The translations under genes were made by a program, and so were the position numbers. A stretch of 64,000 bases of DNA from Lachnospiraceae bacterium (GTDB taxonomy: Bacteria > Bacillota > Clostridia > Lachnospirales > Lachnospiraceae). The stretch spans positions 1-64,000 of the forward strand of contig JAFRSH010000005.1 in assembly GCA_017427685.1 (NCBI GenBank), in the 5' to 3' direction. The notes beneath the pieces are model-generated. The model was not told the origin of the DNA. It saw only the letters and a program-made list of their open reading frames with translations, and did not search any database. Below are positions 1-64,000 of the stretch, one piece after another. The number at the start of each line of letters is the position of its first letter. The stretch's first letter is position 1.

Positions 1-105
1 AGGCGGACACAGTTCTATTAATTCTTCAAGGAATCTCCCAGGCTCCAGTCCCCAGTAATAAGTATCCCCTTCATACCATTTCTCGTAATTTGTTCTTATG
101 CTCAT
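1..105 (-). CDS. SAM-dependent methyltransferase, N-terminal fragment
   Basis: Only the first 35 codons are inside the window; the gene continues past the left edge. The start is the ATG at 105, preceded by an AAAGGA ribosome site. The fragment contains YYWGLEP followed by a leucine-rich helix and a CPP turn. That arrangement resembles the N-terminus of class I methyltransferases related to tellurite-resistance and thiopurine enzymes, where the SAM-binding glycine motif comes just after the PP turn. The motif itself is not visible, so the family is an inference from this short stretch. It sits downstream of the tyrosine recombinase on the same strand and is probably cargo of the inserted element. 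Confidence 0.5.
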   Translation of the reverse strand, partial: MSIRTNYEKWYEGDTYYWGLEPGRFLEELIELCPP

Positions 106-202
106 TTTTATTCCTTTCAGACTTGAAAACTGTCTATTTTCACGACTAAGGGTCGTCCTCAGCCGAGTACTAATATTGTACCACATATAGTTTAGCGCAA
201 TA

Positions 203-250
203 AAGAAAAACGCCGCAGAATACCGAGTTTTATTCGGTATCCCACGGCGT
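203..250 (-). terminator. Rho-independent terminator after the tyrosine recombinase
   Basis: On the minus strand an interrupted stem (ACGCCG / CGGCGT outside, ATACCGA / TCGGTAT inside) is followed by TTTTTCTTT. It lies 9 bp beyond the recombinase stop codon and separates it from the methyltransferase fragment. Confidence 0.8.
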
Positions 251-258
251 GTTATTGC

Positions 259-1230
259 TTAACCAATGTATTTGCGGTGTGAATTCTTGATTGTAGAGTC
301 CTTAATGACCGTATACAACAAAGTAGTCGAGATCTGAGAATGCCCGAGAACTCTCTGTACCTGTTCAATCGGCATACCCTTTTCAAGTGCAGTCGTAGCC
401 ATCGTCCTACGGCAGCGATGAGGATGACACTTCTCGATATTACAACGTTCTCCCAGACGATGCATCATGATCTCTATACCGCCGGTCGTTATTCGCTTAG
501 CAGGTTTTCTTATGGAGACAAACAAGGCTGGATTATCATCTGTTCTTGCAGCAAGGTATTCTTGGAGATGAAGCTTTGTTTTAGCATCAAAATAGGTGAG
601 CCGTTCCTTATCTCCCTTTCCGAGGACTTTGCATTCGCGCTCTTCAAAGTTGATATCATTGCGATTGAGTTTTACAAGCTCTCCGATTCTCATTCCGGTC
701 GAGAACAGGAATTCGATTATTGCCAGATCCCTCAAATACTTACATCCATCCCTCAGCTTTTCAAGCTCCTCATCAGAATATGCGGCCTTTACCTTCTTTG
801 TAAGCTTGATCTTATGAATCTTCCGAAGTGGGCTCACGAAGATATAATCTTCATCCTCAAGCCAGTGATATAAACTCGACAAATTTCGCCTTATCCCATC
901 AATTGTCGCTTTGCTTACGTTATGCTCCTCACGGTATCCGGCAAGGTAGTTACGTATATCCTCTGTTGTCACAGTACAGATATTCTTATTAACCTTTTCA
1001 AGCATCTTCTCGATTGTAAAGCGGTAAAGGGATAGAGTTTTCTCGGATCTGCCTTCCAACTTCTTCGAAGAAAGAAATGCCTCAAGGATCTCTTCTGATG
1101 ATCTGAGCTGGGAATCCAGTTTCGCATCCATCATGAGCTCCTCGAGAATAGTGTTAAGTTTCACCATCTGGTTGTTATCAATAACCTTCGACATCTTGTG
1201 AAGAATCATGTTTGCTTCTTCTTGGATCAT
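259..1230 (-). CDS. Tyrosine recombinase (XerC/D-like), 323 aa
   Basis: This is a site-specific DNA strand-exchange enzyme. The catalytic set is complete: R181 (in GMRIGEL), K205 (GKG), H271xxR274, H297 (LGHSQ) and nucleophile Y306. A SAM-like core-binding domain covers roughly residues 45-140. The start at 1230 has a GGGGGTG ribosome site and overlaps tnpW by 4 bp, so the two are translationally coupled. The protein is a clear paralogue of the recombinase at 36841-37809 in the restriction island; the C-terminal halves share long blocks such as KGMPIEQVQ and LGHSQI. It lies inside the serine-recombinase element, so its own recombination target is unknown. It could act on a cassette left of the window or be passive cargo. 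Confidence 0.9.
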   Translation of the reverse strand: MIQEEANMILHKMSKVIDNNQMVKLNTILEELMMDAKLDSQLRSSEEILEAFLSSKKLEGRSEKTLSLYRFTIEKMLEKVNKNICTVTTEDIRNYLAGYREEHNVSKATIDGIRRNLSSLYHWLEDEDYIFVSPLRKIHKIKLTKKVKAAYSDEELEKLRDGCKYLRDLAIIEFLFSTGMRIGELVKLNRNDINFEERECKVLGKGDKERLTYFDAKTKLHLQEYLAARTDDNPALFVSIRKPAKRITTGGIEIMMHRLGERCNIEKCHPHRCRRTMATTALEKGMPIEQVQRVLGHSQISTTLLYTVIKDSTIKNSHRKYIG

Positions 1231-1424
1231 ACAACACCCCCTTTTTCCGGGGAATCGATGTACCTTACTTCATCAGCAATCAAACGTTCGCACTTTTTCT
1301 GAAGTGTCTCCTTACTATCCTTGTTAAAGTGAACCTTTACAAGGAAGGTCGTCTTGCCAATCTTCTTACGGACTGTTACGAAATCCTGTTCACGGTTGAT
1401 GCTATTAGTATTGTTATCTGTCAT
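1227..1424 (-). CDS. tnpW: TnpW-like transposon-encoded protein, 65 aa
   Basis: This small protein has the TnpW pattern: a short variable N-terminus, then KKIGKTTFLVKVHF and a helical tail with KKCERLIADE. TnpW is carried by Tn4451/Tn4453-type mobilizable elements; its function is not established. I placed the start at the ATG at 1424, which has an AAAGGA ribosome site, instead of the upstream in-frame extension, whose hydrophobic residues look like read-through. The stop overlaps the recombinase start. Finding tnpW together with a large serine recombinase and a MOBV relaxase supports a Tn4451-family element. Confidence 0.75.
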   Translation of the reverse strand: MTDNNTNSINREQDFVTVRKKIGKTTFLVKVHFNKDSKETLQKKCERLIADEVRYIDSPEKGGVV

Positions 1425-1448
1425 ATTCACATCCTTTCTAAAGAGGCC

Positions 1449-1722
1449 TGTCAACGCAAACGTCAACAGACCCCAAAACACTTTTCTTAATTTTTAATTG
1501 TCTTTTTTCTTCTCTGAACCTTTTTACCCTTCGTTGACGTTTTTCGTTGACATTAAAAACAAAAAGCCCGAGAAATAAGGATTCTCGAACTCTAAGCACT
1601 CAGATTTCATGTCAACGAACCGTCAACCAAGCATGTCAACGAAGTGTTAATAATCAAAATCCGTCATCTCCTTCATATAGTTGCGGAGGAAAGTCATCGT
1701 CCGTTGACACGTCTTCGTTGAC
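1449..1722. repeat. Array of nine TGTCAACGA-type iteron-like motifs
   Basis: Nine copies of a 9-mer close to TGTCAACGA or its complement occur at 1449, 1461, 1531, 1544, 1610, 1621, 1634, 1701 and 1714. Several pairs are spaced 13 bp start to start (1531/1544, 1621/1634, 1701/1714), and the others 11-12 bp. The last two lie inside the 3' end of the vapE-like gene. Regular spacing near a primase and helicase is typical of iterons at a replication origin, or of binding sites for an element-encoded regulator. The array is direct observation; the role is inference. Confidence 0.6.
1553..1589 (-). terminator. Terminator after the vapE-like gene
   Basis: On the minus strand, stem CGAGAA / TTCTCG with a 7-nt loop is followed by GGGCTTTTTGTTTTT. 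It ends the mobV-CHC2-vapE transcript and lies inside the iteron-like array. Confidence 0.7.
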
Positions 1723-3057
1723 ATTTTTGACTCTTTCCCAGCCCTTTTGAGTACCATAATCACTATGGAAACGTCTGGGACTGTCGAAGTATCGCCATCC
1801 CTCAAGAGATCCTTCTCGTATCAGCTGATTCATGATGTCGTTGATCTCATTCGTCTGCCATCTTTGAGGTTGAGTATATTCATTATGAAGAGCCTCCCTA
1901 AAAAGTTGCTTTGAGCAGACCTTATCTCCCGGGTAATCCTGCATGAATGCTAGGATCAGCCCCGAGTCGACATCTTCCTGCATGAACTGCCTTTGTCTGA
2001 GACGAAGCTCGTCCTCGATTCTTGGCGGTAGTTTGAGAGTAACGCTCCCAGAACGATATATCTCCATAGCCTCAGCCCACATCTGAACAATATACTCACG
2101 AGATGCTTTCTCGTCGTCCAGAATAAAGACCTCGGCTTTGCTCTCATCGCAGGCAACAGGAAGAAAACGGCGATTCCCAGTCCTATCACTCGGCAGAAAA
2201 CTGATCTTGTTAGTAGTCCCGGCAAATACACATTGTCTCGGTCTGTCCTTTGGATATCTCTCATAAGGAGTTCGGAATATATCTTTCTGTCTGCTCAAGA
2301 AGCTTTTTATAGCTTCATTACTCTTAGCGTTATTAGTAGCTAGCATCTCCGACATCTCGATAATCAGATGACCTTTGATCTTCTCGTAAACCTTATTACT
2401 CTCAAGATCTTTAAGATCATCTGTGAACCAATCATCATCGATTGCCAGGAGCCGGAAGAAAGATGACTTACCGGCTCCTTGATCACCCACAAGACACATG
2501 ATGTAGTCAAATTTGATTCCAGGTTCAAACACTCGCGATATCGCTCCTAACATGAAAAGCTTCAGCACCTCATAGGTATAATCGCTTGCATCAGCACCAA
2601 GAAAATGGCTCAATGCAAAACAGATACGCTCTCGGCCATCCCATTTAAGGCTATTAAAGAAATCTCGAACCGGGTGATAGTAGTTCCTGTTAGCTACTAT
2701 CTGTAATGCCTCATCGATCTTCCTGATATCAGAGCACCCGTATGTTTCTTCTATATATAAATGAATGTTATTAAGGTCATTATCCGTAAAAGCCTTTCCA
2801 TTACGCCTATCCCATCCCAATGGTCTGACCACATCTATATTTTGCGTGAAGTCGTTATACCTGATACTGTCATGTAATAACGGATCCATTGAAAGAATCT
2901 TCACCGCATTCGAGATGGTATTCTTCACAACATCCTTATCAGTCTTATCAAGTAGCTTACTGACATCCTCTACGGTCATATCTGTTTGTAACCCCATAGT
3001 TATCTCCAAAAGTTTATTCTCCATCGCAGGATCTAATCTTTCTGATTCTTTCTTCAA
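1654..3057 (-). CDS. VapE/virulence-associated E family helicase
   Basis: This is a superfamily 3-like or primase-associated ATPase of the VapE family, found in mobile elements and thought to unwind DNA during their replication. Walker A is GDQGAGKSS, near residue 190. Downstream blocks (LIIEMSEM, FAGTTN and GNRRFLPV) match the VapE core. I prefer the TTG at 3057, 8 nt after GGGAGG; an earlier TTG at 3063 is too close to that site, and an ATG at 3024 is also possible. It overlaps the end of the CHC2 primase gene by about 44 bp. The pair CHC2 zinc-finger protein plus VapE is a recurrent split primase-helicase module. The 3' end carries two copies of the GTCAACGA motif. Confidence 0.85.
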   Translation of the reverse strand: MKKESERLDPAMENKLLEITMGLQTDMTVEDVSKLLDKTDKDVVKNTISNAVKILSMDPLLHDSIRYNDFTQNIDVVRPLGWDRRNGKAFTDNDLNNIHLYIEETYGCSDIRKIDEALQIVANRNYYHPVRDFFNSLKWDGRERICFALSHFLGADASDYTYEVLKLFMLGAISRVFEPGIKFDYIMCLVGDQGAGKSSFFRLLAIDDDWFTDDLKDLESNKVYEKIKGHLIIEMSEMLATNNAKSNEAIKSFLSRQKDIFRTPYERYPKDRPRQCVFAGTTNKISFLPSDRTGNRRFLPVACDESKAEVFILDDEKASREYIVQMWAEAMEIYRSGSVTLKLPPRIEDELRLRQRQFMQEDVDSGLILAFMQDYPGDKVCSKQLFREALHNEYTQPQRWQTNEINDIMNQLIREGSLEGWRYFDSPRRFHSDYGTQKGWERVKNVNEDVSTDDDFPPQLYEGDDGF

Positions 3058-3631
3058 GTGCAATTACCTCCCTTCCTTTTTCAATAATGATCGATGCCTT
3101 TTCTTCCTTTGTGCCGCTATTCAACAGATCAAGAAGATACTCGATATAGTCTTTCTTATGGATTGCTTCGAGGAAAAGCGGATGATAGTCTTCATCCGGA
3201 GACTTCGGTTCGTACTTCCATAACCAGTTATTCAGGAGATGAAAGTACTGAAGATAGACAATGTTCATTCGATCAACAGATTTCTCGAACAACAGATCCT
3301 TCATTTTCTGACGTCTTATCCGCTTATACTCGGAATATCGTTTCTTCTTTTTCTTAGGTTGTCTCCCTACCTCGATCGGGAGCCGAAAATCTGATATCAG
3401 TTTCTCGGCTGCCTCTCGCGAAGACAGATTGAACAGTTTTTCCGTAAACCTGATCACATCTCCATTTTCCTGGCAACCAAAGCAATGAAAGTTCCTATCG
3501 ACCTTCATGCTGGGATGCTTATCATCATGAAAGGGACAGCACATCATGCCGTTCCTACCAACATCGAAGCCATAATGTAAGGCAACATCTTTCGCCGTAA
3601 CCTGATCTTTTATTTCTGTGAATAAACTCAT
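3014..3631 (-). CDS. CHC2 zinc-finger DNA primase-like protein
   Basis: The N-terminal zinc-binding domain of DnaG-type primases is complete: C32-x2-H35 (CPFH) and C50-x2-C53 (CFGC), with the typical HPS and FHCFGC context. No TOPRIM catalytic domain follows. The C-terminal half is a lysine-rich (KKKKKRYSEYKRIRR, about 94-108), helical region of unknown fold. It probably binds template DNA and works with the overlapping VapE helicase during replication of the element after transfer. The start at 3631 has a good GGAAAGGAG ribosome site. Confidence 0.88.
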   Translation of the reverse strand: MSLFTEIKDQVTAKDVALHYGFDVGRNGMMCCPFHDDKHPSMKVDRNFHCFGCQENGDVIRFTEKLFNLSSREAAEKLISDFRLPIEVGRQPKKKKKRYSEYKRIRRQKMKDLLFEKSVDRMNIVYLQYFHLLNNWLWKYEPKSPDEDYHPLFLEAIHKKDYIEYLLDLLNSGTKEEKASIIIEKGREVIALEERIRKIRSCDGE

Positions 3632-3687
3632 ATAGCTCCTTTCCGGGCATAAGAAAAGCGCCTGACTTTTGTTAGTACAGACGCTTC

Positions 3688-4884
3688 TTAAAGCCCTATA
3701 TCATTTTGTTTGTGTCTTGATACCGAACCTCGTTTCTTTTCCTCATCGACTATCTTTTGTTTCTCTGCGAGAGTCTTAAGGATAGATTCCTTGATCGGTT
3801 TCTTCATCTTTTCTTTCTGGACGGGATCACCGAAGATCTTGTTAAGCCTCTCGGTAATATGTTCTGACATTCCTTTGAACCTGTTAAGAACACGGTTGAT
3901 CGCATTCTTTATGATCGTCTTTTTTGTCGGCGAATAATCTTCTCGGGAGAGAAGTTCCTTCTTGACTTTCGCGATCATATCGAAGTCCGCGTTATGCGTT
4001 TCCTCGATCACTTTATCCTTTACAGCCTTGACCGCAGACTCGTAAGCCACTTCGGACACCTCTTCGATAAACTTCTCCGTATCTTCGATACGGACGGTGA
4101 GTGCTTCCAGTTTTTCTTCCTGTTTCTTGATAATGAAGTCTGTCTTCTCGAGATATTTCCGATCACCGTACTCCGGTTCCTTATCCAGATGCAGACCATG
4201 TTTCTCACAGATATCGAAAAGCATCACGCGACATGCTTTATCAAAAGATATCTTCCTGTTATTGAGTTTCCCGGGCTTTTTATCCGGGAAGGGGAGCTCA
4301 AATCCGAGAGCTTCCAGAGCTTTTTCCTGTTGCGGCATGATCTCGCCATAGCGATTAGGACAGTCAAAAACATGCCGCTCATGGATGTGAGGCGTAGCCT
4401 CATCCACATGCAAAGACCAGTCTATGATATGAACATATTCTCCGAACCTTTTCTCGAATTCTTCGAAATAATCTTCGGCGATCCTGAACAAAGTCTTGTA
4501 AGAAACCGAGTCTTCCATCGTTCCAATCTGAAGGATCGTTTCTTCCGGACAATATCTTTTATCGGCGCGAAGATCTTCCGGTCTTCGATCTCTTTCAGAG
4601 TGTCCGGTCTTTCTGTTTCTTTCGTTCTGAGCATCGCAGTAATCGCAATAGCGCTCATAGTAGAATGCTCTTTCCACCTCTTCGAACGATAACGGATTTC
4701 TTCCGATGTGTTCATCTATGATGGGATTATGATAGCCCTGCATATAATCCCAATAGATGTTTTCCTTTGCGAGATCCTGATCAATATGATCAGCGTTTTC
4801 AAGATCGAACTTGCGGTCATTGTGCTTCGGATTGAAGGCTCCGTCTTTACCGGTTCGACCATTGTGTCTTGTTAATTTGGTCAT
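3688..4884 (-). CDS. mobV: MOBV-family relaxase (Pre/Mob-like), 398 aa
   Basis: This enzyme nicks the element at oriT and pilots the strand into a conjugative apparatus supplied in trans. The metal-binding motif HVDEATPHIHERHVF near residues 160-175 is the MOBV signature (HxDExxPHxH). The N-terminus has RHNGRxGKDG and NPKHNDR, as in clostridial mobilization proteins. Long helical segments after residue 270 suggest a coiled-coil tail. I chose the ATG at 4884 because GGAGGAAATC lies directly before it; the longer form starting at 4932 lacks such a site. The upstream 400-bp non-coding stretch is the likely oriT. Confidence 0.88.
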   Translation of the reverse strand: MTKLTRHNGRTGKDGAFNPKHNDRKFDLENADHIDQDLAKENIYWDYMQGYHNPIIDEHIGRNPLSFEEVERAFYYERYCDYCDAQNERNRKTGHSERDRRPEDLRADKRYCPEETILQIGTMEDSVSYKTLFRIAEDYFEEFEKRFGEYVHIIDWSLHVDEATPHIHERHVFDCPNRYGEIMPQQEKALEALGFELPFPDKKPGKLNNRKISFDKACRVMLFDICEKHGLHLDKEPEYGDRKYLEKTDFIIKKQEEKLEALTVRIEDTEKFIEEVSEVAYESAVKAVKDKVIEETHNADFDMIAKVKKELLSREDYSPTKKTIIKNAINRVLNRFKGMSEHITERLNKIFGDPVQKEKMKKPIKESILKTLAEKQKIVDEEKKRGSVSRHKQNDIGL

Positions 4885-4961
4885 GATTTCCTCCTTCATT
4901 TCGATAAAATATTCTGGGAAAACCTGTTTCATAACTTCAAAAAATCACGTTATTTCGACAG

Positions 4962-5080
4962 GTTATAACCCAGTACGAAGTGACGATGCTCATCACTTTA
5001 CTGGGCGGGGTCTTACCCTCGACCTGCGCAGGATCTTCAACCCTGCACCCGACAAAGGGAATCATTCCCCTTGACCCCTT
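4962..5080. other. Probable oriT / relaxosome region
   Basis: Two inverted repeats lie just upstream of the relaxase gene. The first, 4969-5005, pairs CCCAGT-acg-AAGTGA with TCACTT-t-ACTGGG around a 9-nt loop and is followed by a G-rich run, GGGCGGGGTC. The second, around 5055-5075, pairs AAGGGAAT with ATTCCCCTT. A hairpin followed by a conserved strand just upstream of mob is the usual layout of MOBV origins of transfer. The nick site was not identified. Confidence 0.55.
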
Positions 5081-5171
5081 AGCCGACAAAATCAAATCAC
5101 GATGTGTGCTCCATCGGTCTCCGCTTTCATCGGTTCGCGCGTAAACATCCACCGGATCTTTCCACGCAAAA

Positions 5172-5318
5172 AGCCGCTGACCTCTTCGCTGCTGTCACAA
5201 CAAAGTGACGGAGCAAAGTATCAACGGCTCTCCTCAATGATCGACCAGGGCAGTCGCCTTGGTCTTGATCATTATCGGTTATGCGCACGCGATGTGATCA
5301 TGCACTCACATCGTATGC
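5172..5318. repeat. Three consecutive hairpins between relaxase and serine recombinase
   Basis: The hairpins are: 5172-5229 (AGCCG / CGGCT enclosing GTCAC-aacaaa-GTGAC); 5237-5272 (ATGATC-g-ACCAGGG / CCTTGGT-ctt-GATCAT); and 5285-5318 (GCA-cg-CGATGTGA / TCACATCG-ta-TGC). The last overlaps the recombinase stop codon and is followed on the plus strand by ATTTTTT. They may be terminators for the recombinase or part of the oriT structure. No open frame in 4885-5297 looks real. Confidence 0.55.
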
Positions 5319-7184
5319 TTTATCATTTTTTATGATCGTAGGCTTACCTTCAGGCAGATCAGCGACGACCAAATACAACCCATTCTCACGATCTTCTTTA
5401 CGGATCTCTTCTTTCAAAGCATCAATCTGAGCTTTCTTCTTTGCTTTGACTTTTGCTTCATAAGATTTCTGCCATCCATTCTCTTTACGACGAAGATAAG
5501 CCGCATGAGCTTTTTCTCTTCTCTTACGTTCCTTCTCAATCGCTTCGAGTTCTTCGGGTGTCGGTTCCTTAACACAATCAGGTGGCAGATACTTTCCTGC
5601 AAAGTTGAAGAATATCTCGATCTCCTGAGAACATGTTGAAGATCCTTTGACATCTCTTTCATGAACCAAAACCTTATCGACCAATTCCAAAATCATCGGA
5701 CTTGTCAGTTCGTCAAAGTTCTCGTACTTATCAATCAGTTTGATAAAGCGCTCCGCGTTATTAACGTTCGCGTTATATTCCTTAAGACCATCTTCACACT
5801 TCTTATTGTCTTCGGTGATCTTAATACGCTCAGCTTCATAAGAGGAAGACAATACAGTATAACGGTCATCAGGGAGTTTCCCGAGAATATTATCCTCATA
5901 GATGCGACAAATAAGAGTCTCCAATTCCTTAAGGCGTCGATTATTCGACTCGATCGTTTGCTTTAGCTTCACAATATCAGACGAAGCCTGCTTCTCTTGT
6001 ACCTCAGTAATGGTACGAATAAAAGCTTCACGGTCAATTTTGGAATAGTCCGCGATAGACTTAAGAAGACTCTTAATCAATTCAAGAACACTTTCCTCAT
6101 TAACACGATGCTGAGTAGGACAAAGCTTACCGACCGGAGTTTTTGTATATGCGGAACACGTGTACTGAGCAATCCGTTTACCGTTACTTGTCCGGTGAAC
6201 GTACATTTTTGCACCGCAATCGGCACAGTACATCAGCCCCGTAAGAGGATGCGTCTCACCCCAACCATCGGGATATCGTCTCACATTCCTTCTTATCTTC
6301 TGAACAAGATCAAACGTATCCTGATCAATGATCGGTTCCTGAGTATTCTCGAATATCACCCAATTATCTTGTGAAACATAATGACTCTTTTTATCTTTGA
6401 AGTGCTTGGCTGTTTTGAAATTGACCGTGTGACCCAAGTACTCTTGTTTCCTTAATATACTTACAATAGTAGAAGAAGACCAATGGTAAGGATCCTTGAT
6501 ATCGGAATGCTGATGCAATCCCTGTCCGAACCTTGCCATATGAACCCCGGGGATCTCAACCTTATCTTCCTCGAGTATCCGCGATATCTGATAAGGACCA
6601 TATCCTTCGATGGTCAATCTGAATATCCTGCGGACTACCTTGGCGGCTTCTTCATCTACTATCCAATGATTACCGTCATTCTCATCTTTGAGATAACCGT
6701 AAGGACATGTACTGGCAACGTGCTTGCCGGACTTACCCTTCGCCTTGAAGACGGATTTTATCTTCTTTGATGTATCCCTTGCATACCATTCATTCATGAT
6801 ATTACGGAAGGGAAGAAAGTCATCTTCTCCCTTATAAGTATCAGTACCGTCATTTATGGCTATAAGACGGACACCTTTTTGTCTGAGCATCTCAACGATC
6901 TGACCGACCATGAGATAATCTCTTCCGATACGACTCATATCTTTTACACAGATAGTCCCGACGTTGCCACGATTGACTTCTTCCATCATAGACATAAAGC
7001 CGGGTCTATCGAACCGAGTACCGGAGATACCATCGTCCGTAAAATGTGTCGGGCTTGATAAGCCTTGCGACACTGCATAGTCCATGAGCATCTTCTTTTG
7101 GTTGCTGATACTATTTGATTCGCCTTGAAGCTCGTCGTCACGAGACAAACGCTCATACAAAGCGGTAATTTTCGCTTTTTTCAT
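5298..7184 (-). CDS. tnpX: Large serine recombinase (TnpX/TndX-like), 628 aa
   Basis: This is a site-specific recombinase that excises and inserts Tn4451-type elements through a Ser-linked double-strand exchange. The N-terminus reads ALYERLSRDDE, with Ser14 as the predicted nucleophile. The resolvase domain spans about 5-150, the recombinase domain about 170-290, and a zinc ribbon follows (CADCGAKMYVHR, with the partner cysteine in CPTQ). A long lysine-rich coiled-coil tail closes the protein, as in TndX. The start chosen has GGGGGTATTATC before ATG; the 16 extra upstream codons lack a ribosome site. It is the last gene before the break in virD4, as expected for tnpX lying at the element end. 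Confidence 0.93.
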   Translation of the reverse strand: MKKAKITALYERLSRDDELQGESNSISNQKKMLMDYAVSQGLSSPTHFTDDGISGTRFDRPGFMSMMEEVNRGNVGTICVKDMSRIGRDYLMVGQIVEMLRQKGVRLIAINDGTDTYKGEDDFLPFRNIMNEWYARDTSKKIKSVFKAKGKSGKHVASTCPYGYLKDENDGNHWIVDEEAAKVVRRIFRLTIEGYGPYQISRILEEDKVEIPGVHMARFGQGLHQHSDIKDPYHWSSSTIVSILRKQEYLGHTVNFKTAKHFKDKKSHYVSQDNWVIFENTQEPIIDQDTFDLVQKIRRNVRRYPDGWGETHPLTGLMYCADCGAKMYVHRTSNGKRIAQYTCSAYTKTPVGKLCPTQHRVNEESVLELIKSLLKSIADYSKIDREAFIRTITEVQEKQASSDIVKLKQTIESNNRRLKELETLICRIYEDNILGKLPDDRYTVLSSSYEAERIKITEDNKKCEDGLKEYNANVNNAERFIKLIDKYENFDELTSPMILELVDKVLVHERDVKGSSTCSQEIEIFFNFAGKYLPPDCVKEPTPEELEAIEKERKRREKAHAAYLRRKENGWQKSYEAKVKAKKKAQIDALKEEIRKEDRENGLYLVVADLPEGKPTIIKNDKAYDVSA

Positions 7185-7272
7185 GATAATACCCCCTTTT
7201 CTTGAAATATAAAAAAACGCGAAAAGACGCATAAATACAGGGCTTTTCAGCCGACGTATTAAAACGTCTCTT

Positions 7273-8295
7273 TCACGTTACATTACCGGCAGAAAGCTTG
7301 TATTTCTTGTACTGCCTTACCGCAAAGTGGTCAGGCTTCTCCGCTTCAAGGTCTTCAAACAGCAAATCTATTGCATTTTTAAAGGTTTCATCCTCTTCCC
7401 TGACCTCAGATGCGTTGATCATGTCAAGCAGCATCGAGAAATTCTGCTCATCCTCCGGTGCCTCGTACCAGATATACCCGATATAGGCCTGATACAGGAG
7501 CTTTTCGCTCTTCACCCAAAAATCCTCGGTTGCTTTTTCACCCTCGCCTTTGGTGTTTGCGACTAATGTGTTTACAAGCTTAAGTATATCCTTTTCCGAG
7601 CGGATGTACATAAATGGATTATAATGCTGGCTCTTTTTGAAATTTATCGTGTTAAAGACCTTTATCACATATCCGTGCCTTTGGAGCATCCTGCCGCACT
7701 CAACAAGAACCTGTCCTTTCGGATCGGTCACGCAGTATGAACTATGGAGCTGCATGAGCTGCGGCTTCACAAAGAATCTCGTCTTTCCGCTGCCGCTGCC
7801 GCCCACCGCTACGATATTCTTGTTTCTGGCGTTCTTCGGATCCTTTGGACGACTGTTCATGGTAAGGCTTTCCGTAGCAGTAAGAATGATATTATTTTCC
7901 TCGTTTTCATCCACGAAAGGCTCAATATCCTTTTTCGTTCCCCATCTGGCGGAACCGAACTCCGTACCGTAACGGAATTTCTTTGCGTTTTTCCTCTTGT
8001 ACACGACTACTCCTTTCAATATAAGCCCGGCGACAATGCCGATCAGGATATCTATTGGATGAATACTCGGCAGGGGATTTTTAAATCCGTCACCGAAGTT
8101 CATTACAACATAACTAATCTTATATGCCGCAAGGTCTGCGTCCGACTGCCGGTACAGCCATGAAAGCTTATCGCCAAAGTATCCTGTGATGATATATGGG
8201 ATATTCATAATGAGAATCTTTTTGATGTCCGCTTTTCTGATCTGCTCCTTCTTTTCTGCTATCACCTTTTGAAACTTCGCTTTCTTCTCGCTCAT
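7273..8295 (-). pseudogene. virD4: VirD4/TraG coupling protein, 3'-truncated by element insertion
   Basis: This is the ICE coupling ATPase that links the relaxosome to the type IV secretion channel. The visible 340 residues include two N-terminal membrane segments (about 26-42 and 83-98), an SARWG motif near 115-119 and a Walker A at 165-172 (GGSGSGKT). Family members are about 600 residues long. Here the frame runs into AGNVT and a stop where the family continues after KLxAGK, so the Walker B and C-terminal half are missing. The break coincides with the right end of the TnpX element. The start overlaps the pcfB stop by 4 bp. The 3' half should lie to the left of the inserted element. Confidence 0.85.
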
Positions 8296-8831
8296 CTGTC
8301 CTGCCCCCGGTTTTTCTGACGCTGACGATCCTTGTTATGTTGCTGGGATTTCTGCTGTGCCTTCTGCTTCGACTTTGCGACTGCCTGAGCCAATTTCTTT
8401 TTAAGCGAAGGTCTCTTCGACCTTTCAAGAGTCCTTACTGAATACTCCTTGAATGCCGCAGTCATCACATCCACATCCCTCGCCTTAAAGAACACCACAT
8501 ATTTCGGTACCTCCGAAGCCTTGTCCTTGGTCAGAGCGAAGTCAATGTTATACTTATTGGCGACACGCTCAAAGGATTTGATGTTCTGGTCCGTAATCTC
8601 GATATTCGTCAGCCCCTGATTCTGCTCCATGAGTGTTCCGACAGTCTGTTTGCCATGTTTTGGCTCCGTAGCTTTCTTCATCTTCTGCTGAAACTTGATC
8701 GACTTCTTCTGTTCATGACCCTTCAGCCATTTTCGCATGGCAGCCTTTAAGACATCCGCTGTCATCTTGCCGCCCTTAGTGGCTACCCTGACGGATAGTG
8801 CCACGACTCTTTGGTTCACCTCATCCTGCAT
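8292..8831 (-). CDS. pcfB: PcfB-like ICE protein (DUF3801), 179 aa
   Basis: This is a conserved conjugation accessory protein encoded directly upstream of VirD4 in Firmicutes ICEs and pCF10-like plasmids, where PcfB takes part in relaxosome assembly. The N-terminal block MQDEVNQRVVALSVR followed by TADVLKAAMRKWL matches the family. The last 45 residues are rich in K, Q and R (KSKQKAQQKSQQ), suited to nucleic-acid binding. I selected the ATG at 8831, with GGAAGTGAG upstream; the ORF extends 41 codons further only because it overlaps the preceding gene. Translational coupling to virD4 is likely (4-bp overlap). Confidence 0.8.
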   Translation of the reverse strand: MQDEVNQRVVALSVRVATKGGKMTADVLKAAMRKWLKGHEQKKSIKFQQKMKKATEPKHGKQTVGTLMEQNQGLTNIEITDQNIKSFERVANKYNIDFALTKDKASEVPKYVVFFKARDVDVMTAAFKEYSVRTLERSKRPSLKKKLAQAVAKSKQKAQQKSQQHNKDRQRQKNRGQDR

Positions 8832-9288
8832 AGCACTCACTTCCTTCCCCACCTTTTTTGAAGATTCGCTCTTCCTCGGCACATTTCTGTTTAATCCTCC
8901 ATCCACGGCTCTTTGTAATTCTGTGTGCCTTATAGATTGCCGTGACTGTGGCACCGGGATGATCGAGCATTTTTCCGCATGCAGGTATCACCATGGAAGC
9001 CGGCATGGAAACAAACTCCGAAAACCTTACCCAGAATCTCTGGCCATTGATGCTAATTTCCTTCATGTTCCGCATCTGCCGCTCATAAATTGGGGCGATG
9101 AGGATGTTCTCATCGTCAATGCACTTCATCACGAGGATATATCGTGGATTCGTGGAGAAAAGTCGTTCACACAACCTCGGATTTTCAATCATCCAGCTTG
9201 CCGCTGACTGCGAAAGTTGTTCCTTTCTCCCCAGCAGTTCACAAATGCTGCCTCTTTTGATCTCGTATAAATTGCTTTGAATCGTCAT
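8821..9288 (-). CDS. Conserved ICE protein of unknown function, 155 aa
   Basis: I do not recognise this family. The protein looks globular and soluble, with no membrane segment. Its central part (PRYILVMKCIDDENILIAPIYERQ region, 48-70) reads as alternating beta strands, followed by a predicted helix and a basic C-terminus with two cysteines. It overlaps dnaC-like downstream codons by 4 bp on one side and the pcfB start by 11 bp on the other, so it is a fixed member of the repA-dnaC-pcfB-virD4 transfer/replication operon. A role in DNA processing is suggested only by this position. Confidence 0.6.
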   Translation of the reverse strand: MTIQSNLYEIKRGSICELLGRKEQLSQSAASWMIENPRLCERLFSTNPRYILVMKCIDDENILIAPIYERQMRNMKEISINGQRFWVRFSEFVSMPASMVIPACGKMLDHPGATVTAIYKAHRITKSRGWRIKQKCAEEERIFKKGGEGSECYAG

Positions 9289-10133
9289 ACCGCACTCCCT
9301 CCTTCAAAAATCCCCTTACATGACTTTATTTTTGCCTCTGCGTCCTTTGCCCTGTGATTGGCACCCACAAACTTGACCGGGACACACATGGCAAGTACCC
9401 TGTCGTAGATGCGCTTATGCGCCGTGTCCTCCGGATTTTTAAGCGTAGATATAGAAAGGTTTGTCGTCACGATCAGCGGAAGCTTGCTTTTATACCGTTC
9501 GTCAATGATGTTGTAGACCTGCTCTAAAGCATACTCGGTGTTTCGCTCAATTCCGAAATCGTCAATAATGAGAAGTGTATACTGCATCATGGAAGCGATA
9601 AACTCATTACGATCATCCGAATACAGACCGGTTAGCTTATTTAGAATCTTCGAGAAATTTGTCATCAGTACCGATGCTCCCTGCTCGATCAGGGCGTTGG
9701 CGATGCAGGCAGCATAAAAGGTCTTTCCGGTTCCTACATCTCCCCAGAGCAAAAGTCCGTCATTGTTTGCCTTTCGCTCCTGCCATGTTTCCACATACCT
9801 TTTCGCCGAAGCGATCTGCGGCAGGCTTCCATCATCATTGGCGAAGGTACATTCTATAAGCCCCCGGTCCTGTATGCAGGTCGCCTTCATCCTTGCTATC
9901 TGCTCCTTCGCTTCCCGGATTTTCCGCTCCTCTTCTTCAATCCGCCGTTTCTCCGATTCGCATGCGCACAGGACATGCACCTTCATAACTTTGTTCATGA
10001 ACATGTAGCGTGCTTCCTTACGGGTGTGGCACTTACCGCAATAAAGAAGATCGTCCTGCCCCTTATAATCACCATCCTCCGATTCCTGCCATACAGTATC
10101 GCTGATGTTCTTTAATACATCCGCCGTGTCCAT
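9285..10133 (-). CDS. DnaC/IstB-like helicase-loader ATPase, 282 aa
   Basis: This AAA+ protein resembles DnaC and DnaI and probably loads the replicative helicase onto the ICE origin. A zinc-ribbon-like N-terminus (CGKCHTRK, then CAC) is followed by a lysine/glutamate helix and the ATPase core. Walker A is GDVGTGKT near 144-151, Walker B is LLIIDDFG, and sensor 1 is PLIVTTN. The ATG at 10133 shares a base with the stop of the RepA-like gene (TAATG), which indicates coupled translation; GGAGAGAG precedes it. The pairing of an HTH/RepA protein with a DnaC-like loader is the usual replication module of such ICEs. Confidence 0.88.
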   Translation of the reverse strand: MDTADVLKNISDTVWQESEDGDYKGQDDLLYCGKCHTRKEARYMFMNKVMKVHVLCACESEKRRIEEEERKIREAKEQIARMKATCIQDRGLIECTFANDDGSLPQIASAKRYVETWQERKANNDGLLLWGDVGTGKTFYAACIANALIEQGASVLMTNFSKILNKLTGLYSDDRNEFIASMMQYTLLIIDDFGIERNTEYALEQVYNIIDERYKSKLPLIVTTNLSISTLKNPEDTAHKRIYDRVLAMCVPVKFVGANHRAKDAEAKIKSCKGIFEGGSAV

Positions 10134-10849
10134 CAATAGCTCTCTCCTTCCTCGCATTCATAATTTTCAAATCGTTTTCTAGCTTCACCGGATTTCCCAC
10201 GCTCCGCATCCCGTCTTGCCCACTGGCAGATGGTCAGGTAATGATTCCTGTATGTTCTGCCGGAGGACTCCATGTATTCCGACAGGCGTTCAATGCGGTT
10301 CCTATAATCCGCAGGGAATCGTTCCTTCAGCCGCTCCATGTCGGCGTCGCTTAATTCCACGTTCTGAAACTCACCGTAAACGGATTTCTCATCTGCCTTC
10401 ATCCCGTCTTTACTTGATCCTTCAGTACTTGATATATCTTTATTTGATGTATCAGTATTTAATACTGTGGCGTTTTCCAACGTAGGTTTTTCCTGTGTAG
10501 GATTATCCTGCGTTGGATTTTCCAACGTAGGTTTTTCCAACATTGGCTTTTCCGATACAGGTCTTTCATAAACGACATATTCCATATCCGAAAGCTTCCC
10601 TTCCGGTGTACGAAGGCGGTTACGAACAATATACCCGCAGGTCTCCAACTCCGTTATCGCCGTCCGTATGCTGTCACGACTCTCTTTGTTGATCGCTGCA
10701 AGTCCGCTTACACTGTAATTCCAACCATCCGGCAGACTTAATATCTGTGAAAGAAGCCCTTTTGACTTTAACGACAGGTTCTTATCACGAAGATGGACAT
10801 TGCTCATAGTGGTATAATCCCTATTCTTTTCAACTCGAAATACCGGCAT
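10133..10849 (-). CDS. RepA-like replication initiator / helix-turn-helix protein, 238 aa
   Basis: The N-terminus, FRVEKNRDYTTMSNVHLRD followed by LSLKSKGLLS, is typical of the RepA N-terminal winged-helix family in Firmicutes ICEs and plasmids. A second HTH-like region follows (SRDSIRTAITELETCGYI). Residues about 98-128 are a Pro-rich linker made of five-residue units of the form xKPTL/ENPTQ, encoded by six tandem 15-bp repeats. The C-terminal 90 residues are helical and DnaD-like. I prefer the ATG at 10849 because FRVEK-type proteins start this way; a GTG at 10858 is also possible. It overlaps the small Cys protein gene upstream by about 20 bp. Confidence 0.75.
   Translation of the reverse strand: MPVFRVEKNRDYTTMSNVHLRDKNLSLKSKGLLSQILSLPDGWNYSVSGLAAINKESRDSIRTAITELETCGYIVRNRLRTPEGKLSDMEYVVYERPVSEKPMLEKPTLENPTQDNPTQEKPTLENATVLNTDTSNKDISSTEGSSKDGMKADEKSVYGEFQNVELSDADMERLKERFPADYRNRIERLSEYMESSGRTYRNHYLTICQWARRDAERGKSGEARKRFENYECEEGESY
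10473..10562. repeat. Six tandem 15-bp repeats inside the RepA-like gene
   Basis: Units begin at 10473, 10488, 10503, 10518, 10533 and 10548, with a consensus close to TTTTCCAACGTAGGT. The first and fourth units are identical. Because the period is a multiple of three, they encode five-residue units in the linker. They could also serve as iterons for the initiator they interrupt. Confidence 0.75.
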
Positions 10850-11012
10850 CCTTTCCACCCCGCTTTCCGTAATCCTTTTTCATAATCTTGCGGAGGCAGA
10901 ATCCAATGCAGGGCGTCGCCCTGTTCAGATTACAAGCCGCACACTCTTCTTTCGTGGGATAAACTGAATCCTGCTCATCTTCCTCTGTTTCCTTTTCAAA
11001 ATCTTTATCCAT
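10830..11012 (-). CDS. Small cysteine-rich ICE protein, 60 aa
   Basis: This is a short acidic N-terminus (DKDFEKETEEDEQDS) followed by CAAC and CIGFC, a CxxC...CxxxC pattern that could bind one zinc ion, and a basic tail. The ATG at 11012 has GAGGTGGTG before it. The gene overlaps the RepA-like start, so the two are likely translated together. I do not recognise a named family; small zinc-ribbon proteins in this position are common in related ICEs. Its role is unknown. Confidence 0.6.
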   Translation of the reverse strand: MDKDFEKETEEDEQDSVYPTKEECAACNLNRATPCIGFCLRKIMKKDYGKRGGKDAGISS

Positions 11013-11043
11013 CGTCACCACCTCTTTCCATTTTTTATTCAGA

Positions 11044-11544
11044 TCAAAGCACTGCTTCTGCGGTCTTTACCTTTCCCTCAAGACCTTTTTCAGCCAGTGC
11101 CTGCTGGACTACCGCTTTCTTTTCCTCCATCTTCTGTCTTATAGATGGCTTCTGCTCTTTGCCCTTGGACTTATAAAACTCCACCATACCCTTAAGCTCC
11201 TGGTTTGCTACACGCTTCTCCTCACGCTCGAAGATACCCTTGCCCTGCTCGTCCTCACCAACACGGACATTTCGTCTTACCGTGGTGTGTCCCTCTGACG
11301 GCAACTTCAGCCACATGCCCTTGCCGTACTTGTCCTCATGGACTGCGTTAGCTCTTGCTACAAATGTCGCCCAGGGTCTGTGATCTTCGGGATCGCTGTT
11401 TGGGATAAGGATTTGCGTGTATTCCTTGCCGTCCTTGCCGGTAAATGATTCTCCCACGCAGCCCTTGCCAAACTTCAGGGTAATCTCCTGAAACTCCTTC
11501 TTCTCTGTCTGCTGTTCCGTTTTGTTTTCTTCTCTGTTCTCCAT
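11044..11544 (-). CDS. Conserved ICE protein, possible OB-fold, 166 aa
   Basis: I do not recognise a named family. The core (EITLKFGKGCVGESF, then KEYTQILIPNSDPEDH, WATFVARANAV, MWLKLP, then TVRRNVRV) reads as a series of beta strands with basic and aromatic residues, which would suit a single-strand DNA-binding OB fold. The C-terminal 50 residues are highly charged and helical. It is the first gene of the replication/transfer operon running from 11544 to virD4 and has a GGAGGAAAAAC ribosome site. The idea of a DNA-binding role is inference from strand pattern and context. Confidence 0.6.
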   Translation of the reverse strand: MENREENKTEQQTEKKEFQEITLKFGKGCVGESFTGKDGKEYTQILIPNSDPEDHRPWATFVARANAVHEDKYGKGMWLKLPSEGHTTVRRNVRVGEDEQGKGIFEREEKRVANQELKGMVEFYKSKGKEQKPSIRQKMEEKKAVVQQALAEKGLEGKVKTAEAVL

Positions 11545-11592
11545 TTGTTTTTCCTCCTGTGAAAAATAATAGTTACCCCGGTTTCCCGGAAA

Positions 11593-11638
11593 TAAAAAAA
11601 GGCGCCCGACCCTTTATGAAATAAGAATCGAACGCCTT
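11593..11638 (-). terminator. Terminator after parB
   Basis: On the minus strand, AAGGCG pairs with CGCCTT around a partly paired 28-nt loop and is followed by TTTTTTTATTT. It isolates the parA-parB transcript from the next operon. Confidence 0.75.
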
Positions 11639-11662
11639 AGTTTACACTGTTATAAAATTGTA

Positions 11663-12766
11663 TTATCCCTGCTCCTTGAAGTATTTATCCAACGCCACCT
11701 GTATGATCGCCTGCACCTTATCGTCATTCATGCCCTTAAAGTATTTTTTATAGACTATCTTTGGCAATCTCACATTCTGATATGCCCTTGATTGCGGCTT
11801 TCCTCCCGATGAAAGACTTTTTGCCAACTCGTCTACTCTTGCTGACGTCAGATCCTCTCCTACATCCCGAAACAGCTTGGCTGATTTCATGTTGATGCGG
11901 AACTTATATCTTTCCGCCGCATCGTTAATCCAGCCCTGTGCAGCCTCGGAAAGAAACGATAACTCCACAGCGGCATATAGTGGTAAAATATCCTTATCCA
12001 CCATTTCCTTAAATACTGGAATCAAGTTATTTAACCTCAAAAGCCGTGCTACAGTCTTGCTCGACAACCCATATTCCGCTGCCACAACTTCTCGACTTGA
12101 AAAACCTGCATTTTGGTCTATTAGACCACCGCTATTTCCTTCTTGGTCTATTAGACCAAATTCATCTTTTTGTCCTTTAGATATAAATCCCGCCGTTTTC
12201 GTCTTTCCTCTTAGGTCTATTAGACCAACCATAGAATCCAGTATCGCCTGCTCTGGATTTTTTCCTTCAAGGAGAGCTATTTCCCTGATGATGTCATTAC
12301 GTTTTCCTTGAACTTTTATAGTGTTATATCTCTTTTCCAGGATAGAAGCCTTCTCGCTCGGCAGGAAATCCGAAAACGACCTCTGCATGAGATTCGTCTC
12401 GATGACATACACGTAAGCTTCTTCATCGGAGATATCTTCCTTGACAATCGCAGGAACAGTTGCGAGTCCCGCAATCTTTGCCGCATTGGTTCTGTTGTGT
12501 CCCGCCAGCATTTCGTACTTATCATCGATCTTCCGAACGATCACCGGAGTCAAAACGCCGTGAGTCTTAATACTTTCCACCATGTCATCCAGTCTCTCAC
12601 CCTCATACAACCTGAAGGGATGATCCCTGAACGCTACAATCTTCTCAATCGGAATCTCCTGTACCTTCGAACCGGTTCCCTGCCCGGAATCCACATCCGG
12701 TTCCGGTCCGGTCAGCACATCTATCGCATCATCAAATATCTTTCTTCTTGGAGCATTAGCTTTCAT
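11663..12766 (-). CDS. parB: ParB/Spo0J-family partition protein, 367 aa
   Basis: This is a centromere-binding CTPase/DNA-clamp protein that segregates the ICE when it is extrachromosomal. The N-terminal ParB/sulfiredoxin-like domain (IPIEKIVAFRDHPF, then GHNRTNAAKIA at about 93-103, where the motif GHNR binds nucleotide) is followed by a KorB-like HTH region (SREVVAAEYGLSSKTVARLLRL, about 225-246). Between them, residues about 180-222 form an unusual insertion in which GLID occurs three times. These copies are encoded by three near-identical DNA palindromes. The start overlaps the parA stop by 11 bp. It is probably co-transcribed and autoregulated with parA. Confidence 0.9.
   Translation of the reverse strand: MKANAPRRKIFDDAIDVLTGPEPDVDSGQGTGSKVQEIPIEKIVAFRDHPFRLYEGERLDDMVESIKTHGVLTPVIVRKIDDKYEMLAGHNRTNAAKIAGLATVPAIVKEDISDEEAYVYVIETNLMQRSFSDFLPSEKASILEKRYNTIKVQGKRNDIIREIALLEGKNPEQAILDSMVGLIDLRGKTKTAGFISKGQKDEFGLIDQEGNSGGLIDQNAGFSSREVVAAEYGLSSKTVARLLRLNNLIPVFKEMVDKDILPLYAAVELSFLSEAAQGWINDAAERYKFRINMKSAKLFRDVGEDLTSARVDELAKSLSSGGKPQSRAYQNVRLPKIVYKKYFKGMNDDKVQAIIQVALDKYFKEQG
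12114..12227. repeat. Three 15-bp palindromes within parB
   Basis: TGGTCTATTAGACCA occurs at 12114-12128 and 12144-12158, and AGGTCTATTAGACCA at 12213-12227. Each is an inverted repeat with a single central base. They encode the three GLID units of ParB. Such repeated palindromes resemble ParB or ParA operator/centromere sites. Confidence 0.8.
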
Positions 12767-13541
12767 ATCCTACCAGCTCCTTTGCAAATTCCGAATAAGC
12801 AACTCCCGCCGGAGATTTGGGATCGTACTCCTCAACGCTCATTCCATAATATATCGCTTCGCCGACCTTGACAGTCTTGGGGATCCTCGAATGAAATACC
12901 ATAAGCTTGTCTTTGTAGGCATCCTCAACCTCATCCGTAATAACCTTACAAAGATTTGTCCTGTTATCACATTTTGTCAAAAGAATGCCCGCAACTTCAA
13001 GATTGGGATTTATCCTCTTTTTGACCTTAGAAACGGTTTTTAAAAAGTCTTTCAGCCCCATCATGGTAAGAAGCTCCGGATCCGCCGGAATAATTACCCT
13101 GTCAGACGCCGCGAGAGCGTTTATAGTGAGCGTTCCAAGCGAAGGGCAGGTATCTATAAGCACCACGTCATAATCGTCCTTAAAACCCCTCAGAATGTCA
13201 CGCAGCATGTTTTCAGATCCCATTTCCATACGAAGCTTTGCATCTATCACTGAAAGCCCGATGGTTGATGCGATATAATCCACACCGTTACAATGATTGA
13301 TAAACTCGGATCTGTCCGGTAGTTCTTCCTCTTCCATCATGGCAAGCATCAGATCCTCGACATAATAATCTCCGTTTCCACTGTCCTGCTTTCCAAAACA
13401 GGTACTGAGATTCGACTGACTGTCAAAATCAACTGCCAATACCTTGTATCCCATCTTAGCTAAAGAATATGCCAGATTAAAACAGGTAGTAGTTTTTCCC
13501 ACGCCACCTTTCTGTATGGCACAGCAATATGTAACCGCCAT
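12756..13541 (-). CDS. parA: ParA/Soj-family partition ATPase, 261 aa
   Basis: This deviant Walker A ATPase drives segregation of the excised ICE together with ParB. The motif KGGVGKTTT at 11-19 has the characteristic early lysine, followed by a Walker A' DFDSQSNLS and a Walker B DVVLIDTCPSL. Length and motif order fit soluble chromosomal/ICE-type ParA proteins. No N-terminal DNA-binding domain is present, so autoregulation, if any, would come from ParB or from the small HTH protein upstream. The next gene upstream ends only 4 bp away. Confidence 0.93.
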   Translation of the reverse strand: MAVTYCCAIQKGGVGKTTTCFNLAYSLAKMGYKVLAVDFDSQSNLSTCFGKQDSGNGDYYVEDLMLAMMEEEELPDRSEFINHCNGVDYIASTIGLSVIDAKLRMEMGSENMLRDILRGFKDDYDVVLIDTCPSLGTLTINALAASDRVIIPADPELLTMMGLKDFLKTVSKVKKRINPNLEVAGILLTKCDNRTNLCKVITDEVEDAYKDKLMVFHSRIPKTVKVGEAIYYGMSVEEYDPKSPAGVAYSEFAKELVGYES

Positions 13542-13545
13542 CGTC

Positions 13546-13776
13546 TCACCTCCCTTCCGTATTTGTGATGATCTTGTATGTCCTTTTCAGATAATCCTCA
13601 AATTCATCGCAGTTTACAAGCACCATCCGGTCTATCTTGTAGCAGGCGTTGGCTTTTTTCGCCACGATTTGGAATTTATTCTCCGACATACTGTAAAGCT
13701 TTGCTCCCTCGCCATAACGGACATACCTTTTAGTGATCACATCCTCTATGACTGCTCGTTCTCTGGGTTTACTCAT
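13546..13776 (-). CDS. Small Xis/MerR-like HTH protein (DUF6462-like), 76 aa
   Basis: The pattern KRYVRYGEGAKLYSMSENKFQIVAKKA, then a turn and MVLVNCDEFEDYLKRT, is that of a short winged-helix protein related to excisionases and DUF6462 proteins that sit first in the parA operon of many Firmicutes ICEs. It would bind DNA near the ICE end to regulate the operon or bias excision. It begins with a GGAGGACC ribosome site and is the last ICE gene before the lysS boundary. The family is assigned from memory of the pattern only. Confidence 0.65.
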   Translation of the reverse strand: MSKPRERAVIEDVITKRYVRYGEGAKLYSMSENKFQIVAKKANACYKIDRMVLVNCDEFEDYLKRTYKIITNTEGR

Positions 13777-13827
13777 TTACGGTCCTCCATTCTTACATCT
13801 GAATTTTGTGACCGCAGCAGAAACAAA

Positions 13828-13865
13828 AAGGCACTTTTTAAGACGATGATCTTAGAAAGTGCCTT
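13828..13865 (-). terminator. Long hairpin terminator between lysS and the ICE operon
   Basis: AAGGCACTTT-TTAAGA pairs with TCTTA-G-AAAGTGCCTT almost perfectly. On the minus strand it is followed by TTTTTG. It would stop greA-lysS transcription from entering the ICE, or act as an attenuator in the leader of the Xis-like gene. Confidence 0.75.
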
Positions 13866-13899
13866 CAAAAAGCATATCAGTTTTAAAATAAAATCCGTG

Positions 13900-14012
13900 A
13901 AACGACCTTTATATACCGCTATAAAGCAGTATTACGAGGCTTTTCGGTACAGTAGAGGTACACATCGGGCTTTTTTGCAGCCCTAAATGTGCCTTAATGG
14001 GTGATAATGGGT
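13900..14012. other. Right end of the ICE beside the lysS 3' end
   Basis: This non-coding stretch holds a short inverted repeat (CTTTATA / TATAAAG), direct repeats of GGTAC separated by six bases, and AATGGGT-gat-AATGGGT about 1-2 bp beyond the lysS stop. Short repeats of this kind are usual at ICE ends. The attachment core has not been defined; AATGGGT at about 13995-14011 is a candidate. Confidence 0.4.
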
Positions 14013-15632
<1,620 letters not shown>

Positions 15633-15655
15633 ATCTGTCGTTTCCCTTTTACTGC

Positions 15656-16135
15656 TTATTTTTCAATCTTGAGAACCTTGAACTTGAGTTCGCCCGCATT
15701 TGTCTCGACCTTGATCTTCTGGCCGGCCTTTGCTCCGATAAGAGCACGTCCTACGGGAGACTCGTTGGAGATCTTGTTGTTGAGGATATCTACCTCTGTC
15801 GATCCGACGATCTTGTAAACAGCCTCCTCCTTGAACTCTTCATCAAAGATGGTGACAGTGCTTCCGACAGTAACCACGTCCTTGCCGGTCTCGTCATCAT
15901 CAACAACTTCCGCATTCTTGAGGATCTTGTCGATCTCCTCGATACGAAGCTCGATCTCGCGCTGCTCTTCCTTGGCTGCATCATACTCAGCGTTCTCGGA
16001 AAGGTCGCCCTGCTCACGTGCTTCCTTTATCTTCTGTGCAACTTCTTTACGACGATTGACCTTAAGATCCTCAAGCTCATCCTCAAGGGCCTTAATACCT
16101 TCGTAAGTCATGATGTTCTTCTTTGTCTCTTTCAT
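15656..16135 (-). CDS. greA: Transcription elongation factor GreA
   Basis: GreA rescues backtracked RNA polymerase by stimulating transcript cleavage in the secondary channel. The 159-residue protein has the N-terminal coiled coil with the tip acidic pair in the segment GDLSENAEYDAAKEEQ, and the C-terminal FKBP-like domain with the conserved SPVGRALIGAKAG. The start at 16135 has GGAGGATCC. It is the first gene of the greA-lysS pair, an order common in Firmicutes. Confidence 0.97.
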   Translation of the reverse strand: MKETKKNIMTYEGIKALEDELEDLKVNRRKEVAQKIKEAREQGDLSENAEYDAAKEEQREIELRIEEIDKILKNAEVVDDDETGKDVVTVGSTVTIFDEEFKEEAVYKIVGSTEVDILNNKISNESPVGRALIGAKAGQKIKVETNAGELKFKVLKIEK

Positions 16136-16189
16136 GCGGATCCTCCTGCCCGTAATTTTCTCATCGACTCAGCCGCCGATGAAACGCCA

Positions 16190-16226
16190 CATCCCCGCCC
16201 TTTCAGCTCCGAAAAGGCGGGGGATG
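16190..16226 (-). promoter_or_regulatory. GC-rich hairpin in the greA leader
   Basis: CATCCCCGCC pairs with GGCGGGGGATG around a 16-nt loop. It lies between the greA promoter and its ribosome site and lacks a following T-run, so it is more likely a leader structure than a terminator. Confidence 0.55.
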
Positions 16227-16247
16227 ATCTCTTTTACATTGTTGCAA

Positions 16248-16276
16248 ATTTTACTACATTATGTATCTTCCGTCAA
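16248..16276 (-). promoter_or_regulatory. Sigma-A-type promoter for greA-lysS
   Basis: On the minus strand, TTGACG (16271-16276) and TAAAAT (16248-16253) are separated by 17 bp. The predicted leader is about 105 nt. Confidence 0.7.
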
Positions 16277-16287
16277 CCCAAGCCGAC

Positions 16288-16413
16288 CAAAATACCGCAT
16301 AGCGGTATTTTGTGTCCCGTCAGAAACACAACGGTTTTTGTTGTGTTTCGAGAGGGATGCGAAGCATCGGCGTCTTAAAATTTCCAAGTCTCTTTGAGAC
16401 GCAGGAAATTTTA
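16288..16413. repeat. Cluster of four hairpins downstream of thrS
   Basis: The hairpins are: CAAAATACCGC / GCGGTATTTTG (16288-16312), AAACACAA / TTGTGTTT (16324-16348), GATGC-gaa-GCATC (16356-16368) and TAAAATTTCC / GGAAATTTTA (16376-16413). The last could terminate thrS. Four in 126 bp suggests a repeat element such as a REP or MITE remnant. Confidence 0.6.
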
Positions 16414-16418
16414 TAGCT

Positions 16419-18386
16419 TTAATCAGTCGTTTCCTCTTCCTTGATCTCCTTCGTATTGATCTCAACGAGGATGTTCTTGATGAACTCGTCAAGCGCAATA
16501 CTTCCTTCGTCGCCCTTGAAGCGGCTTCTTACGCTCACGAGACCTTCTTCCTGCTCCTTCTGACCAACAACGATCATGTAAGGAAGTCTGTCCATACGAG
16601 CCTCTCTAATCTTGAAGCCGATCTTCTCGGAACGAGCGTCGATGGTTGAGCGGATGCCTGCAGCCTTCAGCTTCTTGTCAACTTCCTTAGCATACTCCTC
16701 GTACTTGTCGGAGATAGGAAGGACTCTTACCTGCTCGGGGCACATCCATGTCGGGAACTTGCCTGCGTAGTGCTCGATGAGCCATGCAAGCGTTCTCTCG
16801 TAGCAACCCATTGATGTTCTGTGGATGATCCAGGGAGTAGCTTTGTTGCCTTCGGCGTCGATGTAATACATTCCGAACTTCTCTGCGCTCTCGCAGTCGA
16901 GCTGGATCGTGATCATCGTGTCTTCCTTGCCGTACACGTTCTTGGCCTGGATATCGATCTTGGGGCCGTAGAAAGCAGCCTCGCCTTCTTCCTCCGTGAA
17001 TTTGATGTTGTTCTTGATCATTACATCACGCAGGTATCCCTGTGTCTTGTCCCAGTACTCCTCGTCTCCGAGGTACTTCTCCCTGTTCTGGGGATCCCAC
17101 TTCGAAAGACGGTATGTAACTTCGTCCGCAAGTCCGAGCGTCGTAAGAACGTAGTTTGCAAGCTCAACGCATCTCGTAAGCTCTTCTTCAGCCTGGTCGG
17201 GACGAAGAACGATGTGTCCCTCCGTGATCGTGAACTGTCTTACACGTGTAAGTCCGTGCATCTCGCCCGAATCCTCGTTACGGAAGAGTGTCGAGGTCTC
17301 GCTCATACGGTAAGGCAGGTCGCGGTAGCTGCGCTGCTCATTCATATATACGTAATACTGGAAAGGACATGTCATGGGACGGAGCGCCATAACTTCCTTG
17401 CCGTCCTTCGTTCCCTCAGCTTCCTTGTTGAGAACGAACATGCCGTCCTGGTAATGATCCCAGTGACCGCTGATCTTGTAGAGGTCGGACTTAGCCATGA
17501 GAGGTGTACGCGTACGCACATAGCCCCACTCGTTGTCCTCGAGGTCCTCCATCCAACGCTGCAGGATCTGAATCATCTTCGTTCCCTTAGGGGTGAAGAG
17601 CGGGAGACCCTGACCGATAACGTCGGCGGTAAGGAAGATCTTCATCTCGCGACCCAGACGGTTATGGTCACGGAGCTTGATATCCTCAAGGTGTGCAAGA
17701 TAAGCGTCCATGTCCGCATTCTTCGTAAATGCCGTTCCGTAGATACGGGTGAGCATCTTGTTCTTCTCGTTGCCCCTCCAGTAAGCGCCCGACGAAGAGA
17801 TGAGCTTAACTGCCTTAAGCTGACCGGTCGTCATGAGGTGAGGTCCTGCGCAGAGGTCCACGAAAGCGCCCTGATCGTAGAACGAGATCTCAGCGTCCTC
17901 GGGAAGATCGCGGATAAGCTCAACCTTGTAGGGCTCGCCCTTCTCTTCCATGAACTTGATCGCCTCGGCACGGGGAAGCGTAAATCTCTTGAGCTCGTGG
18001 TTTTCCTTGATGACCTTCTTGATCTCAGCCTCGATCTTGTCGAGATCCTCACGCGTGAAGGGAGGTGTATCAAAATCGTAGTAGAAGCCTTCGTCGATCG
18101 AAGGTCCGATAGCAAGCTTAGCCTCGGGATAGAGACGCTTTACAGCCTCTGCGACAACGTGCGAAGCGGTGTGGCGGTATGCAGCCTTGCCCTTCTCATC
18201 GTCGAATGTAAGGATGCTCAGCGCACAATCCTTGTCAACAATGGTTCTCAGGTCAACTACCTTGCCGTCGATCTCGCCGGCGCAGGCAACTCTTGCAAGT
18301 CCCTCGCTGAGGTCCTTAGCGATGTCGATCACCGACATAGGTGATGCGTATTCCTTAACTGATGAATCTTTTAACGTGATCTTCAT
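16419..18386 (-). CDS. thrS: Threonyl-tRNA synthetase
   Basis: The enzyme charges tRNA-Thr. At 655 residues it has the full bacterial layout: TGS domain (1-60), editing domain with HTASHVVAEAVKRLYP (near 94-109), a cysteine/histidine pair in the LCAGPHL motif, the class II core with MTCPFQYYVY (motif around the zinc cysteine), FRNEDSGEMHGLTRVR (motif 2) and IIHRTSMGCYER (motif 3 area), then the anticodon domain. It follows hisS at 95 bp without a strong terminator, so hisS-thrS probably share the T-box-controlled transcript. Confidence 0.97.
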   Translation of the reverse strand: MKITLKDSSVKEYASPMSVIDIAKDLSEGLARVACAGEIDGKVVDLRTIVDKDCALSILTFDDEKGKAAYRHTASHVVAEAVKRLYPEAKLAIGPSIDEGFYYDFDTPPFTREDLDKIEAEIKKVIKENHELKRFTLPRAEAIKFMEEKGEPYKVELIRDLPEDAEISFYDQGAFVDLCAGPHLMTTGQLKAVKLISSSGAYWRGNEKNKMLTRIYGTAFTKNADMDAYLAHLEDIKLRDHNRLGREMKIFLTADVIGQGLPLFTPKGTKMIQILQRWMEDLEDNEWGYVRTRTPLMAKSDLYKISGHWDHYQDGMFVLNKEAEGTKDGKEVMALRPMTCPFQYYVYMNEQRSYRDLPYRMSETSTLFRNEDSGEMHGLTRVRQFTITEGHIVLRPDQAEEELTRCVELANYVLTTLGLADEVTYRLSKWDPQNREKYLGDEEYWDKTQGYLRDVMIKNNIKFTEEEGEAAFYGPKIDIQAKNVYGKEDTMITIQLDCESAEKFGMYYIDAEGNKATPWIIHRTSMGCYERTLAWLIEHYAGKFPTWMCPEQVRVLPISDKYEEYAKEVDKKLKAAGIRSTIDARSEKIGFKIREARMDRLPYMIVVGQKEQEEGLVSVRSRFKGDEGSIALDEFIKNILVEINTKEIKEEETTD

Positions 18387-18481
18387 GTCTTCTCCTTTTC
18401 TTTAACGTCGCCTTTCGCGGCGACTCTCTTTGTTTTTAACGTATATGTGATGCCGCGTCATTTCACGGCTTATGTCAAATA

Positions 18482-19837
18482 TCACAGCGATTTTACAAGT
18501 GCTGTGCTTCCCAAATCCTCAAGTGCCTTCCTGATGGTGGCTGCACAATCCTCAAGCGAGTACTTCTCCTGTGTGCCGTCGGTCATGTTCTTGAGGCTGA
18601 CGTTGCCTTCTTTGATCTCGTCCTCTCCGATGAAGATGCAGAACGGGATCGAAAGCTTGTCGGCGTAGCCGATGCGCGCTTTAAACTTCTTCTTCTCGAA
18701 GTAGATCTGAGTGCTGATGCCCTTGTCGCGCAGGTACTGCGAAACTTCGATCGCTCTCGCGTAGTCGTCTCCCATGGGGATCACGAGAACCTGCGAAGGG
18801 TACTTCTGGCTTTCGCAGAGCCACCCATTCTCGTTGAGCACGTAGAAGAGACGGGTGAGTCCGATCGAGATCCCGACTCCGGGAAGCTTGCGGTTTGTGT
18901 AATATCCGGCGAGGTTCTCGTACCTTCCGCCGCTGCACACGCTTCCGATCTCGGGGTGCGAGTTGATCATTGTCTCATATACGGTGCCGGTATAGTAGTC
19001 AAGTCCTCTAGCGATCGTAAGGTCGATGCGGAAGTTCTTGTCGGGAACCCCAAACCCGCTCAGAAGCTCTGTCACGGTCGCCAGTTCGTTAACACCCTCA
19101 TCGAGGAGCTCCGACTTGCCCGCCATCGCGCGCAAGGTTTCGATCGTCTCCGTATTGGAACGCTTATGTGTCAACAGTTCAAGAAGTTCACCCGCAGCCT
19201 TCATGTCGATACCTAGCGTGCTGAGTTCTTCTTTAACGGCCTCCCCACCGATCTTCTCGAGCTTATCGATAACACGGAGAACCTCGGCTTCGTTGCCGCC
19301 GAGACCGAAGAGTTCAAAGAGTCCGCCGAGAACCTTTCGGTTGTTGATCCTGATCGTGAAATCGGTAATACCGAGTTCTGTGAAAATCCTGTAGATTATT
19401 CCGGGTATTTCCGCGTCGTTTACGAGTGAGAGCTCACCGTCACCGATAATGTCGATATCGGACTGATAGAACTCCCTGAAACGACCCTTCTGAGCGCGCT
19501 CTCCGCGGTAAACCTTACCGATCTGGTAACGTTTGAAGGGGAAGGTGAGCTCACCGGCATTCTTCGCAACGTACTTGGCAAGCGGAACCGTGAGGTCAAA
19601 CCTCATGCTGAGGTCCGTGTCACCCTTGTTGAAACGGTAGATCTGCTTCTCCGTCTCGCCGCCTGCTTTTGCAAGGAGCACTTCGCTGTATTCAAGGATG
19701 GGTGTGTCAAGGGGATAAAAGCCGTAAAGGCTGTAGACATCCTCAAGTTTCCTCCTTATCTTGTCAAAAATAACCTGACGGTCCGGAAGAAGCTCCATAA
19801 ATCCGGAAAGCGTCCTGGGTTCTGTGATGTTTGCCAT
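18482..19837 (-). CDS. hisS: Histidyl-tRNA synthetase
   Basis: This class II enzyme charges tRNA-His. The 451-residue protein contains motif 1 around TPILEYSEVLLAKAG, motif 2 YRGERAQKGRFREFYQ, the histidine signature LDYYTGTVYE and a C-terminal anticodon domain (VLVIPMGDD...). The ATG at 19837 has a GGAG site 4 nt upstream; 18 extra in-frame codons before it belong to the leader. The gene is preceded by a T-box leader, so transcription responds to an uncharged tRNA. Confidence 0.96.
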   Translation of the reverse strand: MANITEPRTLSGFMELLPDRQVIFDKIRRKLEDVYSLYGFYPLDTPILEYSEVLLAKAGGETEKQIYRFNKGDTDLSMRFDLTVPLAKYVAKNAGELTFPFKRYQIGKVYRGERAQKGRFREFYQSDIDIIGDGELSLVNDAEIPGIIYRIFTELGITDFTIRINNRKVLGGLFELFGLGGNEAEVLRVIDKLEKIGGEAVKEELSTLGIDMKAAGELLELLTHKRSNTETIETLRAMAGKSELLDEGVNELATVTELLSGFGVPDKNFRIDLTIARGLDYYTGTVYETMINSHPEIGSVCSGGRYENLAGYYTNRKLPGVGISIGLTRLFYVLNENGWLCESQKYPSQVLVIPMGDDYARAIEVSQYLRDKGISTQIYFEKKKFKARIGYADKLSIPFCIFIGEDEIKEGNVSLKNMTDGTQEKYSLEDCAATIRKALEDLGSTALVKSL

Positions 19838-19917
19838 TCCATGCTCCTTTCTCTTTGGAAGCAACAAACTGCTTCCGTTTCCTTCCATCAAACTCCATCG
19901 AATCAGGCGGAAGAATA

Positions 19918-20180
19918 AAAAAAATTAAAAAACCCCTTGAAAACATCTCTGTCTTCAAGGGGACGAATAATCTTATCCGCGGTTCCACCCCGATTGGTTG
20001 CGTCTGCAACCCTGCTTAAGGTAACGGTCGTAACGTGACCGGACGGGCCGGATTGGGGCCGCTCGGGAGGCGGTAGCACCTTGATCACGGTAGTTCCATG
20101 GAGCCCTTCCACCAAACGGGCTGCCTCTCTGTCGGATCCTGCGATCGTGCCTTCTCCTTCAACGCTTTACTGAATGTGTT
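19918..20180 (-). ncRNA. T-box riboswitch leader of hisS-thrS
   Basis: On the minus strand the transcript contains AGAGAG and GGTGGAAG (Stem I features), the T-box core GGTGGAACCGCGG near 19978-19991, and a terminator with stem CCCCTTGAA / TTCAAGGGG (19933-19962) followed by TTTTTTAATTTTTTT. Uncharged tRNA binding would favour the antiterminator. The T-box bases UGGA would pair with a tRNA ending UCCA. A possible specifier lies in GGAACTACCGTG near 20095; its exact register was not settled. Confidence 0.9.
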
Positions 20181-20186
20181 ACGGAC

Positions 20187-20214
20187 ATTTTAGCATTTCT
20201 TTCGCTTTTGTCAA
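20187..20214 (-). promoter_or_regulatory. Promoter of the hisS T-box transcript
   Basis: TTGACA (20209-20214) and TAAAAT (20187-20192) with a 16-bp spacer on the minus strand, just upstream of the T-box leader. Confidence 0.75.
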
Positions 20215-20249
20215 GTAGAAAGTCCGTGATACGCAAACACTTTTAAAAA

Positions 20250-20278
20250 GAGCGCAGTCCTTTCAAAGAACTGCGCTC
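20250..20278 (-). terminator. Terminator after the amidase gene
   Basis: GAGCGCAGT pairs with ACTGCGCTC around an 11-nt loop, followed by TTTTTAAAAG on the minus strand; it starts 9 bp after the amidase stop. Confidence 0.85.
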
Positions 20279-20286
20279 ATGATCTC

Positions 20287-21237
20287 TTAATACAATGTAA
20301 GCTCGAAGTGTGCTGCGATTCCGAGTGCGTCTGCCTCTGCGATCGCCGCGAGGTCTTCCTCGCTGTCGATGAACGGTCTGTCCTCTTCGTTGTCGATATA
20401 GGCGTGCTCTACGATGATGCCGGGGATATCACGGCTTGCGCAATGTCTGTTGATCGCGTAGTAGTCGTAAGGGTTGCCGTCCTTATCGAAGAGGTCGTTG
20501 CTGTCGCGGGTCGAGATACTGTGATTCTCGAGTCCGAGATCTTCGAGCCTGCCGAGGATCTGTTCTCCGAGGAGAGACGATTCCTCGTTCACGTTGTCAC
20601 GTCTTGAGACGTAAACTATCGAGCCGTGAAGATCGTGCTTGTCCGAAGCGTTGAAGTGGATGCTGACAAGTGCGTCCGCATTGGCGAGTTCCGCAACTCT
20701 TGCTCTCTCCTCAAGGTCAACCTTGAGTGTGGGGTCAAGCTCCCTGTCTGTGCTTCGGGTCATGTAAACAGCGACGTCGCTGTAATGGGTGATCAGGTAG
20801 TTCCTGCACAGGAGTGCAACCCTGAGGTTGAGGTCCTGCTCGCTGATGCCGTCGTACGAAGCTCCCGCATGAACTCCGCCGTGTCCGGGATCGAGAACGA
20901 TCTTGATGCGGGCACCGGGATCGGGGATGTACTTGGCGGGATCGACAAGGCTTCCGCCGATCACGTCGTCTTTATCTGTAGAGTTCTTGGTGTCTGAAGT
21001 TTTGGGGGTGGTTGTCTTGGCGGGGGTCTTAGCAGACTCGCTTTCGTCCTTGCCGGGGAGGCTCAAGGTGTCGCGAGTGATGTCGGGAACGAGGGTTCTG
21101 CCGTCCGCGATGGACTTTTCAAGTTTTTCGGGCGCGTCGGTCGCCTTACTGCTCGAGCTTACGCATCCCGTCAGGATGCCGGCTGCGACAGCTACACAAA
21201 TCAAAGATCCAAAAGCTCTTCTGATACGTCCGGACAT
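20287..21237 (-). CDS. Lipoprotein N-acetylmuramoyl-L-alanine amidase (Amidase_3)
   Basis: This zinc hydrolase cleaves the amide bond between MurNAc and the peptide stem of peptidoglycan. A type II signal peptide ends in the lipobox LTGC (Cys 25), so the enzyme is anchored outside the membrane. A Ser/Thr/Lys-rich linker reaches about residue 95. The catalytic domain carries the zinc ligands in VLDPGHGG (His about 118), a middle Glu and SIHFNA (His about 194), plus the catalytic Glu in IIVEHAYI. It has no cell-wall-binding repeats. The neighbour ddh makes meso-DAP, another peptidoglycan function. Confidence 0.92.
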   Translation of the reverse strand: MSGRIRRAFGSLICVAVAAGILTGCVSSSSKATDAPEKLEKSIADGRTLVPDITRDTLSLPGKDESESAKTPAKTTTPKTSDTKNSTDKDDVIGGSLVDPAKYIPDPGARIKIVLDPGHGGVHAGASYDGISEQDLNLRVALLCRNYLITHYSDVAVYMTRSTDRELDPTLKVDLEERARVAELANADALVSIHFNASDKHDLHGSIVYVSRRDNVNEESSLLGEQILGRLEDLGLENHSISTRDSNDLFDKDGNPYDYYAINRHCASRDIPGIIVEHAYIDNEEDRPFIDSEEDLAAIAEADALGIAAHFELTLY

Positions 21238-21323
21238 ATTGTGCTCGGCCTCTCTTCCCTACAAATGTGGTAATTCCCCTTCCGCGGTTTAACGACCTGC
21301 GGCGCGTCGTCTTTGACTGAATA

Positions 21324-22304
21324 TCAAAGCAGATGTGCCCTTGCGAAATCAGGGTCATCCTTAAGGAGCATGATGGGCGGTACGTCAAATACCGTCTTGG
21401 CTCCGCTCATCCCTGCGAGGTTCATCCTGTGAGCGGCTCTTGCGAAAGCAACGAGTACGCACGATGTGAACTCGGGGTTCGAGTCAAGCTTGAGGCTGTA
21501 CTCGATGGTGTGGGTGTTGCTGTTCCCTGCGCCGGTCTTGCCGGTACGAAGAACGCTGCCGCCGTGAGGCAGACCCTTGTGGTCGCGATCAAGCTCTTCC
21601 TGAGTTATGAAATGAACTGTTGTGTCGTAATCCGAGAAGTAGTTGGGCATGGTCTTGATCTCTTGCTCGATCCTTGCCTTGTCAGCGCCCTCTTTGGCTA
21701 CTACGTAGCACTCACGTGTGTGCTTCTGACGTGTTGTGAGCTCGGGCATCTCGCCGTTCCTGACTGCTGCAACAGCCTCGGGAACGGGTACGGTGTACTG
21801 ACGAGCGTCCTGAACGCCCTCGATACGACGGATCGCATCGGAATGGCCCTGGCTGACGCCTCTGCCCCAGAATGTGTAATCAGCGCCGTCCACGAGGATA
21901 GCGTTGGAGTAAAGTCTTGCGAGTGAGAACATACCGGGATCCCAGCCGACCGAGATAAATCCGATCTTGCCCGACTTCTTAGCTGCTTCGTCAACGTTCT
22001 TGAAGTGCTCGGGGATCCTTGCGTGAGTGTCGAAGCTGTCAACTACGTTGAAGTACTTAACTGCTTCGGGTGTCTGTGCGGGAAGGTCTGTAGCACTTCC
22101 GCCGCACATGATGAGGACATCGATCTCGTCCTTGTGCGCTGCGAGATCCGCTGCGCTGTAAACCTGTGCCTTGCTGTTTATGGTAAGAGTCTTGGGGTCA
22201 CGTCTCGTGAAAACCGCCTTGAGCTCCATATCGCTGTTCTGTGCGGCTGCGAACTCGATCCCTCTTCCGAGATTACCGTAGCCGAAAATTCCTAACCTGG
22301 TCAT
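21324..22304 (-). CDS. ddh: meso-Diaminopimelate dehydrogenase
   Basis: This enzyme makes meso-DAP from tetrahydrodipicolinate in one NADPH- and ammonia-dependent step, bypassing the acylated route to lysine and peptidoglycan cross-bridges. The Rossmann motif GIFGYGNLGRGIE is at the N-terminus, and the conserved blocks VDSFDTHARIP, GWDPGMFSLARLY and WGRGVSQGHSDAIRRI are present. The length of 326 residues equals the family norm when the ATG at 22304 is used, with GGGGAAG upstream. A 57-bp gap separates it from dut. Confidence 0.96.
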   Translation of the reverse strand: MTRLGIFGYGNLGRGIEFAAAQNSDMELKAVFTRRDPKTLTINSKAQVYSAADLAAHKDEIDVLIMCGGSATDLPAQTPEAVKYFNVVDSFDTHARIPEHFKNVDEAAKKSGKIGFISVGWDPGMFSLARLYSNAILVDGADYTFWGRGVSQGHSDAIRRIEGVQDARQYTVPVPEAVAAVRNGEMPELTTRQKHTRECYVVAKEGADKARIEQEIKTMPNYFSDYDTTVHFITQEELDRDHKGLPHGGSVLRTGKTGAGNSNTHTIEYSLKLDSNPEFTSCVLVAFARAAHRMNLAGMSGAKTVFDVPPIMLLKDDPDFARAHLL

Positions 22305-22361
22305 TGTACTTCCCCTGCATGCAGACCTGCATGCGCTTCCTTTCTTTTGCCTGAGCAAGTG

Positions 22362-22868
22362 TTACTTTGTGGTACTCCCGAACCCTCCGTTACGGACGCC
22401 GTCCGCGTCGTCATCAACCGTGATCCCGAACGGAGTGAAAACTCCCTGTATGAAACCCTTGCCGGCTTCAACCGTGATCGTTTTGTCACTCGAGGTGTTG
22501 GTGATCTTGGCTATGATGTGCCCCTCGTTGTCCGAGTAGTAGTAATCGCTGTCGATAACCCCGACCGTGTTCGCGAGCATCATCCCGTACTTGAATCCTA
22601 GACCGCTCCTCGGGTAGAGCATGAGTACCCAACCATCGTCGATCCGTGCCCTGATCCCTGTCGGAACACTTAATGACTCACCGGGTGCGAGCTCGATCTT
22701 CACCGGTGTGAAGAAATCGTACCCTGCGCTGCCGCTCGTGGCCCTCTTGGGGAGGGTGATCGATGCGTAAACGCTTATGGCCTCCTGCGGGGTGATGCCG
22801 AGCTTGTCGGTCGCCGACTCGACAAACTGTGCGGATGAAACCTTTGAAAACTGTGCCATCCCAACCAT
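22362..22868 (-). CDS. dut: dUTP diphosphatase
   Basis: This enzyme hydrolyses dUTP to dUMP, keeping uracil out of DNA and feeding thymidylate synthesis. The five trimeric dUTPase motifs are visible: SAGYDFF, PRSGLGFKYG, GVIDSDYY, a GFIQGVF segment and the C-terminal arm RNGGFGSTTK. At 168 residues it is slightly longer than average at the N-terminus. GGGGGATTTT precedes the start at 22868; a second ATG three codons later is possible. Confidence 0.94.
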   Translation of the reverse strand: MVGMAQFSKVSSAQFVESATDKLGITPQEAISVYASITLPKRATSGSAGYDFFTPVKIELAPGESLSVPTGIRARIDDGWVLMLYPRSGLGFKYGMMLANTVGVIDSDYYYSDNEGHIIAKITNTSSDKTITVEAGKGFIQGVFTPFGITVDDDADGVRNGGFGSTTK

Positions 22869-22934
22869 GCAAAATCCCCCAAATCAGCTTGTACGTAGCG
22901 TTTCACGCGATCCGTCCGTGTAAAGAACCCTATT

Positions 22935-22958
22935 GATAATTCTCTACTTAGAATTATC
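22935..22958. promoter_or_regulatory. Palindrome upstream of dut
   Basis: GATAATTCT and AGAATTATC flank a 6-nt centre in the dut upstream region. The site could bind a dimeric regulator. The remaining intergenic sequence (22869-23049) has no gene. Confidence 0.45.
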
Positions 22959-23049
22959 ATAAACTTTTTCATATCTACTTACAAGCGTTTTCTTCCATAT
23001 GAAAAAACATTTTTTTTCGAGCCTCGATCCGGAGGAAAAAGTCACGAAA

Positions 23050-23089
23050 AACACCCTCCCCGTCACGCGAAAATGACAGGAAGGGTGTT
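23050..23089 (-). terminator. Terminator after the anti-sigma-like gene
   Basis: AACACCCT pairs with AGGGTGTT, with inner GTCA / TGAC pairing, followed by TTTTTCG on the minus strand. The plus strand also has TTTTTT, so it may act in both directions. Confidence 0.85.
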
Positions 23090-23109
23090 GTACTTTTTTG
23101 AGTCTGTTA

Positions 23110-24357
23110 TCACTGTCCGACGATGTCACGGAGAGTGTCCGCAAGTGCCTGTCCGTCAGCCACAGTGTAGGTTGTTGTGGTTCCGAAAGCGAAATCGTAA
23201 ACAACACATCTGTCAGAGAAGACCTGAACACACACATCAAAGTCGGCTTCGTTGTCCTGGTCGTAGATGACGATCAGTGGTGAGTACTCTGCGAGTGCCT
23301 CATCCGATGCGTCCTCGACATCAACCCAGAACGGGCTCTTCTCGGGAGAATAATCGAAGTCGGGAACAGTCTCGCCGTTGACCTCGATCGAACCGATCAC
23401 CTCGGTCGCCTTATCGGAAGGTCCTCCGCCCGTCTCCTTGAGCATCTGCTGGGATTCAGCGAGTGCCTGAGCAAGCTGTGTGGGATCGTTGATGTCAAAT
23501 TCTTCCTCATCCTCTTCCGCTCCGGCTGCAGCCGTACCGTCGTCACCGGCAGCTCCTGTGATCACCATGTCTTCTCCCATGTCAGCCATAGGCTCTTCGG
23601 GTTCACCTGCCGCAGCTTCCTCTTCACTGTACTGCATGGGATTCGAAACCTCGGGTTCACCCTCCGCAACGGCTCTGACCGCATCAAGGATGGGCTTGTA
23701 GAGATCCTTGTCGCCGAGCATATAGACATTGTTCAAAAGCTCCGATGTGTCGGACTTGCTGTCCGCGTAATAATCATCATCGTCAAAATAGTAGAGTCCG
23801 TCTTCCTCGGGTGCTGCCGATGCCACGGCGCTGCTGTACGCGCGTCCGTCATCTTCCACACTGTACGCTTCGGCATCAAACGAAGCATACTCTCTGGCTT
23901 CGGCTGCCGCTGCGGGAGCTTCCGCTGCGCCCTCCCAAGCGTAATCCGCTGTGTTGGTTGTAGTTGCGGACATCGTTGCCGAATCCATCTTGCTCATTTC
24001 GGATGTGTGCAGACCCGATCCGAGGAATACCGCGGCAACAACCACGGCTGCAAGTCCGGCAACTATTCCGGTGATCGTGGCAATCCTCTTGCCTGTAAAG
24101 AATTTCTTCTTGGGTGCGGGAGCAAATTCTGCTACGGAAGCTACCGGAACCGCCTGTACCGCGGGTTCTTCCGGAACAGCTTCCAAAACTGCTGCCGCAA
24201 AGCTCTCATCGTACTCAGCTCTGATCTCCTCCTTGCGGGGAGCTGCCTCGTCGATAGCTTTAAGTGTTGATGCAACAAGACCTTCGTCGACCGTGAGGCC
24301 TTCTAAGTCAATGTCGCTGTCAAGGGCGTCTTTTAATAATCTGTCAAAATCATCCAT
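23110..24357 (-). CDS. Single-span membrane protein, putative anti-sigma partner of the ECF factor
   Basis: The gene starts 3 bp after the sigma-factor stop, the usual place for a cognate anti-sigma factor. The N-terminal 90 residues are acidic and would be cytoplasmic. One membrane helix (IATITGIVAGLAAVVVAAVF, about 91-110) follows a basic PKKKFFTGKR. The outer part is about 300 residues, mostly acidic low complexity with runs of A, E and D and many Y. The last 100 residues (from IGSIEVNG) form a likely globular domain with one Cys. No zinc anti-sigma motif is present and no named family is recognised. It probably senses an envelope signal and holds the sigma factor. Confidence 0.6.
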   Translation of the reverse strand: MDDFDRLLKDALDSDIDLEGLTVDEGLVASTLKAIDEAAPRKEEIRAEYDESFAAAVLEAVPEEPAVQAVPVASVAEFAPAPKKKFFTGKRIATITGIVAGLAAVVVAAVFLGSGLHTSEMSKMDSATMSATTTNTADYAWEGAAEAPAAAAEAREYASFDAEAYSVEDDGRAYSSAVASAAPEEDGLYYFDDDDYYADSKSDTSELLNNVYMLGDKDLYKPILDAVRAVAEGEPEVSNPMQYSEEEAAAGEPEEPMADMGEDMVITGAAGDDGTAAAGAEEDEEEFDINDPTQLAQALAESQQMLKETGGGPSDKATEVIGSIEVNGETVPDFDYSPEKSPFWVDVEDASDEALAEYSPLIVIYDQDNEADFDVCVQVFSDRCVVYDFAFGTTTTYTVADGQALADTLRDIVGQ

Positions 24358-24360
24358 GAC

Positions 24361-24879
24361 TTACAGCCTCCCTTCCAACTTAGATTTTAGTACTTCTCGT
24401 GCCCTGGCCAGACGGCTCTTGACCGTACCTTCGGGCACACCAAGTGCAGCCGATGCGTCGGCAACACTCATTTCGCGGAAGTATACACACAAAACAACTT
24501 CGCGATAATTCTCGGGCAATGAGTTCACGGCGCGCCTGATCTGCTCATCGCGATCCGCATTCTCGATCTGCTCGTGATCGTCTTCAACACTGAGACTGTC
24601 CTCTTCGACCTGGGTCATAGGGACTACATTCTTCTGGTAAGCGCTCTTCAGATAATCCTTACAAACGTTGACCGTAATCCTGATAAGCCATGTCTTGATC
24701 GAACTGTCACCCCTGAACTTATCAAGATTGTAATTGGCTTTGATGAAAGTTTCCTGGAAAAGATCCTTCGCGGCCTCCCTGTCCCTGACGAAGGAATATG
24801 CCGTTCGCAGAACATCGTTGCCATACTCGCGTATGAGAGTCTCAATGTCGTAAACGGAGTTCTTCGTCTCTTCAACCAT
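24361..24879 (-). CDS. ECF-type RNA polymerase sigma factor
   Basis: This alternative sigma factor of 172 residues has region 2 (VLRTAYSFVRDREAAKDLFQETFIKA, with WLIRITVNVCKDYLK) and region 4 (LPENYREVVLCVYFREMS, then VADASAALGVPEGTVKSRLARARE). It has no region 1.1 or 3, as expected for the ECF class. It resembles SigV/SigW-type envelope-stress factors. The downstream membrane protein is its likely antagonist. Start at 24879 with GGAGGATC upstream. Confidence 0.92.
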   Translation of the reverse strand: MVEETKNSVYDIETLIREYGNDVLRTAYSFVRDREAAKDLFQETFIKANYNLDKFRGDSSIKTWLIRITVNVCKDYLKSAYQKNVVPMTQVEEDSLSVEDDHEQIENADRDEQIRRAVNSLPENYREVVLCVYFREMSVADASAALGVPEGTVKSRLARAREVLKSKLEGRL

Positions 24880-24908
24880 TAGACGATCCTCCTTCCTTTT
24901 CGGTTCCC

Positions 24909-26336
24909 TTAAATTTCATTCAAAAATGCTTCGTAACCTTTCTCGGTTTCGTAGATGTCAGCTTTGCTCGCAACTTCCCAAGGAGCATGCATGTTGTGAA
25001 GCGCGACACCGCTGTCGATGACTTCCATTCCGTACTCGGCCATGATGTAGGCGATCGTTCCGCCACCGCCGAGGTCGACCTTGCCGAGCTCAGCCATCTG
25101 GTACGAAACCTTGTGCTTGTCGAGTGCCGCGCGTAACATCGCGATAAACTCGGGGTTGGCATCGTTCGAGCCCGACTTTCCTCTTGAGCCCGTGAACTTG
25201 CTGAACGCCATGCCCTTTCCGAAATATGCGCAGTTCTTCTTCTCCATGACCGAAGGGTAGTTCGGGTCAAAGGCGGCATTAACGTCGGATGAAAGCATAT
25301 GTGACGCGGCGAGAGCTCTCCTCAGATCGAGCTCGTTGTAGCAGCCGAGTCTGTCCATAAGCTCCGCAACGGAATTCTCGAAGAATCTCGAGGTCATGCC
25401 GGTAGCTCCGACACTTCCGATCTCTTCCTTGTCGACAAGGATGCAAACTGCAGTCCTGTCAACGTTCGGTACGTTGAAGAATGCCTGTGCCGACGTATAT
25501 GCGCACACTCTGTCATCCTGCCCGTAACCGATGATCATGCTCGAATCGATACCGTAATGTCTTGCGCGACCTGCGGGTACGATCTCGAGTTCGGCCGACA
25601 TGAAGTCTTCCTCCTCAACGCCGTACTTGGTCTTGAGGATCTTGAGGATCCCGGCCTTAACGGCTTCTTTTTCCTCGCCCTTCAAGGGCATGCTTCCGAC
25701 AAGAACGTTGAGGTCCTCGCCTTCGACAACCTTAGGAGCGTCCTTCTTCATCTGCTCCTGAGCGAGATGGATGAGAAGATCCGAGATGCCAACTACGGGA
25801 TCTGCGGGGTCCTCACCGATGACAACCTTCACCACGCTGCCATCCTTCTTGCAGATAACTCCGTGAATGGCCATAGGCAGTGTTACCCACTGGTACTTCT
25901 TGATACCGCCGTAATAATGTGTGTCGAGAAGCGCAAGCTGTGTGTCCTCGTAGAGTGGGTTCTGCTTAACGTCAAGTCTCGGTGAATCGATATGTGCGCC
26001 GAGAATCTTGAAGCCTTCCTTGATGGGCTTCTTGCCCACGTTGAAGAGAAGCACCGCCTTGCCCTTGTTCACGCGGTAAACCTTGTCGCCGGGCTTAAGC
26101 TTCTTAACTGTGTCGAGATTTTTATAGCCATGTGCGCGCGCCTCTTTGACGATCGCCTCGGTACACTCGCGCTCCGTCTTGCAATCCGAGATAAAATCGA
26201 TATACCCGTTGCAGAGCTCGTCGAGCTTCTTCTTGTCTGCTGCGGTGTACTTGAGCCACGCGTTCTTCATTTCTTCCTTATTCTTGGTATTCTCCTTCTT
26301 TGTGTCGGCCGGCTTGCGGCCTCCCTTTGTAGCCAT
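24909..26336 (-). CDS. M18-family aminopeptidase
   Basis: This metallo-aminopeptidase removes N-terminal residues from peptides in the cytoplasm. The dinuclear zinc ligands appear in LGAHIDSPRLD (His, Asp) and DKEEIGSVGATG (Glu). The C-terminal block ALHNMHAPWEVASKAD carries the last His. At 475 residues it fits bacterial M18 enzymes of the ApeB/Lap4 type. A lysine-rich N-terminal tail of 25 residues (KKENTKNKEE) is unusual and may be unstructured. RBS GGAGG is present. The gene lies between a hybrid kinase and the sigma operon, with no obvious functional link. Confidence 0.92.
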   Translation of the reverse strand: MATKGGRKPADTKKENTKNKEEMKNAWLKYTAADKKKLDELCNGYIDFISDCKTERECTEAIVKEARAHGYKNLDTVKKLKPGDKVYRVNKGKAVLLFNVGKKPIKEGFKILGAHIDSPRLDVKQNPLYEDTQLALLDTHYYGGIKKYQWVTLPMAIHGVICKKDGSVVKVVIGEDPADPVVGISDLLIHLAQEQMKKDAPKVVEGEDLNVLVGSMPLKGEEKEAVKAGILKILKTKYGVEEEDFMSAELEIVPAGRARHYGIDSSMIIGYGQDDRVCAYTSAQAFFNVPNVDRTAVCILVDKEEIGSVGATGMTSRFFENSVAELMDRLGCYNELDLRRALAASHMLSSDVNAAFDPNYPSVMEKKNCAYFGKGMAFSKFTGSRGKSGSNDANPEFIAMLRAALDKHKVSYQMAELGKVDLGGGGTIAYIMAEYGMEVIDSGVALHNMHAPWEVASKADIYETEKGYEAFLNEI

Positions 26337-26371
26337 GTCTATCCTCCTTTGTAGTTCTGTTCTATAGAGAA

Positions 26372-26393
26372 GACCCCTGCTCAGGCAGGGATC
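26372..26393 (-). terminator. Terminator after the hybrid kinase gene
   Basis: GATCCCTGC pairs with GCAGGGGTC around CTGA; a T-rich stretch follows on the minus strand. It lies 7 bp beyond the kinase stop. Confidence 0.6.
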
Positions 26394-26399
26394 TGTCTT

Positions 26400-28184
26400 T
26401 TAATGATCAAGTATCGAGCTCACCTCATCAAGACAATCCGCAACCTCCGTGTAGTTGTAGTCGAGCATGTGCTGCTCCGCGCTGTGGATAAGCTCCATGA
26501 CCCTGGGATCGGGATACGAGAACTGCGCGAGCGTGAAGAAGAGCTCTTCCACTTCGTCGAGCTGGTACTCATCGAGGTAGCCGCGAAGTTCGTTGATAAT
26601 GCTTATGAGATCTTCTTTACTTATCTCACCCATGATCGTTTCGCTCGTGTCTTTTGAAAGAACGGTTTTTATGGATGCAAGAAGCTTCTCAAAGTACTCG
26701 CTGAGGACTCCCGTCTCTTTCTCGATAATGCCGTAGATGCCCTGCTTGGCCGCTTTCTCGAGCTCACGTGACTTCGTGGCGAGCCAGTCCGCGCCGATAA
26801 CTCGCGCAACTCCGAGGATACCGTGCATTGCGACGATATAGTTCTTGTAATCATGTGTCTCGATGTAATGGCTGAGGAGCTTGCCCTTCGAATCACTGCT
26901 TCGGCAGAGCGTGAGGAGAACGTCCTTGTACTCTTCTTCGTCGCCGTTGAAGTTCGCGAGCGCGCCCTTCGTGTTGAGTCCGAGGTTCTCGAGTGCCTCG
27001 AGTCCGTCGCCCGTGTACTGCATCCTGCTGACGATGTTGATCTTCTCGGCAGGAATGTACTTCTTGAGGAATTCCTTCTGCTCGGCAGTAGAAGCGTTGG
27101 GATCAAAGAAATCGTCAAAGCCTTCGGTCTGCTGTCCGTATGCCGCGACGAAGAGTCCTTCGGCACCTTCAAGGGATTTGAGCGAATTCTCGAGCGTCAC
27201 TGCATCGAAATCCTTGATGTTGCTGCCCGCAAGCACCACATCGTAATCGATGAGCTTGCAGAGCTCGATCGCCTGACCGCCGTTATCCACCACGTCCGCA
27301 TCGATATGGAACTTCTTGAAAAGCGAGATAACGGATCTGTCCGTAGCGATCGACCCGTCGACTACCAGGATCCTCGCCGTAGGAGCGCTGAAAAGCTCGT
27401 TGTCCTCAGAGTTTTCTTCTTCGGAGTACTCGTAGTCCGTGTTGATGCCGGCGCCCACCGTCTTCTGAGCTATAAGCAGCGACAGCACGTTCGAACCCGT
27501 GCGTGTGCTGATCGCGGTCAGCTTTCCGCCCATCATGGTCGCGAGATTCTTGACAAGGAACACTCTGACGGCGTTGCCGTCCGATGTGGTGATGTTATCA
27601 CCCGGAGTGATCTCTACTCCCGAAACTATCTTAACGATCTCCTCGGGCAGCTCTCTGTCCGAACCGTCGATAATATCAAACTTTACGAAGCAGGTACCGG
27701 GTCCGCCCTTCATGATCCTCACCCCGAACTTCATCTTGCCTGATGAGGTAAGAGCGAGTGCGTTCGAGATCAGCTTCTCTACCATCAGCCTGATCCTCTC
27801 GCGGTCTCCGATAAGTCTGTAAGGGATCGCGCCGTCGAGGTGCACGTCCACTTCGATCCCTGCCGAAAGAGCGCGTCCCTCGAGATTACTCCTGATCTCG
27901 ACAAGAAGCTCCTCGGTCTTGTACTCAGCCTCGTTAATGGTCAGATCACCCGTGCTCATGCGGATAAGGTCGATTATATCCTCGATGTTCCCAAGCAGCA
28001 TGTCCGCCGCCTGACGGATGTTGTTGACACTCTCGTGTACCTTCTTGCTGATATTCTCATGCGAAATAAGATCCGCACTTCCAAGTATCATGTTCATGGG
28101 AATGCGAACTTCATGACCAATGTTAGTAAGGAAGCCCGAGACATCTATGCGGGATATGTTCACGCTGTAAGGATTTTCTGCCAT
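26400..28184 (-). CDS. Degenerate hybrid histidine kinase with pseudo-receiver and Hpt domain
   Basis: This soluble 594-residue protein has the order DHp (HEVRIPMN, His about 24), ATPase-like domain, receiver-like domain (about 268-390) and Hpt domain (about 440-540). The N-box asparagine is present (KLISNAL), but the G1 box reads IDGSDREL and the G2 box DGNAVRVFL, so ATP-binding glycines are missing. In the receiver the phospho-acceptor position is LAG instead of MD, and the KP lysine is lost. The Hpt His in AMHGILG looks intact. There is no membrane segment. It lies directly downstream of cheY, 137 bp away, and may act as a scaffold or phosphotransfer hub. Confidence 0.8.
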   Translation of the reverse strand: MAENPYSVNISRIDVSGFLTNIGHEVRIPMNMILGSADLISHENISKKVHESVNNIRQAADMLLGNIEDIIDLIRMSTGDLTINEAEYKTEELLVEIRSNLEGRALSAGIEVDVHLDGAIPYRLIGDRERIRLMVEKLISNALALTSSGKMKFGVRIMKGGPGTCFVKFDIIDGSDRELPEEIVKIVSGVEITPGDNITTSDGNAVRVFLVKNLATMMGGKLTAISTRTGSNVLSLLIAQKTVGAGINTDYEYSEEENSEDNELFSAPTARILVVDGSIATDRSVISLFKKFHIDADVVDNGGQAIELCKLIDYDVVLAGSNIKDFDAVTLENSLKSLEGAEGLFVAAYGQQTEGFDDFFDPNASTAEQKEFLKKYIPAEKINIVSRMQYTGDGLEALENLGLNTKGALANFNGDEEEYKDVLLTLCRSSDSKGKLLSHYIETHDYKNYIVAMHGILGVARVIGADWLATKSRELEKAAKQGIYGIIEKETGVLSEYFEKLLASIKTVLSKDTSETIMGEISKEDLISIINELRGYLDEYQLDEVEELFFTLAQFSYPDPRVMELIHSAEQHMLDYNYTEVADCLDEVSSILDH

Positions 28185-28274
28185 AAAGCCCTCTTTTCTC
28201 TAGTCATTCTCGCAAGGGTACCCTACTATTTTAACACATTAATGCAAATAAAGGAATATCTGCGGGCACGCAAA

Positions 28275-28302
28275 AAGTCCCGAGCCAAAAGGCCCGGGAC
28301 TT
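28275..28302 (-). terminator. Terminator after cheY
   Basis: AAGTCCCG-a-GCC pairs with GGC-c-CGGGACTT around AAAA, with TTTTTGCG following on the minus strand. Confidence 0.85.
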
Positions 28303-28321
28303 CGGGAATTCAAAATCAGTA

Positions 28322-28684
28322 TTATCCGATAACTTTCTTGATGGCTTCGATTACACGATCGGCCTGGAAGGGCTTAACAATGAAGTCCTTAGCACCGGAC
28401 TGAATCGACTCGATAACCATCGCCTGCTGGCCCATGGCCGAGCACATGATTGCAACAGCACCGGGATCCTGCTCCTTGATCTTCTTCAGTGCCTGAATAC
28501 CGTCCATCTCGGGCATCGTGATATCAAGCATAACAAGATCGGGCTTTGTTTCTGCATACTTAGAAACAGCAACGGCGCCGTTCTCTGCTTCTCCGGCTAT
28601 CTCGTAGCCGTTTTTGGTAAGGATATCCTTTATCATCATCCTCATGAACGCTGCGTCATCACATACAAGAACTCTTTTCGCCAT
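28322..28684 (-). CDS. cheY: CheY-like single-domain response regulator
   Basis: A stand-alone receiver of 120 residues. Asp9, Asp10, phospho-acceptor Asp54 (VMLDITMPEMDG), Ser82 (CSAMG) and the lysine in FIVKPF are all present. The sequence around DDAAFMRMMIKDIL is typical of CheY proteins that bind FliM or FliN in Firmicutes. No chemotaxis or flagellar genes are seen nearby, so the partner is unknown; the degenerate hybrid kinase downstream with its intact Hpt His is one candidate donor. It has its own promoter and terminator. Confidence 0.92.
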   Translation of the reverse strand: MAKRVLVCDDAAFMRMMIKDILTKNGYEIAGEAENGAVAVSKYAETKPDLVMLDITMPEMDGIQALKKIKEQDPGAVAIMCSAMGQQAMVIESIQSGAKDFIVKPFQADRVIEAIKKVIG

Positions 28685-28751
28685 AACTACTCTCCTATTA
28701 TTTAATCACGGGACAAGCCCGAAAATGCGCCTTTGTATATCATCTTCTAAC

Positions 28752-28780
28752 AATATACTCTAGAATTTGTTATTTGTCAA
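28752..28780 (-). promoter_or_regulatory. Promoter of cheY
   Basis: TTGACA (28775-28780) and TATATT (28752-28757) with a 17-bp spacer on the minus strand, about 70 bp before the cheY start. Confidence 0.8.
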
Positions 28781-28867
28781 GTTTTGTTTTTAATTTCATA
28801 AAAAAAGAAAAGAAGGTAGTGTTTTTTCATGTATTCGTCAATTCTTTATCCTTTTGTTATCTGATTT

Positions 28868-29623
28868 TTATACATTCTTAAGGACAAAATACATTCTCTC
28901 ACACGTACGGGTAGGGGCCTTTTTGGTGAAGGCTTCGTATATGCTCACGGGCGTAAGCCCTGCTCTGCGCGCGAAATGCAGGATTTCTCCGCTGGTGTAT
29001 CCGCGCTGGCGGTGCTCCTCCTCAAGCCGTTCGTATAGTTCCTCGCCGTCGCTTTCGATTTTATGATAAATCGTGAGATATGATGAATTGATGAAGTTCG
29101 TATCATCCCACTCATTCTCCCAGATAAAGCTTCCCTCTTCACGGTTCTCGCACACGGTCGAATCTCCGAGCACGTGCGAGTAGTAATATCTGGTATTTAT
29201 ATCAAAGATCATGACCCCACCGGGATCGAGGTAGTTCTTCGCGAGCTTGAACACCTTCAGAAGGTCGTCCGGGTTCGTAAGGTAGTTGAGGCTGTCACAC
29301 ACGCTCACGATCGCGGCCACCGTTCCGTAGAGTTCGAACTCACGCATATCCTGCAGGAGGTAAAGGATGCTCTCATCCCCTTCCTTCTCCTTCTCGCGCG
29401 CAATGCTCAGCATCTCGGCCGACATATCGATACCGATCATGTCGTAGCCCGCATCCCGCAGCAGACCGGTCATCTGACCCGTGCCGCAGCCGAGTTCAGC
29501 TACAATGCCGTCCTTCACTCCCTGCGCATGCAGGAGCGAGATCAGGTAGCGGGACCACTTCTTATAAGGTATGTTGTCCATAAACAGGTCATAGACCTGT
29601 GCAAAACCACTGTATTCACGCAT
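28868..29623 (-). CDS. Class I SAM-dependent methyltransferase
   Basis: A 251-residue soluble methyltransferase. Motif I is VAELGCGTGQMTGLL (about 41-55), followed by the acidic end of strand 2 in MIGIDMSAEML and AAIVSVCDSLNYL (motif IV area). The N-terminus YSGFAQVYDLFMDNIPYKKW is typical of a common Firmicutes methyltransferase family often next to translation or redox genes. The substrate is not known. The start has GAAAGAACAA, a weak ribosome site. This is the last core gene before the restriction island. Confidence 0.88.
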   Translation of the reverse strand: MREYSGFAQVYDLFMDNIPYKKWSRYLISLLHAQGVKDGIVAELGCGTGQMTGLLRDAGYDMIGIDMSAEMLSIAREKEKEGDESILYLLQDMREFELYGTVAAIVSVCDSLNYLTNPDDLLKVFKLAKNYLDPGGVMIFDINTRYYYSHVLGDSTVCENREEGSFIWENEWDDTNFINSSYLTIYHKIESDGEELYERLEEEHRQRGYTSGEILHFARRAGLTPVSIYEAFTKKAPTRTCERMYFVLKNV

Positions 29624-29884
29624 GATTTGTTCTTTCTTTTACTCTTCTAGTATTTTTACCGATTATTCCAATTAAAGAGTTCTGTCTAGGCAACTTCGGT
29701 AAAGCCTATCCTGTTCCTTTCGTTTCGAACTATTCAAGCCCCTTTACTCAAGAAATACTAAACATTTCTGTTTGTTCTTCTCGTAGTTCGTGTGTGTATC
29801 ATTTGATACGTTTTGGTTATTCCGTATTTTCATGCCATTAAAATGCTACTGCACCCTAAATGTACCTAAAAGCAAGTTCCGCTA
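29624..29884. other. Non-coding left flank of the defence island
   Basis: No gene is supported here. It contains a short palindrome GTATCA-tt-TGATAC near 29796 and the sequence at 29850-29870, which resembles the ICE end at 13976-13997 (both contain CCCTAAATGT). Confidence 0.5.
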
Positions 29885-32380
29885 TTATGGTCTATATTTT
29901 CTGCAATAGCTTTCAAAGCAATCGATATATTCTTTTAAATCATTCGCAGTAGGAATATCTCCATTTATAGCTCTCGCCTGATCATGGCACCAAGCAGAGC
30001 ATTCCGTCATTCCCTTTTCAAGTTCCGTATACAAGTCCTGAGAAAAAGGAGCCTTCTTAAGTCGTTGCGTTTGTACACATGGATTATACCTTTGAATGGC
30101 ATCATTAAACAATATTTCTTCCACAGCTCTTTCCCAGCTTTCTCTTAATAATTCGCACCACTCCTTGGCTCTATAATAATATCTATCTATATCACCCGAA
30201 TTATAAAGTGCGACAATATCTTGCAGATCATTTTTCAACTTACCAATTCGATCTTTAACCGTCATCCCCAACCAGGGAATAAGCGGCGATATATCTCCCG
30301 GCTCGTTACAATAGTTTCTTATAGTTTCTTGTTCAAAAATCACTCCGTTCTTATCGGCTTCAGTTTTTAATTCCATAAAAAAGGTAATCTCATGTGTAAA
30401 AATCACAACTTGACGATTCTTGGCTTCTTCCAAAAGTCTCTTAACAATAAGACTTCTTCTTTTATGGTCTAATGAACATACCGGGTCATCCAATACAATT
30501 CCCACATTTCGTGAATCCATACGAGCTTCCGTCAGGAAATTAGCTATAGAAATCGCTCTTTGTTCGCCCTCGCTCAAGACTTTACCAGGTGCTTTTCCTC
30601 TGATTTGTAATTTTTTTAATGTTTGACCACTACTTCCTCTTGACACAATTTCTACATTGAAATTCGCGTTAAGCTTTTTACATTCTTCCTCAAAAGCATG
30701 CAAATAGTCATCTGTAACATATTTTTCGAACAGTTCTTTCTGCTTAGTTGTAATACCTCTTGTTTTAATCTTACTTTTTTCTGCTACTGAGTCCCATTTT
30801 AAGTATTCAACATAAGAAGTGATAGTCGGGATTAAATCTAAAACCTTTGTCTTATCTATATATTCCCGCTCTATCTTTTCGCACTCAGAAATACGCTTAT
30901 TTACGCTATCCTGATTTAGCCCGTTTCTCCTTTCAACGATCTTTGATATAAGCCCCTGAATATTTGGGAAATCAAACTCTATCAGATTTATCAAAGCATT
31001 GCTATCCAGTGATCCTAGCAACCCATTGATTATCTCGGTAGCTTTCTTAAAAGATAGACTTATTTCTTCCGTTTCACTCCTATAATTATCTAACAACCAT
31101 TGCTCTTGAATAGACGAATCCACTAAAAACGTTAAATCCATCTTTTCTAAGCCGTCTTTTGTGTTTTTTAAAGCATCATATGCAAATTTGTAGTTTTTTT
31201 CAGCATCGCTTTCTAAGTATTTCCAGTACTTAAATATTAAATCCTGTTCAACAATCTGTTGCCCACACAATGGACATTTATCATGTAGAGAAATAGCATC
31301 ATAATACTTTTTGGCTGCGTCTATAAATTGCCTCCACTCCGGAGTACCAAGAGCTTCTATCCCTTCCGTTTCCAACATCGACAATCCATCTGTTTTTTGA
31401 AGCAAAACACTTTTTTTCAAAAAGTCAATCTGTTCATTGTATCTCTCAATACTCTCAGCAGAAATTGCCTGCTTAACCAGATTCATTTTACCGACTGCCT
31501 TATTTAAAACATCAATCACTTGATTGATCACCGAAATCTGTCTATTAATATCTAAAGCAATTAAACCAGCTTTCTCTTTTTTTGCTTCATCAAATTGCTT
31601 TTTCCCCTCTTCTGTTACAGCAAACATTTCCTTCAAATCATTAACATCGGTCTTAGATGAAAGAGCTGTCATTTGTTCAAGTGCCATACCTTCATTTGTA
31701 AAGTATTTCAAAGTCGGGTTATCAATTTTCTTCGAATTTCTTTCCTCATCAAGTTTTCTTTGTATTTCTCCACATGCAGATAGCAACATATCAAAAAACG
31801 AAAGCTCACTCGGTGCAAAATCTATTGCCGACTCTTTATTCATATCGTCAGAAGCGCTTTTTGCATCAAAATTACGAATTGATTTAAACGGAAAAGCATC
31901 CTTTTTTTCAGGGAAGTGATACTCTTCAATAGTTTCATCAACAGAGAACCAAAAATCTGCCGCCACATCTTCTGGATTATCCGAGTAAATATCATGAAGT
32001 ATTTCCTGATCTCCCCGTGATATAAACACATTGTTTAACAGTCTCGTATAGCCAGATTTTCCGCTTCCATTCTCTCCATATACAACTGTCAGCCCATCCG
32101 ACACATTAAGAATCGGTCCCGTTTTAAGTTTGTTTACTCCGTGAAGATTACCGACGCCACGCCACCTTATATTATGAGACTCTTCTCTCTCATACGACCG
32201 CTCCTGAATGTCATGATTCGACAAATCTCCTTTGATTAAAGACATCTCTATCTTAAAGATTTCATATATCTCTTCTAATTGTTCCTCAGTTATTTTTTTA
32301 TTTTCTACAAGAATATAGCTCAATTTTTGCTGCCACTTGGGTAATGACGCCACCCATTCCATTATATCTTCAGTAATCAA
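29885..32380 (-). CDS. RloC/PrrC-like ABC ATPase, candidate anticodon nuclease
   Basis: This 831-residue protein has an SMC-like split ABC ATPase: Walker A GENGSGKS at 102-109, a long coiled-coil insert with a zinc-hook-like CPLCG near residue 369, the signature LSEGEQRAIS near 599 and Walker B IVLDDPVCSLDH near 626. This layout, with AAA_13-type similarity, matches RloC and PrrC, which cut tRNA anticodons when a linked type I system is compromised. The C-terminal 150 residues contain RESWE near 743 and a His (WCHDQ) about 50 residues later, which could form the R...E...H nuclease triad. It directly follows hsdR at 28 bp, as expected for a guard. The nuclease assignment is inference; another AAA_13 effector remains possible. 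Confidence 0.7.
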   Translation of the reverse strand: MITEDIMEWVASLPKWQQKLSYILVENKKITEEQLEEIYEIFKIEMSLIKGDLSNHDIQERSYEREESHNIRWRGVGNLHGVNKLKTGPILNVSDGLTVVYGENGSGKSGYTRLLNNVFISRGDQEILHDIYSDNPEDVAADFWFSVDETIEEYHFPEKKDAFPFKSIRNFDAKSASDDMNKESAIDFAPSELSFFDMLLSACGEIQRKLDEERNSKKIDNPTLKYFTNEGMALEQMTALSSKTDVNDLKEMFAVTEEGKKQFDEAKKEKAGLIALDINRQISVINQVIDVLNKAVGKMNLVKQAISAESIERYNEQIDFLKKSVLLQKTDGLSMLETEGIEALGTPEWRQFIDAAKKYYDAISLHDKCPLCGQQIVEQDLIFKYWKYLESDAEKNYKFAYDALKNTKDGLEKMDLTFLVDSSIQEQWLLDNYRSETEEISLSFKKATEIINGLLGSLDSNALINLIEFDFPNIQGLISKIVERRNGLNQDSVNKRISECEKIEREYIDKTKVLDLIPTITSYVEYLKWDSVAEKSKIKTRGITTKQKELFEKYVTDDYLHAFEEECKKLNANFNVEIVSRGSSGQTLKKLQIRGKAPGKVLSEGEQRAISIANFLTEARMDSRNVGIVLDDPVCSLDHKRRSLIVKRLLEEAKNRQVVIFTHEITFFMELKTEADKNGVIFEQETIRNYCNEPGDISPLIPWLGMTVKDRIGKLKNDLQDIVALYNSGDIDRYYYRAKEWCELLRESWERAVEEILFNDAIQRYNPCVQTQRLKKAPFSQDLYTELEKGMTECSAWCHDQARAINGDIPTANDLKEYIDCFESYCRKYRP

Positions 32381-32408
32381 GTTTACTACCTCCCATTCAC
32401 CATTTTAT

Positions 32409-35400
32409 TTATGCCACTATCGCATTGTCATTTATGCTTTCTATAACCTTCCGGATTCCCATCCAGATATTAAGATCTGTAAACAGCTCAACCACACTTC
32501 CCTGATCCGTAAACGGAGACTCTTGAAGTACGGACAGATCTTTCATCATACCGTTATGAACGATATACTCTACTATCTGGTTTACAAAGTATATCTGCCG
32601 ACTATCAAGGTTATTGCTCTCCAGATACTCTGAGAATGCTGCTTTAGCTGCATTCATATCAAGGCCCACAATCTCTCGAACCAGCTCTCCCAGTGGCTTC
32701 GCGCCGTATTCCTGCTCATATTCTTCCTTAGTGCCCAGTTCCGACCAAAGGACCTCTTCAAGGGCTTCTATATCACTATGAGACAATGGTATATTGGACT
32801 TGAGCTTCTTGATTGCCTCATTATCCTGATGCTCACGAATATAGTATTCAGCTTTTGCCTTATAGTTTTTCAAGTCATCATTATCAAGTTCCGACTCATT
32901 CCAGGAGACATCAAGTATATCGTCATCAAAGTTCGTATCATATCGAACCGTAGTCTTCGGAATATACTTCATAAGACCACGAAGTTTTTCTCTGATCTCC
33001 TCAAACTCGTTTATACCGCAATTATCGATATAATCCGTATGTAGGATCTTATCTATGAGTTCTGCCTGAACCATTATTTCCGGAATATTGGCCACTCTTG
33101 CAATACCGCTGACACGTTTAAACAAATCGCTGCGAGCTCTACCATATTTCTTTCCCACAAGGTACGCCAACTCCAAGCCATACATAAGGGCATCAAAACG
33201 TACCGCGCTAGCTTCATCATCGTTTGGAAGAATCAACGGAGCCAACTCTTCCCGGACGATCAGTGTATCCTCATACGTCAAACTCTGGTAGTTTTTCTCA
33301 TTTGAGTATAGGTCAACATATTTCAGATGCTGCCTTACCGCAAAGTTTTCTCGCGGAAGCTCCTGTACCTTGCCGGTCATTATTTCTATCAAAGCATTAC
33401 GATACGTAATCAGCCTATCCAACTGGTATTCAAGATCCTGCAGTTTATATGTGATCTCAAACTGCAAATTAAAAATTGCTCCTTGAAGTGCGATCATATT
33501 GGCAGTAGGTTTACCTTTACTCATGCGGAAAAACTCGAAGTTTCCGCAGAAATCAAAGATATAAAACTTGCTCTTGTCCTCTCCGTCAAGAAGTCCCGGG
33601 CAAAGTCTTGTTCCGCGACCGATCATCTGCCAGAACTTCGCGTAACTCATTACCTTTTTAAAGAACACAAGATTCAATACTTCCGGCACATCGATACCGG
33701 TGTCCATCATATCTACGGATATCGCTATCTGTGGAAGTTTTTTAGACTCAGAGAACTCATCTATCAAGGTCTGGGCATAGTTAATCTTGTTATCAATCAC
33801 CTGAGCAAATCCGTTCAAGTGCGGATATTCCTTATTGAATATCTCGAGAATCTTTTCCGCATGGTTATGATTCTTGGCGAAGATAATGGTTTTTCCAAGC
33901 TTCTGACCATAATCTATCTTGATGCCTTCCGTCATAACGGTATTAAGGACCTGGCGAATGGTATCCTCGTTAAATATCCACGAGTTAAGCGCTGATGAAC
34001 TTATAGCTTCCGGGATCTCTCCGTCTTCCATTTCAAAAGTGCTTTCATAAACGGCCTTATCCTCATCGGAAAGATCAGCATATACGATTCCCTGCTCAAT
34101 AAACTTAAGCTTTGTTTCCACCGAAAGAAAATCCACAAGATACCCATCCCTGACAGCCTGACCGAGCTCATATCCGTAGGTCGGGACTCCGGGTTCAAGT
34201 TCAAAAATCTCATAGGTGTTTTTATCAATATCATCCTTAGGCGTAGCTGTAAGGCCGACAAGCGGTGCATCAAAGTAGGTAAAAATATCCCTGTACTTAT
34301 TGTATATGGATCTATGCGCCTCATCACATATCACAAGATCAAAATGACCGCTTGTGAAGAGCTTTTGATCCTCAACCTTTATAGAATCGATGCAGTTCAT
34401 CATTGTCTGATAGGTTGAGAACACGCAGTGAGCATTATAGTTGTCTTTCTCTTCACAAAGATTTGTAACCGAAAGAGAAGCGTAGTTATTTACAAATGCC
34501 CTTTTTGCCTGTGTAACAAGTGATGTCCTGTCAGCAAGGAAGAGGATGTTCTTAACCCATCCCGCATCCAAAAGCACATGACACAATTCGATTACGGTTC
34601 TTGTCTTCCCTGATCCCGTCGCCATAACAAGAAGTGCTTTTCGGCGGTTCTTCTTATCAAAGCTATCGCATACCGCCTTAATTGCGGCTTCCTGATAATA
34701 ACGACCGGCAATCTTTTTATCTACGCTTATGTGATCAAGAGATGTTCTCATCCTCCTGAGGTTAAACATTTTCTCAAGATCAGCTTTTGAATAAATACAA
34801 GCGACCTTTCGTTCCGGATATTGCCCATCTATGATCCTAGTTTCAAATCCGTTAGTCAGAAAAACACAAGGTCTGCGCCCACACTGTATCTCCAACAGAT
34901 CCGCATAAAGCTTGGCCTGCTGGCGCCCCTTTGAGACATCAACACAGGTCCTTTTAGCCTCAATAACCGCAAGTGGCTTATGTGTATTGTCATAAAGAAC
35001 ATAATCCGCGTATCCCACTTCCGATTTGTTCGGCATGCCCGGAAGCTCTACTTCGTTTATCCAATCGGTGCCTTCTTTCCAACCGGCATCCATGAGCATC
35101 GCATCGATATAAATCTTACGCGTTTTATACTCAGAAAGATCAAGCGGCTTAGGCACATATGTTTCCGATTGTTCTTCTCGACGCTTGGTAAGTTCCTTCT
35201 TTAGTTCTTTGTTCTCGGCGATCAATGCCTCAAGATCCACATTTGTGATTTGCTCATTTACCGGAGCCTCTGCAACAGGTTCTTCATTATCAAGGAGATT
35301 CCTGTCGAATACATGCTCCTCATATACATCCGCATAGCAATAACATACAAAATCAAGAAAGATCTGCAGGTTCTCAAGGCACAGGACGGCCTGATCACGA

Positions 35401-35708
35401 GTAATCTTTTTTCCTGTGTGCGCCGCATTGTTTCCCATCTTGCGAATAAAGTCCATTCGCTTCATAAGATCCGCATCTACAATGTCACGGAAATCCTCAG
35501 TCCCCATGAGGCTGACAAGCGTATCCTGATATGGCATATGTAACGAAGCATCGACGGAATACATCCATTTGATTGCAAACTCCATCGCCCTGCGGCAGTT
35601 AATGATGCAGGAGGTAACATCAACTGACAACACTTTTTCCGCAGCTATTGCCACATCCGAAAAAGTGTCGAATTTCGGTTCGTTTTTTAAGTAATCGAAA
35701 TTAGTCAT
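32409..35708 (-). CDS. hsdR: Type I restriction enzyme R subunit
   Basis: This is the motor and nuclease subunit of the restriction complex. An N-terminal DUF4145-like helical region (CRRAMEFAIKWMY ... NNAAH, 1-115) precedes the PD-(D/E)xK nuclease (YADYVLYD ... VIEAKR, about 232-252). The SF2 helicase follows: Walker A MATGSGKT near 361, CDEAHRS near 459, LTATP, and motif VI QMIGRGTRLCPG. At 1099 residues it is complete. It cuts DNA distant from the site chosen by HsdS. Start at 35708 with a GAAGGAGG site, 25 bp after hsdS-1. Confidence 0.96.
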   Translation of the reverse strand: MTNFDYLKNEPKFDTFSDVAIAAEKVLSVDVTSCIINCRRAMEFAIKWMYSVDASLHMPYQDTLVSLMGTEDFRDIVDADLMKRMDFIRKMGNNAAHTGKKITRDQAVLCLENLQIFLDFVCYCYADVYEEHVFDRNLLDNEEPVAEAPVNEQITNVDLEALIAENKELKKELTKRREEQSETYVPKPLDLSEYKTRKIYIDAMLMDAGWKEGTDWINEVELPGMPNKSEVGYADYVLYDNTHKPLAVIEAKRTCVDVSKGRQQAKLYADLLEIQCGRRPCVFLTNGFETRIIDGQYPERKVACIYSKADLEKMFNLRRMRTSLDHISVDKKIAGRYYQEAAIKAVCDSFDKKNRRKALLVMATGSGKTRTVIELCHVLLDAGWVKNILFLADRTSLVTQAKRAFVNNYASLSVTNLCEEKDNYNAHCVFSTYQTMMNCIDSIKVEDQKLFTSGHFDLVICDEAHRSIYNKYRDIFTYFDAPLVGLTATPKDDIDKNTYEIFELEPGVPTYGYELGQAVRDGYLVDFLSVETKLKFIEQGIVYADLSDEDKAVYESTFEMEDGEIPEAISSSALNSWIFNEDTIRQVLNTVMTEGIKIDYGQKLGKTIIFAKNHNHAEKILEIFNKEYPHLNGFAQVIDNKINYAQTLIDEFSESKKLPQIAISVDMMDTGIDVPEVLNLVFFKKVMSYAKFWQMIGRGTRLCPGLLDGEDKSKFYIFDFCGNFEFFRMSKGKPTANMIALQGAIFNLQFEITYKLQDLEYQLDRLITYRNALIEIMTGKVQELPRENFAVRQHLKYVDLYSNEKNYQSLTYEDTLIVREELAPLILPNDDEASAVRFDALMYGLELAYLVGKKYGRARSDLFKRVSGIARVANIPEIMVQAELIDKILHTDYIDNCGINEFEEIREKLRGLMKYIPKTTVRYDTNFDDDILDVSWNESELDNDDLKNYKAKAEYYIREHQDNEAIKKLKSNIPLSHSDIEALEEVLWSELGTKEEYEQEYGAKPLGELVREIVGLDMNAAKAAFSEYLESNNLDSRQIYFVNQIVEYIVHNGMMKDLSVLQESPFTDQGSVVELFTDLNIWMGIRKVIESINDNAIVA

Positions 35709-35733
35709 GAACTTCCTCCTTCTTTATTCCTTA

Positions 35734-36813
35734 CTATGCTACAACTTTTGATTTGTCAACTTGAGCCACGAAAGAAGAAAACTGCTTCTGTTTTTCCATG
35801 GTCGGTACCGGAATCACCATCTTTTTTATTTCTGAAAGATTTAGCGTCTTCTGAGCAATCCCTTTTACGCCTCGTTCAATCTGCTCCTGTGCATCCGGTG
35901 AAAGAATCGCTCCGTGCAAATAATCGCTATCAACGATTTCCCTTCTCGGCTTCAAATACGCTATATGTCTCTGGAAAAGAAACTTCTTATCCAATTTCAC
36001 TACTGCTGGATGACCATACGAGCCAACTGTTGAAAGTAAAACATCACCAATCTCAATAGGTGTCCGTTTTATAAGTTCATCGTAAGTGTCCTGATCAATG
36101 AATTTTTCTGCATCGTATGTCACCTTATCCCCAGTAATATTCGAGACAAAAATAAATGGTATCCCTTCATCTTTGAACCTTGGCGGTTGATGCGTACCAT
36201 CCGTTATAATGGAGCACACATCACTCATTACCATCTGGTTCTTTTCATCCCCAAACATCTCGACAAATCGGGCTTTGATAAGGCTATCTAAGCTTGCTAA
36301 CTCTTTGTTTCTCTCTTCAATTATTTTTCTTGTTTTATCCAAAATCCCCGTTATCTTCAACTGATCACTAATGGAATACAAAGGTATTTCATAGTCCTTC
36401 AACCATTCCGTGCTCATATTTTTTTGCGCGACACCATTAGAAGCTCGGATACATTGCTGTTCAAAGAAATCACTATTTAAAATATGAAACAAAAAGCCCT
36501 TTGTTACCCTATCTGTCTTTAATCTCAAACATGCAACACGTTGATTTAAGGCAGCGGGCAACATATCTTTCTGAAGGAGCGCCACTCTCCCAACATTTCC
36601 TGTTAGAGAGATTAGCAAATCCTCTTCTTCCAGCATGTATTTATCTAATCCCTTTGAATCTGACGGATAAAATACTGGGGAGTTATCTTCAATGTAGCCT
36701 TTCTGCACATTTGCAATTCTTATAACTCTTATTCCTGAATCCACATACTGATCACTTTTGAAAGAATAACCGTTCAAAAGATCACAAGCATCTCCAATCC
36801 TAATCTTCTCCAT
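35734..36813 (-). CDS. hsdS: Type I specificity subunit, copy 1, C-terminally truncated
   Basis: HsdS chooses the DNA target through two recognition domains. Here TRD1 spans about 1-150 and TRD2 about 195-345, separated by the conserved helix TRKIIEERNKELASLDSLIKARFVEMFGD. The protein ends right after VDKSKVV with an A and stop, whereas copy 2 continues for about 20 residues through a helix ending LMQKYFG. The missing tail is normally part of the second conserved helical region. The central helix and the end are encoded within DNA repeats shared with copy 2, while the TRDs differ. It sits directly before hsdR. ATG at 36813, with the 22-bp repeat supplying its ribosome site. Confidence 0.9.
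   Translation of the reverse strand: MEKIRIGDACDLLNGYSFKSDQYVDSGIRVIRIANVQKGYIEDNSPVFYPSDSKGLDKYMLEEEDLLISLTGNVGRVALLQKDMLPAALNQRVACLRLKTDRVTKGFLFHILNSDFFEQQCIRASNGVAQKNMSTEWLKDYEIPLYSISDQLKITGILDKTRKIIEERNKELASLDSLIKARFVEMFGDEKNQMVMSDVCSIITDGTHQPPRFKDEGIPFIFVSNITGDKVTYDAEKFIDQDTYDELIKRTPIEIGDVLLSTVGSYGHPAVVKLDKKFLFQRHIAYLKPRREIVDSDYLHGAILSPDAQEQIERGVKGIAQKTLNLSEIKKMVIPVPTMEKQKQFSSFVAQVDKSKVVA
35741..35757. repeat. Direct repeat C, copy 1 (hsdS 3' region)
   Basis: A 17-bp sequence, ACAACTTTTGATTTGTC, identical to 38551-38567. It encodes DKSKVV in both hsdS genes and marks where copy 1 stops. Confidence 0.85.
36259..36283. repeat. Direct repeat B, copy 1 (hsdS centre)
   Basis: 25 bp identical to 39090-39114, in the same direction. 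With four mismatches the match extends to 41 bp (36251-36291). It encodes the central LIKARFVE helix. Confidence 0.85.
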
Positions 36814-36814
36814 T

Positions 36815-36836
36815 TATCATCCCTACAAATCTCAAT
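36815..36836. repeat. Direct repeat A, copy 1 (upstream of hsdS-1)
   Basis: A 22-bp sequence, identical to 39575-39596 and with two mismatches over an overlapping 22-bp stretch at 40573-40594. It lies between the recombinase stop and the hsdS-1 start and includes the AGGGATGAT ribosome site. Confidence 0.85.
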
Positions 36837-36840
36837 TTGC

Positions 36841-37809
36841 TCACGAGATGTATTTCTGATGGGATGTTTTAACGTTTGCCTGATTCACCATTGCATATTG
36901 CATGGTCGTATCAATTTGTGAATGCCCGAGAATCTTCTGCACCTGTTCTATAGGCATTCCTTTGTCTATCGCCCTTGTAGCCATCGTCCTACGGAACTTG
37001 TGTGGATGGACCCTTGTAACATCAACAAATTTGCCAAGTTGTCTTAATCTTATCTCGACACCACTGATCTTGAGCCTGTCATACGGAGCATCTAAAGTTA
37101 CAAACAACGCCGGATTCTGATCTCTTCTGCATCTTATATAATTCTGCAAATGTAGCTTCGCTTTTGCATCGAAATAAACTCTTCTTTCTTTTCCTCCTTT
37201 TCCAAAAACTATGCACTCTCTGGACTCAAAATCTACATCCGTCACATTTAGGTTCACAAGCTCGCCGACTCTTATTCCGGTCGAATACAACAGATCGATC
37301 ATTGCAAGATCTCGCACACAGGAGCAATGATCCCGTAGTTTTTCTATATCCTCATCAGAAATCACTTCTTTGACCTGTTGGTTTGTTTTGATCTTATGTA
37401 TTCGTCTCATTGGGCTCTTTAAGATATAGTTTTCTTCCTCGAGCCACGAGAAAAAGCTAGATATGTTCCGTCTCACATTATCGACAGTCACCTTACTGCA
37501 ATCATTTATCTTCTGATAATCCGATAGATAAGATCTCATGTCTTCAGTAGTAATCTTACGTACAGGATTCGTCTGCTTGTTCAGCATTTTTTCTATCGTG
37601 ACTCGATAATACTGTATCGTCCTTTCCGAACAGCCTTCTATACTCTTCGCGTCAAGAAACATCTTCAAGTATTCCTCATTTGAGATCTTCTGTCGTTCAA
37701 GCGACTTCTCTGAGAATACTCTTATCATCACTTCTTGGAGTTTTTTCATCTGTGATACAGATAAAAACTCCGCCATTTCATTAAGTATTTGTACTACCTT
37801 ATCCTCCAT
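36841..37809 (-). CDS. Tyrosine recombinase of the hsd locus, 322 aa
   Basis: The catalytic residues are complete: R180, K204, H270xxR273, H296 and nucleophile Y305. The N-terminal core-binding domain spans about 42-140. The ATG at 37809 has AAAGGAA upstream; a longer GTG-initiated form lacks a site. It is a paralogue of the recombinase at 259-1230. The gene lies between the two hsdS genes and 5 bp from direct repeat A. Recombinases of this size beside hsdS are known to rearrange specificity genes in Firmicutes and Bacteroidetes, usually by inversion. Here the repeats found are direct, so excision, integration or allele exchange is more likely. Confidence 0.92.
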   Translation of the reverse strand: MEDKVVQILNEMAEFLSVSQMKKLQEVMIRVFSEKSLERQKISNEEYLKMFLDAKSIEGCSERTIQYYRVTIEKMLNKQTNPVRKITTEDMRSYLSDYQKINDCSKVTVDNVRRNISSFFSWLEEENYILKSPMRRIHKIKTNQQVKEVISDEDIEKLRDHCSCVRDLAMIDLLYSTGIRVGELVNLNVTDVDFESRECIVFGKGGKERRVYFDAKAKLHLQNYIRCRRDQNPALFVTLDAPYDRLKISGVEIRLRQLGKFVDVTRVHPHKFRRTMATRAIDKGMPIEQVQKILGHSQIDTTMQYAMVNQANVKTSHQKYIS

Positions 37810-37855
37810 GCCGGTATTCCTTTCCTGTTTACCAGCATCCTGCACCCAATAATAT

Positions 37856-38458
37856 TTATGAAAGTATTTCTACTATCCTATCCTTTAAAGCCTTGGTTAA
37901 ATTGTTATTCTTCCCACAATGAATCGCATCGTTTATATCTTGATGCGACTTCAATACAAACTTACTCTTCACTGGGCTATTCCCGTTGACGAGGAACGCG
38001 AATCCTTCTATCCAAACTTTTATACCTTGATCCCTAAGGAAACCAGAAAGTATATAAACCTGTCTCTTGACCTGTTTGATCGGATTTTTTACTGTGGTAC
38101 GATAATAGTTACCGGCAGGTGTAAACTTATCTTTTGTCCATCTGAATTCATCTTCAGAGCCGGTCAAAACTCCGTTATAATTCTTTACTTCGATTATAAA
38201 CACACCACGATTATTCACTATAACATTATCTATCTCTGTTTCCTTTCCGTTAAATGAAACTGAAACATTTGTCAGCAAAGTATCCTTTTCGTTCAACACT
38301 CCCTCAATTACTCGTTTAGCGATTTGCTCTCCGTGTCGTCCAGCTCTTTTCTCCTCGGGTTCATACTTAAAACGTCCTTTTCTCGAGGTGATAAGACTGA
38401 CGAAAAGAATGAAAAGAACAAGAATAGCTAAAGCTAAAACAAGGATATCGTATTCCAT
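37856..38458 (-). CDS. NERD-domain membrane protein
   Basis: One N-terminal membrane helix (ILVLALAILVLFILFVSLI, about 5-23) is followed by a nuclease-related domain: GRHGEQIAKRVIEGVL, TEIDNVIVNNRGVFIIEVKNYNG, which contains the D...EVK pattern of PD-(D/E)xK-like enzymes. NERD proteins are thought to process DNA. The function in a restriction locus is unknown. It lies between hsdS-2 and the recombinase inside the repeat-bounded block, so it would move with them. Start ATG at 38458; gaps of 25 and 46 bp to its neighbours. Confidence 0.82.
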   Translation of the reverse strand: MEYDILVLALAILVLFILFVSLITSRKGRFKYEPEEKRAGRHGEQIAKRVIEGVLNEKDTLLTNVSVSFNGKETEIDNVIVNNRGVFIIEVKNYNGVLTGSEDEFRWTKDKFTPAGNYYRTTVKNPIKQVKRQVYILSGFLRDQGIKVWIEGFAFLVNGNSPVKSKFVLKSHQDINDAIHCGKNNNLTKALKDRIVEILS

Positions 38459-38483
38459 GTCATCAAAACCTTATTAAGTCCTA

Positions 38484-39575
38484 TTACCCAAAGTACTTCT
38501 GCATCAGGCTATCAAACAACTTCTGGGTTTCAGCCAACGCCTTTTGAACCACAACTTTTGATTTGTCGATTTGATCTTTTATTACAATAAACTCTTTCTG
38601 CAATTCCATGTCCGGAACATAAATCTTAATACTTTGTAGCTCTTGGGCATTGATATTTGCCTGATTTACAGCACCTTTTGCCATGCTTCTAAGGATGTCT
38701 TTCAATGCTTCCAAATTCATATATTGTGAAAAAACTTCAGGAAGAATTCTTTCTCCAAGTCTGACTCTAATAATATATCCTGCTATTATCATTTCTTCAG
38801 GCAAATCAAATACTGCTGTTTTACCGACAAGTTCAACACTGTTGGTACGATTAAAGAGCACATCACCCTTTCGAACTACACATTTTTCTTTTTCTTCATC
38901 AGGAACATCAATATATTTCAAGTCTGATAAATCTATATGTCCATCATAAGTAAGATTGTTCATACGCAGATATGGATACTGTCCTCCATCAACAGCTGGG
39001 CTACTTGTTCCATATCTTACTTCTGTAACCAGTTTTCCCACAGTTGCAACATCCCAACCTTTAGGATTCTCTATCGGATCACCAAAGAGCTCGACAAATC
39101 GGGCTTTGATAAGGTCATCTAACTTACGTGATTCCTCTTCTCTTTCTGCAATTATTTTTTCACATTCCCCAAGAACATCTACGATTTTTGCCTGTTCCTC
39201 TAGTGAGTCCAAGTTAAACTGCTCATTCTTATAGTCCTTAAAGTATATATGAGGAATTGTTGCACCCGTAAAATACTTTTCAAGATGCATATATCTCACA
39301 ACATAGCAAAGATACTCAGGTAGCACATTTTCCTTGGGTATCAAATATTGCATCGTACCAATTACAGATGATTTTGCTGGATGAAGCGTTGTTCTTCCAA
39401 TTCCCGCTCCATCCTTAACAACTGCCACATATGGTTTTTCTTGATGGTAAAAATTCACATTCCCTATATATCCGGATGCCCCATAAATAGGATAATCCCC
39501 ATGTGCATCTGCTATATCTGACTGTTTTAGGTTTGATGAGCCACGCTCACAAACATCTTCAAGTTTTACTCTCAT
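38484..39575 (-). CDS. hsdS: Type I specificity subunit, copy 2, full length
   Basis: A two-TRD specificity protein of 363 residues. TRD1 starts with KLEDVCERGSSNLKQSDIADA and carries IYGASGYIGNVN; the central helix ESRKLDDLIKARFVELFGD separates it from TRD2 (WDVATVGKLVTEVRYGTSSPA onward). The C-terminal helix ends KLFDSLMQKYFG, the usual end of complete HsdS proteins. I use the ATG at 39575: it follows the 22-bp repeat A with AGGGATGAT, as in copy 1, and the frame upstream crosses a palindrome and is not HsdS-like. TRDs differ from those of copy 1, so two specificities are stored. Confidence 0.9.
   Translation of the reverse strand: MRVKLEDVCERGSSNLKQSDIADAHGDYPIYGASGYIGNVNFYHQEKPYVAVVKDGAGIGRTTLHPAKSSVIGTMQYLIPKENVLPEYLCYVVRYMHLEKYFTGATIPHIYFKDYKNEQFNLDSLEEQAKIVDVLGECEKIIAEREEESRKLDDLIKARFVELFGDPIENPKGWDVATVGKLVTEVRYGTSSPAVDGGQYPYLRMNNLTYDGHIDLSDLKYIDVPDEEKEKCVVRKGDVLFNRTNSVELVGKTAVFDLPEEMIIAGYIIRVRLGERILPEVFSQYMNLEALKDILRSMAKGAVNQANINAQELQSIKIYVPDMELQKEFIVIKDQIDKSKVVVQKALAETQKLFDSLMQKYFG
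38551..38567. repeat. Direct repeat C, copy 2
   Basis: Identical to 35741-35757; here the coding frame continues into the C-terminal helix of HsdS-2. Confidence 0.85.
39090..39114. repeat. Direct repeat B, copy 2
   Basis: Identical to 36259-36283, same orientation, in the central conserved helix of hsdS-2. Confidence 0.85.
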
Positions 39576-39596
39576 ATCATCCCTACAAATCTCAAT
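39575..39596. repeat. Direct repeat A, copy 2 (upstream of hsdS-2)
   Basis: Identical to 36815-36836; it overlaps the first base of the hsdS-2 ATG and provides its ribosome site. Confidence 0.85.
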
Positions 39597-39598
39597 CA

Positions 39599-39623
39599 GA
39601 TAATTCGGAATTTCCGAATTATC
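39599..39623. promoter_or_regulatory. Perfect 25-bp palindrome between the Bro-N gene and hsdS-2
   Basis: GATAATTCGGAA and TTCCGAATTATC flank one T. There is no T-run, so it is unlike an intrinsic terminator and could be an operator or a recombination-related site. Confidence 0.65.
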
Positions 39624-39677
39624 GTAATCAACAAGTGACATCAGTAGCAACTGTATAATATGCACTAACAGACCTTG

Positions 39678-40535
39678 TCATCTAGGTCTATTGTTCTCTG
39701 TCACATTTTCTATCATCCCAACTACAGCATCATTTAATTGCTTGGCATTTTTACTTGAAATAACCGAATTACCTGTCTCCTGTTCAATATTCTTTCTGGC
39801 ATTTCCTGCTATCTGTCCGCCCTTTTTAGCGATTACTTTGTTTTCTTCCAGCCCCTGCGGATTATGGACCTTTGTCAATTCTGTGGTTGTTGCCTCGGCG
39901 AGCATATTAAGTGCTAACTCAAGGGTGCTCATATTATCTCTGAGATTTTCTTTCTTTAGCCCCTTCAAATTTTTATACTGTCTCGTCGACATTCCCGACC
40001 ACGCTCTTGTTACTTCATCTGTAAGTATTGCAAATTCCTTTCCTTGCTCAACTCCGTGATCCTTCCACTGATCGGTGAGTTCTTTTCTCGCACGTATTGT
40101 TTGCAGCCTCTGATTGATCCAGTCTGCACCATATCCGAGTTTTGAATAAGTCTCAAGAGCCCTCTCTATCGTAAGTTCAGGATCTATCGTCTCTTCTATT
40201 CGTTCCCGCCCGACTTGTGCCAGCCACATTTTAAAAGGTTCTGCCTTTTTTGACGGAATTGACTGAATCAGGCGTAATAATTGCTCTGTATTGGCAACAT
40301 CTGTTAATCGTTTTTTTCCATCCTGTGCAGTCATCTTCAAACCGTGACAATTTGTCACGGTTTCATTTCCTTCTTTTTTAAGGCGTTGCTTTAGTTTTCT
40401 CCAATACGCAGTTCCATCTTTGCTCTCTGTCAAAACCCGAACAACATCGACTATGGAAAAATACCATTCTTCTTCGTCTTCCACCCATGCAGTTCTTATT
40501 GGCTGATCCTCATATATCTGTATCTTATCTGTCAT
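39678..40535 (-). CDS. DinD/Bro-N-family protein, 285 aa
   Basis: The N-terminal Bro-N domain (IRTAWVEDEEEWYFSIVDVVRVLTES ... YWRKLKQRL, residues 10-55) is followed by a DinD-like C-terminal region with RERIEETIDPELTIERA and a QTGNSVISSKNA-like end. E. coli DinD is damage-induced and inhibits RecA filaments; Bro-N proteins in phages act as antirepressors. Such genes are frequent between hsdM and hsdS. The ATG at 40535 has GGGGGAAAAAAAT before it; an upstream TTG at 40583 lies within repeat A copy 3. Its role here may be DNA-damage linkage of restriction, which is speculative. Confidence 0.85.
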   Translation of the reverse strand: MTDKIQIYEDQPIRTAWVEDEEEWYFSIVDVVRVLTESKDGTAYWRKLKQRLKKEGNETVTNCHGLKMTAQDGKKRLTDVANTEQLLRLIQSIPSKKAEPFKMWLAQVGRERIEETIDPELTIERALETYSKLGYGADWINQRLQTIRARKELTDQWKDHGVEQGKEFAILTDEVTRAWSGMSTRQYKNLKGLKKENLRDNMSTLELALNMLAEATTTELTKVHNPQGLEENKVIAKKGGQIAGNARKNIEQETGNSVISSKNAKQLNDAVVGMIENVTENNRPR

Positions 40536-40572
40536 ATTTTTTTCCCCCATTTTAAACAACTCATTGTATAAA

Positions 40573-40594
40573 CGTCCCCACAAATCTCAATTTG
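40573..40594. repeat. Direct repeat A, degenerate copy 3
   Basis: Matches 36817-36838 with two mismatches, same direction. It lies between hsdM and the Bro-N gene, where no hsdS start exists, so it may be the scar or target of a moved cassette. Confidence 0.7.
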
Positions 40595-40642
40595 ATTAAT
40601 CATTCCGTACGATCCAAAACAATCCTTGACATTGTTATACTA

Positions 40643-40668
40643 CTCTCTTATTATGCATTACAAGAGAG
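40643..40668 (-). terminator. Hairpin between hsdM and the Bro-N gene
   Basis: CTCTCTT and AAGAGAG flank a 12-nt loop with no clear T-run. The 228-bp gap (40536-40763) has no other gene. It may reduce read-through from hsdM. Confidence 0.4.
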
Positions 40669-40763
40669 GTGGTCTTCTACCGTGCGGTCTTATGATTCAA
40701 ACGGTTTACTATCCTCTTTTTTTGTTCATTATATCATGCAAATATGCACCGCTATCATTCAAT

Positions 40764-42287
40764 CTAACAATTGCAGTCCCTTGTTTTTTCTTCATTCAAC
40801 AACTTTTCAAGTTCATCCATCTCCACCGCTATCTGTTTCTCAATTTCTCTGATATTTGCCATAATTTCCGATGTCGGCGGGTATTCTACCGCTACATACT
40901 CAACCTCTTTGTACTTATTGATTGAAAGATCATAATCGTTATCAACAATTTCCTTCTTGGGTACCATGAAGGATTTGTCCGTACGTTTTCTATCCTTTTC
41001 TGCTTCGAGGTTCTTAAATCGGCTGATAATGTCAGGTATGTCGTTGTCACTAATTGGTGCCCGTTTATCATCAAGACTGAATCCGTCCGCTGTCATATCA
41101 TAGAACCAAACATCATCCGTTCCGCCATGACCTGTCTTTGTAAAGATAAGTATTCCTGTTGAAACACCGGCGTAAGGTTTAAACACTCCGGAAGGCATGG
41201 AAATAACCGCCTCAAGTCTCTGGTTTTCTATGATCTCCTGTCTGATTGCCTTATGCGCATTAGAAGATCCGAAAAGCACTCCGTCAGGAACTATGCATGC
41301 ACATCTTCCGCCGATCTTGAGCATCCTCACAAACAATGCAAGGAACAAGAGCTCCGTTTTCTTTGTCTTACACACCTTTTGAAGATCGGTTGATACGGTA
41401 TCGGCATCAAGATTCCCCTTAAAAGGTGGATTTGCTAAGATTAAGGTGTACATATCCTTATCAGGATTTTGATCCGATAAGCTGTCGCGGTACTCGATAA
41501 ACGGATTCTCTACTCCGTGAGTCATCATGTTCATGGCACCAATGCGAAGCATGGTTCTGTCCATATCGTAGCCATGGAACATGTCATTCATGAAATGATT
41601 TCTGTTCTGCTTATCAAGAAGAACTTCCTTCTTGTGCTTCTCTCTGAGATAATCTCCGCTGGTAACAAGGAATCCCGATGTTCCGCAAGCAGGATCGCAG
41701 ATAAAATCTGTCGGCTTCGGATCCATCATTTCTACCATCATGCGGATGATATGTCTTGGGGTTCTGAACTGACCGTTAACACCGGATTGCGATATCTTAG
41801 AGAGAAGATACTCATAAACATCTCCGCGGATATCTGTCTGATGAAGCTCCTCCATCATGGAATAGATCTCGTCCATAGCATCCACGATCTTTGAAAGCAT
41901 CAAAGGCGTGTTGATCTTAAAGATCGCATCATCCATGTACTTACTGTATGCCGAATTCTTATCCCCATGAAGATTCTTTATAAAAGGGAACACCCATTCC
42001 TGAACAACGGAGTACATTCTCTGGGCAGGGAAATCATGGAAAGTGGACCATTTCAGCTGATTACCATCAACCGTTCGATCTCCGATCTCTACCTCATCCG
42101 CAAATATGCTTTTAAAAGGAAGGCCCAGCATAGCTGCTTCCTTGGCACGAAGGTTATCCGTGTCATCCAGATCCTTAATGAACATGAGGTAAGTCATCTG
42201 CTCGACAACATCAAGCGGATTTGTGATTCCTCCGTTCCAAAAGATTTCCCACAAACTATCGATCTTATTACCAAGTTCTCCCGTCAT
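40764..42287 (-). CDS. hsdM: Type I restriction-modification DNA methyltransferase subunit
   Basis: HsdM methylates adenine at the site selected by HsdS and is required for both modification and restriction. The 507-residue protein has an N-terminal helical domain (LWEIFWNGGITNPLDVVEQMTYLMFIKDLDD), SAM motif I DPACGTSGF near 195 and the catalytic motif IV NPPF near 285. QSGVNGQFRTPRHIIRMM is a family hallmark. It begins 12 bp after fic, so the two are co-transcribed. Start ATG at 42287. Confidence 0.96.
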   Translation of the reverse strand: MTGELGNKIDSLWEIFWNGGITNPLDVVEQMTYLMFIKDLDDTDNLRAKEAAMLGLPFKSIFADEVEIGDRTVDGNQLKWSTFHDFPAQRMYSVVQEWVFPFIKNLHGDKNSAYSKYMDDAIFKINTPLMLSKIVDAMDEIYSMMEELHQTDIRGDVYEYLLSKISQSGVNGQFRTPRHIIRMMVEMMDPKPTDFICDPACGTSGFLVTSGDYLREKHKKEVLLDKQNRNHFMNDMFHGYDMDRTMLRIGAMNMMTHGVENPFIEYRDSLSDQNPDKDMYTLILANPPFKGNLDADTVSTDLQKVCKTKKTELLFLALFVRMLKIGGRCACIVPDGVLFGSSNAHKAIRQEIIENQRLEAVISMPSGVFKPYAGVSTGILIFTKTGHGGTDDVWFYDMTADGFSLDDKRAPISDNDIPDIISRFKNLEAEKDRKRTDKSFMVPKKEIVDNDYDLSINKYKEVEYVAVEYPPTSEIMANIREIEKQIAVEMDELEKLLNEEKTRDCNC

Positions 42288-42299
42288 TTTGCGCTCCTC

Positions 42300-43358
42300 T
42301 TATTCTTTGTCTCTGTTCCAGATGTATTTCGTATATCTTCCGTCACCGATTTTGATTATTCTTTCCGATAGCAACAACTCGGATAATGCTCTTGCAATCG
42401 TTATGCGACTGATGTCCGGACACTTTTCACTGATCTGGGACTTTGTGATCTCTCCGTATGTGTTCCTGATCAGTTCAGCTATTCGCTCAGGTTTTGAAAG
42501 TCCGCTTGTTACCAGCACCTGTACCCTATCAGAAAAATCTCTGTATGCTGCAACAATGACACCAAGCATATACTGTACAAACGGGATGTAATTGTTTTCT
42601 TCCTCATGCCAGTTGAGAGAGCTTTCCTGCAGGCACTCGTAATATGACTCTTTTGTCTTTTCTATCAGGTGCTCTATACTGATATATTTCCCCACGATAT
42701 ATCCAGCTCTGTAAAGCATCAACAAGGTAAGCAATCTGCTCATTCTGCCGTTGCCGTCATTAAACGGATGGATACAAAGGAAATCCAGTATAAACATCGG
42801 AATCAGAAGAAGCGGATCTATTGTCCCTGTGCTGATAGCTTTATCAAATTCATTACAAAGGCGTTCTACCGCCTCGGGTGTTTCCCATGCGTGAACCGGT
42901 CTAAATCGAACAGATTTGTTTCCCTGTTCGTCTTCTTCCTCTATGATATTGTCCGCTGCTTTATATTTTCCACCGGTATCATATCCCTCAAACTTGTACA
43001 AGTCTCTGTGGAGCTGAAGGATCATATTCGGCTTAATCAAAATATAATCATGGCTTTCGTGGATCGTATTAAGTACATCCCTATAGCCGGCAATTTCCTT
43101 CTCATTTCTGGTTTTAGGTGTGGTCTTGTCCTTTACGATTGCTTTCAACCTGTCATCAGAAGTGTAAATCCCCTCAATTTTATTGGATGCTTCGGTACTC
43201 TGAATCTTGGCAATCTCTACAAGCCGCGTTAATGTATCAGCCTTCGCTTCTATAAAAAGAGACTGTTCTCCTTTAAACTCATGGATCTGCGTGAGCAATG
43301 CAACTATTTCAGGGGTTATAAGCTTTTCCCATTTTTTACTGTAATCAAAATTCCTCAT
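42300..43358 (-). CDS. Fic-family protein with autoinhibitory motif and C-terminal wHTH
   Basis: Fic enzymes usually transfer AMP to target hydroxyls. The active loop HPFNDGNGR (about 196-204) is complete. An N-terminal helix carries S-NKI-EG, fitting the (S/T)xxxE(G/N) inhibitory motif of class II Fic proteins. The last 80 residues (SKPERIAELIRNTYGEITKSQISE ... ISRITIARALSELL) form a winged helix. This layout is common in Fic proteins next to type I systems. The C-terminal wHTH could bind the palindromic operator at its promoter. It is the first gene of the operon. The target is not known. Confidence 0.92.
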   Translation of the reverse strand: MRNFDYSKKWEKLITPEIVALLTQIHEFKGEQSLFIEAKADTLTRLVEIAKIQSTEASNKIEGIYTSDDRLKAIVKDKTTPKTRNEKEIAGYRDVLNTIHESHDYILIKPNMILQLHRDLYKFEGYDTGGKYKAADNIIEEEDEQGNKSVRFRPVHAWETPEAVERLCNEFDKAISTGTIDPLLLIPMFILDFLCIHPFNDGNGRMSRLLTLLMLYRAGYIVGKYISIEHLIEKTKESYYECLQESSLNWHEEENNYIPFVQYMLGVIVAAYRDFSDRVQVLVTSGLSKPERIAELIRNTYGEITKSQISEKCPDISRITIARALSELLLSERIIKIGDGRYTKYIWNRDKE

Positions 43359-43416
43359 ATCAATATCCTCATTTAACCATCAATTTACTCATAAACCAAC
43401 AAAATGATGTGGTTAA

Positions 43417-43445
43417 ATGATATCATTCATCATACTCATTGTCAA
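43417..43445 (-). promoter_or_regulatory. Promoter of the fic-hsd operon
   Basis: On the minus strand, TTGACA (43440-43445) and TATCAT (43417-43422) are separated by 17 bp, about 60 bp before the fic start. Confidence 0.75.
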
Positions 43446-43446
43446 C

Positions 43447-43484
43447 GTTAACTACATCATTTTGCCCAAAATGATGTAGTTAAC
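43447..43484. promoter_or_regulatory. 38-bp palindromic operator upstream of fic
   Basis: Two perfect 18-bp arms (GTTAACTACATCATTTTG and its complement) flank CC, ending 1 bp before the -35 box. Similar half-sites lie at 43400-43417, next to the -10 box, and at 43491-43504. The arrangement around the promoter is that of a repressor operator. Confidence 0.75.
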
Positions 43485-43543
43485 ACAGTTAATGATGCAG
43501 TTAAAATGTATGGCATAAAAAATCATACTCAGCGTCAATCAAA

Positions 43544-43584
43544 AAATCCCTGCCGGTCGCACACCAAGCGATTAGCAGGGATTT
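43544..43584 (-). terminator. Terminator after addA
   Basis: AAATCCCTGC pairs with GCAGGGATTT around a 21-nt loop, followed by TTTTTTGATTG on the minus strand. Confidence 0.8.
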
Positions 43585-43590
43585 CATATG

Positions 43591-46500
43591 TTATTCTATT
43601 TCTATACACTTTTTGAGAAAAAACGAGTATATCAGCTCGTGACCTTGCGGCTTGCCGAGAGCGGAAGTCGCGGCACGCATATAGAGGTCGAGCTGTGGCT
43701 TGTAGTTCTCTTTGAGCCACGCTTCGTCTCTATGATCGGTTTTGTAATCAAGTACGACCACTTTACCGTCTTCCTCAAAGAGACAATCGATAACGCCCTG
43801 CACGGGGATCAGGGTCTGCGAGTCTCCGTAGAGTTCGCTGTCGATCTCGGATGCGGGGATCCCGGTGATAAAAGGCTGCTCTCTTCGCAGTGTCTTGCTC
43901 TGCGAAGCGGCATTGAGTCTCGCATAAACGGGCGAAGCAATGAAGCCCTCTATATCGTCTCTCATTATCGCATCCTTTTCCTCGGTGCTCAGCACACCGC
44001 GTTCCTCGAGATCAGCGAGGTACGCTTCGATCCCTTCCTTACTCAGATCAAAAGGAAGGAACCGGAGCACTCTATGTAACAGTGTACCATAATCCGCGCC
44101 GGTGAACGAGGCACTTCTAACTCCTTTTTTCTTCAAATCCGCAACCCGGGTCTCTCCTTGCTCATCACCGGTCTTACGGGCGGATTCTCCTATATTTCCG
44201 GGTTCACCCGGGTCTTTCGTCAGCTCGTCCTTATCATGGGTGAGAGCAGATTCCCGAACTTCTTCGATGTGTTTCTTCTTTATATCCGAAACAGACAGCT
44301 TCGCGGGGATCTTGGCGAGGTCGCTGTAAGGGTAGCTGTATTCCAGCTGCGCGATCATATCGCGTGCCTCCCCTGTTTCCTCATCGCATGTCGCATTCTT
44401 ATAATACTCAAGGAAGTCTTCCTCCCCAACTTCATGCTTTGTTTCTTCTTTTTGAGTATCTGATAATTCAAGATCCTTTATCTCGTCTGCGGTTACAGAC
44501 TTCACTTCAAAGTGTTCCGGGTTTGCAAGAGCCACAGGGCCCACGATATCGAGCCAGCTCTTAGCCGAAGCGATATAGCTGTAAGGGTACGGATTACCTC
44601 CCTTGCAGCCCTCGGCCTCGTCCTCCCAGAGCGACACGTCCCTTCCGCTCTTGTCCGATCCTATAAGGAAGAGTCTCTCCCTCGCACGGGTCATGGCCAC
44701 GTAGAGGAGTCTGAGCTCCTCACCCTTCATGTCGAGAGTCATGCGCTTTCTTACAACCTGCTTATCAAGCGTCTTCGTCTTGATCTTTCTCTCGGGATCG
44801 ATCGCCACGGGCCAGATCCCGAAGTCTGAGTTCAGGATGATCGATTCTTGAGCGTCAAGCTCCTTCATCTCTCTGTTCATGCCGCCCACGATGACGTAAG
44901 GGAATTCGAGTCCCTTACTCTTATGTACCGTCATGAGCACGACCGCATTCTCCGAATCGGCAGGTGCGCTCTCGTCAAGGTCCTGCTCGGTGCTCCTGAG
45001 CTGATCCACGTACCTGACGAAGCTGAAAAGCCCCGAGTACGAGCTGTTCTCGAAATCGTTGGCATACGAGATGAGCAGGTCAAGGTTCGCTGTCCTCACC
45101 TCGGCACCGGGAAGTGCCCGGCAAAATGCGTAGAACCCCGTGAGATCATATATGCGTGAAATGCACTCTCCGAGATCCCTGCAGAGGTTCATGCCCCGGA
45201 TCTCATCGTAGATCGCGAAGAACCGCACGAGCTTCTCTCGGATCGCGGGGTCGCTGCCGCTCTCTGCGTACTTGCGAGCGGCGTCGTAGAACATGATGTC
45301 CGCACCCGCTTCGATCCTGATCCGGGCCAGCTCCTCGTTCTCAAAACCGCCAATCGGCGAGGCGAGCGCCCCGACGAAGGGCACATCGCGCGCGGGGTTG
45401 TCGATGATCTTGAGGTAGTCGAGCATCGTCCTGATCTCGAAGGTCGTGAGGAATCCCGTCTTTTCAGCGGTCACGACCGGGATGCCGGCCTCCTCGAAGA
45501 CGCTCTTGTACTTGCTGATGTTGCTCCTCGTTCTGATCAGGACCGCGATCCCCTTGTAGGAGCCGGTCTCTTCCATGATCCTCTTGGCGATGGATGCCGC
45601 GTATATCGCTTCGCTCTCCACGCCGCCCTCGATCACTGCGAGCTCGGTCTTAAAGCACGGTGCTTCCTTCTGCGCGTCGGTTCCGGGCTTGAGTGCGGCT
45701 TCGTCATCATATGCGATGCCGCCGATCTCCTTCCTCATGGCACTGTAGAAGACATCGTTCGTACTGTCAAGCACGCAGGAGAAGCTGCGGTAATTGCTGT
45801 CGAGTACGACCACCTTGCCCTCGGAAGGGTTCTTCCTGTAGAGCTCGCACCTGCGCATGAAGAGCTCGGGCTTGGCCATACGGAATTTGTAGATGCTCTG
45901 CTTGACGTCCCCAACCATGAACGTGTAAGGCACCTGCGAGGAAGGGCCCGCGAGAGCGTTCGCGATCTCCTCCTGGATGTCGTTGCTGTCCTGATACTCG
46001 TCGATAAAGATCCTGTCGAAACGCTTCCTGAGAACAAGCGCACGCGGCGATGCAACAAGCTTGCCGTTCTCGTCCTTCTCTGTGAGGATCTCGAGCGCGT
46101 AGTGCGCTATATCGTCAAACCCGAAGGTATTGGTCTCGATCTTCTTCGCCTTCAGTCTCTCGAGGTATTCACGTGTGAGCGAGATGAGTGCCCGAGACGC
46201 CGCGCATGCGGTGTTGTGAGCGTACAGAAGCTCCTCGGGCTCCGCGAAGAAGAAATCGGAGGCGAGTTTTTCAACATCTTTCTTATAAGCGTCGCGCTTG
46301 GCTTTAATACTGCCGGCGAGGTCCTTGTCATATTCGTTTTCAAGAGATGCCTTCGGAGGGAGCTTGTCAAACTTGCCATCGAGAGCGGCCTTCATGGTCT
46401 CGTAATCCTCCGCGCCCGCCATACTTCCGGCGAGCTGGGCGTCACTCATAAACGTGTCTTCATACTTTTCGAAACCGAGCCTGCGGGCATCGGCGGCGAG

Positions 46501-47199
46501 CCTCTCCGCTCTGATCCTGATCCCGTTCAGGATCTCCTTCGAATACTCCAGCGCGAAGCGCACGTTCTCGGAACTGAGGAACTCCTCGAGATCCAGAGGC
46601 TCCGCTTTCGCGAACTCGCTCTCGAGCCATGCGTCGGGGTCCGGATGCGCCTGCGCGCACACAGCGAGCTTCTTGATGAGATCCTCGATCCCCGCGTCGT
46701 TCTTCGAGCCCGTATAACACTCGATGAAATCGAGGAAGTCTTTTCCGGCTTCGTCGTAGCGGTCCTCGATGAGCTCCTTGATCACATCAGCGCTTATGAG
46801 CTTGAGTTCGGGTTCGCTGCCGATACGGAACGCGGGATCGACGTCCACACTGCCGTAGAACTCCCTGAGGACGCTCTGACAAAAGCTGTCTATCGTACAG
46901 ATCTGCGCGCCGTACAGAAGCATCTGCTGGCGCAGGAGTCTCTTGTTGTCGGGCTCGCTGTCAAGCGCCTCACGGATCTTGGTGGCGAGTCGCTCACGCA
47001 TCTCGGCCGCTGCCGCTCTGGTGAAGGTCATGACAAGAAGACGGTCAACATCCGTACCGTCCGGTGCGCTTATGAGCCTGAAGATCTTCTCGACGAGGAC
47101 ACTGGTCTTGCCTGCGCCCGCTGCTGCGAGCACCTCCATGTTCTCCCCGCCCGATTCAAGTATCTCAAGCTGTTTGGGACTCCACCTTTTTTCCGACAT
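43591..47199 (-). CDS. addA: Helicase-nuclease subunit AddA
   Basis: AddA and AddB process double-strand breaks for recombination and degrade foreign linear DNA. The 1202-residue protein has UvrD-type helicase motifs: Q-motif SPKQLEIL, Walker A AAGAGKTS at 26-33, VMTFTRAAA, FIDEYQDSN and VMTVHKSKGLEFP, with YVAMTRARERL near the end of the motor. The C-terminal nuclease carries QGVIDCLFEED ... VVLDYKTD (D-DYK). The gene follows addB at 194 bp; that gap has no feature apart from AT-rich sequence. Confidence 0.97.
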   Translation of the reverse strand: MSEKRWSPKQLEILESGGENMEVLAAAGAGKTSVLVEKIFRLISAPDGTDVDRLLVMTFTRAAAAEMRERLATKIREALDSEPDNKRLLRQQMLLYGAQICTIDSFCQSVLREFYGSVDVDPAFRIGSEPELKLISADVIKELIEDRYDEAGKDFLDFIECYTGSKNDAGIEDLIKKLAVCAQAHPDPDAWLESEFAKAEPLDLEEFLSSENVRFALEYSKEILNGIRIRAERLAADARRLGFEKYEDTFMSDAQLAGSMAGAEDYETMKAALDGKFDKLPPKASLENEYDKDLAGSIKAKRDAYKKDVEKLASDFFFAEPEELLYAHNTACAASRALISLTREYLERLKAKKIETNTFGFDDIAHYALEILTEKDENGKLVASPRALVLRKRFDRIFIDEYQDSNDIQEEIANALAGPSSQVPYTFMVGDVKQSIYKFRMAKPELFMRRCELYRKNPSEGKVVVLDSNYRSFSCVLDSTNDVFYSAMRKEIGGIAYDDEAALKPGTDAQKEAPCFKTELAVIEGGVESEAIYAASIAKRIMEETGSYKGIAVLIRTRSNISKYKSVFEEAGIPVVTAEKTGFLTTFEIRTMLDYLKIIDNPARDVPFVGALASPIGGFENEELARIRIEAGADIMFYDAARKYAESGSDPAIREKLVRFFAIYDEIRGMNLCRDLGECISRIYDLTGFYAFCRALPGAEVRTANLDLLISYANDFENSSYSGLFSFVRYVDQLRSTEQDLDESAPADSENAVVLMTVHKSKGLEFPYVIVGGMNREMKELDAQESIILNSDFGIWPVAIDPERKIKTKTLDKQVVRKRMTLDMKGEELRLLYVAMTRARERLFLIGSDKSGRDVSLWEDEAEGCKGGNPYPYSYIASAKSWLDIVGPVALANPEHFEVKSVTADEIKDLELSDTQKEETKHEVGEEDFLEYYKNATCDEETGEARDMIAQLEYSYPYSDLAKIPAKLSVSDIKKKHIEEVRESALTHDKDELTKDPGEPGNIGESARKTGDEQGETRVADLKKKGVRSASFTGADYGTLLHRVLRFLPFDLSKEGIEAYLADLEERGVLSTEEKDAIMRDDIEGFIASPVYARLNAASQSKTLRREQPFITGIPASEIDSELYGDSQTLIPVQGVIDCLFEEDGKVVVLDYKTDHRDEAWLKENYKPQLDLYMRAATSALGKPQGHELIYSFFLKKCIEIE

Positions 47200-47393
47200 A
47201 TCTTCTTCCTCTTGACATGTGTTTTTTCGTATCAGACCACATTTTTACCATCTGTTATATTCCCGATAATTCACATGCTTTTTTGTTTCCCTTTACAACA
47301 ATCTATATTCCGGCATTTTCCACAATTGCCCGGGGTGCTGTGATCGTTATATCGGTTTACTTGTATATAACACTATTCCCTTTGGTTTTTTGT

Positions 47394-50300
47394 TTATTCT
47401 TTTGTTTTTCTCTTGTTTTGTTCTTCAGCCTTGCTTCTGATTTTTTCCATGATTTCACTGTCCGGAAGCTTCTCTATAAATCGGTATCCGTCTCCCATCC
47501 TGGGGTCAAATCCGCAGATCCCGCTGTAGGTGCAGTACTCGCATGCCGACTTCTTGTCGCCGTATCTGTACGGGTCGCGCTTGATCCTTCCCTTTCGGAT
47601 GTCTGCGGCACAGTTTCTGAAGAGGCTGTCGACGTGCCCGAAGACCATCTCGAACTGCTCCTCTCCCAAAACCTTGGACTTTGCGTCAAGCGACGACTCC
47701 TTGGTGGTCCTGACGCTGACAACCGAAGACTTGTAGGACGATGCGAGCGTATCCTCTTCACCGCCACCGTCGAAGCCCCTGTCGAGACAGATGAGCTTGG
47801 CAGCCTCCCTGTCCGAAGGTCCTTTAAGCTTCTGTTCCTCCATCTTCCTTCTGAAGAGGTCCTCGTCGCTCATCTCCGGATTCCCCTCAATAACGGGATC
47901 ATCGATCTTGTAGTAATAGGCGCCCGCGATCCCCGCATCCCTCACGATGCTCTCACGCGCCACCTTGGCGTAGAGCGCGAGCTGAACCTGCAGTCCGTGG
48001 TAGAGGAGATTGAGGTCAAACTCACGGTTCCCCGTCTTGTAATCGATGACTCGCAGGAATGTCCTGCCCTTCCTCTTTGCGACATCGATCCTGTCGATCT
48101 TACCCGAAAGGTTCATGAACTCGTCAGCCACCCTGAAGCTCTTCTCGAAGTAAGTCGGCTCAAAGCTTCCGGCCCTGATCTGCGCTTCGATCGTCTTGAC
48201 CGTGAAGGCAAGCACCTTCTCGACGCGTGTCCTGACGTAGCGGTTCCGCGCGTTGTCATCGATCAGCTCGCCGTACTCTCCGGCGGCCAGTCGCGAAGCC
48301 TCTGCCACCATCCCGCTCCTTGCCTCGTCACCGACCTCGTCGTGCCACGTGTGCCCGCTCGCCTTTAGGAGTCCTCCGTAGAGTTCGAGCGCTTTGTGGT
48401 ATATGTTTCCGATCTCGATGCTTCCGATCGAGAACTCCTGCTCATCCTCACATCTCAGGCCGTACTTAATGAAGTATGAATAAGCGCAGGCCGCGTAATT
48501 CTCTAGCGATGTAACGCTTCCGACTATCACGTCGCCGTAGATCTTCTCGGCCGTTTCGGGCGTGATGTCAGTTCCGCCCGTTTTGTAGAATGCTCCCTCG
48601 AGCACCTTCTCAAAGACCTCGGGCGAATCCTTCCTGAAGGACTCGAGCACCGCAAGTTCGGTCTGCGAGAGGTCGATCTTCTTCTCCCTGACCAGACGCG
48701 CGAAGAACGCCTCTCCTCCGTCGGCTCCGACAGCGACCTCGGGGCTGTCCTTCCTGACCTTGGTCTCTTTGATGTTATCAAATACCTTCGCTACCGACCC
48801 GAGAACATAGGCCGGGCGTATCTTAACGTCTCCGTCCGTACCCTCGTGATAGCTCAGGAAAAGCTTCCGGGACGGCTTTGAAAGACAGAGATACAGGTAG
48901 AACTCGTTACTCAGCAGAGCCTGCCTGCGTGTGGGCGAAAGCGTGATGTTGCTGCCCGCGAGCAGGTCTCTCTCCGACTCGGAAAGTATGCCGCTCGCCC
49001 CGCTCTTCATAGGGATGACGTTGTCGCCGAGCCCCATCACAAAGAGCGCCTTTACATCCGCGATCCTGCTTCGCTCGATGTCTCCGATCATGATGCAGTC
49101 CGACGAAGGAGGCAGGAGCGCAAGCTCCTGACGCGAGAATCCCGTGTCGAGAATATCCCCGAACTCCTTAAGGGTGATAACGTCCGCTCCGAGCAGGCTG
49201 TCCGCATGCTCAAACACTGCCTCGATCGATTCGAAGAGCTGTGCGTCTTCACGTGCCGCGAGTCGCTCCTCCGCAACTGTCGATGTCTGCAGCTGCTCAA
49301 CCCTCTGCTCGAGCTTCTCCTTCACCGCGCACTTCTCGAGGAGCTCAAGGAGCGCCCCGAGTCTCTCCCTGACGGTCGACTTCTTCGACGCGAGCACCTT
49401 CACGCACGGCTCGAGGAGGGACACCACCGTCTCCCTTTTACTGTTTATCTCTTCCAGATCTGTCTGATAACGCCTATAAACACTGCCGGTCCATTCCTTC
49501 TTCCACCGGCTTGCCCCGCGGATCCCACGACCGCGCACAAAGTTCTCGACATTCTCCATGCCGACGCGTATGTCGGCGGGAAGCGCCTTTATGAAACGGA
49601 ACACGCTCTCGTAGGAGTAATCGGAGATCGCAACGCTTATAGCCGCGCGTATCATCTCGACCGGCTCCGTTCCGAGTATGTTCTTTTTTGAATCAAGGAA
49701 GTAGGGGATCCCGGCCTTCTCGAAGCTTCTCGCCACCGTGGCCGACAGTCCCTGCATGTCCGCGATCACAACCGCCATGTCTTTGTAGTGAAGCTTGTCT
49801 TCACGAACGAGACGCTTAATCCCGTTGATCACGAAAGCAGTCTCGACATCGGAGTTCTCGCAGGATGCGATCACGATACCGTCGTGCCCGTCTCTCTTGC
49901 TGTAGGGGTAGCGGAACACGTTCTTCTCGAGATGCGCGAGCACTTCGCTCTCATAGCGGACACCCGGAGTATCCGCACAGTCCATGATGACCTTGTGACC
50001 CGTGAGTCCGGCGAGCTCCGTGAGCTTGTCGATAGTCTCCTGACTGAGTGCGAACATGGAATCCCTTGCACGTGAAGGATCAAGCCCCGGATCGACAGTA
50101 ACGTTGAAATGCACGTCGCAGGCAGCCCGCATCAGGCTCTCAAGGAGTCTGTACTGCGGAGCGGTGAAACCCGTGAACCCGTCAAAAGCGAGGACGCTGC
50201 CTCTGACAACATCGGATTGTCCGACCACACTCGCTAGCAGGTCGAGCAGCTCCTCGTTCATCACGAAGCGCTCCTTGATGAAGTCCCTGAAGCCTCTGAA

Positions 50301-50786
50301 GACCGCACGAACATCAGACAGCTTGGCGCGGAGCCTGTCGCTCTCGCCCGCTGCCTCGAGCATCTTCCCGATTGTTTCGTCATCTATTCCGTACTGATAG
50401 AATTCGCAGATCAGCGATTTGAGTTCTTCGATAAAGCCCTGTCTCCGCACAAGTCCCGCGTAGACAGAAAGCTTGTCCGCGATATCGAGCGCGCCCTTCT
50501 TCACGATCATGCTCTTGCCCGTATCATCAAGCACGAGAGGTATCTTGCGTCCCTGCTCGTCAAACACGCGGTACGCGAGGCGCATGAAGCTGAGCACGTC
50601 CGCATTCATGATCGTATGGCCGGGGTGCGCCGCGATGAGCTGCGCCGTAGCCTGCATACTCACCTGCTCAGGCACTATAAGAAGGACGTTCCGCGTGACG
50701 GACGCGGACGCTTCTTTTATGACCGTCTGCAGAAGGCGGTGTGACTTGCCGCTGCCTGCCGGACCGAGGTGTAAGTACAGAGACAT
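47394..50786 (-). CDS. addB: Helicase-nuclease subunit AddB
   Basis: This is the partner of AddA. Walker A is GPAGSGKS (8-15), but later helicase motifs are weak, as expected for AddB, where the helicase fold recognises Chi. The C-terminal nuclease motif is VIDYKTGNREFD. The iron-sulfur cysteines are visible as one Cys in the YAACAYSYF region and three in CEYCTYSGICGFD near the end, which form the 4Fe-4S staple. It starts 12 bp after uvrC, suggesting co-transcription. Confidence 0.96.
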   Translation of the reverse strand: MSLYLHLGPAGSGKSHRLLQTVIKEASASVTRNVLLIVPEQVSMQATAQLIAAHPGHTIMNADVLSFMRLAYRVFDEQGRKIPLVLDDTGKSMIVKKGALDIADKLSVYAGLVRRQGFIEELKSLICEFYQYGIDDETIGKMLEAAGESDRLRAKLSDVRAVFRGFRDFIKERFVMNEELLDLLASVVGQSDVVRGSVLAFDGFTGFTAPQYRLLESLMRAACDVHFNVTVDPGLDPSRARDSMFALSQETIDKLTELAGLTGHKVIMDCADTPGVRYESEVLAHLEKNVFRYPYSKRDGHDGIVIASCENSDVETAFVINGIKRLVREDKLHYKDMAVVIADMQGLSATVARSFEKAGIPYFLDSKKNILGTEPVEMIRAAISVAISDYSYESVFRFIKALPADIRVGMENVENFVRGRGIRGASRWKKEWTGSVYRRYQTDLEEINSKRETVVSLLEPCVKVLASKKSTVRERLGALLELLEKCAVKEKLEQRVEQLQTSTVAEERLAAREDAQLFESIEAVFEHADSLLGADVITLKEFGDILDTGFSRQELALLPPSSDCIMIGDIERSRIADVKALFVMGLGDNVIPMKSGASGILSESERDLLAGSNITLSPTRRQALLSNEFYLYLCLSKPSRKLFLSYHEGTDGDVKIRPAYVLGSVAKVFDNIKETKVRKDSPEVAVGADGGEAFFARLVREKKIDLSQTELAVLESFRKDSPEVFEKVLEGAFYKTGGTDITPETAEKIYGDVIVGSVTSLENYAACAYSYFIKYGLRCEDEQEFSIGSIEIGNIYHKALELYGGLLKASGHTWHDEVGDEARSGMVAEASRLAAGEYGELIDDNARNRYVRTRVEKVLAFTVKTIEAQIRAGSFEPTYFEKSFRVADEFMNLSGKIDRIDVAKRKGRTFLRVIDYKTGNREFDLNLLYHGLQVQLALYAKVARESIVRDAGIAGAYYYKIDDPVIEGNPEMSDEDLFRRKMEEQKLKGPSDREAAKLICLDRGFDGGGEEDTLASSYKSSVVSVRTTKESSLDAKSKVLGEEQFEMVFGHVDSLFRNCAADIRKGRIKRDPYRYGDKKSACEYCTYSGICGFDPRMGDGYRFIEKLPDSEIMEKIRSKAEEQNKRKTKE

Positions 50787-50798
50787 ATATTCCTCCTA

Positions 50799-52631
50799 TT
50801 AATCCTCATCATGAAAGAATTCATACACGGACGTCGCAGCCGCCTCCGTCATCCCTTCGACGTCGCAGATCGTCTGCAGATCTGCCTCGCGCAGCGCCTC
50901 CAGCGATCCGAAGGCTTTGAGCAGCGCGCGCCGCCTCTTGGGTCCTATGCCCGGGATGTCATCGAGGATCGAGCGCGTCTGTGCCCGCGAGCGAAGCTCC
51001 CTGTGATATTCGATCGCGAAGCGGTGTGTCTCGTCCTGGATACGCGTGATCAGCATGAACGCCGCACTCCTGAGTCCGATCGGTACTTCGACTCCGTCGC
51101 AGTAAAGTCCGCGCGTCCTGTGATGGTCGTCCTTCACGAGTCCGCAGACGCGGATATCGAGTCCGAGCTCTTCCATGACCTCGAGCGCCACGTTCACCTG
51201 TCCTCTTCCGCCGTCCATCAGGATAAGGTCCGGGAAGTCACTGAACGAATCATCCCCGTCCGCGATCCTCTCGCGATGAGTGAGCCTCCTGCGAAGCACC
51301 TCAGCGAGTGACGCGTAGTCATCGGGTCCCTTCACCGTTCTGATCCTGAACTTGCGGTAGTCGCTCTTCTTGGGCTTGCCGTTCTCGTGAACTACCATCG
51401 ATCCTACCGACTCGAAACCGCTCGTGTTCGAGATATCGTAGGATTCGATACGTCGCGGCGGTTCGATGTCGAGGAGTGATGCGAGCTCCCTGAGCGCGTC
51501 CATCGCGCCCTCGTGTTCGCTCTCGAGCCTCTCGCGGTCCTTCTCGAGGACCATCTTTGCATTGTCCGAAGCGAGTCTGACGAGTCCTTCTTTATCGCCC
51601 CTTGCGGGTACCTTGAGGGTAACCTTGTACCCCGTCAGTGAACATAGGAATTCTTCGAGTGCTTCCTTGTCATCCGGTTCGTTCGGAAGCAGGATCACAC
51701 CCGGGATGTTGGGGTTGCCCGTATAAAACTGCTTTATAAACGTTCCGAGGAGCGACTCCGGTGTCTCGTCACCTGCCTCGGTGAGATAGAAATGCTCGCG
51801 TCCCGTCATCTTGCCCTTGCGGATGAAGAAGACCTGCGCCACAGCCCTGTCGTCCTTGACCGCGATACCGATAACGTCGCGGTCGCCCTCGTCGGAGGCC
51901 GTGATCTTCTGGGATCTGCCGACTCTTTCGACATCGGCGATCAGGTCACGGAGCTTGGCTGCCTTCTCGAATTCGAGATTGTCCGAGGCTTCCTTCATCT
52001 CCTCCTTGAGCTTGCGCTTCACGGGAGCGATATTGCCCGACAGGAATTCGATCACGTTCTTTACGAGCGCAGCATACTCTTCGTCACTCACAAGTCCCGC
52101 GCACGGAGCCTTACACTTGTGAACGTCGTGGTACAGGCACGGCTTGATATGGACGCCCTTCTCGATGGTCTGCCTGCAGGGGCGGAGCCCGTAGAGGTTG
52201 TCAAGGAGCGTCAGCGCGTTCTTGGCAGCACCGACATCGGTGTAGGGTCCGAAGTAACGCGACCCGTCTTTCTTGACATTGTGTGTGAGGAATGCGCGCG
52301 GATAGTCCTCCCCGATCGTCACCTTGATGAAGGGGTAGGACTTGTCATCCATAAGCATTGTGTTGTACTTGGGTCTGTTTTCTTTGATGAGATTGCATTC
52401 GAGGACGAGTGCCTCAACCTCGCTGTCCACCACGATATACTCGAAGTGGTCGATAAGAGATATCATGCGCTCGATCTTGGGTGAGCGCACCCTTTTCTGG
52501 AAATACTGACGAACGCGATTCTTCAGACTGATCGCTTTTCCGACATAGATGATGTTGCCGGGGGCATCATGCATGATATAGACCCCGGGCTTGTCCGGAA
52601 GCTTTTTTAATTCCTCGTTGATATCAAACAT
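50799..52631 (-). CDS. uvrC: UvrABC system protein C
   Basis: UvrC makes the dual incisions in nucleotide excision repair. The N-terminal GIY-YIG nuclease (KPGVYIMHD ... IIYVGKA) makes the 3' cut. A UVR domain (MKEASDNLEFEKAAKLRD) binds UvrB, an RNase H-like domain (SYDISNTSGFESVGSMVV ... LILMDGGRGQVN) makes the 5' cut, and two helix-hairpin-helix units (DDIPGIGPKRRRALLKAFGSLEAL) close the protein. Length 610 is normal. Start has a GGGGAGCGGC site. Confidence 0.97.
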   Translation of the reverse strand: MFDINEELKKLPDKPGVYIMHDAPGNIIYVGKAISLKNRVRQYFQKRVRSPKIERMISLIDHFEYIVVDSEVEALVLECNLIKENRPKYNTMLMDDKSYPFIKVTIGEDYPRAFLTHNVKKDGSRYFGPYTDVGAAKNALTLLDNLYGLRPCRQTIEKGVHIKPCLYHDVHKCKAPCAGLVSDEEYAALVKNVIEFLSGNIAPVKRKLKEEMKEASDNLEFEKAAKLRDLIADVERVGRSQKITASDEGDRDVIGIAVKDDRAVAQVFFIRKGKMTGREHFYLTEAGDETPESLLGTFIKQFYTGNPNIPGVILLPNEPDDKEALEEFLCSLTGYKVTLKVPARGDKEGLVRLASDNAKMVLEKDRERLESEHEGAMDALRELASLLDIEPPRRIESYDISNTSGFESVGSMVVHENGKPKKSDYRKFRIRTVKGPDDYASLAEVLRRRLTHRERIADGDDSFSDFPDLILMDGGRGQVNVALEVMEELGLDIRVCGLVKDDHHRTRGLYCDGVEVPIGLRSAAFMLITRIQDETHRFAIEYHRELRSRAQTRSILDDIPGIGPKRRRALLKAFGSLEALREADLQTICDVEGMTEAAATSVYEFFHDED

Positions 52632-52659
52632 GCCGCTCCCCTATCACACTGATGTGTTC

Positions 52660-52869
52660 TTACTCTTCAAACTCGACGGAGACGAAGTAACCTCTTTCGT
52701 CCCTCTTAATATCACGTACCACGCCGTTTTTCGACTTGATGCGCTCGGAGAACTTGTAGTTCCCGGACATCGCAACGGCCGGTACGATGATGTAATAGTA
52801 GAACGCAACCGTGTTGCGCTCCACTATCTCCACCTGCTGCCCGATCTCAACCTGACCGGGACGTTCCAT
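52660..52869 (-). CDS. Small protein of unknown function, 69 aa
   Basis: A short beta-rich protein: VEIGQQVEIVERN, AFYYYIIVPAVAM, KFSERIKSKNGVVRDIKR, GYFVSVEFEE. It has no membrane helix or cysteine. The ATG at 52869 has only a weak AGAAGAA site; a GTG at 52899 adds 10 residues. It lies 28 bp upstream of uvrC and 88 bp downstream of ftsH, on the same strand. The strand pattern and small size resemble KOW/SH3-like folds, but I do not recognise a family. Confidence 0.6.
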   Translation of the reverse strand: MERPGQVEIGQQVEIVERNTVAFYYYIIVPAVAMSGNYKFSERIKSKNGVVRDIKRDERGYFVSVEFEE

Positions 52870-52957
52870 TTTGAATTCTTCTGTTCTCAGAAGGTGCACC
52901 TTCTCTCTATGCTACTTAACCGAACCTGTAACAGTCTCGTTTTCTTCAACGCTTATG

Positions 52958-54979
<2,022 letters not shown>

Positions 54980-55127
54980 TTATATGGTCCTATCCCCCAT
55001 GAGACGAACTCACGAGTGTTTATTTCTTGCATCTCTTTGTACCGGTTTTACGCGACGCGTTCTCCGCCGTACGCCTTAGCGAAGCGACAGACTCTTGCGA
55101 GTTACGAAACGCCACTTTCAGCATAAG

Positions 55128-55133
55128 AGTATA
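55128..55133 (-). promoter_or_regulatory. -10 element of the ftsH promoter
   Basis: TATACT on the minus strand, about 150 nt before the ftsH start; the -35 region (around TTCTAT) is weak. Confidence 0.45.
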
Positions 55134-55199
55134 TCACATTAGGGATTAAAATAGAAGCGAACGAAAAGTGAAGAAAACGTGAATTAAAGATAAAGAAAA

Positions 55200-55219
55200 T
55201 ACGGGACTGACGTCCCGTA
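55200..55219 (-). terminator. Terminator of the 6S-like RNA
   Basis: ACGGGAC-gtca-GTCCCGT followed by ATTTTCTTT on the minus strand. Confidence 0.8.
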
Positions 55220-55419
55220 AATTGTTACCCAAAGTGCCGTCTCCCGATCTTTGACTCCTAGCCCGAGCTAGGTGGGTAACCTCAATTAAGCTTCTGTCTT
55301 CCACTAGCTCGGCGGCCTGACATAGACTTAAAAATATTGGAATCCCTTTTAAAGTAATGTAGGTTCAAAAATTCGGGAATGTCGCACACCCCAGGATATT
55401 GACTGTTCGGTTTTTTGAT
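55220..55419 (-). ncRNA. ssrS: 6S-like regulatory RNA
   Basis: The transcript predicted from the promoter at 55426-55454 is non-coding. Its 5' part contains CCTGGGGTGTGCGACA and its 3' part GACGGCACTTTGGG; these pair over about 10 bp, then CCCGA pairs with TCGGG inside. This closing stem and the CGGCA...GG pattern resemble 6S RNA, as does the length of about 180-200 nt. The centre has GAGCTAG / CTAGCTC, and an alternative pairing GTTACCCA / TGGGTAAC. 6S RNA mimics an open promoter and binds housekeeping RNA polymerase. A riboswitch is the main alternative. Confidence 0.55.
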
Positions 55420-55425
55420 GTCTCT

Positions 55426-55454
55426 ATACTACCATATTTTCTAAATAATCGCAA
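55426..55454 (-). promoter_or_regulatory. Promoter of the 6S-like RNA
   Basis: TTGCGA (55449-55454) and TAGTAT (55426-55431) with a 17-bp spacer on the minus strand. The rest of 55455-55609 is AT-rich with no gene. Confidence 0.7.
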
Positions 55455-55609
55455 GTGTTTTTTGCAGATTACAGAAAAATATTTTGCCGTGTTCAGAATT
55501 TTCAAAATATTCGCGATCAATTCAACAATTGTGTATACTAAACTCACATGTACGATGATCTCTGTTTTTATGGACGCTCCGAGAGCCCTGTTAGAGCGAC
55601 TTCCGGGGC

Positions 55610-57079
55610 TCAGGCCTGTTTCTCGTCCAGGATCCCGAATACAAATGTGAACGCCGTGCCCTTTCCGAGCTCGCTCTCAACCCTCACGGTACCGTTGTGT
55701 TTCTCGCAGATATACTTGGCGATCGCGAGTCCGAGACCCGATCCCTTTTCATTTTCAAGAAGACGTGACTTGTAGAACTTCTCGAAAATGTTGGGCAACT
55801 CTTCGGGCGCGATCCCGACACCCTCGTCGCGGATCGTTATCTCAACACCGCCGGCACACTTGACGTCCACATGGATCGTCGAGCCTTCGGGTGAGAACTT
55901 GAGTGCGTTATCAAAGACTACCATGAACATCTGGCGCAGGCGTCCGTAGTCACCCATGACCATGCAGGGTTCGTCGAACTGACCCGAAGGACTGATCGAG
56001 ATACCCTTGTCCGCTGCGATCGCACCGACTCCGCCCACGGCATCCTCAAGGATCTGTGTAAGGCTGACGAGTTCCTTCTCGATACGGAAGTTCGGGTTCT
56101 GCATCTTGGAGAGTGTGAGGAGGTCACCGACCAGGCGTTCCATGTTGGAGCATTCGCGAAGGATGCGTCCGTAGTAGTCCTCCTGCTCTTCCTTCGTGGT
56201 AACGACGCCGTCCACAAGGCTTTCGGCATATGCGCGGACAACAGTGATGGGAGTCCTCAGCTCATGCGAAACGTTGGCAAAGAAGTCGAGCCTCATCTGC
56301 TCCATGTTCTTGCGCTCTTCCTCGTTCTCAAGGAGCTTGTCGGAGAGCATATCTATACTTTCGGCCATCTCGCCGATCTCGTCGTGACGTTTGATACCGG
56401 TCTTGAGCTTGTAGTTACCTTCGATCATGTCCCTGGTCATGAGCCTCATCTGTCTGACGGGCTCCGTGATCCTTCGTGCGAAGATGAAAGCGATCAGACC
56501 GCTGACAAGAAGTGCCATGATCGAGCTGACAAAGATGATCCGGCTTGTGTTCCTGATCGTGTCGTCGAGATCCTCAAGTGTTTCGATCGATACGAGCACG
56601 CCCACAATGTCGCTGTCCGTGCCCCTGACCGGCGTCCCGACAACGAGTGCGGTCGCCTTGTGGATCTCACTGTAGAAGACCGAAGCTTCCTGCTTGCCTT
56701 CTTTTGCTTTCTCAATGACTTCGAGATATTCTTCCTGATCGGTAGCGAGCTGCATGTCCACTCCCAGGAGCTCACCGTCCACTCCGAGCTCGTCCTGCTT
56801 CTCACTGACGAGCCAAATCTCCGCAGATTCAAAGGAGTTGTAGATCTCGAGGAACTGCATGAGGGCCTCGAAATCGCCGTACATGATGGTGTCGGCAAGT
56901 CTGTCGGCTATCTGGTCGGAGACATGACAAAGAGACTCCTGTCTGCTGCGCTGGGTTGCTGTGGTGTAGAGTCTGACGAACACGATCCCGAGAAGAAGTG
57001 CAGAAAACACCGTCAGTGCCGAGAAGGCACCGAACACCTTGTAGAATATGTTGTTGAATCTGCCGAAAATGTTCTTCAT
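55610..57079 (-). CDS. Membrane sensor histidine kinase (PhoR/ResE-like)
   Basis: The kinase has two membrane helices (about 15-36 and 179-200) around an extracellular sensor of 140 residues, then a HAMP linker (ITEPVRQMRLMTRDMIEGNYKLK). The H-box is SHELRTPITVVRAYAESL with His about 271; the ATPase has VVFDNALKFSP (N-box), DEGVGIAPEELP (G1) and GSGLGLAIAKYI (G2), so it looks active. It overlaps no gene but starts 1 bp after the response regulator ends. The signal is unknown. Confidence 0.94.
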   Translation of the reverse strand: MKNIFGRFNNIFYKVFGAFSALTVFSALLLGIVFVRLYTTATQRSRQESLCHVSDQIADRLADTIMYGDFEALMQFLEIYNSFESAEIWLVSEKQDELGVDGELLGVDMQLATDQEEYLEVIEKAKEGKQEASVFYSEIHKATALVVGTPVRGTDSDIVGVLVSIETLEDLDDTIRNTSRIIFVSSIMALLVSGLIAFIFARRITEPVRQMRLMTRDMIEGNYKLKTGIKRHDEIGEMAESIDMLSDKLLENEEERKNMEQMRLDFFANVSHELRTPITVVRAYAESLVDGVVTTKEEQEDYYGRILRECSNMERLVGDLLTLSKMQNPNFRIEKELVSLTQILEDAVGGVGAIAADKGISISPSGQFDEPCMVMGDYGRLRQMFMVVFDNALKFSPEGSTIHVDVKCAGGVEITIRDEGVGIAPEELPNIFEKFYKSRLLENEKGSGLGLAIAKYICEKHNGTVRVESELGKGTAFTFVFGILDEKQA

Positions 57080-57080
57080 C

Positions 57081-57767
57081 TTATTCTTTTATCTCGAATT
57101 TATAACCAACGCCCCAAACCGTGCTGACCTCCCACTCGGGATGAGGAACAGCGTCGATCTTGGCGCGGAGACGCTTGATGTGCGAGTCGACTGTCCTGTT
57201 GTCGCCGTAGTAGTCGTAGCCCCAGAGACTGTCGAGGAGGTTGTCTCTCGTGAAGACCTTGTTGGGGTTCTTGGCGAGGATCCACATGGTCTCGATCTCT
57301 TTCTTGGTGAGGTTGATCCTGGTATCACCGATAGTGAGCGAGTACTCGGCGAGCGAGAGCTTCATGGTTCCGATGGTCATGCAGTCCTCTTCGGGCTTCT
57401 CTGTCTTGGTCATACGACGGAGTACCGCACGGACACGTGCCATAACCTCGTTGGGGCTGAAGGGCTTGAGGATGTAGTCATCGGCTCCGATATCGAGACC
57501 CATGATCTTCTCAAAGTCCTCACCTCTGGCTGTCACAAGGATGACCGGTGTGTCGGAGACTTCTCTGATCTCACGGCAGACAGCGTAGCCGTCTTTCTTC
57601 GGCATCATGACATCGAGGAGAACGCAAGCGGGCTTGTACTCCTTGAACTTGATGAGCGCTTCGTCGCCGTCGGCGGCGATAACGGGCTCGTAGCCCTCCT
57701 TACGTGCGTAGTTCGCAAGAACTCCCGTGATATCGGGGTTATCGTCTGCGATCAGAATGTAATCCAT
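57081..57767 (-). CDS. OmpR-family response regulator
   Basis: The receiver domain has the acidic pair in IADDN, phospho-acceptor Asp52 (LLDVMMPKKDG), Thr in LVTARG and Lys in ILKPFSP. The C-terminal winged helix (residues 130-225) has the OmpR-type LTKKEIETMWILAKNPNKVFTRDNLLDSLWGYDYYGDNRTVDSHIKRLR. It is the likely partner of the downstream kinase. GGAGGGACTC precedes the ATG at 57767. Targets may include the neighbouring exported protein, but this is unproven. Confidence 0.95.
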   Translation of the reverse strand: MDYILIADDNPDITGVLANYARKEGYEPVIAADGDEALIKFKEYKPACVLLDVMMPKKDGYAVCREIREVSDTPVILVTARGEDFEKIMGLDIGADDYILKPFSPNEVMARVRAVLRRMTKTEKPEEDCMTIGTMKLSLAEYSLTIGDTRINLTKKEIETMWILAKNPNKVFTRDNLLDSLWGYDYYGDNRTVDSHIKRLRAKIDAVPHPEWEVSTVWGVGYKFEIKE

Positions 57768-57800
57768 GAGTCCCTCCTTGTAAGGTAAAAAGAAAAGAAT

Positions 57801-57827
57801 GACCGACCCGATTCGCGCGGGACGGCC
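57801..57827 (-). terminator. Terminator after the Big_2-like gene
   Basis: GGCCG-t-CCCG pairs with CGGG-t-CGGTC around CGCGAAT, followed by TTCTTTTCTTTTT on the minus strand. Confidence 0.7.
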
Positions 57828-57857
57828 ATCCGTAATCTCCTAAGTACATTCAGACGG

Positions 57858-58646
57858 TCACTTTCCTGCAACCGGAGCCGTAGCAACATTAGCTACGGGA
57901 GTAACCGTAGGGGTAGGTGTAACGATACCCTGATCGGGTGCCGTTGTAACGTCCTCTTCGGTAATGGTATTTGATTCCTGAGCGTCTGTGTTACTCATGT
58001 CCGAAAGAAGCTCTTCCAGACTTCTCCTGCCGATCCTGTAGTCCTCGTAGTCATCTGCCGAAAGGACTATAACACGGCAAACATCAGAGTCGCCGTTGTC
58101 GATCATGCCGTGTACATCCACGGAGCCGATGCTCTGTGCACGTACCGTGCCGGCTGAGGAGATAGTTGCGATCGAGGTGTCATCAGACCAATAGATGGGC
58201 TTCTCGACCGTGTTCTTGGGGATCACGAGAGGATAGATCCTCTTCGCGGTACCCTCTTTAAGCACAAGTTTCTTAGAAGTAAACCTAATGCTTACAGCTG
58301 CGGGTCCTATATGAACATCGCACTGCAGAGTGGATACGACCGAACCGTTTTCGATGACAAGTGCGGTTACTACCGCGTCACCGCAGTTCCTTCCTACTAA
58401 CTTACCTGTGTTGGACACTGTTACGATCGATGTATCGCTCGAGCGAAAGATAACGGAGCGACCGTCAAGATTGTAAACCCTGAGTCTGTAGATGCCGTCA
58501 ACCGTTACATCACATGATTCAAGATTAAGCTTGGGGTCTGTGTCCGCTGCCTTTGCCTCAACTCCGCTGACCATGAAAATACACAACCCGAAGAAAAGCG
58601 CGAATCCAAGAACTCTTATGAAGTTGTTCTTAAGTTGCTTCATCAT
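57858..58646 (-). CDS. Exported protein with Big_2-like Ig domains
   Basis: A type I signal peptide (KNNFIRVLGFALFFGLCIFMVSGVEAKA) precedes two bacterial Ig-like modules, each with a DTSIVTVSNTGKLVG or DTSIATISSAGTVRA block, the hallmark of Big_2 domains found in surface adhesins. A polar tail rich in T, P and V (TPTPTVTPVANVATAPVAGK) follows, without a sortase LPxTG motif. Two ATGs in tandem follow GGAGGATCG; I use the first. The gene is 90 bp from the two-component operon and may be its target. Confidence 0.75.
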   Translation of the reverse strand: MMKQLKNNFIRVLGFALFFGLCIFMVSGVEAKAADTDPKLNLESCDVTVDGIYRLRVYNLDGRSVIFRSSDTSIVTVSNTGKLVGRNCGDAVVTALVIENGSVVSTLQCDVHIGPAAVSIRFTSKKLVLKEGTAKRIYPLVIPKNTVEKPIYWSDDTSIATISSAGTVRAQSIGSVDVHGMIDNGDSDVCRVIVLSADDYEDYRIGRRSLEELLSDMSNTDAQESNTITEEDVTTAPDQGIVTPTPTVTPVANVATAPVAGK

Positions 58647-58775
58647 TCGATCCTCCGGTGTAAATCCATGCGTCACATCCTGCCCTCAGTTTACCTGCAA
58701 TCTTTGTCACATGTTTGTCATAAAAGGATCTGTTTTGTGAATTCAACGGTCATTCAAAAGTCCCGTAGGTCAGTG

Positions 58776-59117
58776 TCACGGATCAACCTTCTCAGGCTTC
58801 TCAACCTCAACAACAGCGGTCTTCTTCATGGGGATACGGCAGTTCTTGTTGTTACCGAACTCAACGACGAGTACTTCGTCCATAACATCGATGACCACGC
58901 CGTAGAAGCCGCTTGTGGTAAGGATGCTGTCACCTACAGCGATCGACTCGATAAGTGCTGCCTGCTGCTTCTGCTGCTTCTTCTGGGGTCTGATTGCCAT
59001 GAAATAGAAAACACCGCCGAGAATTACGACGTAAACCACGATCATGATCCAAGAACCTGCTCCCGCAGTCTGGTCTGCTGCAGCGGTTGCTGCTCCGTCA
59101 AGTAAAAAATTAAACAT
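58776..59117 (-). CDS. yajC: Preprotein translocase accessory subunit YajC
   Basis: YajC is a small single-span protein bound to SecDF and the SecYEG translocon. One helix (IMIVVYVVILGGVFYFMAI) is followed by RPQKKQQKQQ and the conserved block IAVGDSILTTSGFYGVVIDV. Length 113 is normal using the ATG at 59117, which follows GGAGGTTTTT. It lies 130 bp downstream of tgt, the common tgt-yajC order. Confidence 0.94.
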   Translation of the reverse strand: MFNFLLDGAATAAADQTAGAGSWIMIVVYVVILGGVFYFMAIRPQKKQQKQQAALIESIAVGDSILTTSGFYGVVIDVMDEVLVVEFGNNKNCRIPMKKTAVVEVEKPEKVDP

Positions 59118-59246
59118 AAAAACCTCCAAAAAATCTCTATCTTACACCACATACCGCATGTCAAGCCTTAGGGCTTTAACGCTTATGTTAATGTCTTATG
59201 GTACCCCTGCCTTCGTTTGTCTGTGCAGGTCGTCCCGAGATCGGGA

Positions 59247-60380
59247 TCACTCTTCTCCCCGTTCCATCGACTCGAGTAAACTATTCTTGAACTCCTTATA
59301 CCTGCCCTCTTCGATCGCGTCACGGATCTGCTTCATGAGGTTGTTGTAGAAGTAAAGGTTGTGCATGACCATCAGCCTGCATCCGAGCATCTCGCCGCTC
59401 TTTAAGAGGTGGCGCACATAAGCGCGCGAATGGTTCCTGCATGTGGGACAGTCGCAGCCCTCTTCGATGGGTCTGTCGTCGGTCTCGTAGCGTGCGTTCA
59501 GGAGATTGAGCTTCCCGAAGCGCGTGTAGGCATGACCGTGACGGCCGTTACGTGTGGGGTAAACACAGTCGAAGAAATCGACTCCCCTGTCAACTGCCTC
59601 GAGTATGTTGGCCGGAGTTCCGACACCCATCAGGTAGACGGGCTTGTCAGCGGGAAGCTCGGGAACAACGTGCTCGAGAACGTCGTACATCTGCTCATGC
59701 GTCTCGCCGACGGCGAGTCCGCCGATCGCATAACCGGGTAGGTCAAGCTCCCTGATGCGGCGCGCATGTTCGACTCTGATGTCGTTGTATATGCCACCCT
59801 GATTGATGCCGAAGAGCATCTGCTCGGGGTTAATGGTGTCTTCACGTGAGTTGAGCTCGCTCATCTTGATCTTGCAGCGTTCGAGCCATCTCGTGGTCCG
59901 GGCAACGGACTCGGTGATATAAGCCTTCTCGGCTGTGCTCGGAGGGCATTCGTCAAATGCCATCGCGATCGTCGAAGCGAGGTTCGACTGGATCTGCATG
60001 CTCTCCTCGGGGCCCATCTTGATGAGTCTTCCGTCTATGTGGGAGTTAAAGGTCACTCCCTCTTCTTTGATCCTGCGCAGTCCGGCAAGCGAGAAAACCT
60101 GAAATCCGCCGGAGTCGGTAAGGATCGGACCGTGCCAGTTCATGAACTTCTGAAGGCCGCCCATCTTCCTCACGACCTCGTCGCCGGGACGCACATGAAG
60201 GTGGTAGGTATTGCAAAGCTCGACCTGTGTGCCCAGCCCCGCAAGGTCAACCGAAGAAACGGCGCCCTTGATGGCAGCCACAGTTCCCACATTCATAAAA
60301 ACCGGCGTTTCGATCGTACCGTGAACGGTCTCGAATCGGGCGCGCTTGGCGCCACCGTCTCTGCATAAGATACTGTACAT
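59247..60380 (-). CDS. tgt: Queuine tRNA-ribosyltransferase
   Basis: Tgt exchanges guanine 34 in GUN-anticodon tRNAs for a queuosine precursor. The catalytic block TDSGGFQVFSL and nucleophile region VYPTRNGRHGHAYT are intact. The zinc site is CDCPTCRNHSRAYVRHL (three Cys, one His). The length is 377 residues from the ATG at 60380, which follows GGGGATAGAC; the ORF extends 14 codons further without a ribosome site. The promoter at 60491-60519 likely drives tgt-yajC. Confidence 0.96.
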   Translation of the reverse strand: MYSILCRDGGAKRARFETVHGTIETPVFMNVGTVAAIKGAVSSVDLAGLGTQVELCNTYHLHVRPGDEVVRKMGGLQKFMNWHGPILTDSGGFQVFSLAGLRRIKEEGVTFNSHIDGRLIKMGPEESMQIQSNLASTIAMAFDECPPSTAEKAYITESVARTTRWLERCKIKMSELNSREDTINPEQMLFGINQGGIYNDIRVEHARRIRELDLPGYAIGGLAVGETHEQMYDVLEHVVPELPADKPVYLMGVGTPANILEAVDRGVDFFDCVYPTRNGRHGHAYTRFGKLNLLNARYETDDRPIEEGCDCPTCRNHSRAYVRHLLKSGEMLGCRLMVMHNLYFYNNLMKQIRDAIEEGRYKEFKNSLLESMERGEE

Positions 60381-60490
60381 GTCTATCCCCGCGGTCTGAA
60401 TCATCCCGAACGGACGCGCCAAGCGTCACGTACGGTGCCATTAAACCGGTCGCATCCCACCCGAAGGCTCAAAAAGCGACACGCTACGAT

Positions 60491-60519
60491 TATACTCAAG
60501 AAAGCCTTTTCCCGCAATA
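60491..60519 (-). promoter_or_regulatory. Promoter of tgt-yajC
   Basis: TTGCGG (60514-60519) and TATAAT (60491-60496) with a 17-bp spacer on the minus strand. Confidence 0.8.
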
Positions 60520-60527
60520 CCCAACTT

Positions 60528-60554
60528 GAAAGAAAGGCCGCCGTGTTATACAAT
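60528..60554 (+). promoter_or_regulatory. Likely promoter of the AAA gene
   Basis: TTGAAA and TACAAT with a short spacer of about 15-17 bp on the plus strand, 34 bp before the ATG; divergent from the tgt promoter. Confidence 0.5.
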
Positions 60555-60587
60555 ATTTCATGAATTCCATACCAGAAAGGATCATAC

Positions 60588-62744
60588 ATGCGAGACGATA
60601 TTGATGATTCCCTGAGCGGGATCCTCGGAAAAAGAAGTAACTACACACTCGATGAGATAAAAGAAGCTCAGAAGAGGCGCAAGAAAGAAGGCGGCAACCT
60701 GATCGACAACCTTCGCAAGGTTACAGGCAGGAGTCTTCCGAATGCGTCTTACAGCCAGTCCCTCGACATCGGCAAGATGTGCGAGGACCGTGGCATCGAC
60801 CTCGACAAGCGTCCTCCTTTTGAGCCTGTCCCCGTGAACAGCGATTCCGATTCCTCTGCGGCTTACTACGAGCAGCCCTCGTACTCGAGCATCAACGAGG
60901 CGATGGCGGATGCCCGGAAGCTCGAGAGCGAGATCGACTCATTTACCAAGGACATCGATCACGATTATAACGACGCTCCCGCCACACCTCCCGGACCCGA
61001 GAAGTTTAGCGGCCTTGCGGATGAGCTTATGACCACAGTCCTCGGTCAGCAGGCCTTCCTCAAGAAGCTTACGATCGCGTTCAAGCGCCCCTTCGTACTC
61101 TCACGCCCCGGCAAGCTTCCGGCCAACACGATCTACATCACGGGACCTGCCTACACGGGACGCCACTTCGCCCTTTCGACGGCTGTCAAGCTGATGGCTT
61201 CACGCGGGATCCTTCGCAACCCCGAAGTAACGGTGATCGACCTTTCGCTCTACCCTTCGGCCGGCGAAGAGAAGCTCTTCCTTCAGGACCTTTACTGTGC
61301 GCTCTCCTCGGAGAACGAGGTCATCCTGTTCGAGAACTTCGAGAACTGCCACATCTCCTTCCTTAACAATCTGTGTGATCTTGTTATGAAGGGTCAGTGC
61401 CAGCTTTCATCGCGCTACGTCCTCCAGAACGGTCAGCTTATCAACGTTGCGAACTCGCTCGCTCACGACGCGGTCGGAACCTTCGACGTTCAGGGCAAGT
61501 TCCTCGTGTTCATAAGCACCGGTTCCATCGAGAAGCTTGCGGACTGCTTCGGCGCTCCTTTTGTTAATTCGATTTCGGATATATGTGAAACAGACAGACT
61601 CAGCCGCGAGACGATCGCCCAGATCGCCCAGATCGAGATGAACAAGCTCAAAGAGCTCGCTTCGACACACCTTCACTTCAATCTTCAGGTTGCGGACGAG
61701 GTGGTCGATCACAGCGTTGCACAGAGTGATAAGAACGCAGGCCTCAGGGCCGTTCTCAAGTTCTACGAGGACTTCCTTGACGCACTGGTTCAGATCAGAC
61801 TCGAGACAGACCTCCCCGAAGGTGCGGATATCCACCTCTACATGTCCGAAGACGGACGTGTCACAGCCGAAAGCGGCGGCGAAGCAACAGACCTCTTCGC
61901 ATGCCTGCCCGCTACTTACACTACGGGTCTTGAGGCCGTTCGCGAAGAACTTAACAAGATCGTCGGACTCGCTTCCATCAAGGAGTACATCCTCGGTCTC
62001 GAGGAGTACTACCGCATCAAGAAGCGCAGGAGCGAGGAAGGCCTCAAGAGCAGCGATGTCAGCAAGCATATGATCTTCACGGGCAATCCCGGAACAGGCA
62101 AGACTACCATCGCGCGTATCATCAGCCGTTACCTCAAGGCGATCGGCGTACTCACGGGCGGACAGCTCGTCGAGGTATCGCGTGCCGACCTCGTCGGAAG
62201 GTATGTCGGACACACCGCGCCCCTCACAAATCAGGTCATCAAGTCGGCTATCGGCGGTGTACTCTTCATCGACGAGGCGTACAGCCTTTACCGCGGTACC
62301 GAGGATTCCTTCGGTCTCGAAGCTATCGACACACTCGTTAAGGGCATCGAGGACAACCGTGACAACCTGGTTGTTATCCTCGCCGGCTACAGCAACGAGA
62401 TGGAAGAGTTCCTCTCCTCCAACTCCGGACTCAAGAGCCGTTTCCCGAACCTCATCAACTTCCCCGATTACACCGGCGAAGAGCTTGTTGCGATCGCGCA
62501 CTCCATCGCAGCCGGCAAGGGTTACTCGATCGACGAAGGGGCGGACACTTCGCTTCTCTCCTACTTCAACGCAGTTCAGGCACTCCGTCCTTCGGATGCC
62601 GGTAACGGACGTCTCGCACGTAACAAGGTCGAGGAAGCGATCCTTAACCAGTCAAGACGTCTCGTGGCCGAACCCGACGGAGACCTCTCACTTCTGCTCT
62701 CGCAGGATTTTGATCTCAGCGATATAGCGGGAGACAAGATCTGA
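60588..62744 (+). CDS. Two-module AAA protein (degenerate AAA plus CbxX/SpoVK-like AAA)
   Basis: This 718-residue protein has an N-terminal polar region (1-140), an AAA-like module (about 140-420) and a CbxX/CfqX-type AAA module (about 450-715). The second is complete: Walker A GNPGTGKTT near 502, Walker B GVLFIDEAYSLY near 555, sensor ILAGYSNEM and arginine finger SGLKSRFPN. In the first, the P-loop reads GPAYTGRHFAL, without the GKT lysine, and no Walker B acidic pair is clear (VILFENFENC). CbxX-type proteins remodel partner complexes (Rubisco activase CbbX, SpoVK, EccA). The partner is unknown. A GAAAGGATC site precedes ATG. Confidence 0.85.
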   Translation: MRDDIDDSLSGILGKRSNYTLDEIKEAQKRRKKEGGNLIDNLRKVTGRSLPNASYSQSLDIGKMCEDRGIDLDKRPPFEPVPVNSDSDSSAAYYEQPSYSSINEAMADARKLESEIDSFTKDIDHDYNDAPATPPGPEKFSGLADELMTTVLGQQAFLKKLTIAFKRPFVLSRPGKLPANTIYITGPAYTGRHFALSTAVKLMASRGILRNPEVTVIDLSLYPSAGEEKLFLQDLYCALSSENEVILFENFENCHISFLNNLCDLVMKGQCQLSSRYVLQNGQLINVANSLAHDAVGTFDVQGKFLVFISTGSIEKLADCFGAPFVNSISDICETDRLSRETIAQIAQIEMNKLKELASTHLHFNLQVADEVVDHSVAQSDKNAGLRAVLKFYEDFLDALVQIRLETDLPEGADIHLYMSEDGRVTAESGGEATDLFACLPATYTTGLEAVREELNKIVGLASIKEYILGLEEYYRIKKRRSEEGLKSSDVSKHMIFTGNPGTGKTTIARIISRYLKAIGVLTGGQLVEVSRADLVGRYVGHTAPLTNQVIKSAIGGVLFIDEAYSLYRGTEDSFGLEAIDTLVKGIEDNRDNLVVILAGYSNEMEEFLSSNSGLKSRFPNLINFPDYTGEELVAIAHSIAAGKGYSIDEGADTSLLSYFNAVQALRPSDAGNGRLARNKVEEAILNQSRRLVAEPDGDLSLLLSQDFDLSDIAGDKI

Positions 62745-62851
62745 GGCGCAAGTGCCTATGTTCCACATCGTCTTCGTGTTTTGAACGAGAGTTTCCAAGC
62801 CTTTACGATCGACTTTTTTATTATCATATTGCTTATTACCATATTGCTTAA

Positions 62852-62883
62852 AAATCCTCGCCAAATATCAGCGGCGAGGATTT
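62852..62883 (+). terminator. Terminator after the AAA gene
   Basis: AAATCCTCGCC pairs with GGCGAGGATTT around a 10-nt loop, followed by a T-run on the plus strand. Confidence 0.85.
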
Positions 62884-62896
62884 TTACTTATGAAAA

Positions 62897-62930
62897 ACAC
62901 TCCCCCGCCTCTGACTGAGACGAGGGAGTT
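62897..62930 (-). terminator. Terminator after the surface-protein gene
   Basis: ACTCCC and GGGAGT with inner pairing, followed by TTTTTCAT on the minus strand; it converges with the AAA terminator. Confidence 0.75.
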
Positions 62931-62955
62931 TAAGTTTATCACATATGCGTTATTC

Positions 62956-64000
62956 TCAAGCTGAGAACTTGATAAGCTTGCCCACCTTGATGGTCTGCTG
63001 GAACGGTCCGTAAGGATCGTTGGTAAGTGTGAAGGTTACGCTGGTGATGAATGCTGTCTTGCCGTCTGCACCTGCCGAAGCATCAACGGAGGTGATGAGC
63101 GAAGGATCAAGCTTCTCGCCTTCAAGGTAGAAGTCGAAGAACTCAGCGATATTGGTGTTGTTCGCAGGACCGGAGATGTTCAGGGTCTCCTTCTTCTGGG
63201 TATAGGTTCCGACAAGAGCGTTGTCCTTAACCGTGATCACGCGTACAGGTGTGATCTGCTTGTTAACAACTGAGGATGTCTCACCGAGTGTGATGAGGTA
63301 TGCCTTCAGTGTGTAGCGGCCCTTGCCGAGCTTCTTGCCTGCTGACACGGGATCGAATGTGATGAAGAACGGATTCGATGTGTCGATGTTCACACCCGAA
63401 GTGATGAACGACTCAGATCCGCCCTCAGGCTGGTACTGGATGGTCATCGCTACGATCTGTGTGCCTGCAGCCTTCGAGAAATCGGAAGCCTTAAGTGCTG
63501 CGGTAGGTGCCTTGTCAAGGATGTAACCTGTTGTCTCCATGAGGCAGAAGCCGTCGGATGTGATATTAACGTAAGCGTACGTCTCTTCATCCTTCTGCTT
63601 GCCGTTTGCAAGACCTGTGTCGATCGTGGTGTCACCCTCGATATCGAGAGTAGCTCTGTAAGTGGTAAGCTTGGTCTCGTCGAAAGGTACGTTACGTACG
63701 GTGAAGCTTACGGTACGTGTGAGGTTGTTGCCGTTGCTGACATCAGCCACAACGTTGTAGGTTGTGAGTGTGCCGAGGATCGAGCAGTCGTAGCCGTTAA
63801 CAACGAGCTTGCCGTTCGAGAAGGAACCGAAGGATACGCTTACATCCTTCATCGAAGCTTCCTTCTGGGTGATGAAGAGAGGTTCGCTCTTCATCTCGGT
63901 ACCGTACTGGTCCGTAACGACCGCATTGATCTCAAGAGAGTCGTTAACAAGCGGGTTGATGTTGAGCTTGTTCTTGTCAAGTGTAGCTGTAATAGCACTA
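62956..64000 (-). CDS. Large secreted or surface repeat protein, 3' part (runs off the edge)
   Basis: The frame stays open from the stop at 62956 to the window edge, so at least 348 residues are the C-terminal part of a longer protein; the internal ATG at 63894 is not the start. The sequence is beta-rich, with segments of about 100 residues having a similar pattern (LNINPLVNDSLEINAVVTDQYG, LTRTVSFTVRN, TTSSVVNK-like). This suits Ig-like or fibronectin-like surface modules. One Cys pair is present at most. No LPxTG or anchor is visible at the C-terminus. The function is unknown. Confidence 0.65.
   Translation of the reverse strand, partial: SAITATLDKNKLNINPLVNDSLEINAVVTDQYGTEMKSEPLFITQKEASMKDVSVSFGSFSNGKLVVNGYDCSILGTLTTYNVVADVSNGNNLTRTVSFTVRNVPFDETKLTTYRATLDIEGDTTIDTGLANGKQKDEETYAYVNITSDGFCLMETTGYILDKAPTAALKASDFSKAAGTQIVAMTIQYQPEGGSESFITSGVNIDTSNPFFITFDPVSAGKKLGKGRYTLKAYLITLGETSSVVNKQITPVRVITVKDNALVGTYTQKKETLNISGPANNTNIAEFFDFYLEGEKLDPSLITSVDASAGADGKTAFITSVTFTLTNDPYGPFQQTIKVGKLIKFSA

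Follow-up and report, generated by a model that had tools for sequence, protein, structure and literature searches.

Palindromes within the parB genes of clostridial mobile elements: a putative centromere encoded beside, and matched to, the helix-turn-helix of its own ParB

The par locus

The DNA analyzed here (the window: a 64,000-nucleotide stretch of contig JAFRSH010000005.1 from a Lachnospiraceae bacterium) carries two overlapping par genes, both on the reverse strand. The upstream gene, parA (12756..13541), encodes a 261-aa protein of the AAA_31 family (5.9e-50, 170 bits) and overlaps the start of parB (11663..12766), whose 367-aa product combines a CTPase-type ParB_N domain, a long linker with three palindromes, a helix-turn-helix (HTH), and a C-terminal part. 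The ParB_N domain (residues 34-122; 12401..12667, reverse strand) is recognized by Pfam with 1.6e-21 and 76.6 bits, against a cut-off of 26.3, and the protein also matches the NCBIfam model parB_part (TIGR00180) with 72.8 bits, against a cut-off of 58.45. A Walker-type parA gene directly upstream of and adjoining parB, a central HTH, and a palindromic cis site at the locus are criteria of ParABS (type I) partition systems; the first is met by the gene order, the second by the predicted fold, and the third by the three palindromes described below.

Structure comparison of the predicted model assigned the window ParB to the ParB/Noc/KorB fold, with Z scores of 8.7 against 6y93 (3.1 Å over 102 residues), 7.9 against 6s6h, 14.5 against KorB (8qa9), and 7.8 against the KorB DNA-binding domain (1r71). 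The comparison with full-length 6sdk gave a Z score of 16.8 with a large rmsd, probably reflecting domain shifts in the model. The HTH (residues 224-247; 12026..12097, reverse strand) comprises predicted helices at 224-231 and 236-247 and includes R226, S237, and K238, located in alignment columns 183, 194, and 195, the columns that follow the palindrome sequence. The canonical ParA-binding motif, given as LG-R/K-GL in the accessible part of PMC12704722, was not found in the window ParB on inspection by eye, a point that was counted against the explanation preferred below.

Elsewhere in the window, a VirD4-like coupling gene (7273-8295) covers only positions 1-208 of the 442 positions of the CD1115 family model, and its end adjoins a gene for a large serine recombinase (5298-7232). 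The VirD4-like gene looks interrupted by another element, and, virD4 being short, the window element has perhaps lost its mobility, which was likewise counted against that explanation. The downstream region 259-5298 contains ORFs that, judged by eye only, resemble those for a tyrosine recombinase, a virulence-associated-E-like protein, a primase, and a relaxase; on that resemblance, it is perhaps a second mobilizable element.

Three palindromes in the linker

The sequence GGTCTA-T-TAGACC occurs three times within parB, reading GGTCTATTAGACC on the forward strand at 12115-12127, 12145-12157, and 12214-12226, with spacings of 30 and 69 nt. All three copies fall into the stretch of linker codons for residues 181-220 (12107..12226, reverse strand), which is predicted to be disordered (pLDDT <50). 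The sequence-only reading of this DNA had described a 15-bp palindrome recurring three times; the three recurrences stand, although the perfect palindromes extend over 13 bp (12214..12226), 17 bp (12143..12159), and 15 bp (12114..12128), so that only 13 bp are common to all. Their centers lie 174, 105, and 75 nt, respectively, before the HTH anchor, and the last of these distances is close to the 69 to 78 nt usual in the family. That reading had correctly placed the palindromes between the nucleotide domain and the HTH and noted that they encode GLID: all copies are in frame, with the codons GGT CTA ATA GAC in each.

No further exact copy of this sequence is present in the whole genome of 2,820,578 bp (2.82 Mb), and a search allowing one mismatch returned the three window copies and a single one-mismatch site on another contig. 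CTA is a rare codon: in eleven ORFs of the window, it makes up 3.9% of those for Leu. Given the GLID residues and local codon usage, the chance of the palindrome codons is 6.4e-4 per copy and would be 2.7e-10 for all three if they were independent; the latter figure is overstated, as the copies may be duplicates. In the general score of 12 arm pairs applied to the family, the window palindromes are unremarkable (8 of 12 pairs; P of 0.59 in the synonymous shuffle). The argument for the window locus is built on the exactness of the repeats, the choice of codons, and the pattern seen in the family.

Palindromes retained in relatives with other residues

The linker of one relative (L035; 67% identity over the best segment, 76% in alignment A1) carries two copies, one encoding GLID (site GGTCTAATAGACC) and the other GLLD (site GGTCTATTAGACC), each inside a 25-bp near-palindrome. 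In two other relatives, the corresponding peptides are DLID (L075, site TGATCTAATAGATCA) and GLIG (L174, site GGCCTAATAGGCC), and ParBs without any GLID have long perfect palindromes of other sequence at the same place in the linker, such as AACTTGTGACCAATTTGGTCACAAGTT in L026 and the 31-bp palindrome of L121 and L122. Palindromes are thus preserved while codons and residues vary, the outcome that the sequence-only reading had expected of a site acting as DNA. The observation that it had named as fatal to this idea, GLID residues written in codons that break the palindrome, was not made in any linker found. Its alternative suggestion, selection on the protein repeat, gains no support from a stretch that is predicted to be disordered and whose residues vary together with the palindrome.

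Place and pairing in the family

ParB loci were drawn from genomes, viral contigs, and named records and anchored with an HMM. A scan of the viral contigs with the window protein alone revealed no relative; scans with alignments A1 and A2 yielded 18 and 57 loci. The 237 distinct ParB-like ORFs included 201 with both anchors, which were scored; the rest (fragments, ORFs with short linkers, and distant ORFs) were left out. The sample consists mostly of clostridial genomes, the available flanks span a few kilobases, and the evidence is that of sequence comparison alone.

Linkers in which 10 or more of the 12 pairs are complementary were observed in 150 of the 201 anchored ORFs, mostly from clostridial mobile elements; the other 51 have no linker palindrome of this quality. 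When codons were resampled synonymously, the mean maximum was 7.1 pairs, and 159 ORFs were significant at P < 0.05 and 133 at P < 0.01. The same level was reached outside the linker in only 15 of the 201 ORFs, over more than 8 times the length, and anywhere at all in just 1 of 17 chromosomal-type ParBs. The family palindrome is odd-centered and up to 31 bp long, and its place is fixed: the center falls on codon position 1 in 149 of the 150 ORFs, and its distance before the HTH anchor is mostly 69 nt (79 ORFs) or 78 nt (40 ORFs), followed by 66 nt (11 ORFs) and 72 nt (8 ORFs). Named carriers include Acetoanaerobium noterae (the GLIG-encoding locus mentioned above), plasmids of Enterococcus faecalis (L175) and Cohnella herbarum (L177), and a Streptococcus phage record (L256).

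Each of the four Watson-Crick pairs is represented at arm positions 4-7 of the 124 distinct 27-mers, and the two arms are seen to change together in a compensatory manner, also at sites where the change alters the amino acid. Each of the two bases at position 6 is the first of its codon, and the amino acids there therefore follow the pairing. Because the 27-mers had been selected for pairing, which inflates their paired fractions, free third codon positions were tested as well: 443 of 490 such pairs are complementary, versus 196 expected from codon usage.

Further copies of the site near parB, with three mismatches allowed, were detected at only 4 of the 149 palindrome-bearing loci, so there is no general multicopy array. 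One of these loci (L146) has matching palindromes at 2053-2081 and 3375-3403, one directly ahead of parA and the other within parB. In two further genomes (G148 and G179), only one site was found in each. At four loci (L085, L086, L087, and L093), a second, shorter ParB-like ORF, which was also scored, lies beside the palindrome-bearing one.

HTH residues and palindrome bases

The association of HTH residues with palindrome bases was tabulated for 146 ORFs (147 before removal of one duplicate) with at least 10 of 12 pairs and a palindrome center no more than 100 nt from the HTH; base counts for each residue were taken among sites paired at that position. These tables contain near relatives, and kinship was handled only in the tree contrasts and control columns, using a FastTree tree. 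In the pairwise analysis of core differences, after correction by regression for overall protein distance elsewhere, columns 195, 183, and 194 ranked highest (0.42, 0.35, and 0.28, with the next column at 0.15), one column beside the palindrome codons being set aside.

The residue in column 195 goes with the bases at positions 4 and 5. Position 5 is G in 45 of 45 sites with Arg and 7 of 7 with Lys (together, 52 of 52), and position 4 is C in 40 of 40 sites with Asn, G in 14 of 14 with Asp, and A in 9 of 9 with Glu. Likewise, in column 183, Arg is accompanied by G at position 6 in 47 of 48 sites and Asp by G at position 7 in 27 of 28. In leave-one-out prediction, column 195 gave the correct base at position 5 in 123 of 129 cases. 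Independent contrasts of column 195 against position 5, on a tree built without the linker and the HTH, agreed in 16 of 17 cases, with none opposite and one without a difference (P = 3e-5); the highest fraction among 152 control columns was 0.42. The window ParB, which was outside the training set, has Lys (K238) in column 195 and Arg (R226) in column 183, and all three of its palindromes have G at positions 5 and 6. Among 16 weaker sites outside the training set, 12 match at position 5, and the four misses all have Ser in column 195, a residue that is not predictive. As judged from these alignments, the association appears near-deterministic and comes close to a code.

Columns 183, 193, and 194 align to Q162, S172, and R173 of Caulobacter ParB, which contact parS in a co-crystal according to the portion of PMC7383237 that was available. 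This correspondence was obtained via an alignment to Thermus Spo0J and the residue numbers in that paper, and it depends on a weak HMMER alignment.

Exchange of the palindrome together with the HTH

A total of 144 ParB pairs are at least 80% identical outside the linker and the HTH. Median HTH identity is 1.0 in the 39 pairs with the same palindrome core and 0.44 in the 58 pairs with at least two differences among five core positions. In the DNA of nine aligned pairs, identity drops from mostly >80% in the flanks to roughly 30 to 70% over the palindrome and the HTH. Replacement of a cassette of ∼100 to 130 bp is thus observed between otherwise near-identical relatives, which differ in the palindrome and the HTH together. 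Two loci of a single genome (L110 and L127 in G104) encode ParBs that show no difference in the scored columns beyond the cassette, and each has its own palindrome and HTH. No avoidance of a common core was apparent between co-resident elements: such a core occurs in 2 of 23 co-resident pairs, versus 71 of 5,886 pairs overall. These counts are low, and the two pairs in question resemble close relatives.

ParBs without an intragenic site

Clear cases of ParBs lacking an intragenic palindrome (score of <9, at least 200 bits) number 29 and serve as natural controls. Odd-centered palindromes, 10 in all, were found in the flanking DNA of nine of them, and 8 of the 10 have the base at position 5 that is predicted from the HTH. 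Among the eight with the central C typical of the family, seven have the predicted base (those of L014, L091, L169, L226, L233, L234, and L235; the exception is L007). For comparison, palindromes outside parB at loci with an intragenic palindrome show the predicted base in 6 of 20 cases and the central C in 1 of 20. The remaining 20 of the 29 ParBs have no odd palindrome with 11 of 12 pairs in the few kilobases of flanking sequence either. At four loci without an intragenic palindrome (L226, L233, L234, and L169), family-type palindromes lie 0.5 to 2.5 kb from parB, and the one near L169 sits in another ORF.

Proposed function and alternatives

We consider it probable that the palindromes represent a self-encoded parS-type centromere, located just upstream of the HTH codons and recognized by the ParB encoded around it; no binding or partition data are available. 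This agrees with the suggestion in the sequence-only reading of an embedded centromere, one stretch both encoding ParB and binding it, which the third-position pairing and the association of the sites with the HTH residues make the best-supported reading; neither binding nor the choice between centromere and operator is settled by these data. The parS interpretation is preferred because only this one site was found in two further genomes, because it lies beside parA, and because its reader is a ParB. Binding of ParB, its CTP-dependent loading, and a role in partition are all inferred. Also weighing against the interpretation are the ORFs without a linker palindrome, most of the clear cases having none in the flanks either, the lack of predictive value of Ser in column 195, and the absence of core avoidance between co-resident elements. 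The two half-sites would be contacted by the HTHs of a ParB dimer, in which the residues of columns 183, 194, and 195 would read positions 4-7 of the arms; the bound protein would be loaded as a CTP clamp and, together with ParA, would partition the element in a plasmid-like state. The palindrome and the HTH can be expected to mutate and recombine as one cassette: with site and reader within ∼100 to 130 bp of one gene, both would change at once, allowing a new specificity without loss of self-recognition. The cassette of most relatives contains a single site of greater length (as long as 31 bp), and the window linker is an expanded one with three shorter copies, whose number, by inference, may compensate for the shorter arms.

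The most serious alternative, unlikely in our estimate and still worth keeping in mind, is that ParB binds the palindrome mainly to control transcription of parAB, as a roadblock or looping operator, and not as a centromere. The evidence linking reader and site applies equally to an operator, and the matching palindrome just upstream of parA in L146 occupies a typical operator position. However, few of the palindrome-bearing loci have further copies, L146 is the only one known with a copy at the par promoter, and a site ∼0.5 kb inside the second gene is unusual for an operator. The two roles can coexist, and repression of parAB, besides or instead of partition, remains possible. We hold it improbable that the palindrome is a site for some other protein, such as a recombinase or a modification enzyme, or a by-product of hairpin template switching, in either case unrelated to ParB. 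Palindromes can perfect themselves through template switching, and the cassette is indeed bounded and exchanged, yet neither version predicts that single residues would be associated with single bases in independent lineages or that the same code would hold at extragenic sites.

An RNA hairpin in the parB message can hardly be credited. Long inverted repeats on a transcribed coding strand would fold, but the central pair, which a hairpin could not form, persists in 112 of the 124 distinct 27-mers (versus 51 expected), and arm mismatches do not favor G-U (36) over A-C (52). An RNA element, moreover, would not follow the HTH residues, and some of the sites lie outside the gene; the hairpin was rejected on the central pair and the mismatch balance. 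There is just as little room for selection on a GLID repeat in the protein, with the palindrome as its mere consequence. Three GLID repeats and a fixed codon frame speak for it, but relatives alter the residues and keep the palindrome, most of them lack GLID, the codon choice is extreme, and the stretch is predicted to be disordered; the changed residues of the relatives led to its rejection.

With the self-encoded centromere as the preferred reading, we lean, with more reserve and again without binding data, toward a wider proposal: that the parB genes of many clostridial mobile elements carry a swappable specificity cassette of ∼100 to 130 bp in which the same codons specify a part of the protein and its palindromic DNA target, to be read by the neighboring HTH in a near-deterministic code, column 195 setting positions 4-5 and column 183 positions 6-7, so that recombination would create new partition identities while self-recognition is kept.

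Comparison with known systems

KorB of the IncP plasmids is a ParB-fold protein as well, and its operator OB is, like the window sites, a short odd-centered palindrome. The latter is found at sites scattered across the plasmid, where it serves repression, whereas the window site lies within the gene of its own reader. The parS-359 site of Bacillus subtilis belongs to the set of chromosomal parS sites, which share a fixed consensus. Unlike these, the site in the clostridial family is odd-centered, has a fixed place before the HTH, is lineage specific, varies with the HTH residues, and did not turn up at any other place in the three genomes searched (the window genome, G148, and G179). The two systems are otherwise alike in protein family and fold and in having the site inside the gene: the accessible parts of two reports (PMC4442127 and PMC4333373) place the palindromic parS-359 of the B. 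subtilis ParABS (Spo0J/ParB) system within parB.

Intragenic parS sites are thus already known, in B. subtilis parB and in repABC ORFs, so far as the partly available sources go. In the repABC plasmids, the available text of PMC9040568 gives the parS consensus GTTNNNNGCNNNNAAC and mentions some sites that fall inside ORFs or at the repB 5' end. These sites resemble those of the clostridial family in combining a fixed palindromic frame with variable inner bases and differ in that their position varies; no cassette of site and reader inside parB is described in the portion of that paper available, and the window sites (GGTCTAATAGACC) do not fit its consensus. Centromere-binding specificity that is diversified among related elements and sets their compatibility is also a feature of the ParMRC (ParR/parC) systems of Clostridium perfringens, as far as the accessible part of PMC9426499 indicates; these belong to a different partition type and form families instead of exchanging a cassette within a gene. 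In the open-license literature, the only precedents encountered for parS inside the parB of mobile elements were those from B. subtilis and repABC, with none on the clostridial family, and no account was found of a family-wide, lineage-specific site covarying with the HTH in one cassette, which is no proof of absence.

Implications

Partition requires a match between protein and site, and the origin of a new matched pair is an open question, puzzling because a change in either partner alone breaks the system. A site and its reader in one stretch would move as a unit, and sequence would reveal dozens of naturally matched pairs. The set provides a table of amino acids and bases for the ParB-type HTH that is directly testable, and the centromeres of many unannotated elements would become predictable from parB alone. 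It also points to a way in which related elements could come to share a cell, as with the two ParBs of a single genome mentioned above. If the proposal is true, cassette exchange would be a built-in mechanism that multiplies compatibility groups and gives these elements new segregation identities.
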